Source: an uncultured Bacteroidales bacterium (GTDB lineage: Bacteria; Bacteroidota; Bacteroidia; Bacteroidales; P3). Taken from it: a DNA stretch of 64,000 nucleotides. This document shows, in pieces, positions 1-64,000 of this stretch. Under the pieces are notes generated by a model that was given only the letters and a program-made list of their open reading frames with translations, did no database searches and had not been told where the DNA came from. The stretch covers positions 96,814-160,813 of the forward strand of contig CAMJJD010000001.1 of assembly GCA_946406015.1 (NCBI GenBank), in the 5' to 3' direction. The number at the start of each line of letters is the position of its first letter. Position 1 is the stretch's first letter. A program made the position numbers and the translations under genes.

Positions 1-35
1 CTGTTCTCCTCCTCACCTTTGCCCGTTAGTGTAAT

Positions 36-1010
36 ATGTTCCCTAATAAATCCGACGCTGACTGCTTGATAGGTCTCTCGCCGATGGATGACATCACCGA
101 CCTGCCCTTCCGGGAACTTTGCAAAGAGTTCGGGGCCGACTTGCTTGTTACGGAATTCATTGCCTCCGAAGCGCTCAATCGTGATGCCGAGAAGAGTCTC
201 AGGAAGATGCGCTTCACCGAGCAACAGCGTCCTATAGGTATCCAGATATTTGGTGCCGACGAGGATGAATTGCTTCGTTGTCTTGAAATCGTCGAGCAGG
301 CTGAGCCCGATTTTTTAGACATAAATTGGGGCTGCCCAGTACGTAAGGTGGCGGGCAAGGGAGCGGGGTCCGGCATTCTTCAGGATGTTCCTAAGATGCT
401 TAGAATCACTGCAGGTATAGTCAAAAAGGCCCATTTGCCAGTGACGGTGAAGACTCGATTGGCTTATAGTGCGGATTCTATGAAGGTTACAGACTTCGCC
501 GAAGCGCTACAAGATACGGGTATTGCCGCCCTTGCAATCCATGGACGCACTAAAACTCAGATGTATAGCGGTGCTGCCGACTGGACTATGATAGGGGAGG
601 TGAAGAACAACCCTAGGATGCACATTCCCATCTTCGGCAATGGAGACATCACTACCGCTGCTCAAGCTCTTGATAGCAAGAGACGTTACGGCGTCGATGG
701 CATACTTATCGGCCGCGGAGCTATCGGAAACCCTTGGATATTTGAACAATGCGCACATGTGTTTCACGGGGAACACGAACGTACCATCCCTGTGGTCGAA
801 CGTGTGGAGGTCTGCCGACGCCATCTCCAAGCCGCCATCGCTTTCAAGGGCGAGCGCACCGCCATCTTCGAAATGCGCAAACACTACGCTTCCTACTTCA
901 AGGGTCTTTACAATTTCAAACCCTATCGTCTCGCCCTTGTCGCCGCCACCTCCCTCGCCGACATGGAGCGATTATTTGACCAGATAGCGGAACAGTATCA
1001 CAATAATTGA
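36..1010 (+). CDS. dusB: tRNA-dihydrouridine synthase
   Basis: ORF 324 aa with PMDDITDLPFR, DINWGCPVRKVAGKGAGSGIL and VTVKTRL motifs typical of Dus enzymes. Confidence 0.92.
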   Translation: MFPNKSDADCLIGLSPMDDITDLPFRELCKEFGADLLVTEFIASEALNRDAEKSLRKMRFTEQQRPIGIQIFGADEDELLRCLEIVEQAEPDFLDINWGCPVRKVAGKGAGSGILQDVPKMLRITAGIVKKAHLPVTVKTRLAYSADSMKVTDFAEALQDTGIAALAIHGRTKTQMYSGAADWTMIGEVKNNPRMHIPIFGNGDITTAAQALDSKRRYGVDGILIGRGAIGNPWIFEQCAHVFHGEHERTIPVVERVEVCRRHLQAAIAFKGERTAIFEMRKHYASYFKGLYNFKPYRLALVAATSLADMERLFDQIAEQYHNN

Positions 1011-1032
1011 AGGATAGCTTCGTTACGCAAAT

Positions 1033-1485
1033 ATGGAAGCGAAGAATAAAATTGAGATAAAGAACAAGCGGGCTGCATACGAGTACTTCCTGATGGACGA
1101 GTATACCGCCGGGCTGGTATTAATGGGTAGCGAGATAAAGAGTATCCGCGAGGGCAAGGCCAACCTCAACGATGCGTGGTGCACCTTCATCGGCAATGAA
1201 CTTTTCGTACGAGATATGCATATCTCAGAGTACAAGTTCGGCTCCTACTGGGGACATCAGGCCAAGCGCGACCGCAAACTCTTACTCAACCGACGCGAAC
1301 TACGCAAACTGCAGAACAAAATCAAAGAACGCGGCTACACCATTGTCCCCGAACTGCTGTTCGTCAATCCTCAGGGTTACGCCAAACTCACCATCGCCCT
1401 CGCCAAGGGTAAGCATCATTACGACAAACGCGAGACCATCAAGGCCAAGGACTCGCGCCGCGATATGGAAAGGGAACTCGCATGA
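1033..1485 (+). CDS. smpB: SsrA-binding protein SmpB
   Basis: 150 aa; [35 protein letters not shown] and [23 protein letters not shown] are SmpB signatures. Confidence 0.96.
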
Positions 1486-2750
1486 AGGTATTCAAGTTCG
1501 GTGGTGCCTCGGTCAATAGTGCCGACGCCGTACGCAACATGGCACAGATTGTGCAGAAACATCTGGAAACAGAGCCTCTGGTGGTGGTAGTCTCCGCCAT
1601 GGGCAAGACCACCAATCTGCTGGAAAAACTTGTCCCCGGGAGCTCAGACAGTTCAACTATGCATGAACTGCGTCAGCAACTCGAGGACTACCACCGTAAC
1701 ATAGCCTCCGAACTAATGTCCGGCGACAACAAGATTCAGGAAAAGATAACTGCCCTACTTTCACAGATCGACATAATGTCAGCACAGCTGAAACCTGCCG
1801 TCGACAACTATAATTACAACTACGATCAGGTTGTCTCCTTCGGCGAGCTGCTCTCCACCACCATCATTGCGCACTATCTCGACCATCTTGGTATCCGTGC
1901 GCAGTGGATTGACGCAAGACAGGTTATCATTACCGACGACCACTACCGCGAGGGTCATGTGGACTGGATGGCTACCCAGAAAGCAATCCATTCGCTCCGG
2001 CAGTCAAACAATCAAGTCCAGGTAATCTTGACGCAAGGCTTTATCGGTGGTACGTCACAGCACTTCACCACGACTTTGGGCCGTGAGGGCTCCGACTACT
2101 CCGCCGCCATCCTGGCCTATTGTCTCGACGCCGAGAGCGTCACCATCTGGAAAGACGTGCCCGGCTTCCTCAATGCTGACCCCAAGTTCTTCGCCGACAC
2201 CGTCAAGATTAGCCAGATACCCTACAACGAGGCCATCGAACTGGCCTACTACGGCGCCTCCGTCATCCATCCCAAGACAGTGAAGCCCATCCAGAACAAG
2301 AATATCCCCCTCTACATCCGCTCGTTCATCACCCCTGACGACGAGGGTTCCTCCATCGGCGACTACAAGACCCTTGTCCCCGAGACTCCCCTTTACATTT
2401 TCAAGAACAACCAGATTCTGCTCTCCATCCTGCCGCGCGACTATTCCTTCATCGCCGAGGACAACCTGCAGGTAATCTTCGGACTGCTCAACGAGGTTGG
2501 TATCCGGGTGAATCTGATGCAGAACTCGGCCTTGAGTTTCTCCATCTGCGTCGACAATAATCCGCAGCGTATCGGCATCCTGATAGAGCGATTGAAGAGC
2601 CTGTTCCGCGTGCGTTACAACGAGAACTTGCAGCTCGTCACTATCCGCTATTACAACCAGCAGGTCATCGACAGCATCGTCGCCGGCCGCCCCATCCTTC
2701 TCGAGCAGCGCAGCCGCTCCACCGAGCAGCTGATTGTCCCCTGTCGGTAG
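1482..2750 (+). CDS. lysC: Aspartate kinase
   Basis: [42 protein letters not shown]; 4-nt overlap with smpB. Confidence 0.92.
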
Positions 2751-2809
2751 TATCTTTTTTTATACCCCCTGTAAGATTTTCGTCAAAAAGTGGGTATTAT
2801 ATTATTGCT

Positions 2810-3523
2810 ATGAGACGAATTGTTTTTCTTTTACTGCTTGTGTCGGCCGGCTTCCCGATTTGGGCGCAGGAGCCTGACGTGTCCGACAATGTAATGGTGA
2901 TGGGTACTGTAGTCAACCGCATGACCGGCCAGCCCGAGCCCTTCAGTATAGTGCAGCTTCTGCAGGATACACTGGTGGTAGCCTCGGCGCCCTGCGACGA
3001 AGAGGGATGGTTCGGCATCGACGCCCTGCCTGCTGGCAGCTATCTCCTCGAAGTGCAGGTGCGCGGACTCACCCTTTATCAGGCCGACTTGGTGTTGCAA
3101 GAGAACGCCGTGCTCAATATCGGCGTCATCACCGACTCCATCCGCCTGGTCAACTTGCGCGAGGTGGCCATCGTCGCCTTGCGCCACATGCTGGGGCAGC
3201 AACTCATCAGCACAACCCACGACATACGCTTGTGGAACCTGGTCTACCGCAATGGTGGCGGCGACCACAATGCCGCAGTCTCTATCTCGCCCGATATGGT
3301 GCCCGAAATGGACGAATTGGACTATCAAAACGGGGTGAATCGTAGTCTTCTGCCTTTCGGTGTCCCTCCCAGCGCCTACAAGTATTATCTCTCTGACTTC
3401 GGCCTCAACGAAAGCTCCGAGAACAGCGCCATGAAGAACGAGCTGCTCCGCGAGGGCCGCATCCTCGACACCAAGCGCCGTGCTCCAGCTGCAACAGATA
3501 CTATACGCCGTGAAAAGAAATAG
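2810..3523 (+). CDS. Secreted protein with carboxypeptidase-regulatory-like domain, paralog 1 of 3
   Basis: Signal peptide then VMGTVVNRMTGQPEPF...; C-terminus RILDTKRRAPAATDTIRREKK shared with next ORF. Confidence 0.75.
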   Translation: MRRIVFLLLLVSAGFPIWAQEPDVSDNVMVMGTVVNRMTGQPEPFSIVQLLQDTLVVASAPCDEEGWFGIDALPAGSYLLEVQVRGLTLYQADLVLQENAVLNIGVITDSIRLVNLREVAIVALRHMLGQQLISTTHDIRLWNLVYRNGGGDHNAAVSISPDMVPEMDELDYQNGVNRSLLPFGVPPSAYKYYLSDFGLNESSENSAMKNELLREGRILDTKRRAPAATDTIRREKK

Positions 3524-4163
3524 TTCTTTTCTCCTAGGCCTGATGCTCCTACTCGGCTCCGGCACCCTCCACGCACAGGAGGCTGTGCCCGACAGTGTGA
3601 TAGTGATGGGTACAGTGGTCGACCATCTGACCAACGAGCCGCAGCCCAACTGCCTGTTGCAGTTCCTTTGCGGTACAGACACTTCTGCCACAGTGCGTTG
3701 TGACGAAGAAGGCTACTTTATCGATAGTCTGCCAGTGGGTGCCTACACCCTCAGGGTGACCCTCAATGGACATCAGGTCTATCTGACTGACTTAGTGCTG
3801 AACGACAACGCCGCCCTCCATATAGCTGTTATCACCGATAGTTTCAGTTTCCGTATATTGCAGCCTGTCGAAGTGACAGCACTGAAAAGCAAGCTGGGAT
3901 ACTTGCTAATCAATGACCCCGACGATGTACGGCTGTGGGATATGAGCGGCAACATGGAGGGAGATGCCAGTTCAAAAAGATCAGCTGATCCGAATAATCC
4001 AGAAAATTTAATCGGTGCCACACTCATGTTTTTCAGCCCCGGGCTTGATGTCAGCGGGAAGAATAGTACCATGAAAAACGAGATACTACTCTATGGCCGC
4101 ATCCTCGACACCAAGCGCCGCGCTTCGGCCGACAAAGATACTACACGCTATGAAAAGAAATAG
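3510..4163 (+). CDS. Secreted protein with carboxypeptidase-regulatory-like domain, paralog 2 of 3
   Basis: ORF track starts at 3480; paralog comparison favours a GTG start at 3510 giving (V)KRNSSFLLGLMLLLGSGTLHAQ; overlaps the upstream stop by 14 nt. Confidence 0.7.
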   Translation: MKRNSSFLLGLMLLLGSGTLHAQEAVPDSVIVMGTVVDHLTNEPQPNCLLQFLCGTDTSATVRCDEEGYFIDSLPVGAYTLRVTLNGHQVYLTDLVLNDNAALHIAVITDSFSFRILQPVEVTALKSKLGYLLINDPDDVRLWDMSGNMEGDASSKRSADPNNPENLIGATLMFFSPGLDVSGKNSTMKNEILLYGRILDTKRRASADKDTTRYEKK

Positions 4164-4821
4164 CCTACTCCTCTGTCTTCTACTTCTACTCGGCACTGGT
4201 ACCCTCCGTGCCCAGGAGCCCACCGAGCCCGACAGCGTCGTCATATTGGGCCTCGTGGTCAACCGTATCAGCGGTGAACACGAGCCCTTCTGCCAGGTGC
4301 ACTTCCTGCAGGGAAGCGACACCGTGGCTACTGCCGTCTGCGATCAGGAGGGCTACTTCGGCGTCGACCGGCTTCAGGTGGGCACCTATGGTCTCAGCGT
4401 CTCGCTCCGCGGCATGACGCTCTACCGGTCCGACCTGGTGCTGGGCGACAACGCCATGCTGTACCTCTCCGTCATCACCGACAGCTTCCAGCTGCGCAAC
4501 CTCCGCGAAGTGGAGATTACGGCGCCCAAGCATGACCTGGCTGCCTCGGGCCTCCTGATAACCAATCCCGACGATCCACGTCTCTGGGACTTTATGTACT
4601 GCGACTGGTGCCTCTGGAACGGGCCTCCGCGCAATGCTTCGGCCAGCAGCAGCGGCGACCCCAACAACCCCGAGGGAAGGGTGAGATCGGGACACTTCTA
4701 CAACCGTGCCAAAGGCAGTAAGATGGCCCGGATATGGCAAATCCTCTGGCCCGACCGTATATTGCCGGCGCCGAAGGAAAAAGCCTCTGGCAAAAAGGAA
4801 GAGGAGAAGAACGACGAATAG
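4150..4821 (+). CDS. Secreted protein with carboxypeptidase-regulatory-like domain, paralog 3 of 3
   Basis: ATG at 4150 gives MKRNSLLLCLLLLLGTGTLRAQEP; same 14-nt overlap architecture as paralog 2. Confidence 0.75.
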   Translation: MKRNSLLLCLLLLLGTGTLRAQEPTEPDSVVILGLVVNRISGEHEPFCQVHFLQGSDTVATAVCDQEGYFGVDRLQVGTYGLSVSLRGMTLYRSDLVLGDNAMLYLSVITDSFQLRNLREVEITAPKHDLAASGLLITNPDDPRLWDFMYCDWCLWNGPPRNASASSSGDPNNPEGRVRSGHFYNRAKGSKMARIWQILWPDRILPAPKEKASGKKEEEKNDE

Positions 4822-4822
4822 T

Positions 4823-5845
4823 CTATTTGGTGATCGTCAGCATCGCGTCGCGCACCTCATTATCAGATATATCTACATCTATTATGGCGGCACCGGGCTC
4901 TTGCAGCAGCACGCAGCGTAGCACTCTGGCAGCGCTCTTCTTGTCCTGGTGCATCAGCGGCAGCATTGCTTCGATATCCTTCAGCGTATAGTGCGGTACG
5001 GCAATATTTGATGCAAGCCAATGGGAATAAGCGTTGTATACCTCTTCTGCAAGCCCCACCTTCTTGGTCGAGAGGTACATGGCGGCCTTCATGCCGATGC
5101 CGACGGCGATGCCATGGGGCAGTTTGCTGTAGACCTCGATGGCGTGGCCGAAGGTGTGGCCGAAATTGAGTATCTTCCTGATACCATGGTCGTAAGGGTC
5201 GGCATTCACCACGCGGGCTTTGATGCGGGCCACCTCCTTAATAGTTGAAAGTTGAAAGTTGAAAGTTGAAAGCAATTGATGGAATAGCGTTGGGTCGGTG
5301 ACGGCGGCGGTCTTCACCATCTCCATCTCTCCGCTGAGTATCTCCTCCTGCGGCAGGGTCTCCAGGAAGGCCGTTTCTATGACCGTCAGGGCGGCAGGGT
5401 AGAAGTGGCCTATGCTGTTTTTCACGCCACCGAAATCGACGGCCGTCTTGCCACCGATGGCCGCGTCGACCATGCCCAGTAAGGTGGTAGGTATGTTGAT
5501 ATGGCGGATGCCGCGCTTGTAGCCTGCGGCCACAAAACCACCTAAGTCACAGATACTTCCACCGCCTAGGTTCACCAGCGCTGCATTGCGGTCGGCCTCG
5601 CCCTCCAGCAACGTCTGCCACACTTGTTCCGCCACCTCCAGACTTTTGCACTCTTCGCCTACAGGCACCTCGATGAATTCCGCCTCCTGTAGCGCCTCCA
5701 CACTGCCTATCAGCAGTGGAAGACAGTGCTGGAAGGTGTTCTCGTCCACCAGAATGGTGTAGCGTGCATCCTGCCATTGCGAAGATGCCAGTTCTCGGTT
5801 CAACGCCCGCAGGCCTCCATAAAGTATCTTGCTTTGTCTCAACAT
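4823..5845 (-). CDS. aroB: 3-dehydroquinate synthase
   Basis: VNLGGGSICDLGGFVAAGYKRGIRHINIPTTLLGMVDAAIGGKTAVDFGGVKNSIG; GHTFGHAIE. Confidence 0.94.
   Translation of the reverse strand: MLRQSKILYGGLRALNRELASSQWQDARYTILVDENTFQHCLPLLIGSVEALQEAEFIEVPVGEECKSLEVAEQVWQTLLEGEADRNAALVNLGGGSICDLGGFVAAGYKRGIRHINIPTTLLGMVDAAIGGKTAVDFGGVKNSIGHFYPAALTVIETAFLETLPQEEILSGEMEMVKTAAVTDPTLFHQLLSTFNFQLSTIKEVARIKARVVNADPYDHGIRKILNFGHTFGHAIEVYSKLPHGIAVGIGMKAAMYLSTKKVGLAEEVYNAYSHWLASNIAVPHYTLKDIEAMLPLMHQDKKSAARVLRCVLLQEPGAAIIDVDISDNEVRDAMLTITK
5244..5272. repeat. 7-bp tandem array (GTTGAAA x4) inside aroB
   Basis: gttgaaagttgaaagttgaaagttgaaag; read in aroB as STFNFQLST. Confidence 0.95.
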
Positions 5846-5879
5846 ACAATAAACAACGTTCCTGCGCGTTATTTATTGT

Positions 5880-7973
5880 ATGAAACTGGAACTGCTGTCA
5901 CCGGCGAAGAACCTCGAGTTCGGACGCGAGGCCGTCAACCACGGCGCCGACGCGCTCTATATCGGCGCGCCGGCCTTCGGTGCCCGCGCCGCCGCCACCA
6001 ACACGCTCGAAGATATCGACGCCCTCGTGCGTTACGCCCACCTCTACGGCGCCAAGGTCTTCGCCACCGTCAACACCCTCCTCTTCGACAATGAGTTGGA
6101 ACCCGCCGTGGCCATGATTCGCCAGCTCTACAACGCCGGTGTCGACGCCCTCATCCTTCAGGACCTCGGCCTGCTCGAGTGCGACCTGCCACCCATCGAA
6201 CTCCATGCCAGCACGCAGTGCCACAACGCCTCGGTGGAGCGCATAAAGTTCATGGAATCAGTAGGGTTCAGGCGCGTCATCCTAGCCCGCGAAACCTCCC
6301 TGGAGCAGATGAGTGCCATCCGCGAGGCCACCACGGTCGACCTCGAGGCCTTCGTCCACGGCGCCCTCTGCGTGAGCTACAGCGGTCAGTGCTACATGAG
6401 CCAATATCTCAACGAACGCAGCGGCAACCGTGGCCGCTGCTCGCAGCCCTGCCGCAGCAGCTACGACCTCCTCGCCGCCGACGGACGCCTGCTGATAAAA
6501 GACCGCCACCTGCTGTCGCTGCGCGACTTCAACGCCTCGCAGCGCCTGGCCGACATGATAGCCGCCGGCATCACCTCCTTCAAGATCGAGGGACGCCTGA
6601 AAGACCTCAGCTACGTCAAGAACAACACCGCCTACTACCGGCAGCTGCTCGACAGCATGATGGAGGGCCATTCGCCTGCCTCCAGCGGCCATTGCACCTA
6701 CACCTTCACGCCCGACCCCGACCGCACCTTCAATCGCGGCTACACCGACTATTTCCTCCGCACGCGCCAGCCCATGGCCAACTTCGCCACCCAGAAGTCG
6801 CTCGGCAAGAGGGTAGGGGAGGTCACCGCTGTGGGGCGCCGCACCCTCACCGTCGGCGGCAACGAAGCTTTCGCCAACGGCGACGGACTTTGCTACCTTG
6901 ACTCCGACGGCCGCCTGCAGGGGTTCCTCGTCAACCACGTGGAGGGACGCACCCTCACCCCCAACCAGATGCCCGACCTCCAGGTGGGCACCACCCTCTG
7001 GCGCAACCAAGACCAGCAGTTCGAGAAAACGCTGCAAGGCCGCACCGCCGACCGCAAGATAGCCGTCAAACTCTCCTTCTCTCTTGTTTCTGGCGGCTTC
7101 TCATTGAAGATAGAAGACGAGAACGACATCTGCAGCCAAGCCGATATCATGATGGACTATACCCCCTCGTCCGACCCCGTGCGATTCACCGACACCATCG
7201 TCAAACAGCTTTCCAAACTGGGTGACACGCCCTTCGTGGCCACTGAGGTGCGTGACTGCACCGATGGTGTATACTTCTTGCCGGCCTCCATCCTCAACCA
7301 GCTGCGCCGTGATGCTGTGGCAGCGCTCATGGAGAACCGCATCGCGCACTTCCAGCCAATCGACTGTCCGCGGGAGGACCGCCACGAGGCCTACCCGCAG
7401 GCTGCCCTTGACTATCGCGCCAATGTCGTTAACGCCAAGGCCGAAGCCTTCTATCGCCACCATGGTGTGCAGCAGCTGGAACGCGGCCTCGAGCAGACAT
7501 GCGACTACGAGGGGAAGGCACTGATGACCACTAAATATTGCCTTCGCTACGAACTCGGCTGCTGCCTGCACCCCGAAAAGTGGAAAAAGGAAAGTGATAA
7601 GTTGAAAGCGGAAAGTGGAAAGTGGAATGAGGAAAGAGAAAAGTGGAAGGCGGAAAGTGGAAAGTGGAATGAGGAAAGCGGAAAGTGGAAAGCGGAAAGT
7701 GGAAAGTGGAATGAGGAAAGCGGAAAGTGGAAAGTCGAAAGTGGAAAACGTAACGGGGAAAGAGAAAGGTTGAGGGTGGAAAGTGAGAAGTGGAAAGTGA
7801 GAAGTGGCGGGCAGAAAGATGGTGCGGAGGCAGAGCTCCGTTACGCTGGATTTTCGGCGGAGCAACCCCTCAAGATCAACCCTGGCGACACTCTTCTGCT
7901 CCGGAATCAGGACCACGAATTCCGTCTCGAGTTCGACTGCCGTCAGTGCCTCATGCGCATCTACAAAAAGTAG
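5880..7973 (+). CDS. Peptidase U32 family protein
   Basis: [75 protein letters not shown]-terminal [10 protein letters not shown]. Confidence 0.93.
7577..7808. repeat. Degenerate 7-bp tandem array (GTGGAAA-type) inside the U32 peptidase gene
   Basis: Units gtggaaa/gtggaat/gaggaaa/gcggaaa; encodes [23 protein letters not shown]... Confidence 0.93.
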
Positions 7974-8202
7974 CTTCAAAAATTTTTTTTTCAAAAAAAT
8001 CCCTCTTTTTTGACTACCCCTAACACTCTATCCCTCAGTCTTTGCCTGCTTCCCTCTTCTTCTACTCTACTTCATCTTTTCTTCTTTTCTTTTGGAGGTC
8101 ATATACAATATTTCTAGGGTTTCTTCGTTACGGTTAATGAACGGGAGGGGAACTCCCGAAGAACAAATGAAGTAAATGCAACGACAATAGGAGGATAGGA
8201 TT

Positions 8203-9012
8203 ATGGCAATCTTGACAAATGGTATCGTGGGTCCGTTCATCGGACGAGTGGGACCGGTGGTGGGCTATATGTGGAAGGGCATCCATTGTGTGCGTGCCTA
8301 TGTGGAGCATGTACGGTATCCCAACACGGAATCGCAGCAACAGGAGCGCAACTGGTTCGTCAGCATGGTGCGTTTTGCCTCCGCGGCACGGCCGGCATTG
8401 AAACTGGGATTGTGTCGGCATGCCAAGGAAGCTGGCATGACGGAAGGGAACTTTTTCGTGATGATGAACAAGCAGTATTTCTCCCGTGCCGACGGACGTG
8501 TGGAGGTGGACTATAGCAAGCTGAAGCTGTCGTTCGGGTCGGCGTCGGATGTCTATTTCCGCGAGGCGCGATTCGAGGCTGGCGAGACGGTGTCGGTCGA
8601 TTTTGAGAAGAACAGTCTGCCGCTGCGCTCCTCGGGTGACGACGGCGTGTACCTGTATGCCTACGCTCCGGGACTGGGCGAAGGTTTCCTGTCGGCGCCG
8701 GCGCCACGTCGCAGCAAGAAGGTGGCTGCCAAGCTTCCCGCTTGGTGGACAGGCCAGGAGGTGCACCTCTACGGCTTTGTGGTCGACAAGGACGGGCGTC
8801 CGTCGAATACTACCTATATTGGCGTGGGACGCGTGAACCACTATGAGGATCGAGGGCGCTATATCCCGTTGAACAAGAACTGGAACGACTTTGTCGAAAT
8901 GGCCAACGAGGTGAATGCCGAACATGAGGGCGGCGACGATGCTGCGGTGGCGTTGCCGTCGGGTCGGGAGCCTCGTGTCGAGCACTTCGGTGACCCGCCA
9001 GAGGTGCCGTAA
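8203..9012 (+). CDS. DUF6266-like protein
   Basis: N-terminus MAILTNGIVGPFIGRVGPVVGYMWKG resembles the NG-G-G-VG-VVG-W-G pattern; paralog at 50943. Confidence 0.65.
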   Translation: MAILTNGIVGPFIGRVGPVVGYMWKGIHCVRAYVEHVRYPNTESQQQERNWFVSMVRFASAARPALKLGLCRHAKEAGMTEGNFFVMMNKQYFSRADGRVEVDYSKLKLSFGSASDVYFREARFEAGETVSVDFEKNSLPLRSSGDDGVYLYAYAPGLGEGFLSAPAPRRSKKVAAKLPAWWTGQEVHLYGFVVDKDGRPSNTTYIGVGRVNHYEDRGRYIPLNKNWNDFVEMANEVNAEHEGGDDAAVALPSGREPRVEHFGDPPEVP

Positions 9013-9156
9013 AATGTCGTTTTCGGCTCCCGTGAGGAGCGTTTTCGGACCTTTCCGGACTGCCGTCAGGTAAATATTTGTTTATGTAATCGGCTAGACA
9101 TTAGCTGGTTGTGATTTGTGTTGTACTTTTTATTTTGTCGGATGAAAAAAAAGTAG

Positions 9157-9164
9157 TACTTTTG
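9157..9164 (+). promoter_or_regulatory. Bacteroidota-type -7 box (TACTTTTG) upstream of tRNA-Lys
   Basis: Matches TAnnTTTG about 40 bp upstream of the tRNA. Confidence 0.55.
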
Positions 9165-9202
9165 CAAATCGTTTTAAGGCCGTTGAGAGGCCGGAAAATG
9201 AT

Positions 9203-9278
9203 GACTCAGTAGCTCAGCAGGTAGAGCACAACACTTTTAATGTTGGGGTCCTGGGTTCGAGCCCCAGCTGGGTCACCA
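9203..9278 (+). tRNA. tRNA-Lys (anticodon TTT), CCA encoded
   Basis: GACTCAG/CTGGGTC acceptor, AGCTCAGCAGGTAGAGC D-arm, CTTTTAA anticodon loop, GGTTCGAGCC T-arm, ACCA end. Confidence 0.97.
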
Positions 9279-9292
9279 TAAACAAACCAGAG

Positions 9293-9321
9293 AACCGGAA
9301 CCTGATGATTCCGGTTTTTTT
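9293..9321 (+). terminator. Rho-independent terminator
   Basis: aaccggaa-cctgatga-ttccggtt followed by T-run. Confidence 0.85.
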
Positions 9322-9329
9322 GTAGCAAT

Positions 9330-11141
9330 ATGAGACGGCTTATAGCACTTATAGTATATTGTATGTGTGGCGTCGGTATGCTCCTAGCGCAGCAGAGTGA
9401 CGAGCAGGTGGCGGCCTATTACTACGACCATGGCGAGTATGCGCAGGCGGCGCAGCTCTACGAGGGACTCTATAAGCGCGGTACGAACAAATACCACTAT
9501 CAGCGTCTGCTGTCGGCCTACCTGGAGCTGGGAGAGTACAAAGAAGCGATGCGGTTGGTGGAGCGTCGGCAGAAGAGCCATCCGAAGGAGCTGAGTCTGT
9601 TGGTCGACGAAGGTACCGTCTATCAACGTCAACGCCAGGAGAAGAAAGCCGTACGTTGCTACGACAAAGCCGTGGAGCGGATTGGCAGCAACCAGCAACC
9701 GGTCGCCGACTTGGCGCAGGCCTTCCTCTCGGCAGGCCGACCCGACTATGCCGCGCGGACCTACCTGGCCGCCCGCAGTGCCACGAGCAACCGCACGCTT
9801 TACTTCACCGAACTGGTGACTGTCTACCAGCAGATGGGCAACTATGAAGCCATGACGGGCGAGTATTTCGACCTGCTGGACCATCAGCCGGGGATGATGA
9901 GCAGTGTGCAGGTGTCGATGCAGCGCATGCTGCAGGAGGCTCCCGACCGTAGGCTGGCCGACGGCGTCAGGCGTGCGTTGGTGAGCCGTGTGCAGGAGCA
10001 TCCCGACAACAAGGTATACTTGGAGATGATGATATGGTTCTCGTTGCAGGAGAACGACTTCGGCTTTGCTCTGGAACAGGCCGAGGCGGTCGACGCCCGC
10101 TTTCCCGAGCAAGGTGGCGACCAGGTGATGCGGGTGTCGCAGATATCGCAGAAGAACGGTGCCTATGACGTGGCGGCCGATGGCTACCGATACCTGCAAC
10201 GCAAGGGCAAAGAGGACGTCCACTATTTCGATGCCCGTGTGGGTGAGTTGGAGGTGGAGTTCGCACGTATCAATCACAACTACACTATCGACGCGAAGAA
10301 TCTGGCCTCCCTCCGTGCCAGATATCTGTCCGCTTTCGACGAGCTGGGACGTAACGAGCGTACGGTGCCGTTGATGCGACATTATGCCACGCTGATGGCC
10401 TACCATGGCGGCGACGCACAGGAGGCTGTCAGCACGCTGGACGACGTGTTGGAGCTGCCACGTCTGAAGCCACAGGTGCGCGACGAGGTGAAGCTTGAAC
10501 TGGGCGACCTGCTGCTTTTTGCAGGGCAGACATGGGATGCCTCGCTGCTGTACATGCAGGTGGAGAAGGCCAACAAGAACGATGTGCTCGGCGCCGCGGC
10601 CAAATTCCGCAATGCCAAATTGTCGTACTATAGCCACGACTTTGAATGGGCCAAGTCGCAGCTTGACGTGCTGCGGTCGTCGACGAGCAAACTCGTGGCC
10701 AACGACGCCATGGAGCTGTCGCTGCTCATCTCCGACAACATGGAAGATGACAGCACCTACGACATGCTGGCCCTCTTTGCCGATGCCGACCTGCTGCTCT
10801 ACCGCGGGCAGTTGGAATCGGCATGGGATGCTTTCGACGCTGTGGGCCGTGCCGTGCTTTCGCATCCCCTTTTTGACGAGGTGCTCATGCGCAAGGCGCA
10901 GATCCGAATGAAGCAGGCGCGCTATGCCGAAGCCGACAGCCTGTTGCAGCGGCTGGTCGATTTCTACCCCTATGACATCACGGCCGACGATGCCTTGATG
11001 CTGCGCGCCGAACTCAACGAAGACCATCTGGCCAACCCGCAGACAGCCCTCGAATGCTATGAGAAACTGCTACTCGACTACCCGACGAGTCTCTATGTGG
11101 ATCGTGCCCGTAAACGTTACAATGCATTGAAAGCAAGATGA
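9330..11141 (+). CDS. Tetratricopeptide repeat protein, secreted
   Basis: Signal peptide; AAYYYDHGEYAQAAQLYEGLYKRG and repeated TPR-like helices. Confidence 0.85.
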   Translation: MRRLIALIVYCMCGVGMLLAQQSDEQVAAYYYDHGEYAQAAQLYEGLYKRGTNKYHYQRLLSAYLELGEYKEAMRLVERRQKSHPKELSLLVDEGTVYQRQRQEKKAVRCYDKAVERIGSNQQPVADLAQAFLSAGRPDYAARTYLAARSATSNRTLYFTELVTVYQQMGNYEAMTGEYFDLLDHQPGMMSSVQVSMQRMLQEAPDRRLADGVRRALVSRVQEHPDNKVYLEMMIWFSLQENDFGFALEQAEAVDARFPEQGGDQVMRVSQISQKNGAYDVAADGYRYLQRKGKEDVHYFDARVGELEVEFARINHNYTIDAKNLASLRARYLSAFDELGRNERTVPLMRHYATLMAYHGGDAQEAVSTLDDVLELPRLKPQVRDEVKLELGDLLLFAGQTWDASLLYMQVEKANKNDVLGAAAKFRNAKLSYYSHDFEWAKSQLDVLRSSTSKLVANDAMELSLLISDNMEDDSTYDMLALFADADLLLYRGQLESAWDAFDAVGRAVLSHPLFDEVLMRKAQIRMKQARYAEADSLLQRLVDFYPYDITADDALMLRAELNEDHLANPQTALECYEKLLLDYPTSLYVDRARKRYNALKAR

Positions 11142-11905
11142 ATGAAGTAAAAGCCAAGAAGTTTTTGGGGCAGCATTTCCTCACCGACGAGGGCATCGCC
11201 CGACACATTGTGGAGAGCCTGTCGCCGTCGGCGCGGAATGTGCTGGAGATTGGTCCCGGCATGGGAGTGCTCACGAAGTACCTGATTGACAGGCCTGATA
11301 CCGACTTCCATGTGGTGGAGATAGACCGCGAGAGCGTGGAGTGGCTACATGAGCACTACGAGGGTCTGCATGTAATTGAGGGAGACTTTTTAAAGATGGA
11401 CATAAGTGCCCTATTCCATGACACTTGTGCCATTATCGGCAACTTCCCGTACAACATCTCTTCACAGATACTCTTCAAGGTTTTTGAGCAGCGCAACCGT
11501 GTGACCGAAGTGGTGGGGATGTTCCAGAAAGAGGTGGCCGAGCGTGTGGCAGCAGGACCCGGGAGTAAGACCTACGGCATCCTTTCAGTCTTGCTTTCAG
11601 CGTTCTACGAAATAGAATACCTCTTCACCGTTCCCGAGTATGTCTTCAATCCGCCACCCAAGGTGAAGTCGGCTGTCATACGGCTCACACGAAATGGTGT
11701 AACCTCCTTGGAATGCGACGAGAAACTCTTCGTGCAAGTGGTCAAGGCGGGCTTCAACCAGCGGCGCAAGACGCTGCGCAACGCTTTGCGCCAACTGGGG
11801 ATGCCGCTCGACTCGGTGCCCGAAGAACTGCTTGCCAAGCGGGCCGAGCAGCTGTCGGTAGAAGAATTTGTCACCATCACAAAAGCCATAGAATCATGTC
11901 AATAG
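11138..11905 (+). CDS. rsmA: 16S rRNA (adenine1518-N6/adenine1519-N6)-dimethyltransferase
   Basis: KKFLGQHFLTDEGIARHIVE, VLEIGPGMGVLT, IIGNFPYNISSQILFK. Confidence 0.96.
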   Translation: MNEVKAKKFLGQHFLTDEGIARHIVESLSPSARNVLEIGPGMGVLTKYLIDRPDTDFHVVEIDRESVEWLHEHYEGLHVIEGDFLKMDISALFHDTCAIIGNFPYNISSQILFKVFEQRNRVTEVVGMFQKEVAERVAAGPGSKTYGILSVLLSAFYEIEYLFTVPEYVFNPPPKVKSAVIRLTRNGVTSLECDEKLFVQVVKAGFNQRRKTLRNALRQLGMPLDSVPEELLAKRAEQLSVEEFVTITKAIESCQ

Positions 11906-12474
11906 TATCGTATGTCGTTATCGCCCTTGCGCTGGGCATCAGCAATATGTTGCTGTTCCACCGCTGCGGTGAGGCCACGCCGGTGCGCCTTAGTATTGGG
12001 TTGTTTTACACCTTGTTGGTGTCGGCTGTCCATGTCCTCTTCTTCTATCTGGGCAACCTGTTGGGTAGCCTGCTGAGCCTTGATTCACCCACCGAACCGC
12101 ACCTATACGACGATATTATCGCATACATCTTCCTTGGTATCATTGTGGCGGTGGTTGTCAAGATGTTGGCTCCTTACCTACGTAGAGAGCCCCGTTTGCC
12201 ACTGTTTAATTTAGGCGACATTAAGTCGGTGTTGGCCATGGCGGTGGCTACTGGCATCAACGTGCTGCTCATCGGCGTCGGCATAGGTTTCGCCTCCACT
12301 AGTTTTAACTTGCATAAGATACTTTGGCCACTGTTGATAGTCAGCCTATTGCTGAGCTATCTAGGCCTGATGTTCGGCCGCCAGAAAGTACAGTTGCACC
12401 CCCGCCGCTGGATGGTGGTAGCCTCTGTTCTCCTTTTAGGTACAGCCATCGCTGCCTGCGTCAATGCTGTATAA
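11896..12474 (+). CDS. MntP-like membrane protein (putative manganese efflux pump family)
   Basis: ATG at 11896 in frame of ORF 11713..12474; six-TM-like hydrophobic pattern with internal symmetry. Confidence 0.55.
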   Translation: MSIVSYVVIALALGISNMLLFHRCGEATPVRLSIGLFYTLLVSAVHVLFFYLGNLLGSLLSLDSPTEPHLYDDIIAYIFLGIIVAVVVKMLAPYLRREPRLPLFNLGDIKSVLAMAVATGINVLLIGVGIGFASTSFNLHKILWPLLIVSLLLSYLGLMFGRQKVQLHPRRWMVVASVLLLGTAIAACVNAV

Positions 12475-13912
12475 TTAGCCGCTTGTGGGTGGTGCCGTTG
12501 TGGGTGTGGATGGAGATGATATAGGTGCCTGCCCGCAGCCAACTGACATCAACCGAGGTGTCGTGGCCCGACCGTTCGCCGTGGTACACCATCACGCCGT
12601 CGGCCGTCCAGATGTCTATGGCCGTGAGGTTGAAACTCGAGGTCACCGTCACCTCGTCGCGAGCGGGGTTGGGTTGCAGGAAGGTCAGGCGCGACAGCAG
12701 CGTCTCGCCTCCCTCGATGCCCTCCGTGCCGCCGCCTGCGGTGTCGGTGCCCACGTAGAAGGTCACCGGCTCGCTCCAGGGCGTCTCCTTTTTGCTGGTG
12801 TCGCACTCGGCCTTCAGCGAGACGCTGTAGAACGACACGGGGTCCAGATCCGTGAGGGTGTACAGCGTGTTGCCCGTCACGTCCTCCTCGCGCCATTGCG
12901 ACTGCGGCTGTGTGCGCTTCCCGTAGCGCAGCAGGACACGGCTGTAGTTGGGGAAGCCGTCCCACGTCACCGTGGCCGAGGTGCCGGAGGTTGTCACCTG
13001 TACGTTTGCAATCGGGTCGCATGCCCACGCCGGCGGCACCGTCGTGTCCACCTCTATGATGGGGTAGATCATCACCGACTGACCCAATGGACTGGTTCCA
13101 TACTCCCAGTCAGCCTGATAGAATGGTGGGTCGTTAACAAAATCAGATCCTCGTTCTCCGTGTTTTATCTTAATCTTCACATCAGGAATATGGCAAGCTG
13201 TCGGTGTTGAATAAGTCTGCGGCTCTTCCGAGTAACAAGATTTGGTATAACTCGCGGGTGTCGCTGCCCAATACTGGGTCGCCAGACGGTTCGTGTTTTG
13301 CTCGTCATATGCACTGAAGTCAGACCCTCCGACATAGAACGAATCGGTGACGTAGATGGCCGAATCGAAATAATACTCGTACAGACGACAATAATAAAAC
13401 GCTGGAGCGTGAAGACAACAGCTGTCATACCAATAGGTAGGGTAATGGCCCCCTAAATGCACGAAACGGTATGGATCAAATGGATTCCATTCCACGCTTG
13501 CCACCAGGGGGAAGCTGTCAGGCATGGCATCATAGATATACAGATACTGTTTGAACTCGTCTGTGTCGACCAAATGTTGTAGAATTGGATATGCACATAT
13601 TGTATTCCATCCTCTGATGGAGGAGGAGGCTATGCCGATGATTTTCAGTGGTACCGGAGTGTAGAACCGTTGCAGCATTATCGCCGAATCCGGATGATAA
13701 TTAGACATCGGCAACCACGTGTTAATTCCCATGACTCTATTCTGTTGAAACCACGACTCAAACTCCCACCAGGAGTAGTAGCCTATCTCCGATTTCCACT
13801 CGATAGTGTCGCCCACGCGGTGGTAGTAATAGTTCGAATACTGCGCCCTTGCCATGTGCGTGGTCATGGTTAACTGTAGCAACGCCACGATAATAATAAC
13901 TTTTGCTTTCAT
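12461..13912 (-). CDS. Secreted protein with Fn3-like region and T9SS type A C-terminal sorting domain
   Basis: Signal peptide; C-term LTFLQPNPARDEVTV...SWLRAGTYIISIHTHNGTTHKRLIIQH. Confidence 0.85.
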   Translation of the reverse strand: MKAKVIIIVALLQLTMTTHMARAQYSNYYYHRVGDTIEWKSEIGYYSWWEFESWFQQNRVMGINTWLPMSNYHPDSAIMLQRFYTPVPLKIIGIASSSIRGWNTICAYPILQHLVDTDEFKQYLYIYDAMPDSFPLVASVEWNPFDPYRFVHLGGHYPTYWYDSCCLHAPAFYYCRLYEYYFDSAIYVTDSFYVGGSDFSAYDEQNTNRLATQYWAATPASYTKSCYSEEPQTYSTPTACHIPDVKIKIKHGERGSDFVNDPPFYQADWEYGTSPLGQSVMIYPIIEVDTTVPPAWACDPIANVQVTTSGTSATVTWDGFPNYSRVLLRYGKRTQPQSQWREEDVTGNTLYTLTDLDPVSFYSVSLKAECDTSKKETPWSEPVTFYVGTDTAGGGTEGIEGGETLLSRLTFLQPNPARDEVTVTSSFNLTAIDIWTADGVMVYHGERSGHDTSVDVSWLRAGTYIISIHTHNGTTHKRLIIQH

Positions 13913-13929
13913 CTATCCGACTGTTATGG

Positions 13930-15291
13930 TTATGGGCAAATCTTTTCCACCGCCACCTGAATCAGTGTAGGCAACAACATATTATTGGGACAACTGCGTC
14001 TCTCAAAGCTTGCATCCGTATAGGCTATTGCTCTCAACGCAGTTGTATAGTTAGTCATGATGGGAGAGTATATGGCACAGGGCGGAGTGAGAGAATTCCA
14101 CAAGGCTTCATACACATCGAGATATGTGCCATTCCCGGACAACACGGGCAAAAAGTTTCTCTTCTCTAAATCCAAAGATTGCGATTTGCACAGGTTCGGA
14201 TGCCACGCTTGAGCCGTGTATGATGAATATTGTAGTCTAAACTTTAGCATCCAGTCTTGTATGCCTGTCAATGCACTTGTTGGATGGTCGGCATATTGCA
14301 GCAGATAGGGGGATTCGTTTTTGTCGACATCAAGTTCCAGCAGATTCCACGAGGAACTGAATGGGATTGACGATGCAGGAGTTGTAATCCATGTCGGAAT
14401 GGCAGCTTGCGGCTGGCCTGTACTGGGGTTTATTTTTACCTCGTGGAGCACGTTGCTCACTCCTATGCCGGGAGTGTTGTCGTAGTGCGCCACAGCAGCT
14501 CTATTGTCTTTGATGTGCGAAATCAATACATCTCCCACAGGCGACAGGAAGTCAATGCCATATAGAGTTGATGGCATACATTGATGGTCCAGAAAATCGG
14601 AAATGGCATGATAGGCTCTCACATAGCACCCCTGTCCTACCGGGTCGGTTGCCGCCGCCACGACGACATCGTCCAAACAGGCAATGTCGGTATAGATGAA
14701 CTCATACCCTTTGTTGTAGAATATGTTCAAATACCAGCTGGCACCGCCGAACCAAGCTGAGGCAATACATGTCCCCATCGTTGTTCCTGGGTCGAAGAAC
14801 GTGGACAGCCCAACCATGGCCATGTTCACGGTATCCCCCGACTGCCCACTTGATATAAATAAATCCAACCGCTTCAAATCATGCACTTTCACATAAAAAA
14901 GAGGAGGGGCAGGTCCTGCTATGAATGTATAATTCACGCCGCCACCACCCAAAAAAGTAGAGTAAATGTCGAACATACCCACCAATCCGTCATAACTAGA
15001 TCCGCTGGCCGTCCCACAAAAATATGCTTCGGCATCATTCCAAATACGCACATCGTGGATTTGCCAACCTTTAGGGAGCTTGAATGCCTTGGCTGATGGG
15101 TTCCCGTTTTGATACAATATAAAATAAGCTTCCGATGAGGAGATTTCGGTGTAGATGAGCTGGTGTTCGTCGTCCACCGAGCGGATGATGCTGTTGTTCG
15201 CTGCACTGATATTAAACTCGTTTACCTGTGCCCGCACCATTCCGGAGAAAAGGAACAGTGCGCTGAAAATCAAAATGATGAATCTTTTCAT
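13930..15291 (-). CDS. Hypothetical secreted protein
   Basis: MKRFIILIFSALFLFSGMVRAQ signal peptide, long ORF, no recognised domain or C-terminal sorting signal. Confidence 0.7.
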   Translation of the reverse strand: MKRFIILIFSALFLFSGMVRAQVNEFNISAANNSIIRSVDDEHQLIYTEISSSEAYFILYQNGNPSAKAFKLPKGWQIHDVRIWNDAEAYFCGTASGSSYDGLVGMFDIYSTFLGGGGVNYTFIAGPAPPLFYVKVHDLKRLDLFISSGQSGDTVNMAMVGLSTFFDPGTTMGTCIASAWFGGASWYLNIFYNKGYEFIYTDIACLDDVVVAAATDPVGQGCYVRAYHAISDFLDHQCMPSTLYGIDFLSPVGDVLISHIKDNRAAVAHYDNTPGIGVSNVLHEVKINPSTGQPQAAIPTWITTPASSIPFSSSWNLLELDVDKNESPYLLQYADHPTSALTGIQDWMLKFRLQYSSYTAQAWHPNLCKSQSLDLEKRNFLPVLSGNGTYLDVYEALWNSLTPPCAIYSPIMTNYTTALRAIAYTDASFERRSCPNNMLLPTLIQVAVEKICP

Positions 15292-15401
15292 AGGCCTTTT
15301 GTATTATGGATTTACGACTGCAAATATAGATATTTTTTTTCAACCTGTGCAAAAAAACTTTCCGCAGTCTCACAAAACAGTAGAGGAATATGCTACAGGT
15401 C

Positions 15402-15449
15402 AGCGTGCTATCAGCAGCCGCTTGTGGGTGGTGCCGTTGTGGGTGTGGA
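15402..15449 (-). pseudogene. Remnant of a T9SS sorting-domain C-terminus
   Basis: 34 nt at 15416-15449 identical to 12477-12510; reads HTHNGTTHKRLLIAR*. Confidence 0.6.
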
Positions 15450-15560
15450 AGAGGTCACATAGGAAATGGTGGGAGGGATTGGTATGGTGGGTGGTGATGC
15501 GGGTTTGTTAAAGAATGTTAAGAATGGGCCGGGTGGTGATATCATTCCATTTTTTTATTG

Positions 15561-15568
15561 TATATTTG
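15561..15568 (+). promoter_or_regulatory. Bacteroidota-type -7 box (TATATTTG)
   Basis: TAnnTTTG 22 bp upstream of ATG at 15590. Confidence 0.5.
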
Positions 15569-15589
15569 CACTCCAAACGAACTATAATT

Positions 15590-16003
15590 ATGGATATGAA
15601 AATTCTTGTTAAACAGGGAATCGGCGATATCCGGTTCAAGATGCCTGTGGAAGAAGTGGTGGCGCTGCTCGGAACTGCCGACGAGGTGGAAAATATTGAC
15701 AATGCCGCCGACGAGCCAACCACGGTGTTGCGCTATAACGACTTGGGTCTGACCCTTTTCTTTGAAGGGGAGAACCCTGTGTTGGCATGCATCGACATCT
15801 GTAACGAGGAGAGCGAGATGCTGGGTGAACAGGTCTTCGAGATGGAAGAACCCGCCTTGGTGCAGTTGATGGTGAAGAATGGATATACCGAAGAAGATGT
15901 CGACGATGAGGACTGGGGTGAGCGCCGTGTGAGCTTCCCCGAAGCCAATGTGGACTTCTTCTTCGACGAGGGAGAATTGGTCTCCATTACGTTGGGAGCA
16001 TGA
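15590..16003 (+). CDS. Hypothetical acidic protein
   Basis: Likely start ATG 15590 (MDMKILVKQGIGDIRFKMPVEEVVALLG); overlaps WbqC start. Confidence 0.75.
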   Translation: MDMKILVKQGIGDIRFKMPVEEVVALLGTADEVENIDNAADEPTTVLRYNDLGLTLFFEGENPVLACIDICNEESEMLGEQVFEMEEPALVQLMVKNGYTEEDVDDEDWGERRVSFPEANVDFFFDEGELVSITLGA

Positions 16004-16623
16004 GTGTTGCGCTGTTCAGCACGGCATACTTCCCCCCTGTGGCCTATATGGCGGCCATGCTACGTTTTGAGGAGGTCCTCGTCGAGGCTAAAGAGACCTT
16101 TCCCAAGCAGACCTACCGCAACAGGATGGAGATAATGACCGCCGAGGGAGTGAGGACTTTGTCGGTGCCGGTGGTGCGGAAAAACCACAGCCGGACAGAA
16201 GAGGTGGGTATCGACTACAAGGAGCGGTGGAACGTGGTGCAATGGCGCACCCTGACGGCGGCTTATGCTGCATCGCCATATTGGCTTTACTATCAGGATG
16301 ATATCGGGCAGTTTTTGATGACCCGCCACGACCGCTTGATGAACCTCAACGGAGCGGTGTTGGCATGGTTGCTACGGAAACTGAAGGTCGACTGTCGTGT
16401 GACGTTGACGGAGGACTATGCGCCCACAGCGACGGACGAGGTGATCGACTTCCGCAATCGTTTCTCGCCCAAAGTGGCGATGCCGACGGAGGGATTTCCT
16501 CCATATTATCAGGTGTTTGGCGACCGGCAGCCCTTTGTGGCCAATCTCAGCGTGTTGGACTTGTTGATGAATCTTGGACCCGAAGCCAGAGAGTATCTGT
16601 TGAAAGTATCAAACCATGGATAA
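16000..16623 (+). CDS. WbqC family protein
   Basis: TAYFPPVAYMAAML...ETFPKQTYRNRMEIMTAEGVRTLSVPV...YWLYYQDDI. Confidence 0.85.
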   Translation: MSVALFSTAYFPPVAYMAAMLRFEEVLVEAKETFPKQTYRNRMEIMTAEGVRTLSVPVVRKNHSRTEEVGIDYKERWNVVQWRTLTAAYAASPYWLYYQDDIGQFLMTRHDRLMNLNGAVLAWLLRKLKVDCRVTLTEDYAPTATDEVIDFRNRFSPKVAMPTEGFPPYYQVFGDRQPFVANLSVLDLLMNLGPEAREYLLKVSNHG

Positions 16624-17086
16624 AACATTTGTAATCAGTTTCCGGGAGTATGAAGGTGTGTCGAAGCTGCCTGCTGCCGACCGAGAATTGCTGACGGCGG
16701 CGGCGGATGCTGCCAAGGGAGCCTATGCCCCATATTCGCACTTCCACGTGGGGGCTGCTTTGCGGTTGGCGGACGGCACCATCGTCTGTGGCAGTAATCA
16801 GGAGAATGCGGCCTATCCGTCGGGGTTGTGTGCCGAACGTACTGCCATCTTCGCTGCCTCGTCGCAACGTCCAGAGTGTCGTGACTTTGAGGCGATAGCA
16901 ATTATCGGTGTCAATGAACGGGGAGAACGTTGCGAGGCGTCGCCTTGCGGTGCCTGCCGCCAGGTGCTGTCGGAATACGAGCGGAACCAAGGTCATCCGC
17001 TGCGGGTGGTGTGCTATGTGGCGGAGGATTGTGTCCGGGAGTATGGCTGTGTGGCCGACTTGCTGCCCTTCGCTTTCAGTCTATGA
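16616..17086 (+). CDS. cdd: Cytidine deaminase
   Basis: AYAPYSHFHVGAALR, NQENAAYPSGLCAERTA, CGACRQVLSEY. Confidence 0.93.
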   Translation: MDKTFVISFREYEGVSKLPAADRELLTAAADAAKGAYAPYSHFHVGAALRLADGTIVCGSNQENAAYPSGLCAERTAIFAASSQRPECRDFEAIAIIGVNERGERCEASPCGACRQVLSEYERNQGHPLRVVCYVAEDCVREYGCVADLLPFAFSL

Positions 17087-17120
17087 AATAAAAAAATTTC
17101 GCCAGTTGCGAAAAAGTTTG

Positions 17121-17128
17121 TACCTTTG
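17121..17128 (+). promoter_or_regulatory. Bacteroidota-type -7 box (TACCTTTG)
   Basis: TAnnTTTG upstream of PPIase gene. Confidence 0.5.
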
Positions 17129-17238
17129 CATCTTTGACAAGCGGTGCGAGAGGCAAGTGTAGTGCCTTTCTCGGCGCTGGTTGTCAACGGATTAGATTAT
17201 AAGTAATAACATAATAAAAACAACTAACTTTAACAGAA

Positions 17239-19365
17239 ATGGCAATTATTGGAACCATCAGAAAGCATTCGTGGATAGCAGTTGTCCTTGTGGGCGGTGC
17301 TATCTTGGCCTTCATTTTTCAAGACTTGAGCAAGAACAATAGCGGTATTCCCGATGTGGGCAAGGTGAATGGCAAGACCATGACCTCGCAGCGCTTCAAC
17401 GAGTTGGTGACGGAGGCAGAGGACAATTACAAGATGCAGTACCAGTCGACGCAGGTGCCCTCCGAGGTGGAGATGCAGCTGCGCGACCAGGTGTGGCAGC
17501 AGTTTGTCGAGGAGACCCTTCTTGAGGAGCAGACTGCCAAACTCGGTCTCACCGTTACACCGGCCGAAATGAACGACATGTATGTCGGTCAGTTCATCCA
17601 TCCCTACATCCGTCAGTCGTTCACCGACCCCAAGACAGGCGTATTCGACATTCAGCAGGTTAACTATTGGATTGAGAATTTCAATGACATCGACACCATG
17701 CGCCGTCATCAGTGGGTGGAGCTGGAGAAGGCCGTGAAGATCGACCGTGAACAGCAGAAGTACTCGACGCTCCTTATGAGTGGTTTCTACATGCCCAAGG
17801 CCATCAGCGAGAAGGTCTCCTCCTATGCTCAGCAGGCTTCCAACATCCGCGTGGTGGCTCTGCCTTATATGAATGTTACCGATGAAGAGGCCGCTGTGGT
17901 CGATGCCGACTACAAAGCCTACTACGACGAGCACAAAGCCGAGTTCCGCATTCGCGAAGAGATGCGTGAGCTGGAGTTCATCACCTATCCCGTGAATCCC
18001 ACTGCCGAAGACCTTGCCGAGATTGAGCAGGAGGTGCAGAAGGTGTGGAGCGAGTTCCAGACGGTGCCCGATGACGAGTTGGCTTTCTTCGTCAATGCCG
18101 AGTCGGATCGCAGCTATGATTCCACCTATGTCAAGGCCAGCAGTTTCCGTGCTCCTTTTGATGAGCAGATTGCCGCTGCCGGTGTTGGCCAGATGCTGGC
18201 TCCCCAGCAGGTGGGCAACGAGTGGATGATGGCCAAGGTGTTGGGTAGCGCCGTGCGCCCCGACAGTTTGCGTGCCAGCATATTGTACATCTTGAACGAG
18301 AAAGCTGGTGGTGGCATCACCCGCTCCAACGAACAGGCCAAGCACCTTGCCGACAGCGTGCTCGCCCTCGTCAACAGCAAGAAGATGACTTTCGAGCAGG
18401 CCGTCAGCCAGTTCAGCGACGACCCGCAGAAAGAAGAGAACAAAGGTGATATGAATTGGCAGCTCGATGGCGGTTACGGCTTCCTCAACGAGCAGATTGT
18501 CAATACCCCCGTGGGTACCAGTTTCCTCTTCGAACTTCCCCAGGGCGCCGGCTACTATGTCGTGAAGGTCACTGACAAGACTCCTGCCACCAAGAAGTAC
18601 CGTGTGGCTATGATTACTCGCGAGATTGTTCCCTCGAACAATACCAACCGTGCCATGTATAACGAGGCCAACCGTTTTGCTGGTCAGAACCGTACTGTTG
18701 ACGCCATGGATGCCGCTGCTCGCGAGCAGAATTTGCAGGTGCGCAACGCCCAGGTCTACATGATGGACGACCGTATGGCCGGTGTGGCCAATGCCCGCAG
18801 CATCATCCAGTGGGCCTATAATGAAGACACCAAGGTGGGCGACGTGGCCGACCAGGTCTACGAGTGCGACGGCATGTTTGTAGTGGTTGCCCTCAAGGAC
18901 ATCTACAAGAAGGGTATCGCCACCCTCGAGCAGGTGCGCCCGATGATTGAGCAGCAAGTGCGTGTCGAGAAGAAGGCCCAGATACTGATGGATCGTGCTT
19001 CGGCTGCTGTCAAGTCCGGTCAGGATATCCAGTCGGTGGCTGTGGCGCTGAATGCTCCCGTCGATACCCTCGACAGCATTGCCTTTGGCGACATGAACCT
19101 CCAGAAGTTCGGCATGGAGCCCAAGGTCATCTCTGCTGTGGCTGCCACGCAGAGCGGCTTGGTGGGACCCGTCAAGGGTGCCAACGGTGTCTATGTGGTG
19201 CAGGTCGACAGCAAGGTGCCTCACGAGTCCAACGGCTATGAGTTGGCCCGCATGGCTCAGATGTACCAGTATAAGGCTATGCGTGATAACCGTCGTGCCT
19301 GGCCTGTCACTCAGGTGCTCCGCGACGCTGCCAAGATTACCGATCAGCGCAACAAATTCTTCTAA
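17239..19365 (+). CDS. Peptidylprolyl isomerase, PpiD/SurA-like
   Basis: MAIIGTIRKHSWIAVVLVGGAILAFIFQD TM anchor, SurA_N-like region, parvulin-like segment AKHLADSVLALVNSKKMTFEQAVSQFSDD. Confidence 0.88.
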   Translation: MAIIGTIRKHSWIAVVLVGGAILAFIFQDLSKNNSGIPDVGKVNGKTMTSQRFNELVTEAEDNYKMQYQSTQVPSEVEMQLRDQVWQQFVEETLLEEQTAKLGLTVTPAEMNDMYVGQFIHPYIRQSFTDPKTGVFDIQQVNYWIENFNDIDTMRRHQWVELEKAVKIDREQQKYSTLLMSGFYMPKAISEKVSSYAQQASNIRVVALPYMNVTDEEAAVVDADYKAYYDEHKAEFRIREEMRELEFITYPVNPTAEDLAEIEQEVQKVWSEFQTVPDDELAFFVNAESDRSYDSTYVKASSFRAPFDEQIAAAGVGQMLAPQQVGNEWMMAKVLGSAVRPDSLRASILYILNEKAGGGITRSNEQAKHLADSVLALVNSKKMTFEQAVSQFSDDPQKEENKGDMNWQLDGGYGFLNEQIVNTPVGTSFLFELPQGAGYYVVKVTDKTPATKKYRVAMITREIVPSNNTNRAMYNEANRFAGQNRTVDAMDAAAREQNLQVRNAQVYMMDDRMAGVANARSIIQWAYNEDTKVGDVADQVYECDGMFVVVALKDIYKKGIATLEQVRPMIEQQVRVEKKAQILMDRASAAVKSGQDIQSVAVALNAPVDTLDSIAFGDMNLQKFGMEPKVISAVAATQSGLVGPVKGANGVYVVQVDSKVPHESNGYELARMAQMYQYKAMRDNRRAWPVTQVLRDAAKITDQRNKFF

Positions 19366-19379
19366 ACACAATACTGTTG

Positions 19380-19453
19380 TGTAGGGACGCGGCGTGCCGC
19401 GTCCGCAAGAGATGTTGCTATCTTCAGCGGACGTGGCACGCCGTATCCTTACA
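19380..19453. repeat. REP/BIME-like pair of imperfect palindromes
   Basis: TGTAGGGACGCGGCGTGCCGCGTCC and inverted degenerate copy GGACGTGGCACGCCGTATCCTTACA (21/25). Confidence 0.75.
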
Positions 19454-19475
19454 CGACTGACAAGAGACAGCAGAT

Positions 19476-20375
19476 ATGGGTCTCAAGGATTGGTGGTTCA
19501 GACTAAAGGGGAGTTCCATTGCCGATGTCATCAAGCGGAAACACCGCTTCGTCGTGATGGATACCGACACCTTCAAGGAGAAGTTCTCTTTCCAGTTGTC
19601 CGGTAGTAACCTTTTCGTCGCCGTTGGCATTACCATCATTGTCCTTATCCTGCTCACCACCATACTCATTGCCTTCACCCCTTTGCGCGAGTGGATCCCC
19701 GGCTACACCAATAATGCTGCTGTGGAACAGACCTACGCCAACGCCAAGAAACTTGACTCGCTGCAGGTGCAACTTGAAAACCAGGAGTGGATGGTTGCCA
19801 CTATGCAGGCGGTACTGCGCGGCGAGGAGTTGGGAGAGACACAGCAGATGGACAGCAGTGCCACGCTGCAACAGGTGGCCACTGTCTACCGTCGTTCAAA
19901 GGAGGATAGCCTTCTCCGCCTTGAGGTGGAACGCGAAGACAACCTTTACCAGGTGAAGAGCAACAATAGCGGTAGTGCCGCTACGACAGTTGTTGATGCT
20001 TCACCAGCCATCACGCACCTCTTCTTCACACCTCTTAAAGGCAATATCCTAACTCCATACAGCCGTGAGCATTATGGTGTTGACATAGCCGGTGAGGCCG
20101 GTCATGCAGTATGTGCTGCCTACAGCGGCACAGTGCTCTTCTCGGGCTTCACTGCCGAAGCGGGCCAAACGCTGACCATCCAGCATCCTGGGAATGTCGT
20201 CACCGTTTACCGCAACTGCAGTTCGCTGTTGGTGCGGCAAGGCGACGCGGTTCGCGCCGGTGCACCGGTGGCCTATGTGGGCAACAACGGCCGTCGCGAA
20301 TTGGGGCCATATCTGCATTTCGAGATATGGGTGAACGGCGCCGCCGTCAACCCGGAGGAATACATATCTTTTTAG
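19476..20375 (+). CDS. M23 family metallopeptidase
   Basis: N-terminal TM, REHYGVDIAGEAGHAVCAAYSGTVLFSG, GPYLHFEIW. Confidence 0.9.
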   Translation: MGLKDWWFRLKGSSIADVIKRKHRFVVMDTDTFKEKFSFQLSGSNLFVAVGITIIVLILLTTILIAFTPLREWIPGYTNNAAVEQTYANAKKLDSLQVQLENQEWMVATMQAVLRGEELGETQQMDSSATLQQVATVYRRSKEDSLLRLEVEREDNLYQVKSNNSGSAATTVVDASPAITHLFFTPLKGNILTPYSREHYGVDIAGEAGHAVCAAYSGTVLFSGFTAEAGQTLTIQHPGNVVTVYRNCSSLLVRQGDAVRAGAPVAYVGNNGRRELGPYLHFEIWVNGAAVNPEEYISF

Positions 20376-20379
20376 CCAC

Positions 20380-21507
20380 ATGAAACGTATCGCCATATTA
20401 GGATCTACGGGCTCCATCGGTACACAGGCACTGAATGTCATACGACGCCACCGCGACTTGTTTGAGGTGGAGGTGCTGTGTGCCGGTAGCAATGCCGACT
20501 TACTGGTGCAGCAGGCCCTTGAGTTCCGGCCCAATGCCGTTGTCATTGCCGACAAGGACAAATACAGCCGCGTGAGCGACGCACTGGCGAATACGGACAC
20601 CAAGGTTTTCGCCGGCGAGGAGTCGATGGTCGACCTGATGGAGATGTCAAGTATCGACTTGGTGCTGGCAGCCATCGTCGGCTTTGCAGGGCTCAAGCCC
20701 ACCCTCCGCGCCATCGAGTGCGGCAAGCCGGTGGCATTGGCCAACAAAGAGACTATGGTAGTGGCCGGCGCCATTGTCACTGCCGCCGCCGCGAGCCATC
20801 GTGTGCCCATTCTGCCGGTCGACAGCGAACATTCGGCCATCTTCCAATGCTTGATAGGTGAGGGAAGCCCCATTGACAAGATACTCCTCACTGCCAGTGG
20901 CGGCCCTTTCCGCGGCATGAAGCGCGACCAGCTGGCTACCGTCACCCTTGAGCAAGCCCTCCACCACCCCAACTGGAGCATGGGCCGCAAGGTGACCATC
21001 GACAGCGCCAGCCTGATGAACAAGGGACTCGAAGTCATCGAAGCCAAGTGGCTCTTCGGAGTCGAGGCCGACGATATCGAGGTCATTGTCCATCCCCAGT
21101 CGGTGGTCCATTCGATGGTGCAGTTTCGTGACGGCAGCATCAAGGCGCAGCTCGGAGTCCCCACCATGGAGACCCCTATCCAGCTGGCTTTCTCGTTTCC
21201 CGACCGCATCGAGAGCCATCTTCCAAGGCTCGACTTTGCACAGTATCCATCGCTCACTTTCGAGCGCCCTGACCGTACCACTTTCCGCTGCCTCGACCTG
21301 GCTTACCAAGCCATCGCCCGTGGAGGTAACATTCCCTGCGTGATGAATGCAGCCAACGAAGTGGCGGTGCGACGCTTCATCGAAGGTAAAATAGGTTTCC
21401 TTGACATTGCCGACCACGTCGAGCGAGCCATGCAGGAAGCCCCATTCATCCCCAACCCATCACTCGACGACCTGTTACAAACCGATAAAAACATTCGCAA
21501 CCAATGA
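20380..21507 (+). CDS. dxr: 1-deoxy-D-xylulose-5-phosphate reductoisomerase
   Basis: KRIAILGSTGSIGTQALNVI, ALANKETMVVAG, PVDSEHSAIFQCL. Confidence 0.96.
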   Translation: MKRIAILGSTGSIGTQALNVIRRHRDLFEVEVLCAGSNADLLVQQALEFRPNAVVIADKDKYSRVSDALANTDTKVFAGEESMVDLMEMSSIDLVLAAIVGFAGLKPTLRAIECGKPVALANKETMVVAGAIVTAAAASHRVPILPVDSEHSAIFQCLIGEGSPIDKILLTASGGPFRGMKRDQLATVTLEQALHHPNWSMGRKVTIDSASLMNKGLEVIEAKWLFGVEADDIEVIVHPQSVVHSMVQFRDGSIKAQLGVPTMETPIQLAFSFPDRIESHLPRLDFAQYPSLTFERPDRTTFRCLDLAYQAIARGGNIPCVMNAANEVAVRRFIEGKIGFLDIADHVERAMQEAPFIPNPSLDDLLQTDKNIRNQ

Positions 21508-22904
21508 AGTGGATTGCCATGCTCCTCAGCCTCTCCCTGCTCGTGCTCACCCACGAGCTCGGACACTTGGGTTTCTCGAAACTGTTCCGTACGCGTGTGC
21601 GTAGGTTCTATATTTTCTTTAACTGGAAGTTCTCCATCCTCAAAGCCAAGAAGTTCGGCGGCAAGTGGCACTTCCTCTTCTTCAATGCCAAGACACCCGA
21701 TTCGTGGGACGAGAAAAACCTTGCCCCCGAAGATCAGGACAACACCCTCTGGGGCATCGGCTGGATACCCCTCGGCGGTTACTGCGATATTGCCGGCATG
21801 ATTGACGAGAGCAAGGATGCAAACGACCTGCCGGCGGAACCGCAGCCGTGGGAGTACCGCACCAAGCCTGCCTGGCAGCGTCTGCTCATCATCAGCGGCG
21901 GTGTGATGGTCAACTTCGTCTCTGCCCTTCTCCTCTTCACTCTCGTCTTTTCGCGCTGGGGGCAGGACGAGTTGCCGCTGCGCAACGCCACCCTCGGCTA
22001 CGATTACCATCAGGTGCTGCTCGACGAAGGTTTCCAGAAGGGCGACATCATCTATACCGTCGATGGACGTGAGATGTACGACCTCAGCGACGCTACGCGG
22101 GCTTTGCTGCTCGACAATCCACGTTATGTTACCGTTCTCCGTGGCGACTCGTTGGTCGACATTGCCATGAGTGGACACCTGCTCGAGCATGCCAACCGTC
22201 AGCAAGCCAAACACCTCATCAAGCCCCGTATGCCCTTCGTCGTGGACGGCTTTGTCGCCGGTTCTGTGGCCGAGCGTGCCGGCATACAGGTGGGCGACAG
22301 TGTGGTGGGCCTCAACGGCATCCACATGGAGTCCTACAGTGAAATTTCGCCTGCACTCCAAGAACATGCCGGCGACAGCGTGACCCTTGCTTTCTACCGA
22401 CAGGGGCAGCTCGATTCTGCCGTTGTCATCCTTGGCTCCGACGGGAAGCTCGGTGTGAAGCTCGTCAGCGACATCTCCAAACTATTCGTCGTCAAGCATA
22501 TCGACTACACCTTCTGGGAGGCTCTTCCCGCTGGCATCAGTCATGGGTGGAACACCCTCGTTGAATATGTCTCTTCGCTCAAGTTGCTCTTCTCCCCCGG
22601 CGGCATGCAGAGCCTCGGCGGTTTTGGCACCATCAGCAGCATCTTCCCCGACCACTGGGATTGGCACGCCTTCTGGACCGTCACCGCCCTCCTGGCACTT
22701 ATTCTGGCGTTCATGAACATTATCCCCATTCCAGGCCTTGACGGCGGACACCTCGTCTTCGTCCTTTGGGAGATTGTCACCGGCCGCAAGCCCTCCGACA
22801 AATTCCTCTCCGTGGCCCAGAACATTGGCATGATACTCCTTCTGGCCCTGATGGTCCTTGCCAACGGCAACGACCTCTGGCGCTGGCTTTCGGGTAAATT
22901 CTAA
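21504..22904 (+). CDS. rseP: RIP metalloprotease (site-2 protease)
   Basis: LTHELGHLGF, WIPLGGYCDIAGM, PDZ region, NIIPIPGLDGGH. Confidence 0.94.
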   Translation: MKWIAMLLSLSLLVLTHELGHLGFSKLFRTRVRRFYIFFNWKFSILKAKKFGGKWHFLFFNAKTPDSWDEKNLAPEDQDNTLWGIGWIPLGGYCDIAGMIDESKDANDLPAEPQPWEYRTKPAWQRLLIISGGVMVNFVSALLLFTLVFSRWGQDELPLRNATLGYDYHQVLLDEGFQKGDIIYTVDGREMYDLSDATRALLLDNPRYVTVLRGDSLVDIAMSGHLLEHANRQQAKHLIKPRMPFVVDGFVAGSVAERAGIQVGDSVVGLNGIHMESYSEISPALQEHAGDSVTLAFYRQGQLDSAVVILGSDGKLGVKLVSDISKLFVVKHIDYTFWEALPAGISHGWNTLVEYVSSLKLLFSPGGMQSLGGFGTISSIFPDHWDWHAFWTVTALLALILAFMNIIPIPGLDGGHLVFVLWEIVTGRKPSDKFLSVAQNIGMILLLALMVLANGNDLWRWLSGKF

Positions 22905-22910
22905 CCCTCG

Positions 22911-24329
22911 ATGAAGAAACTCGACCGCCTCATACTCCGCTCTTTCATCGGCCCTCTGGTGCTCACTTTCGCCATAGCCGTCTTCGTGCTGCTCATGCAG
23001 TTCGTGTGGAAGTATGTCGACGACCTCGTCGGCAAAGGCCTCGAGTTCAAAGTCATTGCCGAGCTCCTCCTCTACGCCTCCGCCACCTTCGTCCCCATGG
23101 CCCTGCCCATCGCGGTCCTCTTTGCATCCATTATGACTATGGGCAATTTTGGTGAACGCTACGAGCTTGTCGCCATGAAGGCCGGCGGCATCTCTGTCAG
23201 CCGCATCATGCTCCCCATGGCTTTCGTCGTCCTCCTGCTCACGGGCATGGCTTTCTACTTCGCCAACAACGTGATGCCCACCGCCATGCTCCGCTACCGC
23301 ATGACCCTCTACGACATCACCCGCAAGAAACCCGCTGTCAACATTCGTCCCGGCGAATACTATAAAGAAATTGAAGGCTACGTCATCCGTGTCGGCAGCA
23401 AAGACTCCGATGGCAGCACCCTCCATGATGTCGTCATCTACGACCACTCCCACGGTATGAACGAGACCTCGGTCACGGTGGCAAGCAGTGGCGTGATGAC
23501 TGCCTCGGCCGACAACCGCTTCCTTTGCTTCACCCTCCGCGACGGATACTCCTACACCGAGTCCTCCTCAGGCGACCAATACTATCGGCGTCCCTTCACC
23601 ACCATCGGCTTCGACGAACAGACCCTCACCTTCGACATCTCCTCCTTCTCCTTCAACCGTAGCAGCGAGGACCTCTTCAAGGGTAGCTATCAGATGATGA
23701 ATATCGCCCAGCTGGACACCACTGTGCGCCGCCTCGACAGTTCTCTCGCCGTGCGTCGTGCCCAAGGTGCCGAACAGATACTGGCGCCCCTCCACGCCTG
23801 GCATCAGGCAGCCGCAGAACCTAGCCGTATCGTGAAAAAAGTGTCCGGAAGCAACGACCGGGAAGAGGGGCAGGAAGCTCAAGTCAAGTTACGTAACTCA
23901 CAAATCGCCTACGCCCTCAATACCGCCCGCACGGCGGCCAAAGACGTCCGTATGCAGGCCGAATTGCAGCAGGCCGACCAGGAATACATCAATCGCCATC
24001 TCATCGAATGGCAGCGCAAATACACCCTCTCTGTCGCCTGCCTCCTTTTGTTCCTCATCGGAGCCCCCTTTGGAAGCATTGTCCGCAAGGGCGGCCTTGG
24101 CCTTCCCTTGGTCGCCTCGGTGCTCTTCTTCGTATTCTACTACGTTGTCGGCATGATAGCTGAGAAAGCTGTCCGTGAGAGCGCCATAGGACCCATAGGC
24201 ATGTGGATCAGCACCTTCGCCATGCTCCCCATCGGCATCCTCCTCACCATCCAGGCCACTACCGACAGCGCCCTCTTCGATGCCTCCTCGTGGAAGAAGT
24301 TCTTCGGGAAGCTCTTCCGTCGTCGATAG
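22911..24329 (+). CDS. LptF/LptG family permease
   Basis: MKKLDRLILRSFIGPLVLTFAIAVFVLLMQFVWKYVDDLVGKGL; membrane segments at both ends. Confidence 0.9.
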   Translation: MKKLDRLILRSFIGPLVLTFAIAVFVLLMQFVWKYVDDLVGKGLEFKVIAELLLYASATFVPMALPIAVLFASIMTMGNFGERYELVAMKAGGISVSRIMLPMAFVVLLLTGMAFYFANNVMPTAMLRYRMTLYDITRKKPAVNIRPGEYYKEIEGYVIRVGSKDSDGSTLHDVVIYDHSHGMNETSVTVASSGVMTASADNRFLCFTLRDGYSYTESSSGDQYYRRPFTTIGFDEQTLTFDISSFSFNRSSEDLFKGSYQMMNIAQLDTTVRRLDSSLAVRRAQGAEQILAPLHAWHQAAAEPSRIVKKVSGSNDREEGQEAQVKLRNSQIAYALNTARTAAKDVRMQAELQQADQEYINRHLIEWQRKYTLSVACLLLFLIGAPFGSIVRKGGLGLPLVASVLFFVFYYVVGMIAEKAVRESAIGPIGMWISTFAMLPIGILLTIQATTDSALFDASSWKKFFGKLFRRR

Positions 24330-24387
24330 CCTTCTAGCCTCCCAAGATTTGTCGGCAGAGCCGACCCGAAGGCTCCGGTGGAGCCAC

Positions 24388-24416
24388 GAGACTTCAAGAC
24401 ATCAAGACTTCGAAAC
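24388..24416. repeat. Short 9-bp-period array
   Basis: gacttcaagacatcaagacttcgaaactt. Confidence 0.6.
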
Positions 24417-24440
24417 TTGGCGTCGTTTGAAGGGATAAAA

Positions 24441-24499
24441 GTTATCGGTTATCGGTATAGGGCTGACGATTCGACAGCCTTTAACCGATAACCGACAAC
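24441..24499. repeat. Gene-less inverted 7-mer arrays (GTTATCG)
   Basis: gttatcggttatcggta ... aaccgataaccgacaac, inverted. Confidence 0.85.
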
Positions 24500-24521
24500 T
24501 GGTTAATTGTGTGGTGCTGCG

Positions 24522-24914
24522 TTAGTTGTTCTTACGCTGGCACTGTTTGGGTGTGACGCAGGTACCGGTGGCGCGGCACACGAGGATTTTCTCCTCGAGC
24601 ACGTCGGCGGCCGAGTCGCTGATGTCGGGACGGGTCTTGATGACCTTGTAGGCCTCGAAACTCATCTTGCGGCTGGTGTTGCCGACATGGGTGATTTCGC
24701 CGTAGGCTTCGATATAGTCGCCGGCGTAGACGGGGGCCTTGAACTCGACCATGTCGTAGGCGCAGAAGAGGCCTTCGTCGCCGTCCTGGATGATGAGAAG
24801 CTCGGTGGCGACATCGCCAAAGAGATGAAGCATGTGGGCGCCGTCGACGAGGTTTCCGCCATAGTGGGCGTCCTTGGCGCTCATGCGGACGCGGAGCATA
24901 GATTTAACTGCCAT
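24522..24914 (-). CDS. kal: 3-aminobutyryl-CoA ammonia-lyase-like hotdog protein
   Basis: [72 protein letters not shown]...[15 protein letters not shown]. Confidence 0.8.
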
Positions 24915-24925
24915 TTTCTTATAAA

Positions 24926-24961
24926 GTTTAAAAGGTTTAAAAGTTCAAAAGGTTTAAAAGG
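24926..24961. repeat. Repeat arm of IVP element 1 (3' side of the IVP gene)
   Basis: gtttaaaaggtttaaaagttcaaaaggtttaaaagg; 28/36 inverted match to 25357-25392. Confidence 0.85.
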
Positions 24962-24972
24962 AAATGGTAGGT

Positions 24973-25341
24973 TTAAAGGTTCTCTTTCTGTTGTTTTAAG
25001 GTTTCTAAATATTTGATATGACTATTTATTGCTGATGATATAATTTTGCATTGCGAAATCATATCCTGAGACATCTCTTCTGAACAATATCTCAGTTCCT
25101 TACATAAATAAACCATACTTCGTACTTCGGCACAACTTCCCTTAGCTGTATGGAGATATTTTATGAAAAGTTGGGTGGAACCTGACTCGCTTCCCTCCGC
25201 AATATTATTCATAATTGATACCGCTGCACGCTGAATTTGGTCTTTAAAGCCAAAATCACTGCTATCCTGCATCAACTCATACACCCTTACCGTCAACTTT
25301 TTTGCCAACGACCATGATGTAAGTTCCTCAAAATAAGCCAT
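24973..25341 (-). CDS. Four-helix-bundle protein, 23S rRNA intervening-sequence protein (IVP) family
   Basis: FKDQIQRAAVSIMNNIAEGSESGSTQLFIKYLHTAKGSCAEVRSMVYLCKEL matches the IVP family pattern. Confidence 0.9.
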   Translation of the reverse strand: MAYFEELTSWSLAKKLTVRVYELMQDSSDFGFKDQIQRAAVSIMNNIAEGSESGSTQLFIKYLHTAKGSCAEVRSMVYLCKELRYCSEEMSQDMISQCKIISSAINSHIKYLETLKQQKENL

Positions 25342-25356
25342 ACAGGAAGCCCGTTA

Positions 25357-25392
25357 CCTTTTTAACCTTTAAACCCTTTTAACCTCTTTAAC
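25357..25392. repeat. Repeat arm of IVP element 1 (5' side of the IVP gene)
   Basis: cctttttaacctttaaacccttttaacctctttaac, overlapping the stop codon of the CoA-transferase gene. Confidence 0.85.
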
Positions 25393-26035
25393 CCTTAATG
25401 ACGTAGTCGACAAAGATGCCGGGGGTCTTGACGTTCTCGGGAGCGATGCTGCCGGTGGCGACAATCTCCTGCGGCTCGACGATGACGGTGTCGGCGGCGG
25501 TGGCCATCATGGGGCTGAAGTTCTGCGAGGTGCCCTTGTATACCAAGTTGCCGCTCTCGTCGGCGATGTTGGCTCCGATGATGGCGACGTCAGCGCGGAC
25601 GGGTTTCTCAAGGAGATATTCCTTGCCGTCGACGGTGACCTTCTGCTTGCCGTTTTCGACCACGGTGCCAAGACCTGTCTGGGTCAGCACGCCACCGAGA
25701 CCTGCACCCGCGGCGCGGATCTGCTCGGCCAGGGTGCCTTGGGGCTGCAGGGTGACCTTCAGCTCGCCGGCATTCATCTGGTCGATGGTGTTGTTATTGG
25801 TGCCGATATGGGTGGCGATGAGGGCCTTCACCTGATGGTTGGTGATGAGTTTGCCGACGCCGACTTCGGGATAGGCGGTGTCATTGCAGATGATGGTGAG
25901 ATCCTTCACGTTGCGAGCTACGAGCTCGTCGATGAGTGCAATGGGGTTGCCCACGCCGAGGAATCCGCCCACCATGACGGTCATGCCGTCGTGAATCATG
26001 TCGGCGGCCTCTTTTACGGTGACAAATTTCTTCAT
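25388..26035 (-). CDS. atoD: CoA-transferase subunit A (acetoacetate/butyrate type)
   Basis: DGMTVMVGGFLGVGNPIALIDELV, THIGTNNNTIDQMNAGEL, PVRADVAIIGANIADESGNLVYKGTSQNF. Confidence 0.87.
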   Translation of the reverse strand: MKKFVTVKEAADMIHDGMTVMVGGFLGVGNPIALIDELVARNVKDLTIICNDTAYPEVGVGKLITNHQVKALIATHIGTNNNTIDQMNAGELKVTLQPQGTLAEQIRAAGAGLGGVLTQTGLGTVVENGKQKVTVDGKEYLLEKPVRADVAIIGANIADESGNLVYKGTSQNFSPMMATAADTVIVEPQEIVATGSIAPENVKTPGIFVDYVIKG

Positions 26036-26140
26036 AATAGTATACTATTTTATTGTTTGTTGCGTTATTGTTTCAGCGTGCAAAGATACTATATTTTTTG
26101 CATATTGAAAAAAAAATTTGCCCAGATGCCGAAATATGAG

Positions 26141-26148
26141 TAATTTTG
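26141..26148 (+). promoter_or_regulatory. Bacteroidota-type -7 box (TAATTTTG)
   Basis: TAnnTTTG 26 bp upstream of ATG 26174. Confidence 0.5.
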
Positions 26149-26173
26149 CACTTGAAAATTAAGACGTAAAAGG

Positions 26174-26806
26174 ATGAAAAAGACGTTGATTTTTGCCGTA
26201 ATAGTGATGCTTTTCGCCCCCTTGGCGGGTGCGCAGGAATATATTGAGCCGGTTGAAAAGTGGAAGGTGGCCGAGGTGTGGGGCATCAATTACCACGGTT
26301 GGTCGTTCCATCAAGACTGGGAAGTGGACTTCACTGTCGAGAACCAGGACGGCCGTTTCACTCCCACCGACGCCGAAATCGCCGAAGCCGAGCGACTCAT
26401 ACAGAAACGCATATCATACGTCAACCGCGACCATTACAACCAAGGCGGCATGTGCCCCGTCATCGACGAGCACATGCGCATGTACCGCCGTCAGTATGTG
26501 GGCTTCACCAACGACCGCGGTGACCACGTCATCTGGGTCAACTTCCTGTGGGACGATGAATTGACCGATGAGCGACTGGCCAGCGACGTGCTGCTCACCA
26601 CCGGTGGCTGTGGCCACTTCTGGCATCTGAAATGCAACCTCAACACCAAGAAGGTCTATGGCCTCGAGGTGAATGGCGACGGCGACATCCGCTACCTGCC
26701 GCGCGTGGCCAAACCGCAGCCTCGCATCAGCAAGCCTAAGGGCAACAAGAAACAGAAAGTCCGTAAGACCGGTATCATCCACTCTCCTGAAGAGAAAGTA
26801 TTCTAG
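26174..26806 (+). CDS. Hypothetical secreted protein
   Basis: MKKTLIFAVIVMLFAPLAGAQ signal peptide; no recognised domain. Confidence 0.75.
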   Translation: MKKTLIFAVIVMLFAPLAGAQEYIEPVEKWKVAEVWGINYHGWSFHQDWEVDFTVENQDGRFTPTDAEIAEAERLIQKRISYVNRDHYNQGGMCPVIDEHMRMYRRQYVGFTNDRGDHVIWVNFLWDDELTDERLASDVLLTTGGCGHFWHLKCNLNTKKVYGLEVNGDGDIRYLPRVAKPQPRISKPKGNKKQKVRKTGIIHSPEEKVF

Positions 26807-26836
26807 TTCGGAATTCGGAACTCGGAGTTCGGAGTT
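26807..26836. repeat. Left arm of IVP element 2 (7-mer TTCGGAA/TTCGGAG)
   Basis: ttcggaattcggaactcggagttcggagtt directly between upstream TAG and IVP ATG. Confidence 0.95.
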
Positions 26837-27196
26837 ATGGATAGAAGCGTTCTTCAACAAAAAAGCTACAACTTTGCTATTAGGGTTGTACGATTATATT
26901 CACATCTGCGCGATAATAAACACGAATATACCTTATCGAAACAATTACTCCGCTCAGGAACCAGCGTTGGCGCCAATCTACGAGAAGCCAAACGAGGACA
27001 ATCCAGAGCAGATTTTGCTGCAAAATTGACCATAGCACTCAAAGAGGCTGAAGAGTCTCTCTACTGGATTGAGTTGCTTAAAGAAGCAGGGTTGTTAACC
27101 AGCGATGAATTCGATAGTATATACCATGACTGCGAAGAACTAGTTAAAATGCTCGTGTCGGCGACAAAGAAACTATATGGGCCAGATACAAAATAA
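26837..27196 (+). CDS. Four-helix-bundle protein, 23S rRNA intervening-sequence protein (IVP) family, second subfamily
   Basis: LSKQLLRSGTSVGANLREAKRGQSRADFAAKLTIALKEAEESLYWIELLKEAGLL. Confidence 0.92.
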   Translation: MDRSVLQQKSYNFAIRVVRLYSHLRDNKHEYTLSKQLLRSGTSVGANLREAKRGQSRADFAAKLTIALKEAEESLYWIELLKEAGLLTSDEFDSIYHDCEELVKMLVSATKKLYGPDTK

Positions 27197-27620
27197 ACTC
27201 CGAACTCCGAACTCCGAATTCCGAACTCTACTATTAAAGTTCTTAAAATTTGGCGTGGTAGGCGCTTCGGGGATGGTGGTGCATGGAGGCGTGCTCTACC
27301 TGCTGAAAGAGGTGGCAGGTCTCAACCCTTTTGTGGCCAACACCATCGGCTTCGTCACCGCAGCCACCACCAACTACATCCTCAACCGTATCTGGACCTT
27401 CCGCAGCCATGAGAAGCAGGTGGGCGTGGAGTACCTCAAGTTCATCCTCGTCAGTGTCGTCGGACTCGGCATCAACAATGCCACCCTCTGGCTTGGCGGA
27501 CGTCTGCTGCCCGCTTGGAACGACGACTGGCGCTTCTACATTCTCTGGGTCTTTGCCGTCGGTGTCACCACACTCTGGAACTTCTTCGGCAATATGTTGT
27601 TTACATTTAAACAGAAATAA
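27177..27620 (+). CDS. GtrA family protein
   Basis: FLKFGVVGASGMVVHGGVLYLLKEV...ATTNYILNRIWTF...GNMLFTFKQK; N-terminus lies inside the repeat arm. Confidence 0.85.
   Translation: MGQIQNKLRTPNSEFRTLLLKFLKFGVVGASGMVVHGGVLYLLKEVAGLNPFVANTIGFVTAATTNYILNRIWTFRSHEKQVGVEYLKFILVSVVGLGINNATLWLGGRLLPAWNDDWRFYILWVFAVGVTTLWNFFGNMLFTFKQK
27196..27228. repeat. Right arm of IVP element 2 (7-mer ACTCCGA)
   Basis: aactccgaactccgaactccgaattccgaactc; 28/30 inverted match to 26807-26836. Confidence 0.95.
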
Positions 27621-27622
27621 TT

Positions 27623-28825
27623 ATGGAAATCCTTTCAAACCGTATCCTCAATATGGCCGAGAGCGAGACTCTCGCCATGACCGCCAAAGCCCGCGAACTG
27701 AAAGCACAGGGCAAAGACGTCATCAGCCTCTCCATCGGCGAGCCCGACTTCAACACCCCCGAGGTGGTCAAAGAAGCCGCCAAGAAGGCCATCGACGACA
27801 ACTTCACCCACTATCCTCCCGTGCCCGGCTATGCCGACCTGAAGGAGGCCATCTGCACCAAGCTCCGCCGCGACAACGGCCTCGAGTACAAGCCCGAGCA
27901 GATTGTCGTCAGCACCGGCGCCAAGCAGAGCCTGTTCCAAGTGGTACAGTGCCTCATCAACCCCGGCGACGAGGTCATCATCCCCACCCCCTTCTGGGTC
28001 TCCTACAAGGAGTTCGTCCGCCTCGCCGAAGGTAAGTGCGTATTCGTGAAGACCAAACTCGAGAACGACTTCAAGGTCACTCCCGAACAGCTCGAGGCTG
28101 CCATCACCCCTCGCACCAAGCTCATCATGTTCTCTTCGCCCAGCAACCCCACCGGCATGCTCTACACCAAGGAAGAGCTGAAAGGCATCGCCGAGGTCGT
28201 GGCTCGTCATGAGAACCTCTTCGTCATGGCCGACGAAATCTATGAGCACATCAACTTCGTGGGCAAGCATGAGAGTATCGCCCAGTTCCCCGAGGTCAAG
28301 GAGCGTGTCATCACCGTCAACGGCGTCGCCAAAGGTTTCGCCATGACCGGCTGGCGCATCGGCTTCATCGCCGCCCCCACCGTCATCGCCAAGGCCGCCA
28401 ACAAGCTTCAGGGTCAGGTGACCAGCGCCACCTGCTCCATCGCCCAGAAGGCCACCGTCTGCGCCATGCTCATGGATCCCAAGACCAGCAAGGACATCAT
28501 CGATATGCGCAACATCTTCCAGCAGCGTCGCGATATGGTCTACAAGCTCCTCTGCGACATCCCAGGCCTCAAAGTCCGTCTGCCGCAGGGTGCCTTCTAC
28601 TTCTTCCCCGATTGCAGCTCCTACTATGGCAAGAGCTACAACGGCACCAAGGTTGAGAACTCCACCGACATGGCCTTCTACCTCCTCAACGAGGCCGGCG
28701 TGGCCACCGTCATGGGTTCCGCCTTCGGCGACGACAGCTGCATCCGCCTCTCCTACGCCACCTCCGAGGACCTCCTCCGCGAAGCCCTCCGCCGCATCAA
28801 AGAGGCCTTGGCCAAACTGCAGTAA
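27623..28825 (+). CDS. PLP-dependent aminotransferase (aspartate aminotransferase type)
   Basis: ISLSIGEPDFNTPEVVKEAAKKAI, SSPSNPTGMLYTKEEL, NGVAKGFAMTGWRIGF. Confidence 0.93.
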   Translation: MEILSNRILNMAESETLAMTAKARELKAQGKDVISLSIGEPDFNTPEVVKEAAKKAIDDNFTHYPPVPGYADLKEAICTKLRRDNGLEYKPEQIVVSTGAKQSLFQVVQCLINPGDEVIIPTPFWVSYKEFVRLAEGKCVFVKTKLENDFKVTPEQLEAAITPRTKLIMFSSPSNPTGMLYTKEELKGIAEVVARHENLFVMADEIYEHINFVGKHESIAQFPEVKERVITVNGVAKGFAMTGWRIGFIAAPTVIAKAANKLQGQVTSATCSIAQKATVCAMLMDPKTSKDIIDMRNIFQQRRDMVYKLLCDIPGLKVRLPQGAFYFFPDCSSYYGKSYNGTKVENSTDMAFYLLNEAGVATVMGSAFGDDSCIRLSYATSEDLLREALRRIKEALAKLQ

Positions 28826-28852
28826 GTTTTCCCCCGGAGCAATGTTCCGAAA

Positions 28853-28876
28853 AGTTAGGTCGCACACGGCCTAACT
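28853..28876. other. Hairpin
   Basis: agttaggtc-gcacac-ggcctaact. Confidence 0.6.
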
Positions 28877-28880
28877 GCCT

Positions 28881-28950
28881 CTCCCGCCGGTAGTGAAATC
28901 CAAAGAACGGGTCCCAAACGCTCTTCCTTGGATTCCACCATCGGCGGGAG
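28881..28950. other. 70-nt near-perfect hairpin with T-rich flank
   Basis: ctcccgccggtagtgaaatccaa / ttggattccaccatcggcgggag, 20 of 23 paired, followed by tttttctttt. Confidence 0.8.
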
Positions 28951-29074
28951 TTTTTCTTTTCCCGACTCAACTCTGAGGATGGTCCGTCTGCGGCCGGAGA
29001 AAACACGGAGGAGTCGGGGAGGTGGCTTGGGGAGATGCTGTTGGTCGGTCGTGCATGACCCAAGTGATAAAATA

Positions 29075-29104
29075 GCGGCGGCGCTGGAACTCCAGCGCCG
29101 CCGC
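29075..29104. terminator. Hairpin, possible bidirectional terminator
   Basis: gcggcggcgctgga-ac-tccagcgccgccgc, 14-bp perfect stem between convergent genes. Confidence 0.6.
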
Positions 29105-29136
29105 CTTGAAGAAAGTTCTATTGTGTTGTAGTCAGC

Positions 29137-30210
29137 TTAGTCGGCTTCGTAGATGAGGAGCTGGCCGTCGGCCCAGATGAAGAGCAGCGGGTCTTTCTCG
29201 TGCTTCTTGCTGATCCAGCAGCCGCCGTTGTCGGCATCGATGACCATGTTGCAGTACTTCTTGTTGATCTTCTGCTCGGCCAGCAGGTGGTCGTCCTTGT
29301 CGTAGACCTGCAGGTAGGTGCTGCCGCCGTCGCGGACGATGGCGTACATGATGTCGCCGCTGATGCCGTAGGTGATCATGTCGACGTGGTAGGTGTCTTG
29401 CACATATTGGCGCACCACGACTACGTCGGTCACGTGGTAGTCATACCAGTAGCTGTTGCAGTAGTGCCAGAAGCCGGGCCAGTACCAGGGACGCGGGGGG
29501 AGGGGGTCCCAGTAGACGGGGTGGCAGTGCACGATGTGGTGGTGCCAGGGGTGGTAGAAGTAGGGGGCGGGGTGGATAGGACGGTGGCTGGGGGGCATGA
29601 CGCCGCCGGGACGACCCGGACGGGCGTAGGAGGGGGTGCCGGAGGGGCGACCCGATGCTGCCACCGTACCGGCGGGGGCGGTGCGCGGGCTGCCGCCTAC
29701 GCGGCTGCCGCCACGTTCTGCGGGGCTGTTGTGGCCAGGGTCTGCGGTTCTGGCCATGGGAGTGGTGCGGCCTGCCTCGCGGCCACGCACGCCGGCGTGG
29801 CTGCCGCGGGCCTCTACGCCGCTGCGCATGGCGTGGCTGCCTTCGCTGCGGCTGACGCTGCCGCCCGAGCGGCTGGGGGCGCTGAAAGAGCCGTTACGGG
29901 GCGACGAGCTACGGTCGAAACTGGACGAGCTGCGGCTGGAACTGCTGCCTACTGTCGAGCGGCTGGGGCTGGACGAGCGGCTCGAACTGCTGCTGAAGCT
30001 GCTGCGGCTCGAACTGGAGCTGGACGAGCGGCTCGAACTGCCGCTGAAACTGCTGCGACTGGAGCTGCTGGAGGAGGAGCGGCTGCTGCTCACCGAGCTG
30101 CTGTGTCCGCCACCGCCGCTGCGGCTGCCACCGCTGCGCTGTGCCAAGGCCGGCGTGGCGCTCAGCGCCAAGGCTACCATTGCAAGTGCGATTACTTTCG
30201 AAGTTTTCAT
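29137..30210 (-). CDS. Secreted Ser/Arg-rich low-complexity protein with aromatic/His-rich C-terminal half
   Basis: Signal peptide ALALSATPALAQ, (SRSSSSS)n tract, then YFYHPWHHHIVHCHPVYWDPLPPRPWYWPGFWHYC. Confidence 0.75.
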   Translation of the reverse strand: MKTSKVIALAMVALALSATPALAQRSGGSRSGGGGHSSSVSSSRSSSSSSSRSSFSGSSSRSSSSSSSRSSFSSSSSRSSSPSRSTVGSSSSRSSSSFDRSSSPRNGSFSAPSRSGGSVSRSEGSHAMRSGVEARGSHAGVRGREAGRTTPMARTADPGHNSPAERGGSRVGGSPRTAPAGTVAASGRPSGTPSYARPGRPGGVMPPSHRPIHPAPYFYHPWHHHIVHCHPVYWDPLPPRPWYWPGFWHYCNSYWYDYHVTDVVVVRQYVQDTYHVDMITYGISGDIMYAIVRDGGSTYLQVYDKDDHLLAEQKINKKYCNMVIDADNGGCWISKKHEKDPLLFIWADGQLLIYEAD

Positions 30211-30606
30211 ATCTTTACTCCTTTCTTTATTTATTGTTTTTTCTATTCTGCTTTCACTTCCGCATTCTCACATTCTCCCGTTCTTTTTTCTGCTGCAAAA
30301 ATACAACCTTTCCCCGAGGGAAATTCCCAAATCGTCCCCTATTTTTCCTAGTAAAACATAATACATTATATTTGAGTGATATACATTTAATGCATACGTC
30401 TTGATAGTATAGTTGTTTTGCCGTCTACAGAAAAAAACTCATGAGTGGAGGTAAGACGAACCATTAACTTTTAATTTTTGGATTGCGATTCCCCAAAAAG
30501 AAAGACAGTCAATTGGCCGTTGGTCATTTTCGTATCACTAGGGTATACAACAAAGGCATCCCCCAGGTTTGAGGATGCCTTTGTCTTTACGAATGTTATG
30601 TAATTT

Positions 30607-32679
30607 TCAACCCACCGAGCAGCCGGGGGTGACAAGGTCGCTGGGGGTGAGGAGGACGAGACGGCCGTCCTTGTCCTCGGCGCTGAGGATCATGCCCTGG
30701 CTCTCGACACCCTTGAGTTTGCGGGGCGGGAAGTTGGCGATGAAGCAGACCTGACGGCCTACCAACGCCTGCGGGTCGGGGTAGAACTTGGCGATGCCGC
30801 TGACGATGGTGCGGGTGCCCATGCCGTCCTCAATCTTGAACTGCAGCAGTTTGTCGGCCTTGGGGACCTTCTGGCACTCGAGGATGGTGCCCACACGGAT
30901 GTCCATCTTGCCGAAGTCGTCGATGGTGACCGGCGCCTTCACCTCGGCGGGCTTCCAGGCGTTGAGTTCGTTCTGCGCCTTGGTGGCCTGCAGCTTGTCG
31001 ACCTGGGCCTGGATGGTCTCGTCGCTGATCTGCTCGAAGAGCAGCTCAGGCGTGCCGATGGTGTGGCCTTCCATCAGGAGGTCGGCGCGGCCGGCGTCTT
31101 TCCAACCGAGGGCCTGCAGGTTCATGATGCGGTGCATCTTGTCGGCCGTGAAGGGCAGGAAGGGGGCGCAGAGGATGGCCAGGTTGGCGCAAATCTGCAA
31201 CGAGAGGTTCATCACCGTGGCGGTGCGCTCGGGGTCGCTCTTGACGAGCTTCCAGGGCTCGGTGTCGGTGAGGTATTTGTTACCCAGACGGGCCAGGTTC
31301 ATCATCTCGGCGAGGGCCTCGCGGAAGCGGTAGGTCTCAATTGAGCGGCCTATGCGCTCGGGGAAGGTGGCCATCTCTTTGATGACTTCGTCATCGAGTT
31401 CGGAGTTCGGAGTTCGGAGTTTGGAGATGGCGGGCACGCGCCCGCCGTAGAACTTGTGCGTCAGCACCAGCGTACGGTTGACGAAGTTGCCGAGGATGGC
31501 TACCAGCTCGCTGTTGTTCTTCAGCTGGAAGTCCTTCCAGGTGAAGTCGTTGTCCTTGGTCTCCGGGGCGTTGCTGCAGAGGGTGTAGCGCAGCACGTCC
31601 TGCTTGCCGGGGAACTCCTGCAGGTATTCGTGCAGCCAGACGGCCCAGTTGCGCGAGGTCGAAATCTTGTCGCCCTCGAGGTTGAGGAACTCGTTGGCCG
31701 GCACGTTGGCGGGCAGGATGTAGCTGCCGTCGGCGTGGAGCATCGAGGGGAAGATGATGCAGTGGAAGACGATATTGTCCTTGCCGATGAAGTGCACCAG
31801 CTTGGTGTCCTGGTCTTTCCACCACTTCTCCCAGTCGTCGCCTTTCAGCTGCTTGGTGAAGCTGATGTAGCCGATGGGGGCGTCGAACCAGACGTAGAGC
31901 ACCTTGCCGTCGGCACCCTCCAAGGGTACCTTGACGCCCCAGTCGAGGTCGCGCGTGACGGCGCGGGGCTGCAAGCCGGCGTCGATCCACGACTTGCACT
32001 GGCCGTAGACGTTGGTCTTCCAGTCGCCTTTGTGGCCTTCGAGAATCCACTCGCGCAGCCAAGGCTCGTCCTGGTCGAGGGGGAGGAACCAATGCTTGGT
32101 CTCTTTCAGCACGGGTTTCGAGCCGCTGAGGGCGCTCTTGGGGTTAATCAAATCGGTGGCGTTGAGCGAGGTGCCGCAGGCTTCACACTGGTCGCCGTAG
32201 GCGCGCTCGTTGCCGCAGTGGGGGCAGGTGCCGGTGATGTAGCGGTCGGCCAGGAAGCAGCCGGCCTCCTCGTCGTAGTACTGCATCGACACCTTCTCGA
32301 CGAACTTGCCCTCGTCGTACAGCTTCTTGAAGTAGGCCGCTGCGGTCTCGTGATGCTCCTTGCTGGAGGTGCGGCTGTAGATGTCGAACGAGATGCCCAG
32401 CTCGGCGAAGGAGTCCTTGATGATCTTGTGGTAGCGGTCGACGATGTCCTGCGGCGTGCAGCCCTCCTTGCGGGCCTTGATGGTGATGGGCACGCCGTGC
32501 TCGTCGCTTCCGCCGATGAACATCACCTCCTCGCCTTGGGCGCGCAGGTAGCGCACGTAGACGTCGGCAGGCACATAGACACCCGCCAGGTGGCCGATGT
32601 GCACGGGGCCGTTGGCGTAGGGCAGCGCCGAGGTGACGGTGTAGCGCTTGTATTTATGGTCTTTTTCTGTGTAGGTCAT
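30607..32679 (-). CDS. metG: Methionine--tRNA ligase with C-terminal tRNA-binding domain
   Basis: [46 protein letters not shown] (KISTS variant), C-term [28 protein letters not shown]. Confidence 0.96.
31398..31426. repeat. 7-bp array (GTTCGGA x4) inside metG
   Basis: gttcggagttcggagttcggagtttggag; read as [10 protein letters not shown]. Confidence 0.93.
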
Positions 32680-32682
32680 TGC

Positions 32683-33756
32683 TTATTGTTGATAGGTGTA
32701 TTGTGTCACGCTGCCTTCACCGTTGGTGAACGATGTGGGGAATCCGGCGGCGTCATAGGTATAGGTACGGGTCTCGGTGGTGGTGCCCAGCGGGTAGGGG
32801 AGGGTGAAGGGCAGCTGCATGAGGCCGAAGTTGAGCGTAATCGTCACCATGGCGGTACCGCTGTTGGTCGTGACGGTGGCGTTGTTGGCCGAGAGGTTGG
32901 TGGGGTCGAGGGCGCCGAGGAAGCCATAGAAGGGGTTGTGCTGGCTGTCGTAGGTGAAGCTGGCGGTGTCGGCCAGAGTGATGGTCAGCGGGATGGCTGT
33001 GGTGTCGACCAGGTAGGAGAGCATGGAGGCATAGCTGCCGGCCAACGAGTCGAGGTTGACCATCTGGCGTATCTCGTCGAGGCTCACCGAACCGTCTATC
33101 TGGGCGCTGAAGACAATCTGCGACACATTGTCGCCCTGCCAGGTCAGGTCGGCTGCGAGAGCGGAATTGTCGACGCTGAGTTTGCCGGCATTCTGGGCGG
33201 GACGGATAAGGCCGAAGATGTCGGGGATGCCGCCGCTGAACAGCTCGGAAAGCATCGTCAGCAGGACGGGGTTGAGCTCCATGGTCAGGTGGCTCACCTT
33301 GCCGGCCGTGTTGCGGGTGGGCACGACGCTCATCACCTCCATGGGACCGGAGTAGAGCGACATCATGGTCAGCAGGTCGCCGTTGTAGGTGTAGCTCACT
33401 TCGACGGGCATGTCTTGGAGCGTGGTCGTCGCCGACGCCAGGCGGTAGTTGTCATACTCATACCAGCCGGTCTCCAGCATGTTGCCGTTTTCGTCGGCTG
33501 TCGCAATGGTGGTCACCACATCGTTGGCCCAAGTCCATTCCTCTGTCGTCGTTCCGTCGACAGCAATGCTTACAATACGCTTGGCAGGATTGAAGACACC
33601 GTCGCCGGTAGGCATCTGGACGGGAGGATTGTCGCCGCCGCCGTTGCCACCCGACGGGTTGACCGGTTCCGTAGTTCCGTTGTCTTTGTTGCATGCCGTC
33701 ATACCCAGCATCATCACGGCGCAGAGCGCCAGCAATATTTTCTTCATGGCTTTCAT
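32683..33756 (-). CDS. Hypothetical lipoprotein
   Basis: MKKILLALCAVMMLGMTACNKDN lipobox; WYEYDNYRLASATTTLQDMPVEVSYTYNGDLLT. Confidence 0.8.
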   Translation of the reverse strand: MKAMKKILLALCAVMMLGMTACNKDNGTTEPVNPSGGNGGGDNPPVQMPTGDGVFNPAKRIVSIAVDGTTTEEWTWANDVVTTIATADENGNMLETGWYEYDNYRLASATTTLQDMPVEVSYTYNGDLLTMMSLYSGPMEVMSVVPTRNTAGKVSHLTMELNPVLLTMLSELFSGGIPDIFGLIRPAQNAGKLSVDNSALAADLTWQGDNVSQIVFSAQIDGSVSLDEIRQMVNLDSLAGSYASMLSYLVDTTAIPLTITLADTASFTYDSQHNPFYGFLGALDPTNLSANNATVTTNSGTAMVTITLNFGLMQLPFTLPYPLGTTTETRTYTYDAAGFPTSFTNGEGSVTQYTYQQ

Positions 33757-33775
33757 TATTAGGGATTTATAATGA

Positions 33776-34201
33776 TTACTTGTCCTGACCTTCCTCGCTC
33801 TTCTCCTCTTCGTCGAGGGTGATTTTGCCTGCGGCCAGCAGCACGTTGTACCACGAGAAGAGCTTCTTCACGTCGGAGGCATGCACACGTTCGCGGTCGT
33901 AGTCGGGAAGTGCTTCGCCCAGCAGGTCGAACATCACCTTGCTCTCCGCTTTCTTGGGGTCGAAGGCGGTGGCCTTGCCTTCCAGCTTGCGGAAGATGTT
34001 CTGCATCACCTCTTCCAGAGGACGCTCGTCGGTCTCGGTAAAGAGACGTATCTCACCCAGCGAGCTGATTCTATCGTTCTTGAATACAGGGTATTTCTGA
34101 CCCGTCACGAGGTTCGCCACCACAGCGCCGCCTTTGGTTTGCGACACCAGTTCACTCAAATCCGGCTTGCCGGCAATCACTAAGATGTTTGATAAATCCA
34201 T
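33776..34201 (-). CDS. DUF5606-like protein
   Basis: LSNILVIAGKPDLSELVSQTKGGAVVANLVTGQKYPVFKNDRISSLGEIRLFTE. Confidence 0.7.
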   Translation of the reverse strand: MDLSNILVIAGKPDLSELVSQTKGGAVVANLVTGQKYPVFKNDRISSLGEIRLFTETDERPLEEVMQNIFRKLEGKATAFDPKKAESKVMFDLLGEALPDYDRERVHASDVKKLFSWYNVLLAAGKITLDEEEKSEEGQDK

Positions 34202-34322
34202 TTTGCAGTATTCGTTTTTTATCGTTAATTAGCAAAAGAAAACGCGTAATATATGCTATTATTGTGTCGCAAGGTGTTTTTTTTTACTTCGTCGCGTCTG
34301 ATCCGAGTAGCCTCCCGTTTCA

Positions 34323-34397
34323 TCTCTCCGCTTTCTCCGCTCATCTTCTCCCTGCTTTCTCCGTACCTTCTCCCTACCTTCTCCGTACTTCTCCCTG
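34323..34397. repeat. Degenerate array, about 9-10-bp period (CTTCTCCGTA type)
   Basis: ttctccgctttctccgctcatcttctccctgctttctccgtaccttctccctaccttctccgtacttctccct. Confidence 0.75.
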
Positions 34398-34451
34398 CCC
34401 CGCACGGAGGATGTACCTTGCCGCCGTTGTTTTGCTCGCGCGCTGGTAGCG

Positions 34452-34493
34452 CTTTGAGTCCTTAGGTCTTTGAGTCCTTGGGTCCTTGAGTCT
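34452..34493. repeat. Degenerate 9-bp array (TTTGAGTCC/TTGGGTCCT type)
   Basis: tttgagtccttaggtctttgagtccttgggtccttgagtct. Confidence 0.75.
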
Positions 34494-34498
34494 CGATG

Positions 34499-34622
34499 GC
34501 TCTTCGACTTTTCGACTTTTCGACTCTTCGACTTTTTGACTTTTCGACTTTTTGACTTTTCGACTTTTTGACTTTTTGACTTTTCGGCTCTTCGACTTTT
34601 TGACTTTTTGACTCTTCGACTC
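34499..34622. repeat. 8-bp array (CGACTTTT/TGACTTTT)
   Basis: About 15 units of [ct]gactttt-type over 124 bp. Confidence 0.9.
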
Positions 34623-34676
34623 AGCCACTCATGATACAGGGGGGACAGAAATCCGTGGAGTAAACTATTTATATGT

Positions 34677-35507
34677 CTAGGAAACAGGTGTTTGTGCTTG
34701 TTCAAACGAGTGGGCGAACCGTTTCACCAGGAGGTGCAGGAGGCGGTTGGGCAGCAGCGGGCACAGCAGGATGACCAGACGGTCGGTGAAGCAGGGGATG
34801 AGGGTGGCCCTACGCCTGAACATGGCTTTCAGCGCCAACTGCGTCGCCCGCTCGGGCGAGAGCATAATTCCCATACGTAGAAGCAGTTTGCGATGCCGCA
34901 TGAAGGGCATGTCGGCCGACATCGGTGTGTCGACGGCCCCGAAGACGGCTGTGGTGACGCTGACGGGCGACCCCATGCACTCGATGCGCAACGCCCGCGA
35001 ATAGCCCTTCACAAAGCGTTTGGTGCAGCCATACATGCCCACGAGGGGCCAATCCATCCAAGCCGTGATGGACGAGATGTTGAGGATGTAGCCTCCTCCC
35101 TGCTCTTTCATGAGCGGCAGCAGCAGGCGGCAGAGCAGCAAGGGAGTGGTGCAATGCAACGCCATGATGCGCCGAAGCTGCTCGAGCTCGGCATTCTCGA
35201 TGGTCGACGTGATGAGCATTCCCGCGTTGTTGACCAGTATCGCCACCCGCCAGCCGCACGTTCGGCACTGGGTTGCAATGTGTTCCGCTGCGTCGGGCAG
35301 GGTGAGGTCCATACAGATGACGGGGGCCGGGACGCCATGTTGGCGGGTAATCTGGAGCGCGAGCTCCTCTGCCGCCAATCCGTTGATATCCACCAGCACT
35401 ACGCCGTAGCCCCGTTCGGCCAGCTGCAGGGCGTAGCAGCGCCCCATGCCCGAAGCCGCCCCGGTGACGACAGCATATTTCACGTCCTGTAACATGCTTG
35501 GAAACAT
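34677..35507 (-). CDS. SDR family NAD(P)-dependent oxidoreductase
   Basis: AVVTGAASGMGRCYALQLAERGYGVVLVD, LVNNAGM, ISSITAW...YGCTKRFVKG. Confidence 0.88.
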   Translation of the reverse strand: MFPSMLQDVKYAVVTGAASGMGRCYALQLAERGYGVVLVDINGLAAEELALQITRQHGVPAPVICMDLTLPDAAEHIATQCRTCGWRVAILVNNAGMLITSTIENAELEQLRRIMALHCTTPLLLCRLLLPLMKEQGGGYILNISSITAWMDWPLVGMYGCTKRFVKGYSRALRIECMGSPVSVTTAVFGAVDTPMSADMPFMRHRKLLLRMGIMLSPERATQLALKAMFRRRATLIPCFTDRLVILLCPLLPNRLLHLLVKRFAHSFEQAQTPVS

Positions 35508-35511
35508 TTGG

Positions 35512-36363
35512 TTATGACGGCTGTTGGCCGAGGTGGTATTGGCGCAGCCCTTCGATGGGGTCGGCCATCACAGTGCCGATGGCGAGTTTGTCGGAGGACA
35601 TGAAGCTGCGCAGGGTAGGCTCGATGGCCTTGGCGAATCCTCCGACCAGGTTGAGTTGTCCCTCGGATATACCGCTCTGTTCCTGCAACGTGGCCAGCAT
35701 TCCATGACGCCAGTCGTAGAGTGCTTCCGTAATCACGCTGCGGCAGTAGTCAGCCTCCTGCCGATGCACGGCGAAGGGAGCCAGCGATGCCAGGAAGCGG
35801 TTGGGGTTGGATTGGTGATATACGGCGTCGATAAGCTGGTCGTCGGTCATGGGGTAATTGTCATGGAACATGCATCTTACCTCCTCTGGCATGCGATGGG
35901 TGAGGTAGTCGTTGAGCAGTATGCGACCCACATGGTTGGCCGACCCTTGGTCGCCGAGGATAAAGCCTGTGCTGACAGGTTGGCAAGCGATGCGGAGGCC
36001 ATCGTAACAGCAGGCGTTGCTGCCGGTACCCAGGATGGCTACCAACGAGGGACGGCCGCCGCTCACCGCTCGGCAGGCACCCAGCATGTCGGTCTCGACA
36101 TGCACCTCGGCGGCACAGAATCCCGCCGACAGGAGTCGCTCCACCCGCTCCCTCTGCGAGGCATTGCCGCAGCCGGCACCATAGAAGTAAATTGAGAATT
36201 GAGAATTGAGAATTGAGAATTGCTGGCGCACGGCGGAGCAGGCGGCGAGGAACCGCTCGTCGGAGGTGAAATGGGGGTTGAGACCTTCGGTAACCACCTT
36301 GTTACCAGACTCCACTTCCATCCACGTGGTCTTGGTGCTCCCGCTGTCGGCTATGATTGTCAT
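35512..36363 (-). CDS. N-acetylglucosamine kinase-like / BadF-type ATPase
   Basis: IIADSGSTKTTWMEVESG, ILGTGSNACCYDG, STGFILGDQGSANHVGR. Confidence 0.85.
   Translation of the reverse strand: MTIIADSGSTKTTWMEVESGNKVVTEGLNPHFTSDERFLAACSAVRQQFSILNSQFSIYFYGAGCGNASQRERVERLLSAGFCAAEVHVETDMLGACRAVSGGRPSLVAILGTGSNACCYDGLRIACQPVSTGFILGDQGSANHVGRILLNDYLTHRMPEEVRCMFHDNYPMTDDQLIDAVYHQSNPNRFLASLAPFAVHRQEADYCRSVITEALYDWRHGMLATLQEQSGISEGQLNLVGGFAKAIEPTLRSFMSSDKLAIGTVMADPIEGLRQYHLGQQPS
36191..36222. repeat. 7-bp array (ATTGAGA x4) inside the N-acetylglucosamine kinase-like gene
   Basis: attgagaattgagaattgagaattgagaattg; read as QFSILNSQFSI. Confidence 0.95.
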
Positions 36364-36378
36364 GGTTTCTCTGTTTTA

Positions 36379-36445
36379 ACATGAATAACCATAAATGACC
36401 ATGAATTTTACTAAAATATTTGTGGCCATTTATGGTAATTCGTGT
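36379..36445. repeat. Gene-less inverted short repeats
   Basis: catgaataaccataaatgaccatgaat vs inverted tgtggccatttatggtaattcgtg. Confidence 0.75.
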
Positions 36446-36471
36446 TTTGTTAAGCTCTGGTTGTTCTCCGC

Positions 36472-37371
36472 TTAGATAATGCCTATAATCTCATTTATAT
36501 CGCTGACACCATGCTTCTTGCACCAAGCTTCCATGCCGTCGATAATCTTGACGGTGACGGCGGGGTCGATGAAGTTGGCGGTGCCCACTTCGATGGCCGT
36601 GGCGCCGGCCATGAGGAACTCGATGGCGTCCTCGGCGGTGCAGATGCCGCCCAAGCCGACTACGGGAATCTTCACGGCGTGAGCCACTTGCCACACCATG
36701 CGCACGGCCACAGGCTTCACGGCGGGACCGCTGAGGCCACCGGTGACGTTGGCCATGAAGGGACGGCGACGCTCGATGTCGATGGCCATACCCAACAGGG
36801 TGTTGATGAGACTCACGCTGTCGGCACCGGCACCCTCGACGGCTTTGGCGATCTCGGCAATGCTGGTGACGTTGGGTGAGAGTTTTACTATCAGCGTCTT
36901 ATGATACACCTTGCGCACCGCGCTCACCACTTGGGCCGCCATATCGGGGCTGGTGCCGAAGCCCATGCCGCCGCATTTGACGTTGGGACAGCTGATGTTC
37001 AGCTCGATGGCGGGAATGTGTTCCAAGGCGTCAATCTGCTCGGCCACGGAGCAGTATTCCTCGATGGAGGAGCCGCTGACGTTGACAATGATATTGGTGT
37101 CTAAGTGTTTGATTCTATGATACACTTCGGAGCAGAACTTCTCCACGCCGCAGTTTTGCAGGCCCACGGAGTTGAGCATGCCCGAAGGGGTCTCGACCAT
37201 GCGGGGGTAGGGGTTGCCTTCGCGGTGGGTGCCGGTGGTGCCCTTGACGACAAAGCCACCCAGGCGGTTGAGGTCGATGAAATCGGCGAACTCCTCGCCA
37301 TAGCCGAAGGTGCCGCTGGCGGTCATCACCGGATTCTTCAGATTGAGATTATGTACTTTGACTGCTAACAT
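36472..37371 (-). CDS. pyrD: Dihydroorotate dehydrogenase B, catalytic subunit
   Basis: [63 protein letters not shown]. Confidence 0.95.
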
Positions 37372-37383
37372 ATGCTTAATCTT

Positions 37384-37518
37384 TATGTAGTTATGTAGTA
37401 AAGTAGTTATCGCTTCGCTCGCCCTGCGGGCAGTAGTTAAGACAAATGTTTATGTTGCCTCTTTGCTGCCAACGACAGTATTGCCCTATCTACTTAACTA
37501 CTGTCTACTTAACTACTT
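37384..37518. repeat. Inverted 8-mer arrays (AAGTAGTT) between pyrK and pyrD, gene-less
   Basis: tatgtagttatgtagtaaagtagttat ... tacttaactactgtctacttaactactta. Confidence 0.85.
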
Positions 37519-38298
37519 ATTCTCATACCATTTCTTCATGCTTGTGATGTCGAACACAGGTCCGTCCTTGCAGACGCAGCGGTGTCCTTGGTCGGTGTCG
37601 GTGACGCAGCAGAGGCAGGCGCCGACGCCACATGCCATCATATTCTCGAGCGATACCTCGCAGCGGATGCCGCGTTCAGCCGCCGAGCGGGCCACGGCCT
37701 TCATCATGGGTGTGGGGCCGCAGGTGTAGATGATGTCGTACTGCTCAGCGAAGGCGGGGTTCTCAATTACCAACCCTTTGTGTCCCAGACTTCCGTCGTC
37801 GGTAGAGAGGCACACGGTGCCGTAGGGGCGGAACTCGTCGCGCACGGGGATGAGTTCGGCGGTGCGGCCGCCCAGCAGGATGGTGCAGTCGACACCCTTT
37901 GCTTTCAGCACCTTGGAGAGGTAGAAGAGGGGGGCGATGCCTGCGCCGCCACCCACCAGAAGGGCGCGGCTGGATACCGGCAGGTCGACCGAGAAACCAT
38001 GACCCAGAGGGTAGACGATATTCACGCGGTCGCCTTCGGTGAGTTGGCTCAGCCGGCGCGTGCCCTTGCCCACCACCTGGACGAGCAACGAGAGGGTGCC
38101 GGCGTCGGGGTCGACATCGTGTACCGAGATGGGGCGGCGCAACATCACACCGGGTTCGCCGTCGACCCTCACCTCGACAAATTGTCCTGGAGCCACCGGC
38201 GGCATCGGGCTGAGGTGGCTGTGGCGCAGCACAAGGGTGAAGTAGTGTTCGCCGTGCCGATGCAACGCTAAGAAGCTGAAATCGTGTATTTCTTTCAT
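37513..38298 (-). CDS. pyrK: Dihydroorotate dehydrogenase electron transfer subunit
   Basis: PGQFVEVRVDGEPGVMLRRPISV, LLVGGGAGIAPL, MMACGVGACLCCVTD. Confidence 0.94.
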   Translation of the reverse strand: MKEIHDFSFLALHRHGEHYFTLVLRHSHLSPMPPVAPGQFVEVRVDGEPGVMLRRPISVHDVDPDAGTLSLLVQVVGKGTRRLSQLTEGDRVNIVYPLGHGFSVDLPVSSRALLVGGGAGIAPLFYLSKVLKAKGVDCTILLGGRTAELIPVRDEFRPYGTVCLSTDDGSLGHKGLVIENPAFAEQYDIIYTCGPTPMMKAVARSAAERGIRCEVSLENMMACGVGACLCCVTDTDQGHRCVCKDGPVFDITSMKKWYENK

Positions 38299-38492
38299 AG
38301 TAGTGAGTTACAATAACCGCTGCAAAGATACACATTTTTCCGGTATATTCTCGCATGAATAGAGATAAATCCTTCTATGCGGCTGTCAATCAATTCGGTA
38401 AAACAATAAGTACAAATGAAGGAAAGCCGCCATGAAAAACACTTCCATTTGTTAAAAACTCCTAGGAGTCATCCTTTTTATAAAAAAGTGTG

Positions 38493-38500
38493 TATCTTTG
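38493..38500 (+). promoter_or_regulatory. Bacteroidota-type -7 box (TATCTTTG)
   Basis: TAnnTTTG in the intergenic region upstream of the 2037-aa gene. Confidence 0.4.
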
Positions 38501-38734
38501 TAAAGATTTATTGAATGAAAAAGAAGTATGTGAATCACGGTAAGGCGCTGGTTGATAGTGAGAAATAAGGCTTGTGCAGAAAGTGGTTCAATGCGTATTT
38601 TTTGTATAAAAAAGCGAAATATTTATACATTTTGAGGGCAAAATATGCGCGTGTACATTATAAAATGGGAGGGTGACGCATAAATTTTTAAGAGACAAGA
38701 CAAAATACCATATTTATTAACTAAAAATGTTTTT

Positions 38735-41700
38735 ATGAAAAAGTATTTACAAATGTTCGCCCTGGTGGCTTTGATGGCCATACCGTGGGCAACGAACGCA
38801 CAGTTCTGCACGCCGAGTCCTTCGTCGAAGGACGGCGACGGCGTTACGAACGTTGTGTTCGGAGTGGGCAGCGAGATCGTGAACAGTGCTGTTTCATGGT
38901 CGGCCGCGCCCTATTACATCGACAACAGCAGCATGATAGGTGCTGTCCCCGCAGGCACTACCTGTGAGATGAGCGTCACCTTCGCTACTGGCTACACCTA
39001 TGGCTACATTGTCTGGGTGGATTGGGACGGTGACAGCACGTTCAGCGGTACCGAGGTTGTCTGTGTGGGCACTGCGCCCAACACCAGCCCTGTCACTGTT
39101 GCGGCTGAGTTCGACATCCCCACCACACAGGACACGGGTACCTACCTGATGCGCATCTGCGCGGCCGACAGCTACTTTGACAGCTACACCGGCTCTGTTG
39201 CCTCTGCGGCCGGTGCCAATCCCTGCGCTAGCTATAGCTGGGGTGTGGCTCTGGATTACACATTGCGTGTGCTGGAGGCACCCAGTTGTGTCCGTCCTGA
39301 GAGCTACAGCATCAGCGGTATCACCAGCGACGGTGCCACGCTCAACTTGGTTGACAACTTGAACACCGGTGCTTCCTACAGCATTGAATACTGGAAGGCT
39401 GGCAGCGACGACACCAACACCGTCACCGCTACTACCACCAGTTACACCTTCACAGGCTTGGATGCCAACAGTCTTTACTACTTCGCTGTGAAGGCCGTCT
39501 GCTCGGCCAGCGACGAATCTCTGCCTCTCAACGGGAGCTTCGCCACCGCCTGTGGCGGCTCGACCTGCGACCTCACAGTCAGAACGTGGGGCGAATACAG
39601 CGGCAGTTACTATTCGCCCACCGTCACTCTCTACCAAAACGGCAGAGAACTGGCCTCGGTGTGCAATACAACCGAGACGGTGTCTGTCTGCTCGACCGAC
39701 ACAGTTATCGTCATCTATACCGACGCCAGCTATAGCTGGGCCACCCGCAACGTCTCCATCACCGACGGTGGCGGCACTTCGCTCTTCGACGGTCCGTCGA
39801 CCAACTACTCGACTGGCGACACGATGATGCGTATCGCCACCCCTTGCCCCTCCTGCATCCCTCCGACGGCACTCACTGTGTTGCCCGACTCGAATGAGAT
39901 TACCTTCTCGTGGAGCCCTCGCAGCGGTGCCTCGCAGTTTATCGTCTATCTGAACGACAATATTGTCAACGACAATGTGTCCGACACCTTCTATGTCTTC
40001 TCCGGCCTCACCGCCAACACGCCCTACACGGTGAAGGTGCAGAGCGTCTGCTCCTACGACGACAGCTCCTCCATCGTCAGCCTCAGCACCCGCACGGCCT
40101 GCGGCCAGATTACGCTTCCCTACTTTGTCGACTTCGAGGATGCCGCCTACAACGGTGCCTGGTATCCCTGCTGGGACAGCACCATCCACGCCGGCTCCGA
40201 CCCGAGTGTGAACAATGTGCGCAACCACACCGCCGGCGGCCAGTATGGCATGTACCTGCAGGCCACGAGCTCGCAGAATTACAACCTGGTGGTGAGCCCG
40301 CAGATTCCTACTGCCGGCAACAACATCTACGTGCGTTTCTGGGCCTACCGCAACAACGGCTGGATCAAAGCCGGTGTGATGACCAATCCCCACGACACTT
40401 CCACCTTCATCCCGATGGTGAACATCGAGAGCGCCAGCGGTTGGAACGAATATGAGTTCCGCACCGACACCCTCGACGCCAACGCCACCTACTATGTCGC
40501 TTGGCTGGCCTATTCAACGGTGAGCTACAGCACGACCCAGATTGGTGAGATCGACGACATATATATCAGCGAAGCCCCCTCGTGCGCCCGCGTGCCCGTG
40601 GTGAGCATCGACACCACCACTTCCGATGCCATCACCCTGAGCTGGGCCGACAACGGAAGCAACAGCTACACTGTGTACTACTGGGTCACCGGCTCGACCG
40701 ACACCCTCAGCGTCATGGTCTCCGACACCGTCGCCACGTTGAACAACCTCGAGTCACTGACGGGCTATAGCCTGTATGTGGTGGCCAACTGCTCGGGCGG
40801 CGACGCCGAACCCTCGCCGGTGTACAGCGCCGCCACCACCTGCGCGGCTTCGACCTGCAATCTGACGGCCTATGTCACCGACAGCTATGACGATAGCTGG
40901 AACGGCTGCGGCATCAATATCGTACAGGCGGGTGTCGTCGTTGGCACAATTGAATGTCCCAGCGGTCAGAGCGGCTCCTCGTTCACCTATGAGGTCTGCT
41001 CGTCGGCTCCCGTGAAGTTCACCTTCGTCCGCGGCAGTTACCCCAACGAGCTGGGTGGCTACATCCAGGACGGCGGTGGCAACACGGTGTATACTATCAG
41101 CAGCATGGGTAGCTACTACACCGGCGACAGCCTGGGTTATGTGGCTGTTCCCTGCCCCAACTGCGTGCCTCCCACCAGCGTCTATCTGAGCGACACCACC
41201 GCCTCAGGCGTCACCATCCACTGGACCGCCCAGGCAGGTCAGTCCGCATGGATTGTCCGCGTCGACAGCACTGACATCAATGTCACCGACACCTTCTACA
41301 CGGTCAGCACTCTGGCCGAGCGTACGGCCCACACCGTCAGCGTGGCCACCGACTGCTCCGGAGACACCTCCGCCTTCGTCACCCTGCCCTTCGTCACCGG
41401 TTGCACTGGTGGCGAGTGCGAACTGTCTGTCTCCTCGACCAACGACTACCTCTCCTATGGTTCTTACTATAGCGACTATAGTCCCGCCCTGCGCATTGAG
41501 CAAAATGGTTCCGTGCTGGCCACCGTGCAGAGCACGACCGACGAAATCAGCGTGTGCGCGGGCATGCCTGTCGTGATAATCCTTGAGAACGCTGGCGAAT
41601 CGTGGGTGAACCCCACCGCTACCGTCATCAACGGCGGCGACGAGGTGCTCTTCAACGGCGCGACGAGCAGCTATTCGACCGGCGACACGCTGGTTTCTGT

Positions 41701-44700
41701 GGCCAACGCCTGCCCCAGCTGCTTGAAGCCGACGGTGCAGATTTCGACCGTCGACTCGAACTCGCTGACCTTCACTTGGACGGTGGAGGGCGGCGCCAGC
41801 TACCTCGTGTCGTTCGACGGCGGTGCCTATGTGGCCAATACCACTGGCATCTATACTGCCTACGGCCTCGCTCCCAACACGCTTCACACCTTCGCCGTGA
41901 AGGCTATCTGCTCGGTGGGCGACACCTCGAATCCGCGCGAGCTCAGTGTGAAGACCGCCTGCGGCGAGATGGCCATCCCCTACATCGAGAGCTTCGAAGG
42001 CGATGCCATGGGCGATGTGCCTTCGTGCTGGACGGTGGTGAGCGCCGGAGCCAACGGCTATCCTATGGTTGACGACGACGGCCACACTGGCAGTCAGAGC
42101 TTGACCTTCGTAAGCAACACCAACAACACCGCCATGATTGCCGGTAGCCGTATCCCGCTGCCGGGCGACTCCATCAAGGTGAGCTTCTGGGCCTACAAAG
42201 ACTATGGCACCGGCACCCTTGAGGCTGGTATGATGACCAACCCCTATGTCGACTCCTCCTTCATCAGCTTGGTCACCGTCACCGCCGACACCTATACGCT
42301 GTACGAGTTCAACACCAATACGCTGAGCCACGATTCGACCTACTACCTGGCCTTCCGTTATGCTTACAACTACGACTACTACTATGCCAAGGTTGACGAC
42401 ATCAACATCACCCTCGACGAGGGTTGCATGACGCCGACCAACGTCACCGCCACTCCCGACAGCATCTATCCCAATATCGATGTTGCCTGGAGCAGCACCG
42501 GCTCGGTGACTTCCTTCGTGGTGCAGTACCGCATCTCGGGTTCGGACACCTGGAGTGCTCCGCAGACCACCAGCACCACCAGCAAGCTGCTCGCCGGTCT
42601 GAGCTATTCGACCGCCTATGAGATCCGTGTGGGTCAGGTGTGCGGTAACGATACGCTGTGGGCTGCTTCCGTCGTGACCACCACCGTCTGTGGTCTCACC
42701 CCGCTGCCTTACCTGGAGAACTTCGTCAGCGCCGACGGCACGCTGCCTCCCTGCTGGAACTACACTGCCCCGACCTACTTCCATTGGAACCGTTGGACCA
42801 CTCATGCTGAATATAGTGGTGACGGCGAGATGATGGTCGGCAGCGGCTCGGCCGGCGAGGCCGCCATCCTTCCCACGTTCTATGCTCCTATCGTCAAACT
42901 TGAGATTTCGTTCGACGCCAAGCTGGGCAACGTCAGCGAAGGCGACGGCATCATGATGGGCGCCTACAACGAAAGCACCGGCACGGTGGAATGGCTCGAC
43001 ACTCTGACCAATCCCGGCCAGAGCCGTGAGAACTTTGTCCGCTTCACTTACAACTACCTCAACTATTCGGGTAGCGGTACGCGCATCGCCGTGGGTCACA
43101 GCCATAACAACTCTGGCGACTGGGGCTTCGCCATGGACAGCATCGTCGTCATCGAACTGGCCACCTGCAATCCGCCGGAGAACGTGACGGCTCACAACAC
43201 GATGTATCCCAACACGGCCGACGATGTGTTCTTCACATGGACGGTCTCTGGCACCGGCACAGAAATACCTAGCCAGTGGCAGCTCTACATCGACACCATC
43301 ACCTCGACCGACATTATTGACAGCGTGCCCGAGAGCCAGCTGATCACCGTCGACACCAACTATTACATGCCTCCCGTCAACATGCTGGCCGAAGGCGCCC
43401 ACTACCGCTTCTTCGTCCGCAGCGTTTGTGGCCCCGCTTCCCACAGCAACTGGGTGGAACTGCAGGGCGGTTTCGCTACCGACGAGTTCTGGATGTCCAA
43501 TACGGGCGTTGCCGACACCATCATCGGATGTGACTTCATCATCTACGACAACGGCGGTCCTGTGGCAGGCTATCTGCACAACAGTAACTCGGCCCTCGTC
43601 ATCCAGGCTGGTGAAGCCGGCCGTGAGTTGCAGCTGCAGGGCGGTTTCTTCAGCCACGGTGCCGACGCCAACAGCTTCACCGTCTATGACGGTATCGGAG
43701 TGGGCGGAACGGTGCTCTACAGCCGTAATGTCACCAACATGACCGAGACCATCGACAGCGTGCTGGCCACCTCGACCACCGGCGCTATGACCATCACTTT
43801 CACCTCCGGCTACTATGCCGCTCTCGGTTACGAGCTCTACATCCACTGTGTGGGTGATGCTTCGTGCCTGCGTCCTACCAACCTGCAGGTGGAGATGATT
43901 GGCGACGGCGAGGCCCTCGCTACTTGGGATTCCACGGGCGCCAGCCTCTACCGCGTCTACCACCACACCAGCGGCGACAGCGTCTGGAACATGAACCCCA
44001 CCTACACCAACAGCATCACGCTCACCGGCCTGCCCGCCGACGTGACCTACGACTTCTATGTTGTGGGCTACTGCAGCGCCACCGACACTTCGGCTCCCAG
44101 TATCATCCGTCACTTCAGCACCCATTGGGAGGCTCCGTGCGAGGCCGTCTCCAACGTGCAGGCAAGCAGTGTCCAGCAGAACACCGCCACCCTCACCTGG
44201 ACCAGTACCGGTACTCAGTGGCAAGTCGCCCTCGTGGGTGGCTCTACGGCTACTGCGACCACCAACTCCTACACCTTCACGGGCTTGACGGCCAACACCG
44301 AGTACAAGGCGGTCGTGCGTAACGTGTGCGACGCTTCCACTGGCCGTTATTCGGAATGGAGCGACACCGTCACCTTCGTCACGCTGCCCGTCACCTACAC
44401 CATCACTGTGGCTTCGAACAACGACGCTTGGGGCACGGTGACCGGTGGCGGCACCTATACCGAAGGTGATACCGTTGAGCTTGTTGCCACCCCCAACGAA
44501 GGCTACCGCTTTGTCAGCTGGCAGGACGGCAACTCCCACGCCACCCGTACCATCACGGTTGTCGGCGATGCCACCTACACTGCCACCTTCGCAGCGCAGA
44601 ACGGTATCGACGACGTGCAGAGCGCCAATGTGACCCTCTTCCCGAACCCCGCCAGCGCTGCGGTAACCATCCGTGGCTTGGAGGGCGAGTGCGTGGTCAC

Positions 44701-44848
44701 GGTGGTCGACCTCAACGGCCGCGAGGTCTACAAAGCCAACGCCAACAATACTCTCACGATCGACCTTACGGGCTATGCCAAGGGCGCCTACATCGTCCGC
44801 ATCACGGGCGAACGCACCACAGCTATCCGCAAGCTCGTTGTGAAGTAA
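38735..44848 (+). CDS. 2037-aa multidomain surface protein (GEVED-like, multiple Fn3-like modules, InlB-B-like repeat, T9SS type A sorting domain)
   Basis: Signal peptide; WVDWDGDSTFSGTEVV; repeated Fn3-like segments; ITVASNNDAWGTVTGGGTYTEGDTVELVATPNEGYRFVSWQDG; C-term NVTLFPNPASAAVTIRGLEG...KGAYIVRITGERTTAIRKLVVK. Confidence 0.9.
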   Translation: MKKYLQMFALVALMAIPWATNAQFCTPSPSSKDGDGVTNVVFGVGSEIVNSAVSWSAAPYYIDNSSMIGAVPAGTTCEMSVTFATGYTYGYIVWVDWDGDSTFSGTEVVCVGTAPNTSPVTVAAEFDIPTTQDTGTYLMRICAADSYFDSYTGSVASAAGANPCASYSWGVALDYTLRVLEAPSCVRPESYSISGITSDGATLNLVDNLNTGASYSIEYWKAGSDDTNTVTATTTSYTFTGLDANSLYYFAVKAVCSASDESLPLNGSFATACGGSTCDLTVRTWGEYSGSYYSPTVTLYQNGRELASVCNTTETVSVCSTDTVIVIYTDASYSWATRNVSITDGGGTSLFDGPSTNYSTGDTMMRIATPCPSCIPPTALTVLPDSNEITFSWSPRSGASQFIVYLNDNIVNDNVSDTFYVFSGLTANTPYTVKVQSVCSYDDSSSIVSLSTRTACGQITLPYFVDFEDAAYNGAWYPCWDSTIHAGSDPSVNNVRNHTAGGQYGMYLQATSSQNYNLVVSPQIPTAGNNIYVRFWAYRNNGWIKAGVMTNPHDTSTFIPMVNIESASGWNEYEFRTDTLDANATYYVAWLAYSTVSYSTTQIGEIDDIYISEAPSCARVPVVSIDTTTSDAITLSWADNGSNSYTVYYWVTGSTDTLSVMVSDTVATLNNLESLTGYSLYVVANCSGGDAEPSPVYSAATTCAASTCNLTAYVTDSYDDSWNGCGINIVQAGVVVGTIECPSGQSGSSFTYEVCSSAPVKFTFVRGSYPNELGGYIQDGGGNTVYTISSMGSYYTGDSLGYVAVPCPNCVPPTSVYLSDTTASGVTIHWTAQAGQSAWIVRVDSTDINVTDTFYTVSTLAERTAHTVSVATDCSGDTSAFVTLPFVTGCTGGECELSVSSTNDYLSYGSYYSDYSPALRIEQNGSVLATVQSTTDEISVCAGMPVVIILENAGESWVNPTATVINGGDEVLFNGATSSYSTGDTLVSVANACPSCLKPTVQISTVDSNSLTFTWTVEGGASYLVSFDGGAYVANTTGIYTAYGLAPNTLHTFAVKAICSVGDTSNPRELSVKTACGEMAIPYIESFEGDAMGDVPSCWTVVSAGANGYPMVDDDGHTGSQSLTFVSNTNNTAMIAGSRIPLPGDSIKVSFWAYKDYGTGTLEAGMMTNPYVDSSFISLVTVTADTYTLYEFNTNTLSHDSTYYLAFRYAYNYDYYYAKVDDINITLDEGCMTPTNVTATPDSIYPNIDVAWSSTGSVTSFVVQYRISGSDTWSAPQTTSTTSKLLAGLSYSTAYEIRVGQVCGNDTLWAASVVTTTVCGLTPLPYLENFVSADGTLPPCWNYTAPTYFHWNRWTTHAEYSGDGEMMVGSGSAGEAAILPTFYAPIVKLEISFDAKLGNVSEGDGIMMGAYNESTGTVEWLDTLTNPGQSRENFVRFTYNYLNYSGSGTRIAVGHSHNNSGDWGFAMDSIVVIELATCNPPENVTAHNTMYPNTADDVFFTWTVSGTGTEIPSQWQLYIDTITSTDIIDSVPESQLITVDTNYYMPPVNMLAEGAHYRFFVRSVCGPASHSNWVELQGGFATDEFWMSNTGVADTIIGCDFIIYDNGGPVAGYLHNSNSALVIQAGEAGRELQLQGGFFSHGADANSFTVYDGIGVGGTVLYSRNVTNMTETIDSVLATSTTGAMTITFTSGYYAALGYELYIHCVGDASCLRPTNLQVEMIGDGEALATWDSTGASLYRVYHHTSGDSVWNMNPTYTNSITLTGLPADVTYDFYVVGYCSATDTSAPSIIRHFSTHWEAPCEAVSNVQASSVQQNTATLTWTSTGTQWQVALVGGSTATATTNSYTFTGLTANTEYKAVVRNVCDASTGRYSEWSDTVTFVTLPVTYTITVASNNDAWGTVTGGGTYTEGDTVELVATPNEGYRFVSWQDGNSHATRTITVVGDATYTATFAAQNGIDDVQSANVTLFPNPASAAVTIRGLEGECVVTVVDLNGREVYKANANNTLTIDLTGYAKGAYIVRITGERTTAIRKLVVK

Positions 44849-44867
44849 TACTAACACTACTCAACAA

Positions 44868-44900
44868 AGAAAGGCGCCTCGTCAGGGGCGCCTTTCTTTA
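44868..44900 (+). terminator. Rho-independent terminator
   Basis: aaaggcgcctcgtcaggggcgcctttctttatt. Confidence 0.8.
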
Positions 44901-44920
44901 TTATAGAATATAGGGTTGAA

Positions 44921-46228
44921 TTAGAAGCCGGGTTTGCCGAGAAGGTGGAACATGTTGCGTTTGTAGGCCTCCACACCTGGCTGGTCGAAGGGGTTGATGC
45001 CGAGGGTATAGCCGCTCACGCCGCAGGCAAACTCAAAGAAGTAGATGAGCTGTCCCAAGGTGTACTCGTCAATCTTGTCAACGGTGAGTTCCACTACGGG
45101 GACGCCGCCATCGACATGAGCCTGGATGGAGCCTTCGGCGGCACAGGCGTTGATTTCTGTCAGACTCTTGCTGGTGAGGTAGTTGATGCCGTCGAGGTTG
45201 CGCTCGTCGGTGGGCACAGGAACCGTGGAGTTCGGCTTCTGTACGCGCAGCATGGTCTCCATCATCAGGCGTTCGCCATCCTGGACATACTGTCCCATGG
45301 AGTGCAGGTCGGTGGTGATGCTCAGGCTGTGGGGTAGCAGACCTTTGTGCTCCTTGCCTTCGCTCTCGCCGTAGAGCTGTTTCCACCATTCGGCCAGATA
45401 GCGCAGGTTGGGCAGGCAGCTCACCAGCATCTCCACCTTGATTCCGCGGCGGTAGAGGGCGTTACGTACAGCGGCATACATCAGGGCGGGGTTGTCTTCC
45501 AGCGTGTTGTTGTTTTGGCAGACGGCACGCATGTCGCGGGCGCCTTGAAGCATACGGTCGATGTCGTAGCCGGCCATGGCGATAGGCAGCAGTCCTACTG
45601 GAGTGAGCACCGAGTAGCGGCCTCCTACGTTGTCGGGAATGACATAGGCGGGATAGCCCTCTTGCTGCGCAATGTCGTGCAGCGCACCGCGACGGGCGTC
45701 GGTGATGGCCACGATGCGTTGCGAGGCCTCGGCCTTGCCGTACTTCTTTTCAAGGTGAGCCTTGACAATACGGAAGGCTACGGCGGGCTCGGTCGTGGTG
45801 CCGCTCTTCGAGATGACGCAGACGCTGTAGTCCTCGCGGTCCAAGAGCGTCAGCAGCTGGCTGTAATAGTCTTCGCCGAGGGTGTGTCCGGCATAGACGA
45901 TGTAAGGCTTCTCCCCTCGCACCATGGAGGCAAACTCCGACTGCAGGGCTTCAATGACCATGCGGGCACCCAGGTAGGAACCTCCGATGCCGACAACCAC
46001 GAGTAACCGGCTTTTGGCACTCAGGCGTGCTACATCCGCTTTTAAGCGAGCAAGCATGTCGGCATCGATTTCCTCCGGGAGGTTCACCCAACCGAGGAAG
46101 TCGTTCCCGGCAGCGTCACCTTTCAGCAGGTGCTCCCGAGCAGCCACTACGTCGGGCAGCATACGCTGCAGATCTTCTTTCGAGAGATGGTTGAGAACGT
46201 GCTCAACATTCACTTTCAGAGTATTCAT
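44921..46228 (-). CDS. pgi: Glucose-6-phosphate isomerase
   Basis: VVGIGGSYLGARMVIEAL, VISKSGTTTEPAVAFRI, MYAAVRNALYRRG. Confidence 0.94.
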   Translation of the reverse strand: MNTLKVNVEHVLNHLSKEDLQRMLPDVVAAREHLLKGDAAGNDFLGWVNLPEEIDADMLARLKADVARLSAKSRLLVVVGIGGSYLGARMVIEALQSEFASMVRGEKPYIVYAGHTLGEDYYSQLLTLLDREDYSVCVISKSGTTTEPAVAFRIVKAHLEKKYGKAEASQRIVAITDARRGALHDIAQQEGYPAYVIPDNVGGRYSVLTPVGLLPIAMAGYDIDRMLQGARDMRAVCQNNNTLEDNPALMYAAVRNALYRRGIKVEMLVSCLPNLRYLAEWWKQLYGESEGKEHKGLLPHSLSITTDLHSMGQYVQDGERLMMETMLRVQKPNSTVPVPTDERNLDGINYLTSKSLTEINACAAEGSIQAHVDGGVPVVELTVDKIDEYTLGQLIYFFEFACGVSGYTLGINPFDQPGVEAYKRNMFHLLGKPGF

Positions 46229-46373
46229 TTTTGAATGGTTTTGTTGATAAATTGTTCATTTGTATTAGCGAAAAATGGGCGTTTTGGAAAATATTTTCAC
46301 ATGTAACTCCAACATTTTCGACACTTTAACGAAATAATAAAAAAAATATTTTTCATAATCGAAAAAATATATG

Positions 46374-46381
46374 TATTTTTG
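46374..46381 (+). promoter_or_regulatory. Bacteroidota-type -7 box (TATTTTTG)
   Basis: TAnnTTTG upstream of OmpA-family gene. Confidence 0.5.
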
Positions 46382-46453
46382 CACCAAATTATGAGCAGAT
46401 AAAGCACTTAGGTAACAAATAAAGAATATTAACAATTTAAAATCATTAATGAT

Positions 46454-47734
46454 ATGCTGAAAAAATTAATCAAGATGGGCGTTGTGATGTCGCTTTTGGT
46501 GACTTCCGTTAGCGCCTTTGCACAGAACAACGACTACCCTCGTTACAGCTTCGGCAGTAACTGGGCACTCGGTGGTGCTATCGACTATGACTGGGAGGCT
46601 CAGCAGCATGGTGCCAGCCATCCTGATGGTATGTGGAGAAGGTCGACCAACGTTGGTTTCGACATCTTCGGTATGAAGAAATTCCACCACGCCTTCGACC
46701 TCCGTATCCGCGCTCACGTCCCCACCCTGTGGCGTGGTCTGCAGGACCAGCCCGTTGATGGTCAGAGCTACTACATGGCCCGCTATACCACCCTTACCGG
46801 TGAGTTGATGTGGTCCATCAGCAACGCCATCCATGGCTACGATCCCGAGCGTCGCTGGAGCGCCCCCTACCTCTTCGTGGGTGCTGGTGCCGCCATTGCC
46901 AATGCTTTCATTGACAAGGACCAGTTCGACGGTACTCACTATGCCGAGAAGGACATGGGTCATGTCATGCCCGTGCTGACCGCCGGTATCGGTGCCAGCT
47001 GGCAGTTCACCGAAAAGAGCTCCCTGTTCGTCGAACTCGAGCTCAACGGTAACGACATCCCCAACATCTTCCGTCAGAATTTGAGCGACCTCAGCATGAT
47101 TCACGCCGATGCCCGTCTGGGTTACTTCTACAACTTCGGTCTGACCGAGGCTGACCAGGCCATCGCTTCGCAGAAGAGCATGCTCACTCAGGACAACTTC
47201 GGCGCCCTCAACAGCCAGGTTGCCGCCCTCGAGCAGCAGGTTGCCAACGACCGCAACAACGAGAAGAAACTCCAGAACCGTATCGCCGAGCTCGAGAAAC
47301 AGCTCGCCGACGCTCTTGCCAACCAGGGCAACAAAGTCAACAGCGCCGCTGCCGACAGCCTCCAGAACATCATCAACCAGATCAAGGCCGACCAGCTCAA
47401 CTACTACGCCATGCCCTTCTCGGTGCAGTACGGTGTTGACGAGTGGCAGGTCAGCGACGAGGAGATGGACAAGGTCAAAGCCGTCGCCCGCGTGATGAAA
47501 GACAACTCGAACATCAAGATCATGTGCGTCGGTTTCGCCGACTACACTGGCAGCGATGCCTACAACATGAAGCTCTCCGAGCGTCGTGCCAACGAGGTCA
47601 AACGCCTCCTCACCAAGAAGTATGGTATCGACGAGGACCGCATCGAAGTCGACTTCAAGGGTAAGAGCGCTCCCTTCGGCGATGTGCAGTATGCCATCAA
47701 CCGTCGCGTCAGCTTCTACCGCGTGATTGAATAG
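46454..47734 (+). CDS. OmpA family protein
   Basis: Signal peptide; beta-barrel-like N-half; coiled coil; C-term VGFADYTGSDAYNMKLSERRANEVKRLLTKKYGIDEDRIEVDFKG. Confidence 0.92.
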   Translation: MLKKLIKMGVVMSLLVTSVSAFAQNNDYPRYSFGSNWALGGAIDYDWEAQQHGASHPDGMWRRSTNVGFDIFGMKKFHHAFDLRIRAHVPTLWRGLQDQPVDGQSYYMARYTTLTGELMWSISNAIHGYDPERRWSAPYLFVGAGAAIANAFIDKDQFDGTHYAEKDMGHVMPVLTAGIGASWQFTEKSSLFVELELNGNDIPNIFRQNLSDLSMIHADARLGYFYNFGLTEADQAIASQKSMLTQDNFGALNSQVAALEQQVANDRNNEKKLQNRIAELEKQLADALANQGNKVNSAAADSLQNIINQIKADQLNYYAMPFSVQYGVDEWQVSDEEMDKVKAVARVMKDNSNIKIMCVGFADYTGSDAYNMKLSERRANEVKRLLTKKYGIDEDRIEVDFKGKSAPFGDVQYAINRRVSFYRVIE

Positions 47735-47756
47735 TCCATTCGACTATCGTAATTGA

Positions 47757-47790
47757 AGAGGGCTTCTCGAAAGAGAAGCCCTCTTATTTT
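47757..47790 (+). terminator. Rho-independent terminator
   Basis: agagggcttctc-gaaa-gagaagccctct then T-rich. Confidence 0.85.
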
Positions 47791-47816
47791 ATATATATGT
47801 ATTACTATGTTTGGAA

Positions 47817-47841
47817 GGACGTGTCGTGTTACGTCTCTACA
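47817..47841. repeat. Degenerate REP-like palindrome related to 19380-19404
   Basis: Reverse complement TGTAGAGACGTAACACGACACGTCC, 17/25 match to the 19380 copy. Confidence 0.5.
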
Positions 47842-47846
47842 TTGTG

Positions 47847-48989
47847 TTAATCTGCAAGAACCCTATATTCCACACGGCGGTTGTTCTGGCGCCCTTCAGG
47901 AGTGCTGTTGGTGTCGGTGGGTAGCGATTTGCCGAAGCCTCGCCACGTGAGACGGCTGCGGTCGATGCCATGTGCCACCAGATACTCGGTCACGGCTTTG
48001 GCTCTCGCCTCGGAGAGGATGCGGTTGCGTTCCACGGTGCCTTGGTTGTCGGTATGCCCGCGCAGTTCGACACGCATGGTGGGATGCTCGTTGAGAAGTG
48101 TGATGAGGGTCAGCAGGTCGTGATACGACTGCGGCAGGATGTCGCTCTTGTCGGTATCGAACAGCACGTTGCGGAGCGTGACAATGTCGCCCTTCTTCGG
48201 CACCGGAACGGTGTCGACCGTTTGCGGTTCCTCTTGGCAATCCAGACATTCGACCGTCACGTCGTCGATATAGTAATAGGCACCGGAAAGGACGGTGTTC
48301 TCGGCACGGGTGTCGATGACGTTCGAATGGTTGAAGGAGTTGAAATTGCCGATAGTCAGATACCTCTCCCCGCCGACAGCCGTGAATTCGCCGGCAACCT
48401 CGTTCCATTGGTCCATGTAGATAAGGACGTATCGGGAGGGGGTGGACACCTGGGGTTTGTAGTAGGTGGCGATGACCTGCTTCTGCCCATTCTCCAGCTC
48501 GGTCGTCTCGTTGTGCATCAGTATGTTCCACGTTGTGTCGGAGATGCGGTCGGCGGTGAACAGAGCCCCGAGCGTGGCAATGGCGTTGGGCGATTTGTCG
48601 GCAAGGCTTGCCCAGTAGCTGACGCGGTAGCGGCGGCCGGCTTTCAGGGGCTCGCGCAACTCTGTCTGCAGGTATTCGCGGTAGGTCTCCTTCGAACAGT
48701 AGATGCCGCAGTAGGCGGCACCGGAGTGTGGCTCCTGCACCCCCATCTTGTTGCGGGGCGTCAGGCACTCGCGACCGCCACAGGCGTTGAAGTAGTCGCT
48801 GCTGCCCTTGGTGGGTTGCCACCAGGCATCGACACCGCTCATGATTCCCAGCGCGTCGATACGTTGAGGGCAGGCGCTGTATTCCTCGAACGAACCGTTA
48901 TATACCAGATTCTCTGTATTCTGCGCCAATGCAGAACCCCAATGGAGCATGGCCAGCAGGCTGACCAACGGTAGCCAGTGTTTTCTCAT
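47847..48989 (-). CDS. OmpA family protein
   Basis: Signal peptide; C-term LRNVLFDTDKSDILPQSYHDLLTL...RVELRGHTDNQGTVERNRILSEARAKAVTEYL. Confidence 0.92.
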   Translation of the reverse strand: MRKHWLPLVSLLAMLHWGSALAQNTENLVYNGSFEEYSACPQRIDALGIMSGVDAWWQPTKGSSDYFNACGGRECLTPRNKMGVQEPHSGAAYCGIYCSKETYREYLQTELREPLKAGRRYRVSYWASLADKSPNAIATLGALFTADRISDTTWNILMHNETTELENGQKQVIATYYKPQVSTPSRYVLIYMDQWNEVAGEFTAVGGERYLTIGNFNSFNHSNVIDTRAENTVLSGAYYYIDDVTVECLDCQEEPQTVDTVPVPKKGDIVTLRNVLFDTDKSDILPQSYHDLLTLITLLNEHPTMRVELRGHTDNQGTVERNRILSEARAKAVTEYLVAHGIDRSRLTWRGFGKSLPTDTNSTPEGRQNNRRVEYRVLAD

Positions 48990-48991
48990 TT

Positions 48992-50113
48992 CTATTCAAT
49001 TGTATGTAACATGCATTGCCACAGCCTCTCGGCGGTCTTGTCCCAGCTGAAGAGCTCCCGTTGCCTACGTCCTTTGGCGATAAGCCCGTCGCGCAGCTGC
49101 CGGTCGTCCAACTGCTTGATAGCATGTGCTATGCTGTCGGGCTCGGCGGGGTCGATATAGAGCACGGCGTCGCCCCCTACCTCGGGCATCGAGGTGGTGT
49201 TCGAGGCGATGACGGCCGTTTCGGCATGCATCGCTTCGAGAATCGGGATGCCAAATCCTTCGAAGTAAGAGGGATAGACCAATGCTTCGGATGCCGAAAG
49301 CAATGCCGCCAGCTCGGCAGGTTCCACGTGGCCGGGCATGATGACGTCCGCTTGGTGGCGCATGCCGTCGTAGGCGGCCGCCAGTTCGTCCTGCCACCAC
49401 ACGCGGTTGCCCACCACAACCAGTTTCAAACCTCTTGTGTCTATGTCTTTTACACGGTCGAAGGCGAGCAGCAGGTTGGCCAGATTCTTACGCTTGAGGA
49501 TGGTGCTGATAAATATCAGGTACGGGCATCCGTCGGTGTAGCGTTGCCTGACGGCGGTCTTCTCCTCCTCCGTGTGGGGGCGGTAGCATTCGTGGGCACC
49601 GTCGTATACCACCTCAATCTTTTTGGAATCAATTCCGTAGGTGTCTATGATATCTTTCTTCGAGTATTCCGATACGGTGGCGATGCGTGTGGCGTGACGT
49701 GCGTAGCGGGGGAAGAAATGGGTCATGAAGCGCTGGTGCGAAGGACGCAGGTTGTCGTTGAAGTGTTCGAAGTTGATGTCGTGTATCACCGCCAGCGAGG
49801 GCACGTTGCTGCGGAGCGGAAGGAATCCGTCGGGCGAGAGGAAAAGGTCTATATGGTATCGCTTAAGCGCCATGGAAACAGCCCCTTCGAAGAACATCCA
49901 CCACAGGACGGGATGCCTTGCCGGAGGTAGCAGCACGACAGGCACGGCGTTGTCGGCGAAGACGAATTCGGGTGCCGGCTGCCGGTCGAAGAGCAGGTAG
50001 AAGGTGTGCTCGGGGTGGGCCTCGACGATGCGGCGGGTGGTCTCATAGGTGAACCATCCGATGCCGTCCATCTTGCCCTTCACGAGCAGCCGTGTGTTGA
50101 TGGCAATCTGCAT
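48992..50113 (-). CDS. Glycosyltransferase family 4-like (GT1 fold)
   Basis: YPSYFEGFGIPILEAMHAETAVIASNTTSMPEVGGDAVLYIDP. Confidence 0.92.
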   Translation of the reverse strand: MQIAINTRLLVKGKMDGIGWFTYETTRRIVEAHPEHTFYLLFDRQPAPEFVFADNAVPVVLLPPARHPVLWWMFFEGAVSMALKRYHIDLFLSPDGFLPLRSNVPSLAVIHDINFEHFNDNLRPSHQRFMTHFFPRYARHATRIATVSEYSKKDIIDTYGIDSKKIEVVYDGAHECYRPHTEEEKTAVRQRYTDGCPYLIFISTILKRKNLANLLLAFDRVKDIDTRGLKLVVVGNRVWWQDELAAAYDGMRHQADVIMPGHVEPAELAALLSASEALVYPSYFEGFGIPILEAMHAETAVIASNTTSMPEVGGDAVLYIDPAEPDSIAHAIKQLDDRQLRDGLIAKGRRQRELFSWDKTAERLWQCMLHTIE

Positions 50114-50114
50114 G

Positions 50115-50726
50115 CTATGAGCGCTTTATGGTCTCGTCAATCACGCGGGGGAAGTGCTCTTTCTCGAGCAGGTGTATCTTGGCCGCCAGCGTGTCGGGCG
50201 TATCGTCCGGCGTGACGGTGCAACGTGCTTGGAACAAGGTGGTTCCGCGGTCGTAATGGTGGTCGACGATATGGATGGTGATGCCGCTTTCCCGCTCGCC
50301 GGCGGCGACGACGGCTTCGTGCACGTGGTGGCCGTACATGCCCTTGCCGCCGTACTTGGGCAACAGGGCAGGGTGAATGTTGATGATACGGTTGGGGTAG
50401 GCTTCGAGCATCGCCTCGGGCACCAGCCAGAGGAATCCGGCCAGGATGACCCAGTCGATCTGCTTCTCATGCAGGTAGTCGAGCACGGCGTTGGTGTCGT
50501 AGAAGTCGGCGCGGCCGAAATAACGGGCTTCGATGCTGAGATTTTTGGCGCGCTGCGCAATGTATGCGTCGCGCTTATTATAAATGATACACGCGACCTC
50601 CACGTCGGTGCGGCCGGCGAAGTATTCGCTGATTTGTTGTGCGTTGGTGCCGTTGCCGGAGCCCAGGATGGCTAGTCGGACAGGGTGGTTCATAGGCATT
50701 GTGATTGTGTTTGTTTCGAAGTGCAA
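50115..50726 (-). CDS. purN: Phosphoribosylglycinamide formyltransferase
   Basis: LAILGSGNGTNAQQI, INIHPALLPKYGGKGMYGHHVHEAVV. Confidence 0.92.
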   Translation of the reverse strand: MHFETNTITMPMNHPVRLAILGSGNGTNAQQISEYFAGRTDVEVACIIYNKRDAYIAQRAKNLSIEARYFGRADFYDTNAVLDYLHEKQIDWVILAGFLWLVPEAMLEAYPNRIINIHPALLPKYGGKGMYGHHVHEAVVAAGERESGITIHIVDHHYDRGTTLFQARCTVTPDDTPDTLAAKIHLLEKEHFPRVIDETIKRS

Positions 50727-50942
50727 AGGTACGCAAAAAAAACGAAATAGCGACGACGGAATGAAAAAATACCGTTTTTCGCCCCCTCACAGCTGCCTCA
50801 TCCCCAGGACAAAACGGCATCATCTCCTACTCATCACCTACTCTTACATTACTCTTCGCCTTATGAAAATTTATTCGAGTAGGCAATAAGTAGTCGAGAA
50901 CTACGTTATAGGTAGTGGAAAAGTAAACTAAAATATCGCGTT

Positions 50943-51722
50943 ATGGCAAAGCAATGGGGTAGTTATATGGGCGGATTCTCGGGGAAGCTGGGGACCGCTG
51001 TGGGGTATATGTGGAACGGAATCTGGGTGATGCGCAGTCGTCCCTCGATGGTGCGGAATCCACGGACGGAAAAGCAGATGGAGCAGCGGATGCTGTTCAA
51101 GCAGGAGGTGCAGCTGGCGGCGCGGATGCGCCGCGGGGTGAACCAAGGGCTGACGGCGTTGGCGCGTCAGTCGCACATGACGGCATACAATCTGTTTGTG
51201 AGCCTCAACCAGCGTTGTTTCAGCAGCGACGAGGGCCGGCTGGCTGTCGACTGGCAAGGGCTGACGCTCAGCGAAGGACCGGTGGCGCCGGTGTTGTTCG
51301 GTGCGCCGGAGTTGGACGAGCGGGGCGTGCTGACGGTGCCGTTCGACCGCAACAGTAGTGCGCGTCGGGCGCGGACCTTTGACCGGGTGTATCTCTACGT
51401 CTATTGTCCCGAGGCGGAAGAGGGGGTGCTGACGGCGCCGGTCGAGCGTTGCGGCCACTGTGTGCGGCTGGTGTTGCCCAATCTTTTTGCCGGCAAGGCG
51501 TTGGAAATCTATGGGTTCGTGCAGAACGAGAAGGGCGAGGGGTCGCCGACGATGTATATTCCTTTCGGCGAGGACGAGGGTGAGACGTCGCCGTCGGAGG
51601 ATGAAGACGCTTCGTTGCAGAGTGTTGACAAACAGAATGATAAGTCGATAGAAAGGGCTGATATGCCTTTGGAGAGGGTGGAGGGGGTTCCAAAACGGTC
51701 GAAACCGGGTGGCGCGGGGTGA
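50943..51722 (+). CDS. DUF6266-like protein
   Basis: MAKQWGSYMGGFSGKLGTAVGYMWNGIWVMRSRPSMVRNPRTEKQMEQR; paralog of 8203..9012. Confidence 0.7.
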   Translation: MAKQWGSYMGGFSGKLGTAVGYMWNGIWVMRSRPSMVRNPRTEKQMEQRMLFKQEVQLAARMRRGVNQGLTALARQSHMTAYNLFVSLNQRCFSSDEGRLAVDWQGLTLSEGPVAPVLFGAPELDERGVLTVPFDRNSSARRARTFDRVYLYVYCPEAEEGVLTAPVERCGHCVRLVLPNLFAGKALEIYGFVQNEKGEGSPTMYIPFGEDEGETSPSEDEDASLQSVDKQNDKSIERADMPLERVEGVPKRSKPGGAG

Positions 51723-51890
51723 AAAAACAGGCTTGACGGGCCGTGTTTCGTTAAAAATTTATAAAATTTATTATCTTTGATATCAACTCCTTATCGTCGG
51801 AAGAGGGTAGGGAAAGTGTTAAAATGTATTGCGGTATGAAAAAAATTTCGTTTCTTTGCACCCAGTTTTTAACATTAAAATAGAAGAAAA

Positions 51891-52127
51891 ATGTCAGAAA
51901 TTGCTACTAAAGTTGTCAGTATCATCACCGACAAACTGGGAGTTGAAGAGAGTCAGGTGGTCCCCGAGGCCAGCTTCACCAATGACCTTGGCGCCGATTC
52001 GTTGGATACCGTCGAGCTGATTATGGAGCTTGAGAAAGAGTTCGACCTCTCCATTCCCGATGAGGAAGCTGAGAAGATTGTCACCGTTGGCGACGCCATC
52101 GCTTTCATTGAGAACAACAAGAAGTAA
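51891..52127 (+). CDS. acpP: Acyl carrier protein
   Basis: [42 protein letters not shown]. Confidence 0.97.
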
Positions 52128-52215
52128 GTTCTTCTTTACAGAAACGTTGGGATGCCAGCCACACTTGCGTCTCAACGTTTCTCTTTATTGTAAGTTAGTC
52201 ACCTAACAACCCATC

Positions 52216-53460
52216 ATGGAGTTGAAAAGAGTAGTTGTTACCGGTCTCGGGGCATTGACTCCCATCGGCAACGACGTTCCCGCATTGTGGGAGTCGTTGG
52301 TCAACGGAGTGAGTGGCGGAGGCCCGATAACACATTTTGATGCCACCAAATTCAGGAGCAGAATAGCAGCAGAGCTGAAAGGATTTGATCCGCTGAACTT
52401 CTTCGACCGCAAGGAGATGCGTCTACTTGACGGTTACACCATCTACGGCCTTGTGGCCGTCGACGAGGCCATGCGCGACGCAGGTCTGACCGACGAGAAC
52501 ATCGACAAGGAGCGCATGGGTGTTATCTGGGGTTCGGGCATGGGCGGTGTCACCAGTCTCCAGGATGAGATAATAGAATATGCCACCCACGACCGCACGC
52601 CGCGCTTCAGCCCCTACTGGGTGCCGAAGGTCATCATCGACATTTGCGCGGGACAGATAGCCATCCGCTACGGCTTGCGTGGTCCCAACTACTGCACCGC
52701 GGCGGCTTGCGCCTCTTCGGCGGCAGCCATCAACGACGCCTTCAACCTGATACGTCTGGGCAAGGTGGACGCCATGATAGCGGGCGGCAGCGAGTGTGCC
52801 GTCATGGAAGCCGGCATCGGCGGCTTCGGCAACATGCGTGCCCTCTCGACCCGCAACGACGACCCGCAGACCGCTTCGCGCCCCTACGACAAGGACCGCG
52901 ACGGTTTTGTGCTGGGCGAAGGTGCCGGTACCTTGGTCCTTGAGGAGCTGGAGCATGCGCTGGCTCGCGGCGCCAAGATATACGCCGAAGTCACGGGTGC
53001 GGGCCTCTCGGCCGACGCCTACCACATCACCGCCTCGCATCCCGAGGGTTTGGGTGTCATCAGCGCCATGCGTCAGGCCATCGAGGAGTCGGGCATGCAG
53101 CTGACCGATGTGGACCACATCAACACCCACGGCACGTCGACCCCCATCGGCGACATCTCCGAACCGAAGGCCATCGTGGGTCTCTTCGGCGACCATGCCT
53201 ACAAGATGGGTATCAACTCGACCAAGTCGATGACGGGCCATCTGCTGGGAGCCGCCGGCGCGGTGGAGAGCATAGCCACCATCCTGGCCATCAAGAACGG
53301 CATCATCCCGCCGACAATCAACCACTTCACCGACGACCCCGACATTCCGGCGCTCGACTTCACCTTCAACCACGCCAAGCGCCGCGAGGTGAACTTTGCC
53401 CTGAGCAACGCCTTCGGATTCGGCGGCCACAACGTGTGTCTCGCTTTCAGAAAGTACTGA
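52216..53460 (+). CDS. fabF: Beta-ketoacyl-ACP synthase II
   Basis: VVVTGLGALTPIGNDVPALWESLVNGVSGGGPIT, TAAACASSAAAI, NTHGTSTPIGD. Confidence 0.97.
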   Translation: MELKRVVVTGLGALTPIGNDVPALWESLVNGVSGGGPITHFDATKFRSRIAAELKGFDPLNFFDRKEMRLLDGYTIYGLVAVDEAMRDAGLTDENIDKERMGVIWGSGMGGVTSLQDEIIEYATHDRTPRFSPYWVPKVIIDICAGQIAIRYGLRGPNYCTAAACASSAAAINDAFNLIRLGKVDAMIAGGSECAVMEAGIGGFGNMRALSTRNDDPQTASRPYDKDRDGFVLGEGAGTLVLEELEHALARGAKIYAEVTGAGLSADAYHITASHPEGLGVISAMRQAIEESGMQLTDVDHINTHGTSTPIGDISEPKAIVGLFGDHAYKMGINSTKSMTGHLLGAAGAVESIATILAIKNGIIPPTINHFTDDPDIPALDFTFNHAKRREVNFALSNAFGFGGHNVCLAFRKY

Positions 53461-54212
53461 CCATGCTGCTCTTCGCCCGACGCAAGGAAAGCCCTGAGTT
53501 CTATCGTTTCTTCAAGAACGTGCTCGGCTTCACGCCACGTCGCACGGAGTTGTACCATATTGCGCTGACGCACAGCTCGTCGTCTACCGTCGACCACGGC
53601 CACCGCGTCAACAACGAACGCCTCGAATACCTGGGCGACGCCGTGCTGGGTGCCATCGTGGCCGAGTACCTGTATCGCAAGTATCCCATGAAAGGGGAGG
53701 GCTTCCTCACCGAGATGCGGTCAAAAATAGTGAGCCGCAAGAGTTTGGGCAACCTGGCCCGCAAGATGGGTCTGCCCGAGCTGGTGGAGCACCAGCGGGG
53801 TCATGAAGGGGCCTTCAAGAGTCTCGGCGGCGACGCCTTTGAGGCCCTCATCGGGGCCATATACCTTGAAAAGGGCTTCCGCTTCACCCGCCGCTTCATC
53901 GTCGACAAGCTCCTCTGCACCTATCTCGACATCGACCAGATAGCGCAGACCGACTGGAACTTCAAGGGCAAGCTCATCGACTGGGGTCAGAAGAACAAGC
54001 AGAAGGTCACCTTCGAGATAGTGCGCACGCTGACCCGCGACCGCGAGGGGCGGCGCGAATACGAGTGCCGCGTCAACGTGGACGGCAAACCCCGCGAGTC
54101 GGCCATCGGCTACACCATCAAGAGCGCCGAACAGCTGGCCGCCGAGAAGACCTACAAGGCCATCATGGCCGATGGTGCATCGTCTTCTGTAGCAGAAAAA
54201 GAGAGCAGGTAG
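53436..54212 (+). CDS. rnc: Ribonuclease III
   Basis: NNERLEYLGDAVLGAIVAEYLY, GGDAFEALIGAIYLEKGF, dsRBD at C-term; start may be ATG 53463. Confidence 0.95.
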   Translation: MSRFQKVLTMLLFARRKESPEFYRFFKNVLGFTPRRTELYHIALTHSSSSTVDHGHRVNNERLEYLGDAVLGAIVAEYLYRKYPMKGEGFLTEMRSKIVSRKSLGNLARKMGLPELVEHQRGHEGAFKSLGGDAFEALIGAIYLEKGFRFTRRFIVDKLLCTYLDIDQIAQTDWNFKGKLIDWGQKNKQKVTFEIVRTLTRDREGRREYECRVNVDGKPRESAIGYTIKSAEQLAAEKTYKAIMADGASSSVAEKESR

Positions 54213-54280
54213 CAGTCGGTTGGCAAGTGTCCGTTACGGGTACTTCGAAAAAAATATTTTGCCAGTTCGGGAAAATGTTG

Positions 54281-54288
54281 TATATTTG
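54281..54288 (+). promoter_or_regulatory. Bacteroidota-type -7 box (TATATTTG)
   Basis: TAnnTTTG with TTTTG about 20 bp upstream; 27 bp before ATG. Confidence 0.55.
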
Positions 54289-54314
54289 CATTTTCAAAAA
54301 ACCGGATTAAATAT

Positions 54315-54878
54315 ATGAAGCGTGTCGTATTATTTCTTGGATTGCTGTTAGGGTTTAGCCTGATGGCCGATGCCCAGATGGTGGGTGCAACCAACCGTCA
54401 AAGAGGGGGCTCTGGAAGCGGGGTCGAGCCACAATACCGTGAGACTGGATGGCGTCTGAATGCTGAGGTGGGCACCTCGACTGCCGTTTCCTTCGGCTAT
54501 CAGTTTACGCCCAACATTATGGCTGCTGCAGGACTGGAGATGGTGAGCGATTTCGACTATATGCTTATCTGGGGCCCCATCTTTGCACAGGTCCGTTTTA
54601 CCACGCCGATGTACCACTGGTCATTCTTTGCCGACCTGCGGTTTGGCTGGACGGTCTTCAGTTTCTATGGAGGGGAATCGGTATCGCAGGCCATGGTGGG
54701 CATCGGCTACAAGAACTGGTCGCTGGGCGGCGGGGTGGCTTTCAGTCCCTATTTGGTCTATGACAGAGGGTATGATGTTTATGGCGACTTCTATATTTAT
54801 CAATCAAACATCTGGACCCCCATCGTCAGTCTCTCCTATAGTTTCCCGTTGAAGAGGCTCAGCGGGGTATTTTTCTAA
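54315..54878 (+). CDS. Hypothetical outer-membrane beta-barrel-like protein
   Basis: Signal peptide; alternating amphipathic strands; terminal F. Confidence 0.65.
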   Translation: MKRVVLFLGLLLGFSLMADAQMVGATNRQRGGSGSGVEPQYRETGWRLNAEVGTSTAVSFGYQFTPNIMAAAGLEMVSDFDYMLIWGPIFAQVRFTTPMYHWSFFADLRFGWTVFSFYGGESVSQAMVGIGYKNWSLGGGVAFSPYLVYDRGYDVYGDFYIYQSNIWTPIVSLSYSFPLKRLSGVFF

Positions 54879-54907
54879 TCATAGACAATAGTAACAAATA
54901 ACATAAT

Positions 54908-56659
54908 ATGGACATCAAGACACTGAATATCGACGAGAGCGCCAAGCTGAATGCACAGGCATGGCTTGACGGAGCATACGACGAGGCCACCAAGCAGGCC
55001 ATCCGCGACATGGCGGAGACGAACCCCCAGGAGTTGAACGAGAGCTTTTACCGCCACTTGGAGTTCGGTACCGGCGGCTTGCGCGGCATCATGGGCGTGG
55101 GCACCAACCGTATGAACAAGTACACGGTGGCTATGGCCACCCAGGGGTTGGCCAACTATGTGAAGAAGGTCAATTCCGGCGAGAAGGAACTGCGCGCCGC
55201 TGTCTCGCACGACAGCCGCAACCACAGCCGCGAGTTTGCCGAGATTACGGCCCACGTGCTGGCCGCCAACGGCTACAAGGTGTTCCTTTTCGACGGCATG
55301 CGTCCCACGCCGGAGCTGAGCTTCGCCGTGCGCCACTTCAAGTGTCACACGGGCGTGATGGTCACCGCTTCGCACAACCCCAAGGAGTATAACGGCTACA
55401 AGGCCTACTGGAGCGACGGCTGCCAGCTGACGGCGCCGCACGACGAGGCAGTCATCGACGAGGTGCTGAAAATCAAGAGTGTCGCCGACGTGAAGATGAC
55501 CGGCGGCGAGCAGAATATCACCATCATCGGCGAGGAGGTGGACAAGGCCTTCCTGGCCCGTGTGGAGGCCAACAGCCTCAATCTAGAGCTCATCCGCAAG
55601 CACCACGACGTGAAGATTGTCTACACGCCGCTGCACGGCACGGGCATCACCCTCATCCCGCGCATGCTGAAGCAGCTGGGATTCACCAATGTGAATGTTG
55701 TCGAGGCACAGGCGGTGCCTGACGGCAACTTCCCCACCACCCCCAGCCCCAACCCCGAGGAGAAACCCGCCATGAAGATGGCCGTCGACCTGGCCAAGGA
55801 GATTGACGCCGACATCGTCTTCGCCTCCGACCCCGACGCCGACCGCGTGGGCGTGGCCGTGAAGCGTCCCGACGGCGAGTGGATGCTGCTCAACGGCAAC
55901 CAGACGATGAGCGTGTTGTTCTACTACATCGTGAAGCAGTGGCAGGAGAAGCAGATGCTTACCGGCAACGAGTTCATGGTGAAGACCATCGTCACCAGCG
56001 AGCTGCCCGCCGACATCGCCACCCGTGCCGGCATCAAGATATACGACGTGCTGACGGGCTTCAAGTTCATCGGTGCCAAGATACTGGAGTTGGAGGGCGT
56101 GGAGCAGTTCATCGCCGGCGGCGAGGAGAGCTACGGCTACATGATTGGCGACTTCGTGCGCGACAAGGATGCCGTGGCGGCTTGCTCGATGATTGCCGAG
56201 ATAGCCGCCTGGGCCCGCGAGCAGGGCAAGACCTTCTTCGACGTGCTGGTGGATATCTACCGTGAGTACGGCTTCTACAAGGAAGGCCTGGTGAGCGTGG
56301 TGCGCAAGGGCAAGAGCGGCGCCGAGGAGATACAGCAGATGATGCGCGACTACCGCAGCAACCCGCCCGCCGAGATTGACGGCGAGAAGGTGGTGTGCAT
56401 CAAGGACTACCAGACCCACGAGAGCAAGGACTTGACGACTGGCAAAGTCACCAAGCTCGACCTCCCGAAGAGCAACGTGCTGCAGTTCTTCACCGACAAG
56501 GGCAACAAGGTCACCGTCCGTCCCAGCGGCACGGAGCCCAAGATCAAGTTCTACTTCAGCGTCAAGGCCGACCTCTGCTGCAAAGGCAGCTTCGACACCA
56601 CCAATGCCGCCCTCGATGCCAAGATTGAGAGCATCAAGAAGAGCATGAAGCTGGTATAA
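54908..56659 (+). CDS. Phospho-sugar mutase (phosphoglucomutase/phosphomannomutase)
   Basis: FGTGGLRGIMGVGTNRMN, VMVTASHNPKEYNGYKAYW, ASDPDADRVGVAV, GGEESYGY, RPSGTEPKIKFY. Confidence 0.95.
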   Translation: MDIKTLNIDESAKLNAQAWLDGAYDEATKQAIRDMAETNPQELNESFYRHLEFGTGGLRGIMGVGTNRMNKYTVAMATQGLANYVKKVNSGEKELRAAVSHDSRNHSREFAEITAHVLAANGYKVFLFDGMRPTPELSFAVRHFKCHTGVMVTASHNPKEYNGYKAYWSDGCQLTAPHDEAVIDEVLKIKSVADVKMTGGEQNITIIGEEVDKAFLARVEANSLNLELIRKHHDVKIVYTPLHGTGITLIPRMLKQLGFTNVNVVEAQAVPDGNFPTTPSPNPEEKPAMKMAVDLAKEIDADIVFASDPDADRVGVAVKRPDGEWMLLNGNQTMSVLFYYIVKQWQEKQMLTGNEFMVKTIVTSELPADIATRAGIKIYDVLTGFKFIGAKILELEGVEQFIAGGEESYGYMIGDFVRDKDAVAACSMIAEIAAWAREQGKTFFDVLVDIYREYGFYKEGLVSVVRKGKSGAEEIQQMMRDYRSNPPAEIDGEKVVCIKDYQTHESKDLTTGKVTKLDLPKSNVLQFFTDKGNKVTVRPSGTEPKIKFYFSVKADLCCKGSFDTTNAALDAKIESIKKSMKLV

Positions 56660-56662
56660 GGC

Positions 56663-57277
56663 ATGAATTTGCCAAGCAAGATACTGGAGCAGGCCGTGGA
56701 GCAACTCTCCACGCTTCCGGGCGTGGGCAAGCGGTCGGCATTGCGGTATGCGTTGCACCTGATGCGGGAGGACGAGCTGAAGGTACGTGACCTCAGCGAG
56801 TCCCTGCTGCGCCTGAAGACCGACCTGCACCGCTGCCGCTACTGCCACAACGTGAGCGACACCGAGGTGTGTCCTGTCTGCTCGTCGGAGAAGCGCCAGC
56901 GGGGTATCGTCTGTGTGGTGGAGAATGTGCAGGACGTGATGGCGCTGGAGAACACACAGCAGTATCGCGGCTTGTATCATGTGCTCGGCGGTGTGATTTC
57001 GCCCATTGACGGTATCAGCCCCAGCGATTTGCAGATTGCCTCGCTCGTGGAGCGTGTACGCACCGGCGTGCCCGACAAGGTGGAGGAGGTGGTCCTGGCC
57101 CTGCCCACCACCATGGAGGGCGACACCACCAACTACTACATCAACAAGCTGCTGCAGCCGCTGGGGGTGAAGGTTACCACGCTGGCCCGTGGCGTCGCCG
57201 TGGGCGACAGCCTGGAGTATGCCGACGAAATCACCCTGGGCCGCAGCATAGCACACAGAATACCGTTTGAAGGATGA
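56663..57277 (+). CDS. recR: Recombination protein RecR
   Basis: LSTLPGVGKRSALRYALHL, C4 zinc motif CRYCHNVSDTEVCPVC, Toprim VVENVQDVMALE. Confidence 0.96.
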   Translation: MNLPSKILEQAVEQLSTLPGVGKRSALRYALHLMREDELKVRDLSESLLRLKTDLHRCRYCHNVSDTEVCPVCSSEKRQRGIVCVVENVQDVMALENTQQYRGLYHVLGGVISPIDGISPSDLQIASLVERVRTGVPDKVEEVVLALPTTMEGDTTNYYINKLLQPLGVKVTTLARGVAVGDSLEYADEITLGRSIAHRIPFEG

Positions 57278-58413
57278 ATATGAAACTGACAGTTATTGCC
57301 CTGATGCTGGCCCTGGCGGGCTGCGGCGGTAAGAAAGCACCCGACACGCCTCCCGTGCTGCCTGAGCCCGAGCCGGAGTACACGTTGGAGGAGAACATCG
57401 GCATGATGCTGCTGGTGGGATTCCGTGGACAGGAGGTGGACTATGACAAGAATGTTGAGATCATCAGTGCCTTGCGCGACTATCATGTGGGGTCGGTCAT
57501 TCTCTTCGACTACGACGTACCCACGGGCACCCGCGGTCGCAACATCAAGGATGCCGGGCAGCTGAAGCGGCTGTGTCAGCAGCTGCGGTCGTTCAACCCC
57601 ACCTTGTTGATAGGTATCGATCAAGAGGGTGGCTACGTGTCCAGGTTAGCCACTCGATATGGCTTCCCCGCCATACCTTCGGCTCAGAAATGCGCTGCCA
57701 AGGGCGACGACACCGTGCGCCATTATGCCGACTTGACCGGACAGATGCTGGAGGAGATAGGCATCAACCTCGACTTCGCCCCTGTGGCCGATGTGAACGT
57801 CAACCCCGCCTGCCCCGTCATCGGCGGCATCGAACGTAGCTTCTCGGGCGACCCCGCCGTGGTGCGCCGGTGTTGCATGATATGGAGCGAAGAGTTGCTC
57901 AATCACCACGTTGTCAGTTGCTGGAAGCATTTCCCCGGCCACGGCAGCGCTACAGGCGACACCCACAAAGGACTCGTGGATGTGACCAATACCTGGCAGC
58001 CCTATGAACTGGACCCCTACCGTCACGGTGAAAACGGGATGGAGCGCCTCATGCCATTCACGATGGTAATGACCGCCCATGTCATCAACCGCCAGCTCGA
58101 CCCCTCGGGTCTGCCTGCCTCCCTCTCGCCCAAGATAACCTCCTATCTGCGCGACACGCTCGACTTCCAGGGCGTCATCGTCACCGACGACCTGGCCATG
58201 GGTGCCATCGTGCAGCAGTACAGCTTTGAGAAAGCCGTCCGCATGGCCGTGTTGGCCGGTGCCGACCTGCTGTGTCTGAGCAACAACGGCGGCACATACG
58301 ATGTCAACATGGTGCCTCGCGCCGTCAAGGTCATCCAGCAGATGGTGGAGGACGGCACCGTTAGCGCGGAGCGCATCGCACAGAGTGCCGAGCGGGTGCG
58401 CAGCCTGCTCTAG
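57274..58413 (+). CDS. Glycoside hydrolase family 3 (beta-N-acetylhexosaminidase-like) lipoprotein
   Basis: GIDQEGGYVSRL, WKHFPGHGSATGDTHKGL, VIVTDDLAMGAI; LALAGCGG lipobox. Confidence 0.9.
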   Translation: MNMKLTVIALMLALAGCGGKKAPDTPPVLPEPEPEYTLEENIGMMLLVGFRGQEVDYDKNVEIISALRDYHVGSVILFDYDVPTGTRGRNIKDAGQLKRLCQQLRSFNPTLLIGIDQEGGYVSRLATRYGFPAIPSAQKCAAKGDDTVRHYADLTGQMLEEIGINLDFAPVADVNVNPACPVIGGIERSFSGDPAVVRRCCMIWSEELLNHHVVSCWKHFPGHGSATGDTHKGLVDVTNTWQPYELDPYRHGENGMERLMPFTMVMTAHVINRQLDPSGLPASLSPKITSYLRDTLDFQGVIVTDDLAMGAIVQQYSFEKAVRMAVLAGADLLCLSNNGGTYDVNMVPRAVKVIQQMVEDGTVSAERIAQSAERVRSLL

Positions 58414-58504
58414 CCGGGCGAAATGCAGACTTTGGAGAGAGTATGTGCAAGGGGTTGATGTCCAGGATGGTGAACTTTTTTCACCATGGTATAAAAATAT
58501 TTCG

Positions 58505-58512
58505 TAATTTTG
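58505..58512 (+). promoter_or_regulatory. Bacteroidota-type -7 box (TAATTTTG) upstream of recA
   Basis: TAnnTTTG. Confidence 0.5.
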
Positions 58513-58557
58513 CACCTATCGATAAAGAGCAAACATAAGTAATAACACACTAAACAA

Positions 58558-59594
<1,037 letters not shown>

Positions 59595-59598
<4 letters not shown>

Positions 59599-60224
59599 AA
59601 AAGAGACTGTTCATCATAGGATTGCTTATGCTCCTATGCAGCGCCGCGGGAGCCCAGACGACAGACAGCGTGGCTGCCGGGCGCGAGCTGGGCCGCGAGC
59701 CGCGGGTCAAGCGGTCGTACGAGCGCAACGTGCTCGGTGCGCCGGTCTACTACGACACGCTGGGCAATGTCATAGGACAGACGGTGCCGGCCGACAGTTT
59801 CTACCACCGTCCCAAGCACCACTTCCGCAACCGGCTGGAGGACCACTTCTCAGCCTTCTTCCTCGAAGGACAGCTGATGACCGGCAGCCGCGACATGGCC
59901 CTCGGCGGCCAGCTCGCCTATGTGCCGCAGCGTTGGGGTGCCTACCTGGGCGGCAACGTCGGCCTGCAAGGTCCTTACATCAAAGCGGGTCCTGTGTGGC
60001 GCATGTCCGATTGCAGCAACGAAATCGACTGGCAGCTTTACGCCGGCGTCAACATCTGCCGCCGGCCGGGTGCCGAGATAGGTCTCCGTATGGCCGCCCC
60101 GCGCATGTGGAGCAACTTCTGCTGGACCTCCTACTCGATGACATTCGGCTATGCCAACAACATGGGATATATCACCCTCGGTTTCAGTCTCACTCTGTCG
60201 ACAGTACTGGCATTGATATGGTAG
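59595..60224 (+). CDS. Hypothetical secreted protein
   Basis: [22 protein letters not shown] signal peptide; overlaps recA stop. Confidence 0.7.
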
Positions 60225-60228
60225 CATT

Positions 60229-62409
60229 ATGGCGGAGTATGTGATTGATGAGGCGCGCGAAGCGTGCGAGATGCAGGTCCGATACCTTGAGTTGGTCAAC
60301 GCCTGCCGTGCGTTGAAGCCGCTCTCCTCCGACGAGGAGCAGGGCATCCTGCGGGCCTACACCATGGCCCGCGAGGCCCATGCCGGCACACGGCGCAAGA
60401 GCGGCGAGCCCTACATCTTCCATCCGCTGGCGGTGGCCCTCATCGCCGTCAAGGAGGTGGGCCTCGGTCCCACGGCGGTCATCGCGGCCCTGTTGCACGA
60501 CGTGGTCGAGGACACCGACATCACCATCGAGGAGCTACGCATGGTCTTCGGCGACCGTGTGGCCAAGATTGTCGACGGCGTCACCAAGATTGACGACGTC
60601 ATGCTGCTCCAGCAGTCAGAGAGCAAGCAGGCAGAGAACTACCGCAAGATACTGCTCTCGATGTGCAACGACGCCTACGTCATCTTCCTCAAGCTCTGCG
60701 ACCGCCTGCACAACATGCGCACCCTCGGCTCGATGAAGGACACCAAGAAGCTCATCATCGCCAGCGAGACCTCCTACCTCTACATCCCCCTGGCCCACCG
60801 TCTGGGCCTCTACAGCATCAAGACCGAGCTCGAGGAGCTCGTTATGCGCTATACCAACCCCGAGAAGTATGCCGAGATAGAAGCCAAGATAGCCGCCACC
60901 GCCGGCACCGGCGAGCAGCTGCAGGAGTGCCTGGTCGAGCCTGTGCGCCGCATGCTCGACGAGGCTGGCTACCAGTATTCGCTGAAGACCCGCGTCAAGT
61001 CGGTCTACAGTTGCTGGAAGAAGATAGAGAACAAGCATGTGGCTTTCGAGGAAATCTACGACCTCTATGCCATGCGCATCGTCCTCAAGGGCATCCCCCG
61101 CGAGCACGAGAGGGAGGAGTGCTTCAAGATATACGCCATGATATCCGGCGCCTTCGAACCCAACCCCAAGCGCTTCCGCGACTGGATCACCCACCCCAAG
61201 AACAACGGCTATGAGTCGTTGCAGACCACCGTCATGACGCCCATCGGCCGCTGGGTGGAGGTGCAGATACGCACCGAGCGCATGGACACCATCGCTGAGA
61301 AAGGTATGGCGGCCCACTTCCTCTACAAGGAGGCGCATCCCGAAGAGCAGATTGACGAAAACCCCTTCGAGGAGTGGCTCGCACAGATACGTACCTCGCT
61401 CGAGCAGAGCGACAAGAGCGCCCTCGACCTCGTCGAGGAGTTCAAGGAGGCCCTCTACACCAAGGAGATATACCTTTTCACCCCACAGGGAAAGACCGTC
61501 ACCCTGCCGTCGCGCAGCACGGTACTCGACTTCGCCTACGCCATCCACACCGACCTCGGACACCACTGCATCGGCGCCAAGGTCAACGCCCGTGTGGTCA
61601 GCCGCAACGAACGTCTCCACACCGGCGACCAGGTGCAGGTGCTCACCACCGAGAACACCATGCCCTCCGAGGAGTGGCTCGCCGACTGTCAGACACCCCA
61701 CGCCCGCGAGGCCATCAAGCTGGCCCTGCGTTCGCAACGCAAAGGATACTCCGCCGAAGGACGCCGTCGCCTCTCCGAATATCTCAAGAAACTGCGTCTG
61801 CGCAACAACCCGCAGAACCTCGGACAGCTGAAGCGCTTCTTCAGCCAGCCGTCCGACATCGACCTCTTCTATGATCTGGCTGTCGGCAACATCACCGAGC
61901 GTCAGGTGGCCGAGTGCTTCGGCAAGGCACGTCCCGAGCCCAGCTTCTTCTTCCACGAGACGCAGACCACCCCCTTCCTCCTCGACCGCGAGTATGAGAG
62001 CTACCCCACCGAGATGGCGCCATGTTGCAAACCCGTGCAGGGCGACCAGGTGGTGGGCATCGTCCAGGGTAACCGCATCATGGTGCACCGCACCGGCTGC
62101 AAGGTAGCCATGGACGAGATGGCCAACCACGAGAACCATGTGGTGCGCGCCAAATGGCGTCCCGGCGAGCAGCTCTCCCTGCTCACCGGTATCGGCCTCA
62201 CGGCTATCGACCGCAAAGGACTGCTCCAGGAAATCACCCGTCATATCTCCGACGAGCTCGACCTCAACATGCGTGCCATCACCCTCGAAGCCTCCGAAGG
62301 AGTGGCTCGCGGCATGATAATGCTCTACGTCAACGACGTGGAGAACCTCAACGGACTGATTAGCAAACTAGAATCTATCGATGGAGTCGAAGAAGTGCAC
62401 CGCATTTGA
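60229..62409 (+). CDS. RelA/SpoT family bifunctional (p)ppGpp synthetase/hydrolase
   Basis: HD domain AALLHDVVEDTDIT, synthetase YDLYAMRIVL, TGS, C-terminal ACT. Confidence 0.95.
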   Translation: MAEYVIDEAREACEMQVRYLELVNACRALKPLSSDEEQGILRAYTMAREAHAGTRRKSGEPYIFHPLAVALIAVKEVGLGPTAVIAALLHDVVEDTDITIEELRMVFGDRVAKIVDGVTKIDDVMLLQQSESKQAENYRKILLSMCNDAYVIFLKLCDRLHNMRTLGSMKDTKKLIIASETSYLYIPLAHRLGLYSIKTELEELVMRYTNPEKYAEIEAKIAATAGTGEQLQECLVEPVRRMLDEAGYQYSLKTRVKSVYSCWKKIENKHVAFEEIYDLYAMRIVLKGIPREHEREECFKIYAMISGAFEPNPKRFRDWITHPKNNGYESLQTTVMTPIGRWVEVQIRTERMDTIAEKGMAAHFLYKEAHPEEQIDENPFEEWLAQIRTSLEQSDKSALDLVEEFKEALYTKEIYLFTPQGKTVTLPSRSTVLDFAYAIHTDLGHHCIGAKVNARVVSRNERLHTGDQVQVLTTENTMPSEEWLADCQTPHAREAIKLALRSQRKGYSAEGRRRLSEYLKKLRLRNNPQNLGQLKRFFSQPSDIDLFYDLAVGNITERQVAECFGKARPEPSFFFHETQTTPFLLDREYESYPTEMAPCCKPVQGDQVVGIVQGNRIMVHRTGCKVAMDEMANHENHVVRAKWRPGEQLSLLTGIGLTAIDRKGLLQEITRHISDELDLNMRAITLEASEGVARGMIMLYVNDVENLNGLISKLESIDGVEEVHRI

Positions 62410-63049
62410 ACGATTGAGCGACATCCTCGACACCCTCCGCCGCGAGTGTCCGTGGGACCGGGTGCAGACGATGAAGAGTCTGCGCTACCTCACCATCGAG
62501 GAGGTGCACGAACTCTCCGAAGCCATCGTCAGCGGCAACACCGACGACCTCAAGAAGGAACTCGGCGACCTGGCCATGCACATCCTCTTCTACTGCAAGC
62601 TGGCCGAGGAGGCAGGCCTCTTCACCACCGAGGACGTCTACAACACCATCTGCGACAAGCTCATCGACCGCCATCCTTTCATCTACCACCGCGACCAGTA
62701 CCACGGTGAGAGTTGGGAGCAGCTGAAGATGCGCGAGAAAGACCGCCGCGGCGTTCTCGACGGGGTGCCCGACTCGCTGCCGTCGCTCGTCAAGGCCGTC
62801 CGCATGCAGGAGAAAGTGGCCGGTCTCAAAGACTATAAAGGCCTTAAGGACCCTAAGGAATTTAAAGGCCTTAACGACCTCAATCCTACCGAAGAGGAGT
62901 TTGGCGACTACCTCTTCGCCCTGGTCGACTGGGCCCGCCGCCACGGCATCAACGCCGACGACGCCCTCTGCGGTGCCAACCACCGCTTCAAACAGCAATA
63001 CGAGGCGGCCTCGGAGAGGCCGCCGCACAACAGCCCCACGCAGGTGTAG
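62381..63049 (+). CDS. mazG: MazG-like nucleoside triphosphate pyrophosphohydrolase, altered C-terminal domain
   Basis: [31 protein letters not shown]...[16 protein letters not shown]-term [26 protein letters not shown]. Confidence 0.92.
62825..62887. repeat. 9-bp-period array (CTTAAAGGC type) inside mazG
   Basis: ctcaaagac tataaaggc cttaaggac cctaaggaa tttaaaggc cttaacgac ctcaatcct; encodes [21 protein letters not shown]. Confidence 0.85.
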
Positions 63050-63144
63050 TGCCGTGCGGGGGTGGGGGTCAACACCCCTCGGCGAGCCGAAGGCACGCCG
63101 CCAGCAAAGAAAGAAGAAAAGGAAAACAAACAAAACATAGATAC

Positions 63145-64000
63145 ATGGAATTTAAACTCAACACCATAGAAGAGGCTATCGAAGACTTCCGCGAGGGCAA
63201 GTTCGTCATCGTAGTCGACGACGAAGACCGCGAGAACGAGGGAGACTTCATCATGGCCGCCGAGAAGATAACCCCCGAGCACGTCAATTTCATGCTCAAG
63301 AACGGCCGCGGCGTGCTCTGCGCCCCCATCACCGAGCAGCGCTGCCACGAGCTCAACCTCGACATGCAGGTGCACGACAACACCTCGCTCCTCGGCACCC
63401 CCTTCACCGTCACTGTCGACAACCTCGAGGACGGCTGCACCACCGGCGTCTCCATGCACGACCGCGCCAGCACCATCCGTGCCCTGGCCGACCCTGCCAC
63501 CCGTGCCGACCAGCTGGGTCGTCCGGGTCATATCAACCCCCTGCGCGCCCGCAACGGCGGCGTGCTCGTGCGTGCCGGCCACACCGAGGCCGCCGTCGAC
63601 CTGGCCCGCCTCGCCGGCCTCTATCCTGCCGGCGCCCTCATCGAAATCATCAACGACGACGGCACCATGGCCCGCATGCCCCAGCTGCAGGAGGTGGCCA
63701 AACGCTTCGGCCTCAAGATAGTCACCATCAAAGACCTCATCGCCTACCGCATCGCCCACGAGTCGCTCATCCGCAAGGAACAGGAAGTCTTCCTGCCCAC
63801 CCAATGGGGCAACTTTCAGCTTATCGCCTATACGCAGCTCGACAACGGCAACACCCACATGGTGCTCAAGAAAGGGGAGTGGGAGGAGGCCGAGCCCGTG
63901 CTGGTGCGTGTCCACTCCAGCTGTGCCACGGGCGACATCTTCGGTTCGTGCAAGTGCGACTGCGGCGAGCAGCTGCACCACGCCATGCAGATGATCGAGC
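63145..64000 (+). CDS. ribBA: Bifunctional 3,4-dihydroxy-2-butanone-4-phosphate synthase / GTP cyclohydrolase II, truncated by window end
   Basis: Hand translation [50 protein letters not shown]...[23 protein letters not shown]; absent from ORF track because it runs off the end. Confidence 0.93.

Follow-up and report, generated by a model that had tools for sequence, protein, structure and literature searches.

The locus raises the question of why two genes of the S23/IVP family, the products of which share 18% identity, should each be enclosed by its own pair of inverted arms of short tandem repeats within operons of protein-coding genes. Intervening sequences (IVS) of 23S rRNA that carry an S23/IVP ORF occur in Coxiella, Leptospira and others, and, to our knowledge, no function has been assigned to the family from its discovery in rRNA intervening sequences onwards. 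The evidence set out below indicates that each IVP gene is probably the sole gene of a mobile element of ~0.45 kb, whose product would bind both ends of its own element as a pentamer. The IVP elements apparently constitute a widespread class of tiny mobile elements that has so far gone undescribed; a literature search covering few subscription papers found no description of IVP genes within inverted arrays outside rRNA.

Two IVP Elements in the Window

Both IVP genes of the window (the whole 64-kb stretch of DNA that was analysed) match only PF05635-type models in profile searches, and both exceed the curated PF05635 cut-off of 33.8 bits (element 1, 103 bits; element 2, 99 bits). Each gene has the same direction as both of its neighbours and is placed between their stop and start codons. 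Inverted-repeat scores are 20 for element 1 and 27 for element 2, compared with ~8 for dinucleotide shuffles, and such flanks are found around none of the other window genes (0/42). Together with the PF05635/TIGR02436 matches, these scores bear out the original prediction of two IVP-family genes, each between inverted short-tandem arms. The arm units also proved to be unrelated between the elements (GGTTTAAAA versus AACTCCG), and simple duplication does not account for the arms, as had been argued.

Element 1 lies on the minus strand in an operon with the order ato, IVP, kal. Its upstream neighbour encodes CoA-transferase subunit A (25388..26035; PF01144 and NCBIfam CoA-transferase models), and the 5′ (left) arm, which consists of ~4.3 copies of an 8–9 nt unit of the AGGTTTAAA type (25356..25396; TRF and junctions), starts at the CoA-transferase stop codon. 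The IVP/S23 gene (24973..25341) encodes a four-helix-bundle protein of 122 aa (TIGR02436, 99 bits in the profile search). The 3′ (right) arm (~24923..24982; TRF and inverted repeat I7) is the left arm inverted, and stops just short of the kal start codon; kal, the downstream neighbour, encodes 3-aminobutyryl-CoA ammonia lyase (24522..24914; NF052388 equivalog). The arrays of 8–9 nt units that form these arms contain a 12-nt perfect core.

Element 2 lies on the plus strand, upstream of gtrA. The upstream gene encodes an unnamed 210-aa protein without a family match (26174..26806), and its stop codon falls within the left arm of ~4.6 copies of AGTTCGG (26805..26836; inverted repeat I1). The IVP/S23 gene (26837..27196; 119 aa; TIGR02436, 114 bits) is followed by the right arm of ~4.7 copies of AACTCCG (27196..27228; TRF, inverted repeat and empty alleles). 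The arms, of 32 nt, are 94% complementary. In 21 congeners without element 2, the 210-aa gene adjoins gtrA directly (empty alleles). Comparison with these alleles indicates that the right arm extends into codons 2–5 of ancestral gtrA, and that the GtrA-family gene (27177..27620; PF04138) has lost its own start codon, such that its open frame now opens within the IVP gene and crosses the arm. At this site, the gtrA start, GAACTCCGAACTC, is identical to the arm unit of element 2.

Arms Around IVP Genes

In the genus of the window and its relatives, arms are present at 114/135 IVP genes, compared with 8/306 non-IVP genes (p ~1e-72). The controls were drawn from the window and from individual fetched genome stretches, and the collection scan used a closer alignment, the broad alignment being too diverse. 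This enrichment across genomes agrees with the original prediction of an element class. The 114 armed genes represent 62 insertion sites, and most further IVP genes in the genome of the window also have such arms. Some of the 21 IVP genes without clear arms are mis-called starts or truncated genes. None of the copies of an armless paralogue has arms (0/18). Inverted arms sharing one unit are nearly specific to IVP genes. Low-complexity, AT-rich arrays can be mis-assembled in metagenome-assembled genomes; however, the architecture recurs in many independent genomes, in many phyla and on complete plasmids, and the two controls (8/306 and 0/18) refute an origin in chance, assembly or composition, which retains virtually no probability.

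Insertion Sites and Mobility

At all 58 callable independent sites, the IVP gene is in sense with its neighbours. The median distance at independent sites is 1 nt from the upstream stop codon to the arm and 2 nt from the arm to the downstream start codon. The sites are polymorphic between species, with empty sites in congeners; arms are not fixed everywhere, and both occupied and empty sites exist, as expected at the outset. Where copies from different sites are compared, their DNA is homologous only over the arm-to-arm stretch. Occupied and empty alleles are thus found along with one element at unrelated sites, which is the pattern that defines a mobile element. No catalytic domain was found in the IVP protein and no partner mobility enzyme was found, the element itself encoding none. 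Any target-site duplications would be masked by the variability of the adjoining arrays. Because the IVP paralogues within one genome are divergent, movement would be rare or would occur by horizontal transfer.

In the mechanism that we propose, a ring of IVP protein would hold the two ends together, and movement would depend on a trans-acting enzyme. Since no promoter is evident within the element, only sense insertions between cistrons would persist. The strict sense orientation (58/58 sites) would also be explained if an Avd-like IVP ring cooperated with a trans-encoded reverse transcriptase, the element moving via its transcript, and the fold match to Avd (4DWL, TM 0.73; the DGR complex 8UB7 was also matched) is consistent with such a helper. 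However, no reverse transcriptase was found among the neighbours examined, those of the window IVP genes being metabolic or membrane genes, and no template/variable repeat pair was seen at IVP loci; we consider this route unlikely.

The arm unit might be seeded by the flank of the target. The signal for such seeding is striking at site 2 and at a further site, L009, but weak over ten sites (p = 0.02), and losses that leave a scar would look alike; seeding is therefore not claimed.

Repeat Unit and the Putative Pentamer

Repeat periods of 7, 8 or 10–11 nt follow the protein clade: over 59 sites, the period changes 8 times versus 18.5 times after shuffling, and 0/200 shuffles are as low. The number of copies per arm is ~4.2–4.9 for periods of 7, 8, 10 and 11 nt, and the core-motif register count peaks at 5. 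The 7-nt units share a core, A-[AG]-T-[GT] (2.16 versus 1.66 ± 0.08 for the null). Between orthologous insertions, both arms change in concert (14/18 sites, p = 8e-4). The solved relatives 2RLD, which is the B. thetaiotaomicron protein BT_0352, and 2GSC, both of which are matched by the AF2 model of the element 2 protein (pLDDT 94.9; E 5.8e-9 for 2RLD), have five chains each, and 2GSC is described as a homopentameric torus (PMC4990558). A tie between protein and repeats, suggested in the original prediction, is upheld by the dependence of period on clade and by the correspondence between a pentamer and ~5 repeats.

By analogy with the solved relatives, the IVP protein would be a pentameric ring that binds one repeat per subunit, and an arm of about five repeats would be one putative ring-binding site per element end, like terminal inverted repeats or iterons. 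Slippage and arm-to-arm copying may keep the arms alike while the unit drifts; we propose that they are kept alike because the same ring must read both ends. The S23/IVP family is thereby joined to tandem heptamer repeats by a testable rule (a pentamer, one repeat per subunit and a clade-set period). As a practical handle, the flanks of any IVP gene predict the putative binding site of that protein.

Alternatively, the arms may act in RNA in the manner of an rRNA IVS, forming a stem in the operon transcript from which RNase III removes the loop, such that the neighbours stay translatable; selection for complementarity would then operate on the RNA, and the protein would be secondary. RNase III excises rRNA intervening sequences that carry a gene of the same PF05635 family (PMC4990558), an RNA route would also be expected to give insertions that lie strictly in sense between a stop and a start codon, and the arms pair in the minimum-energy fold (median share of left-arm bases paired, 79%; −27 kcal/mol for the duplex). 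However, mismatches between arms comprise 63 wobble and 87 non-wobble pairs with no G-U excess, and therefore the symmetry looks DNA-level, which weakens the hairpin reading. In addition, selection for a stem needs neither tandem repeats, a fixed copy number nor a clade-set period, and solo arrays are unable to form stems. The early emphasis on hairpins of the RNase III-excised rRNA type is thus not sustained, although the arms can pair, and a purely RNA-level element appears rather unlikely.

Gene-Less Pairs and Solo Arrays

The window also contains arrays without an IVP gene. Two short arrays, GTTATCGGTTATCGGT and ACCGATAACCGACAACT, form an inverted pair that encloses no gene and lies between convergent genes (24440..24500; inverted repeat I6, 30-nt arms, 83% complementary). 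A second pair, GTAGTTA.. / ..TCTACTTAACTACTGTCTACTTAACTACT (37383..37540; TRF arrays and sequence), is a remnant that resembles the 8-nt-period elements L001 and L123. Solo arrays detected by TRF lie on the plus strand within three coding sequences: the unit of element 2 (GGAGTTC) within metG (31396..31426), AGTTGAA within aroB (5243..5272) and AATTGAG within a BadF-type kinase gene (36190..36222). The polarity of gene-less pairs is inward, as in the elements (4 versus 0), and these pairs, together with the arrays away from IVP genes, are dispersed non-autonomous repeat copies.

In array-rich genomes, the majority of arrays do not adjoin an IVP gene. The number of arrays correlates with that of IVP genes at rho 0.53, a value that includes no phylogenetic correction and stems in part from the arms of the IVP genes, and with that of GxxExxY genes at rho 0.39. 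A reversed control pattern correlates equally with IVP gene number (rho 0.55), but is an unclean negative control in that it also matches arrays; the correlation therefore supports heptamer arrays generally, not the core motif.

In terms of the mobile-element reading, gene-less pairs and solo arrays, including the in-frame ones in coding loops, would derive from elements through mobilisation or seeding in trans, and such derivatives would constitute the dispersed heptamer repeats of these genomes. Solo arrays may then be read as footprints left by active elements, among them insertions that keep the frame of conserved enzymes. It is conceivable instead that IVP genes are passive cargo, with replication slippage making heptamer arrays everywhere between cistrons, and with IVP genes being moved there by another enzyme or simply tolerated. 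Many genomes show an over-representation of heptamers, which has been ascribed to polymerase slippage in work cited in PMC4679880 and PMC4692102, and the position of most arrays away from IVP genes fits this explanation. However, insertion into a direct array yields direct, not inverted, flanks, and the near-specificity of same-unit inverted arms for IVP genes, the period that follows the protein clade and the armless paralogue (0/18) also argue against passive cargo, which we hold to be distinctly unlikely.

Comparison With Known Systems

The IVP elements resemble 23S rRNA IVS in the PF05635 family, in size (428 nt in Coxiella) and in the complementary ends that close an ORF; the Coxiella IVS moreover has a variable tandem heptamer, GACAGAT, before its S23 ORF (PMC4990558). 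In contrast to rRNA IVS, the IVP elements are in protein-coding operons, at many sites and in many copies, with tandem-array arms on both sides, and they have an element-specific unit as well as gene-less and solo derivatives. No rRNA match was found within the 64-kb window, and both elements are flanked by protein-coding genes. The idea that such elements moved outside rRNA finds no evidence as to direction; it may equally be that the class has a special location in rRNA, represented by the intervening sequences.

REP/REPIN sequences with RAYT, a Y1 transposase, similarly comprise a gene between inverted repeats that are also dispersed gene-free, often with one gene per genome. Unlike RAYT, the IVP protein has no transposase domain; in place of single palindromes there are tandem arrays, the number of which does not track that of Y1 genes. 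A Y1 transposase was accordingly rejected as the partner in trans (array number versus Y1 number, rho 0.01). Avd of diversity-generating retroelements shares the four-helix fold, but the retroelement context is absent at IVP loci.

Distribution and Published Heptamers

The same arm architecture is found across many phyla, in many independent genomes. Arms are present on 9/9 plasmids examined and are perfect on Nostoc plasmids. The STRR of cyanobacteria, GGGAATC of Xanthomonas and TAACTGA of Beggiatoaceae resemble the IVP arrays in unit length, copy number, placement and inverted pairs. Published heptamers occur in approximately four copies, in sense right after stop codons and in antisense right before start codons, and form inverted pairs; the source papers report neither an associated gene nor a mechanism of spread (PMC4692102; PMC4679880), and of the origin of tandem heptamers it is stated that “no mechanism is evident” (PMC4679880).

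IVP elements may account for the scattered 7-base repeats in many bacterial genomes. There is about an even chance that they are a separate mobile class which lacks a mobility enzyme and has a pentamer that counts repeats, that they are the source of the cyanobacterial, Xanthomonas, Beggiatoaceae and Bacteroidota heptamers, and that the rRNA IVS are a special landing place of this class. For Beggiatoaceae, we infer the link: TAACTGA was found in 1/369 sampled gammaproteobacterial genomes, where it forms the right arm of an inverted pair that encloses no gene; the stretch examined contained no IVP gene. In Xanthomonadaceae, GGGAATC, a published “unexplained” heptamer, frames an IVP gene, which is often the single one of its genome; arms are present in 28/30 cases, and right arms can fall within the ORF tail.

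Two IVP Elements and Their Genome

Both IVP genes of the window are clear members of the S23 four-helix-bundle family (PF05635/TIGR02436), and each stands, as the original prediction held for this divergent pair, within its own mutually inverted arrays of a short tandem unit (arms). The ORF of element 1 (24973–25341, minus strand) lies between genes for CoA-transferase subunit A and 3-aminobutyryl-CoA ammonia lyase, and that of element 2 (26837–27196, plus strand) between a gene for an unnamed 210-aa protein and a GtrA-family gene; all are ordinary genes and share the direction of the respective IVP gene. The two IVP proteins are only 18% identical. The arms of element 2 are 32 nt long and 94% complementary (units AGTTCGG and AACTCCG), and those of element 1 are looser inverted arrays with a unit of 8–9 nt. 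Nearly all PF05635 genes of this genome (14 matches) have the arm architecture, with units that differ from place to place (e.g., AGTGTTA, GAATTAA, GAATTTT, CTATAGGAA); the exception without arms is a class of about 150 aa.

Enrichment of Inverted Arms

The flanks of 135 distinct IVP genes, drawn from about 60 species of the genus plus some of the wider order, were compared by locally aligning the 130 nt upstream with the reverse-complemented downstream flank, and the alignments were scored. A score of ≥13, a threshold picked after the data had been seen, yet one at which scores are well separated, was reached by 114/135 IVP genes vs 8/306 other genes (Fisher p ~1e-72), which is the enrichment expected from the original prediction. 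The other genes of the window gave 0/42, and dinucleotide shuffles score about 8. Several of the eight control genes that passed adjoin IVP elements or represent a longer armed four-helix gene. This gene, 212 aa long (locus L013, C90 of the window's genome), is framed by CTATAGGAA arms; a solo array of CTATAGGAA also lies in the adjoining rimO coding sequence.

The class of about 150 aa served as an internal control, arms being found at 0/18 copies from 18 genomes (scores 6–8.5). This conserved, never armed paralogue (L010, L039, L424–L439) occurs about once per genome and is possibly a domesticated member of the family.

Insertion Sites and Mobility

The 114 armed elements occupy 62 insertion sites. 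Neighbors are co-directional with the IVP gene at all 58 sites with callable neighbors; counted per gene with both sides called, this holds for 97/97 IVP genes vs 21/40 window genes. Median gaps are 1 nt from the upstream stop codon to the beginning of the left arm and 2 nt from the end of the right arm to the downstream start codon. One group lies, also co-directionally, between a coding gene and a tRNA gene; judged by its C terminus, the former looks like the gene for initiation factor IF-2.

Occupied and empty sites, a distinction on which the predicted element class turned, were compared across congeners. At site 1, the intergenic gap is 4–17 nt in empty congeners (195 nt in one) vs 449–489 nt in occupied species. 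Site 2 is occupied in the window's genome only and empty in 21 congeners (gap mostly 15–25 nt). Nine further elements of this genome also have empty alleles, some of which keep relic arrays. Different sites share IVP proteins that are up to 90% identical, and in the clearer cross-site pairs DNA similarity begins and ends with the arms (e.g., −33 to +44 around the ORF), indicating that the mobile unit is arm–gene–arm. Within the genus, IVP copies per genome range from 0 to 17.

One IVP subgroup (L009 1350–1480, L189, L192, L084) has a conserved leader hairpin (..AAGTTTTAAGTGGCTGACGCCCCACTTATAGC..) within the left arm. At the acrB site of congener G076, a AAGTTTTAAGTGGCTGACGCCCCACTTATAGC-type leader hairpin and a right arm are present and the IVP gene is missing.

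Correspondence of Arms and Protein

On a tree with one protein per site, repeat period (classes 7, 8, and 9–12) changes 8 times vs a shuffled mean of 18.5, with 0/200 shuffles as low. All members of one five-site clade have period 8 with quite different units (GAGTCTAT, GACTGCGA, AAGATTAA, GTTGATAT, GTTGATAC), and thus the protein goes with a given spacing rather than a given sequence. Copies per arm stay at 4.2–4.9 at periods 7, 8, 10, and 11, though arm length spans 33–50 nt. A-[AG]-T-[GT] is a core common to the 7-nt units (2.16 nats, compared with 1.66 ± 0.08 after permuting positions), and the commonest count of in-register cores per arm is five. The solved relatives 2RLD and 2GSC have five chains each, 2GSC being reported as a toroidal homopentamer (PMC4990558), and an AF2 model (pLDDT 94.9) matches both, as well as the diversity-generating-retroelement protein Avd. 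From the clade-tied period, steady copy number, five cores, five-chain relatives, and model match, we infer one repeat per subunit; binding of the arm repeats by an IVP ring is strongly suggested and fairly probable.

The two arms change in concert. Between orthologous elements of different species (18 sites), the left arm resembles its own right arm (0.71) more than the orthologue's left arm (0.52), with own-arm likeness greater at 14/18 sites (p = 8e-4). At one site where the proteins are 69% identical (L124 vs L188), both arms are AATTGAG in one element and AAAGTAAAAACTA in the other. An RNA route, with which the strict sense orientation of the elements is compatible, is kept as a rival. 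In the transcript the arms can pair, a median of 79% of the bases of the left arm being engaged (duplex −27 kcal/mol). However, differences between arms show no bias toward G-U compatible ones (63 vs 87), which argues for an arm symmetry that is fixed in the DNA.

Distribution and Relation to Known Systems

In a wider scan of one IVP subfamily across all bacterial species, 59/77 scorable loci passed the same threshold, in Bacteroidota, Bacillota, Acidobacteriota, Planctomycetota, Verrucomicrobiota, Pseudomonadota, candidate phyla, and others. All nine plasmid IVP genes examined were armed (Nostoc, Dolichospermum, Planktothrix, Gloeocapsa, Euhalothece, Bernardetia), several arms being perfect, e.g., (GTAATTC)n across 39 nt; a phage copy (L423, MT835815.1) had no arms. 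In Xanthomonadaceae, an IVP gene is present in 127/299 genomes, usually as a single copy, and 28/30 of those checked have heptamer arms (GGGACCG, GGGACTC, GGGAATC), with the right arm often within the ORF tail. For Xanthomonas campestris, 186 occurrences of GGGAATC are reported, mostly of four units and often as inverted pairs, on the sense strand after stops and the antisense strand before starts (PMC4692102). Two Xanthomonadaceae copies appear to lie between accB and accC, as these genes are read from their translations.

The candidate element class stands and reaches much further than originally proposed, as a widespread class whose sole gene is S23/IVP; its existence, mobility over evolutionary time, and clade-specific arms are well supported and almost certain. 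Because the elements share protein family, size, and closed ends with rRNA intervening sequences (IVS), and the Coxiella IVS itself holds heptamers, they are placed with the IVS kind. However, they lie outside the rRNA location that defines IVS, and work more like a repeat-plus-gene system such as REP/RAYT.

Solo Arrays and Other Repeats

Among 59 congeners, kinship ignored, core-type arrays are more numerous where IVP genes are (rho 0.53, p = 1.5e-5; arms are a small part of the counts); their number shows a weaker correlation with GxxExxY genes (rho 0.39) and none with Y1 transposases (rho 0.01). The polarity of gene-less inverted pairs is inward, as in the elements (4 vs 0). In the window, metG, aroB, and the gene for a BadF-type kinase have loops that hold in-frame solo arrays. 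The metG array has the unit of element 2, 4.2 kb distant; in congener metG the loop at this position is shorter and variable. In G076 (L298) it holds another heptamer-encoded peptide (RVESGEWKVESEL), and thus the metG loop has been struck independently.

A very long frame-keeping solo array of the window (7577–7807) consists of 33 imperfect AAAGTGG copies in a 697-aa ORF. Dense mixed arrays (CTTCTCCCTAC, TTTGAGTCC, TTCGACTT) lie at 34323–34622 of the window between two minus-strand genes, in a stretch with no IVP gene. GxxExxY (PF13366) genes of the same genus (L306–L335) have inverted-repeat brackets in 21/29 cases, with tandem units of about 10–12 nt, and may represent a parallel class of elements centered on a gene with a nuclease fold. 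In the fabZ/fabG region of another genome (L092, G012), long inverted ACTCCCCTCTCCAATCGGAGAGGGGC..GGGGGTGAGGC copies surround two genes; this is a different dispersed repeat, and it adjoins an apparent C-terminal end of a DUF559-type gene.
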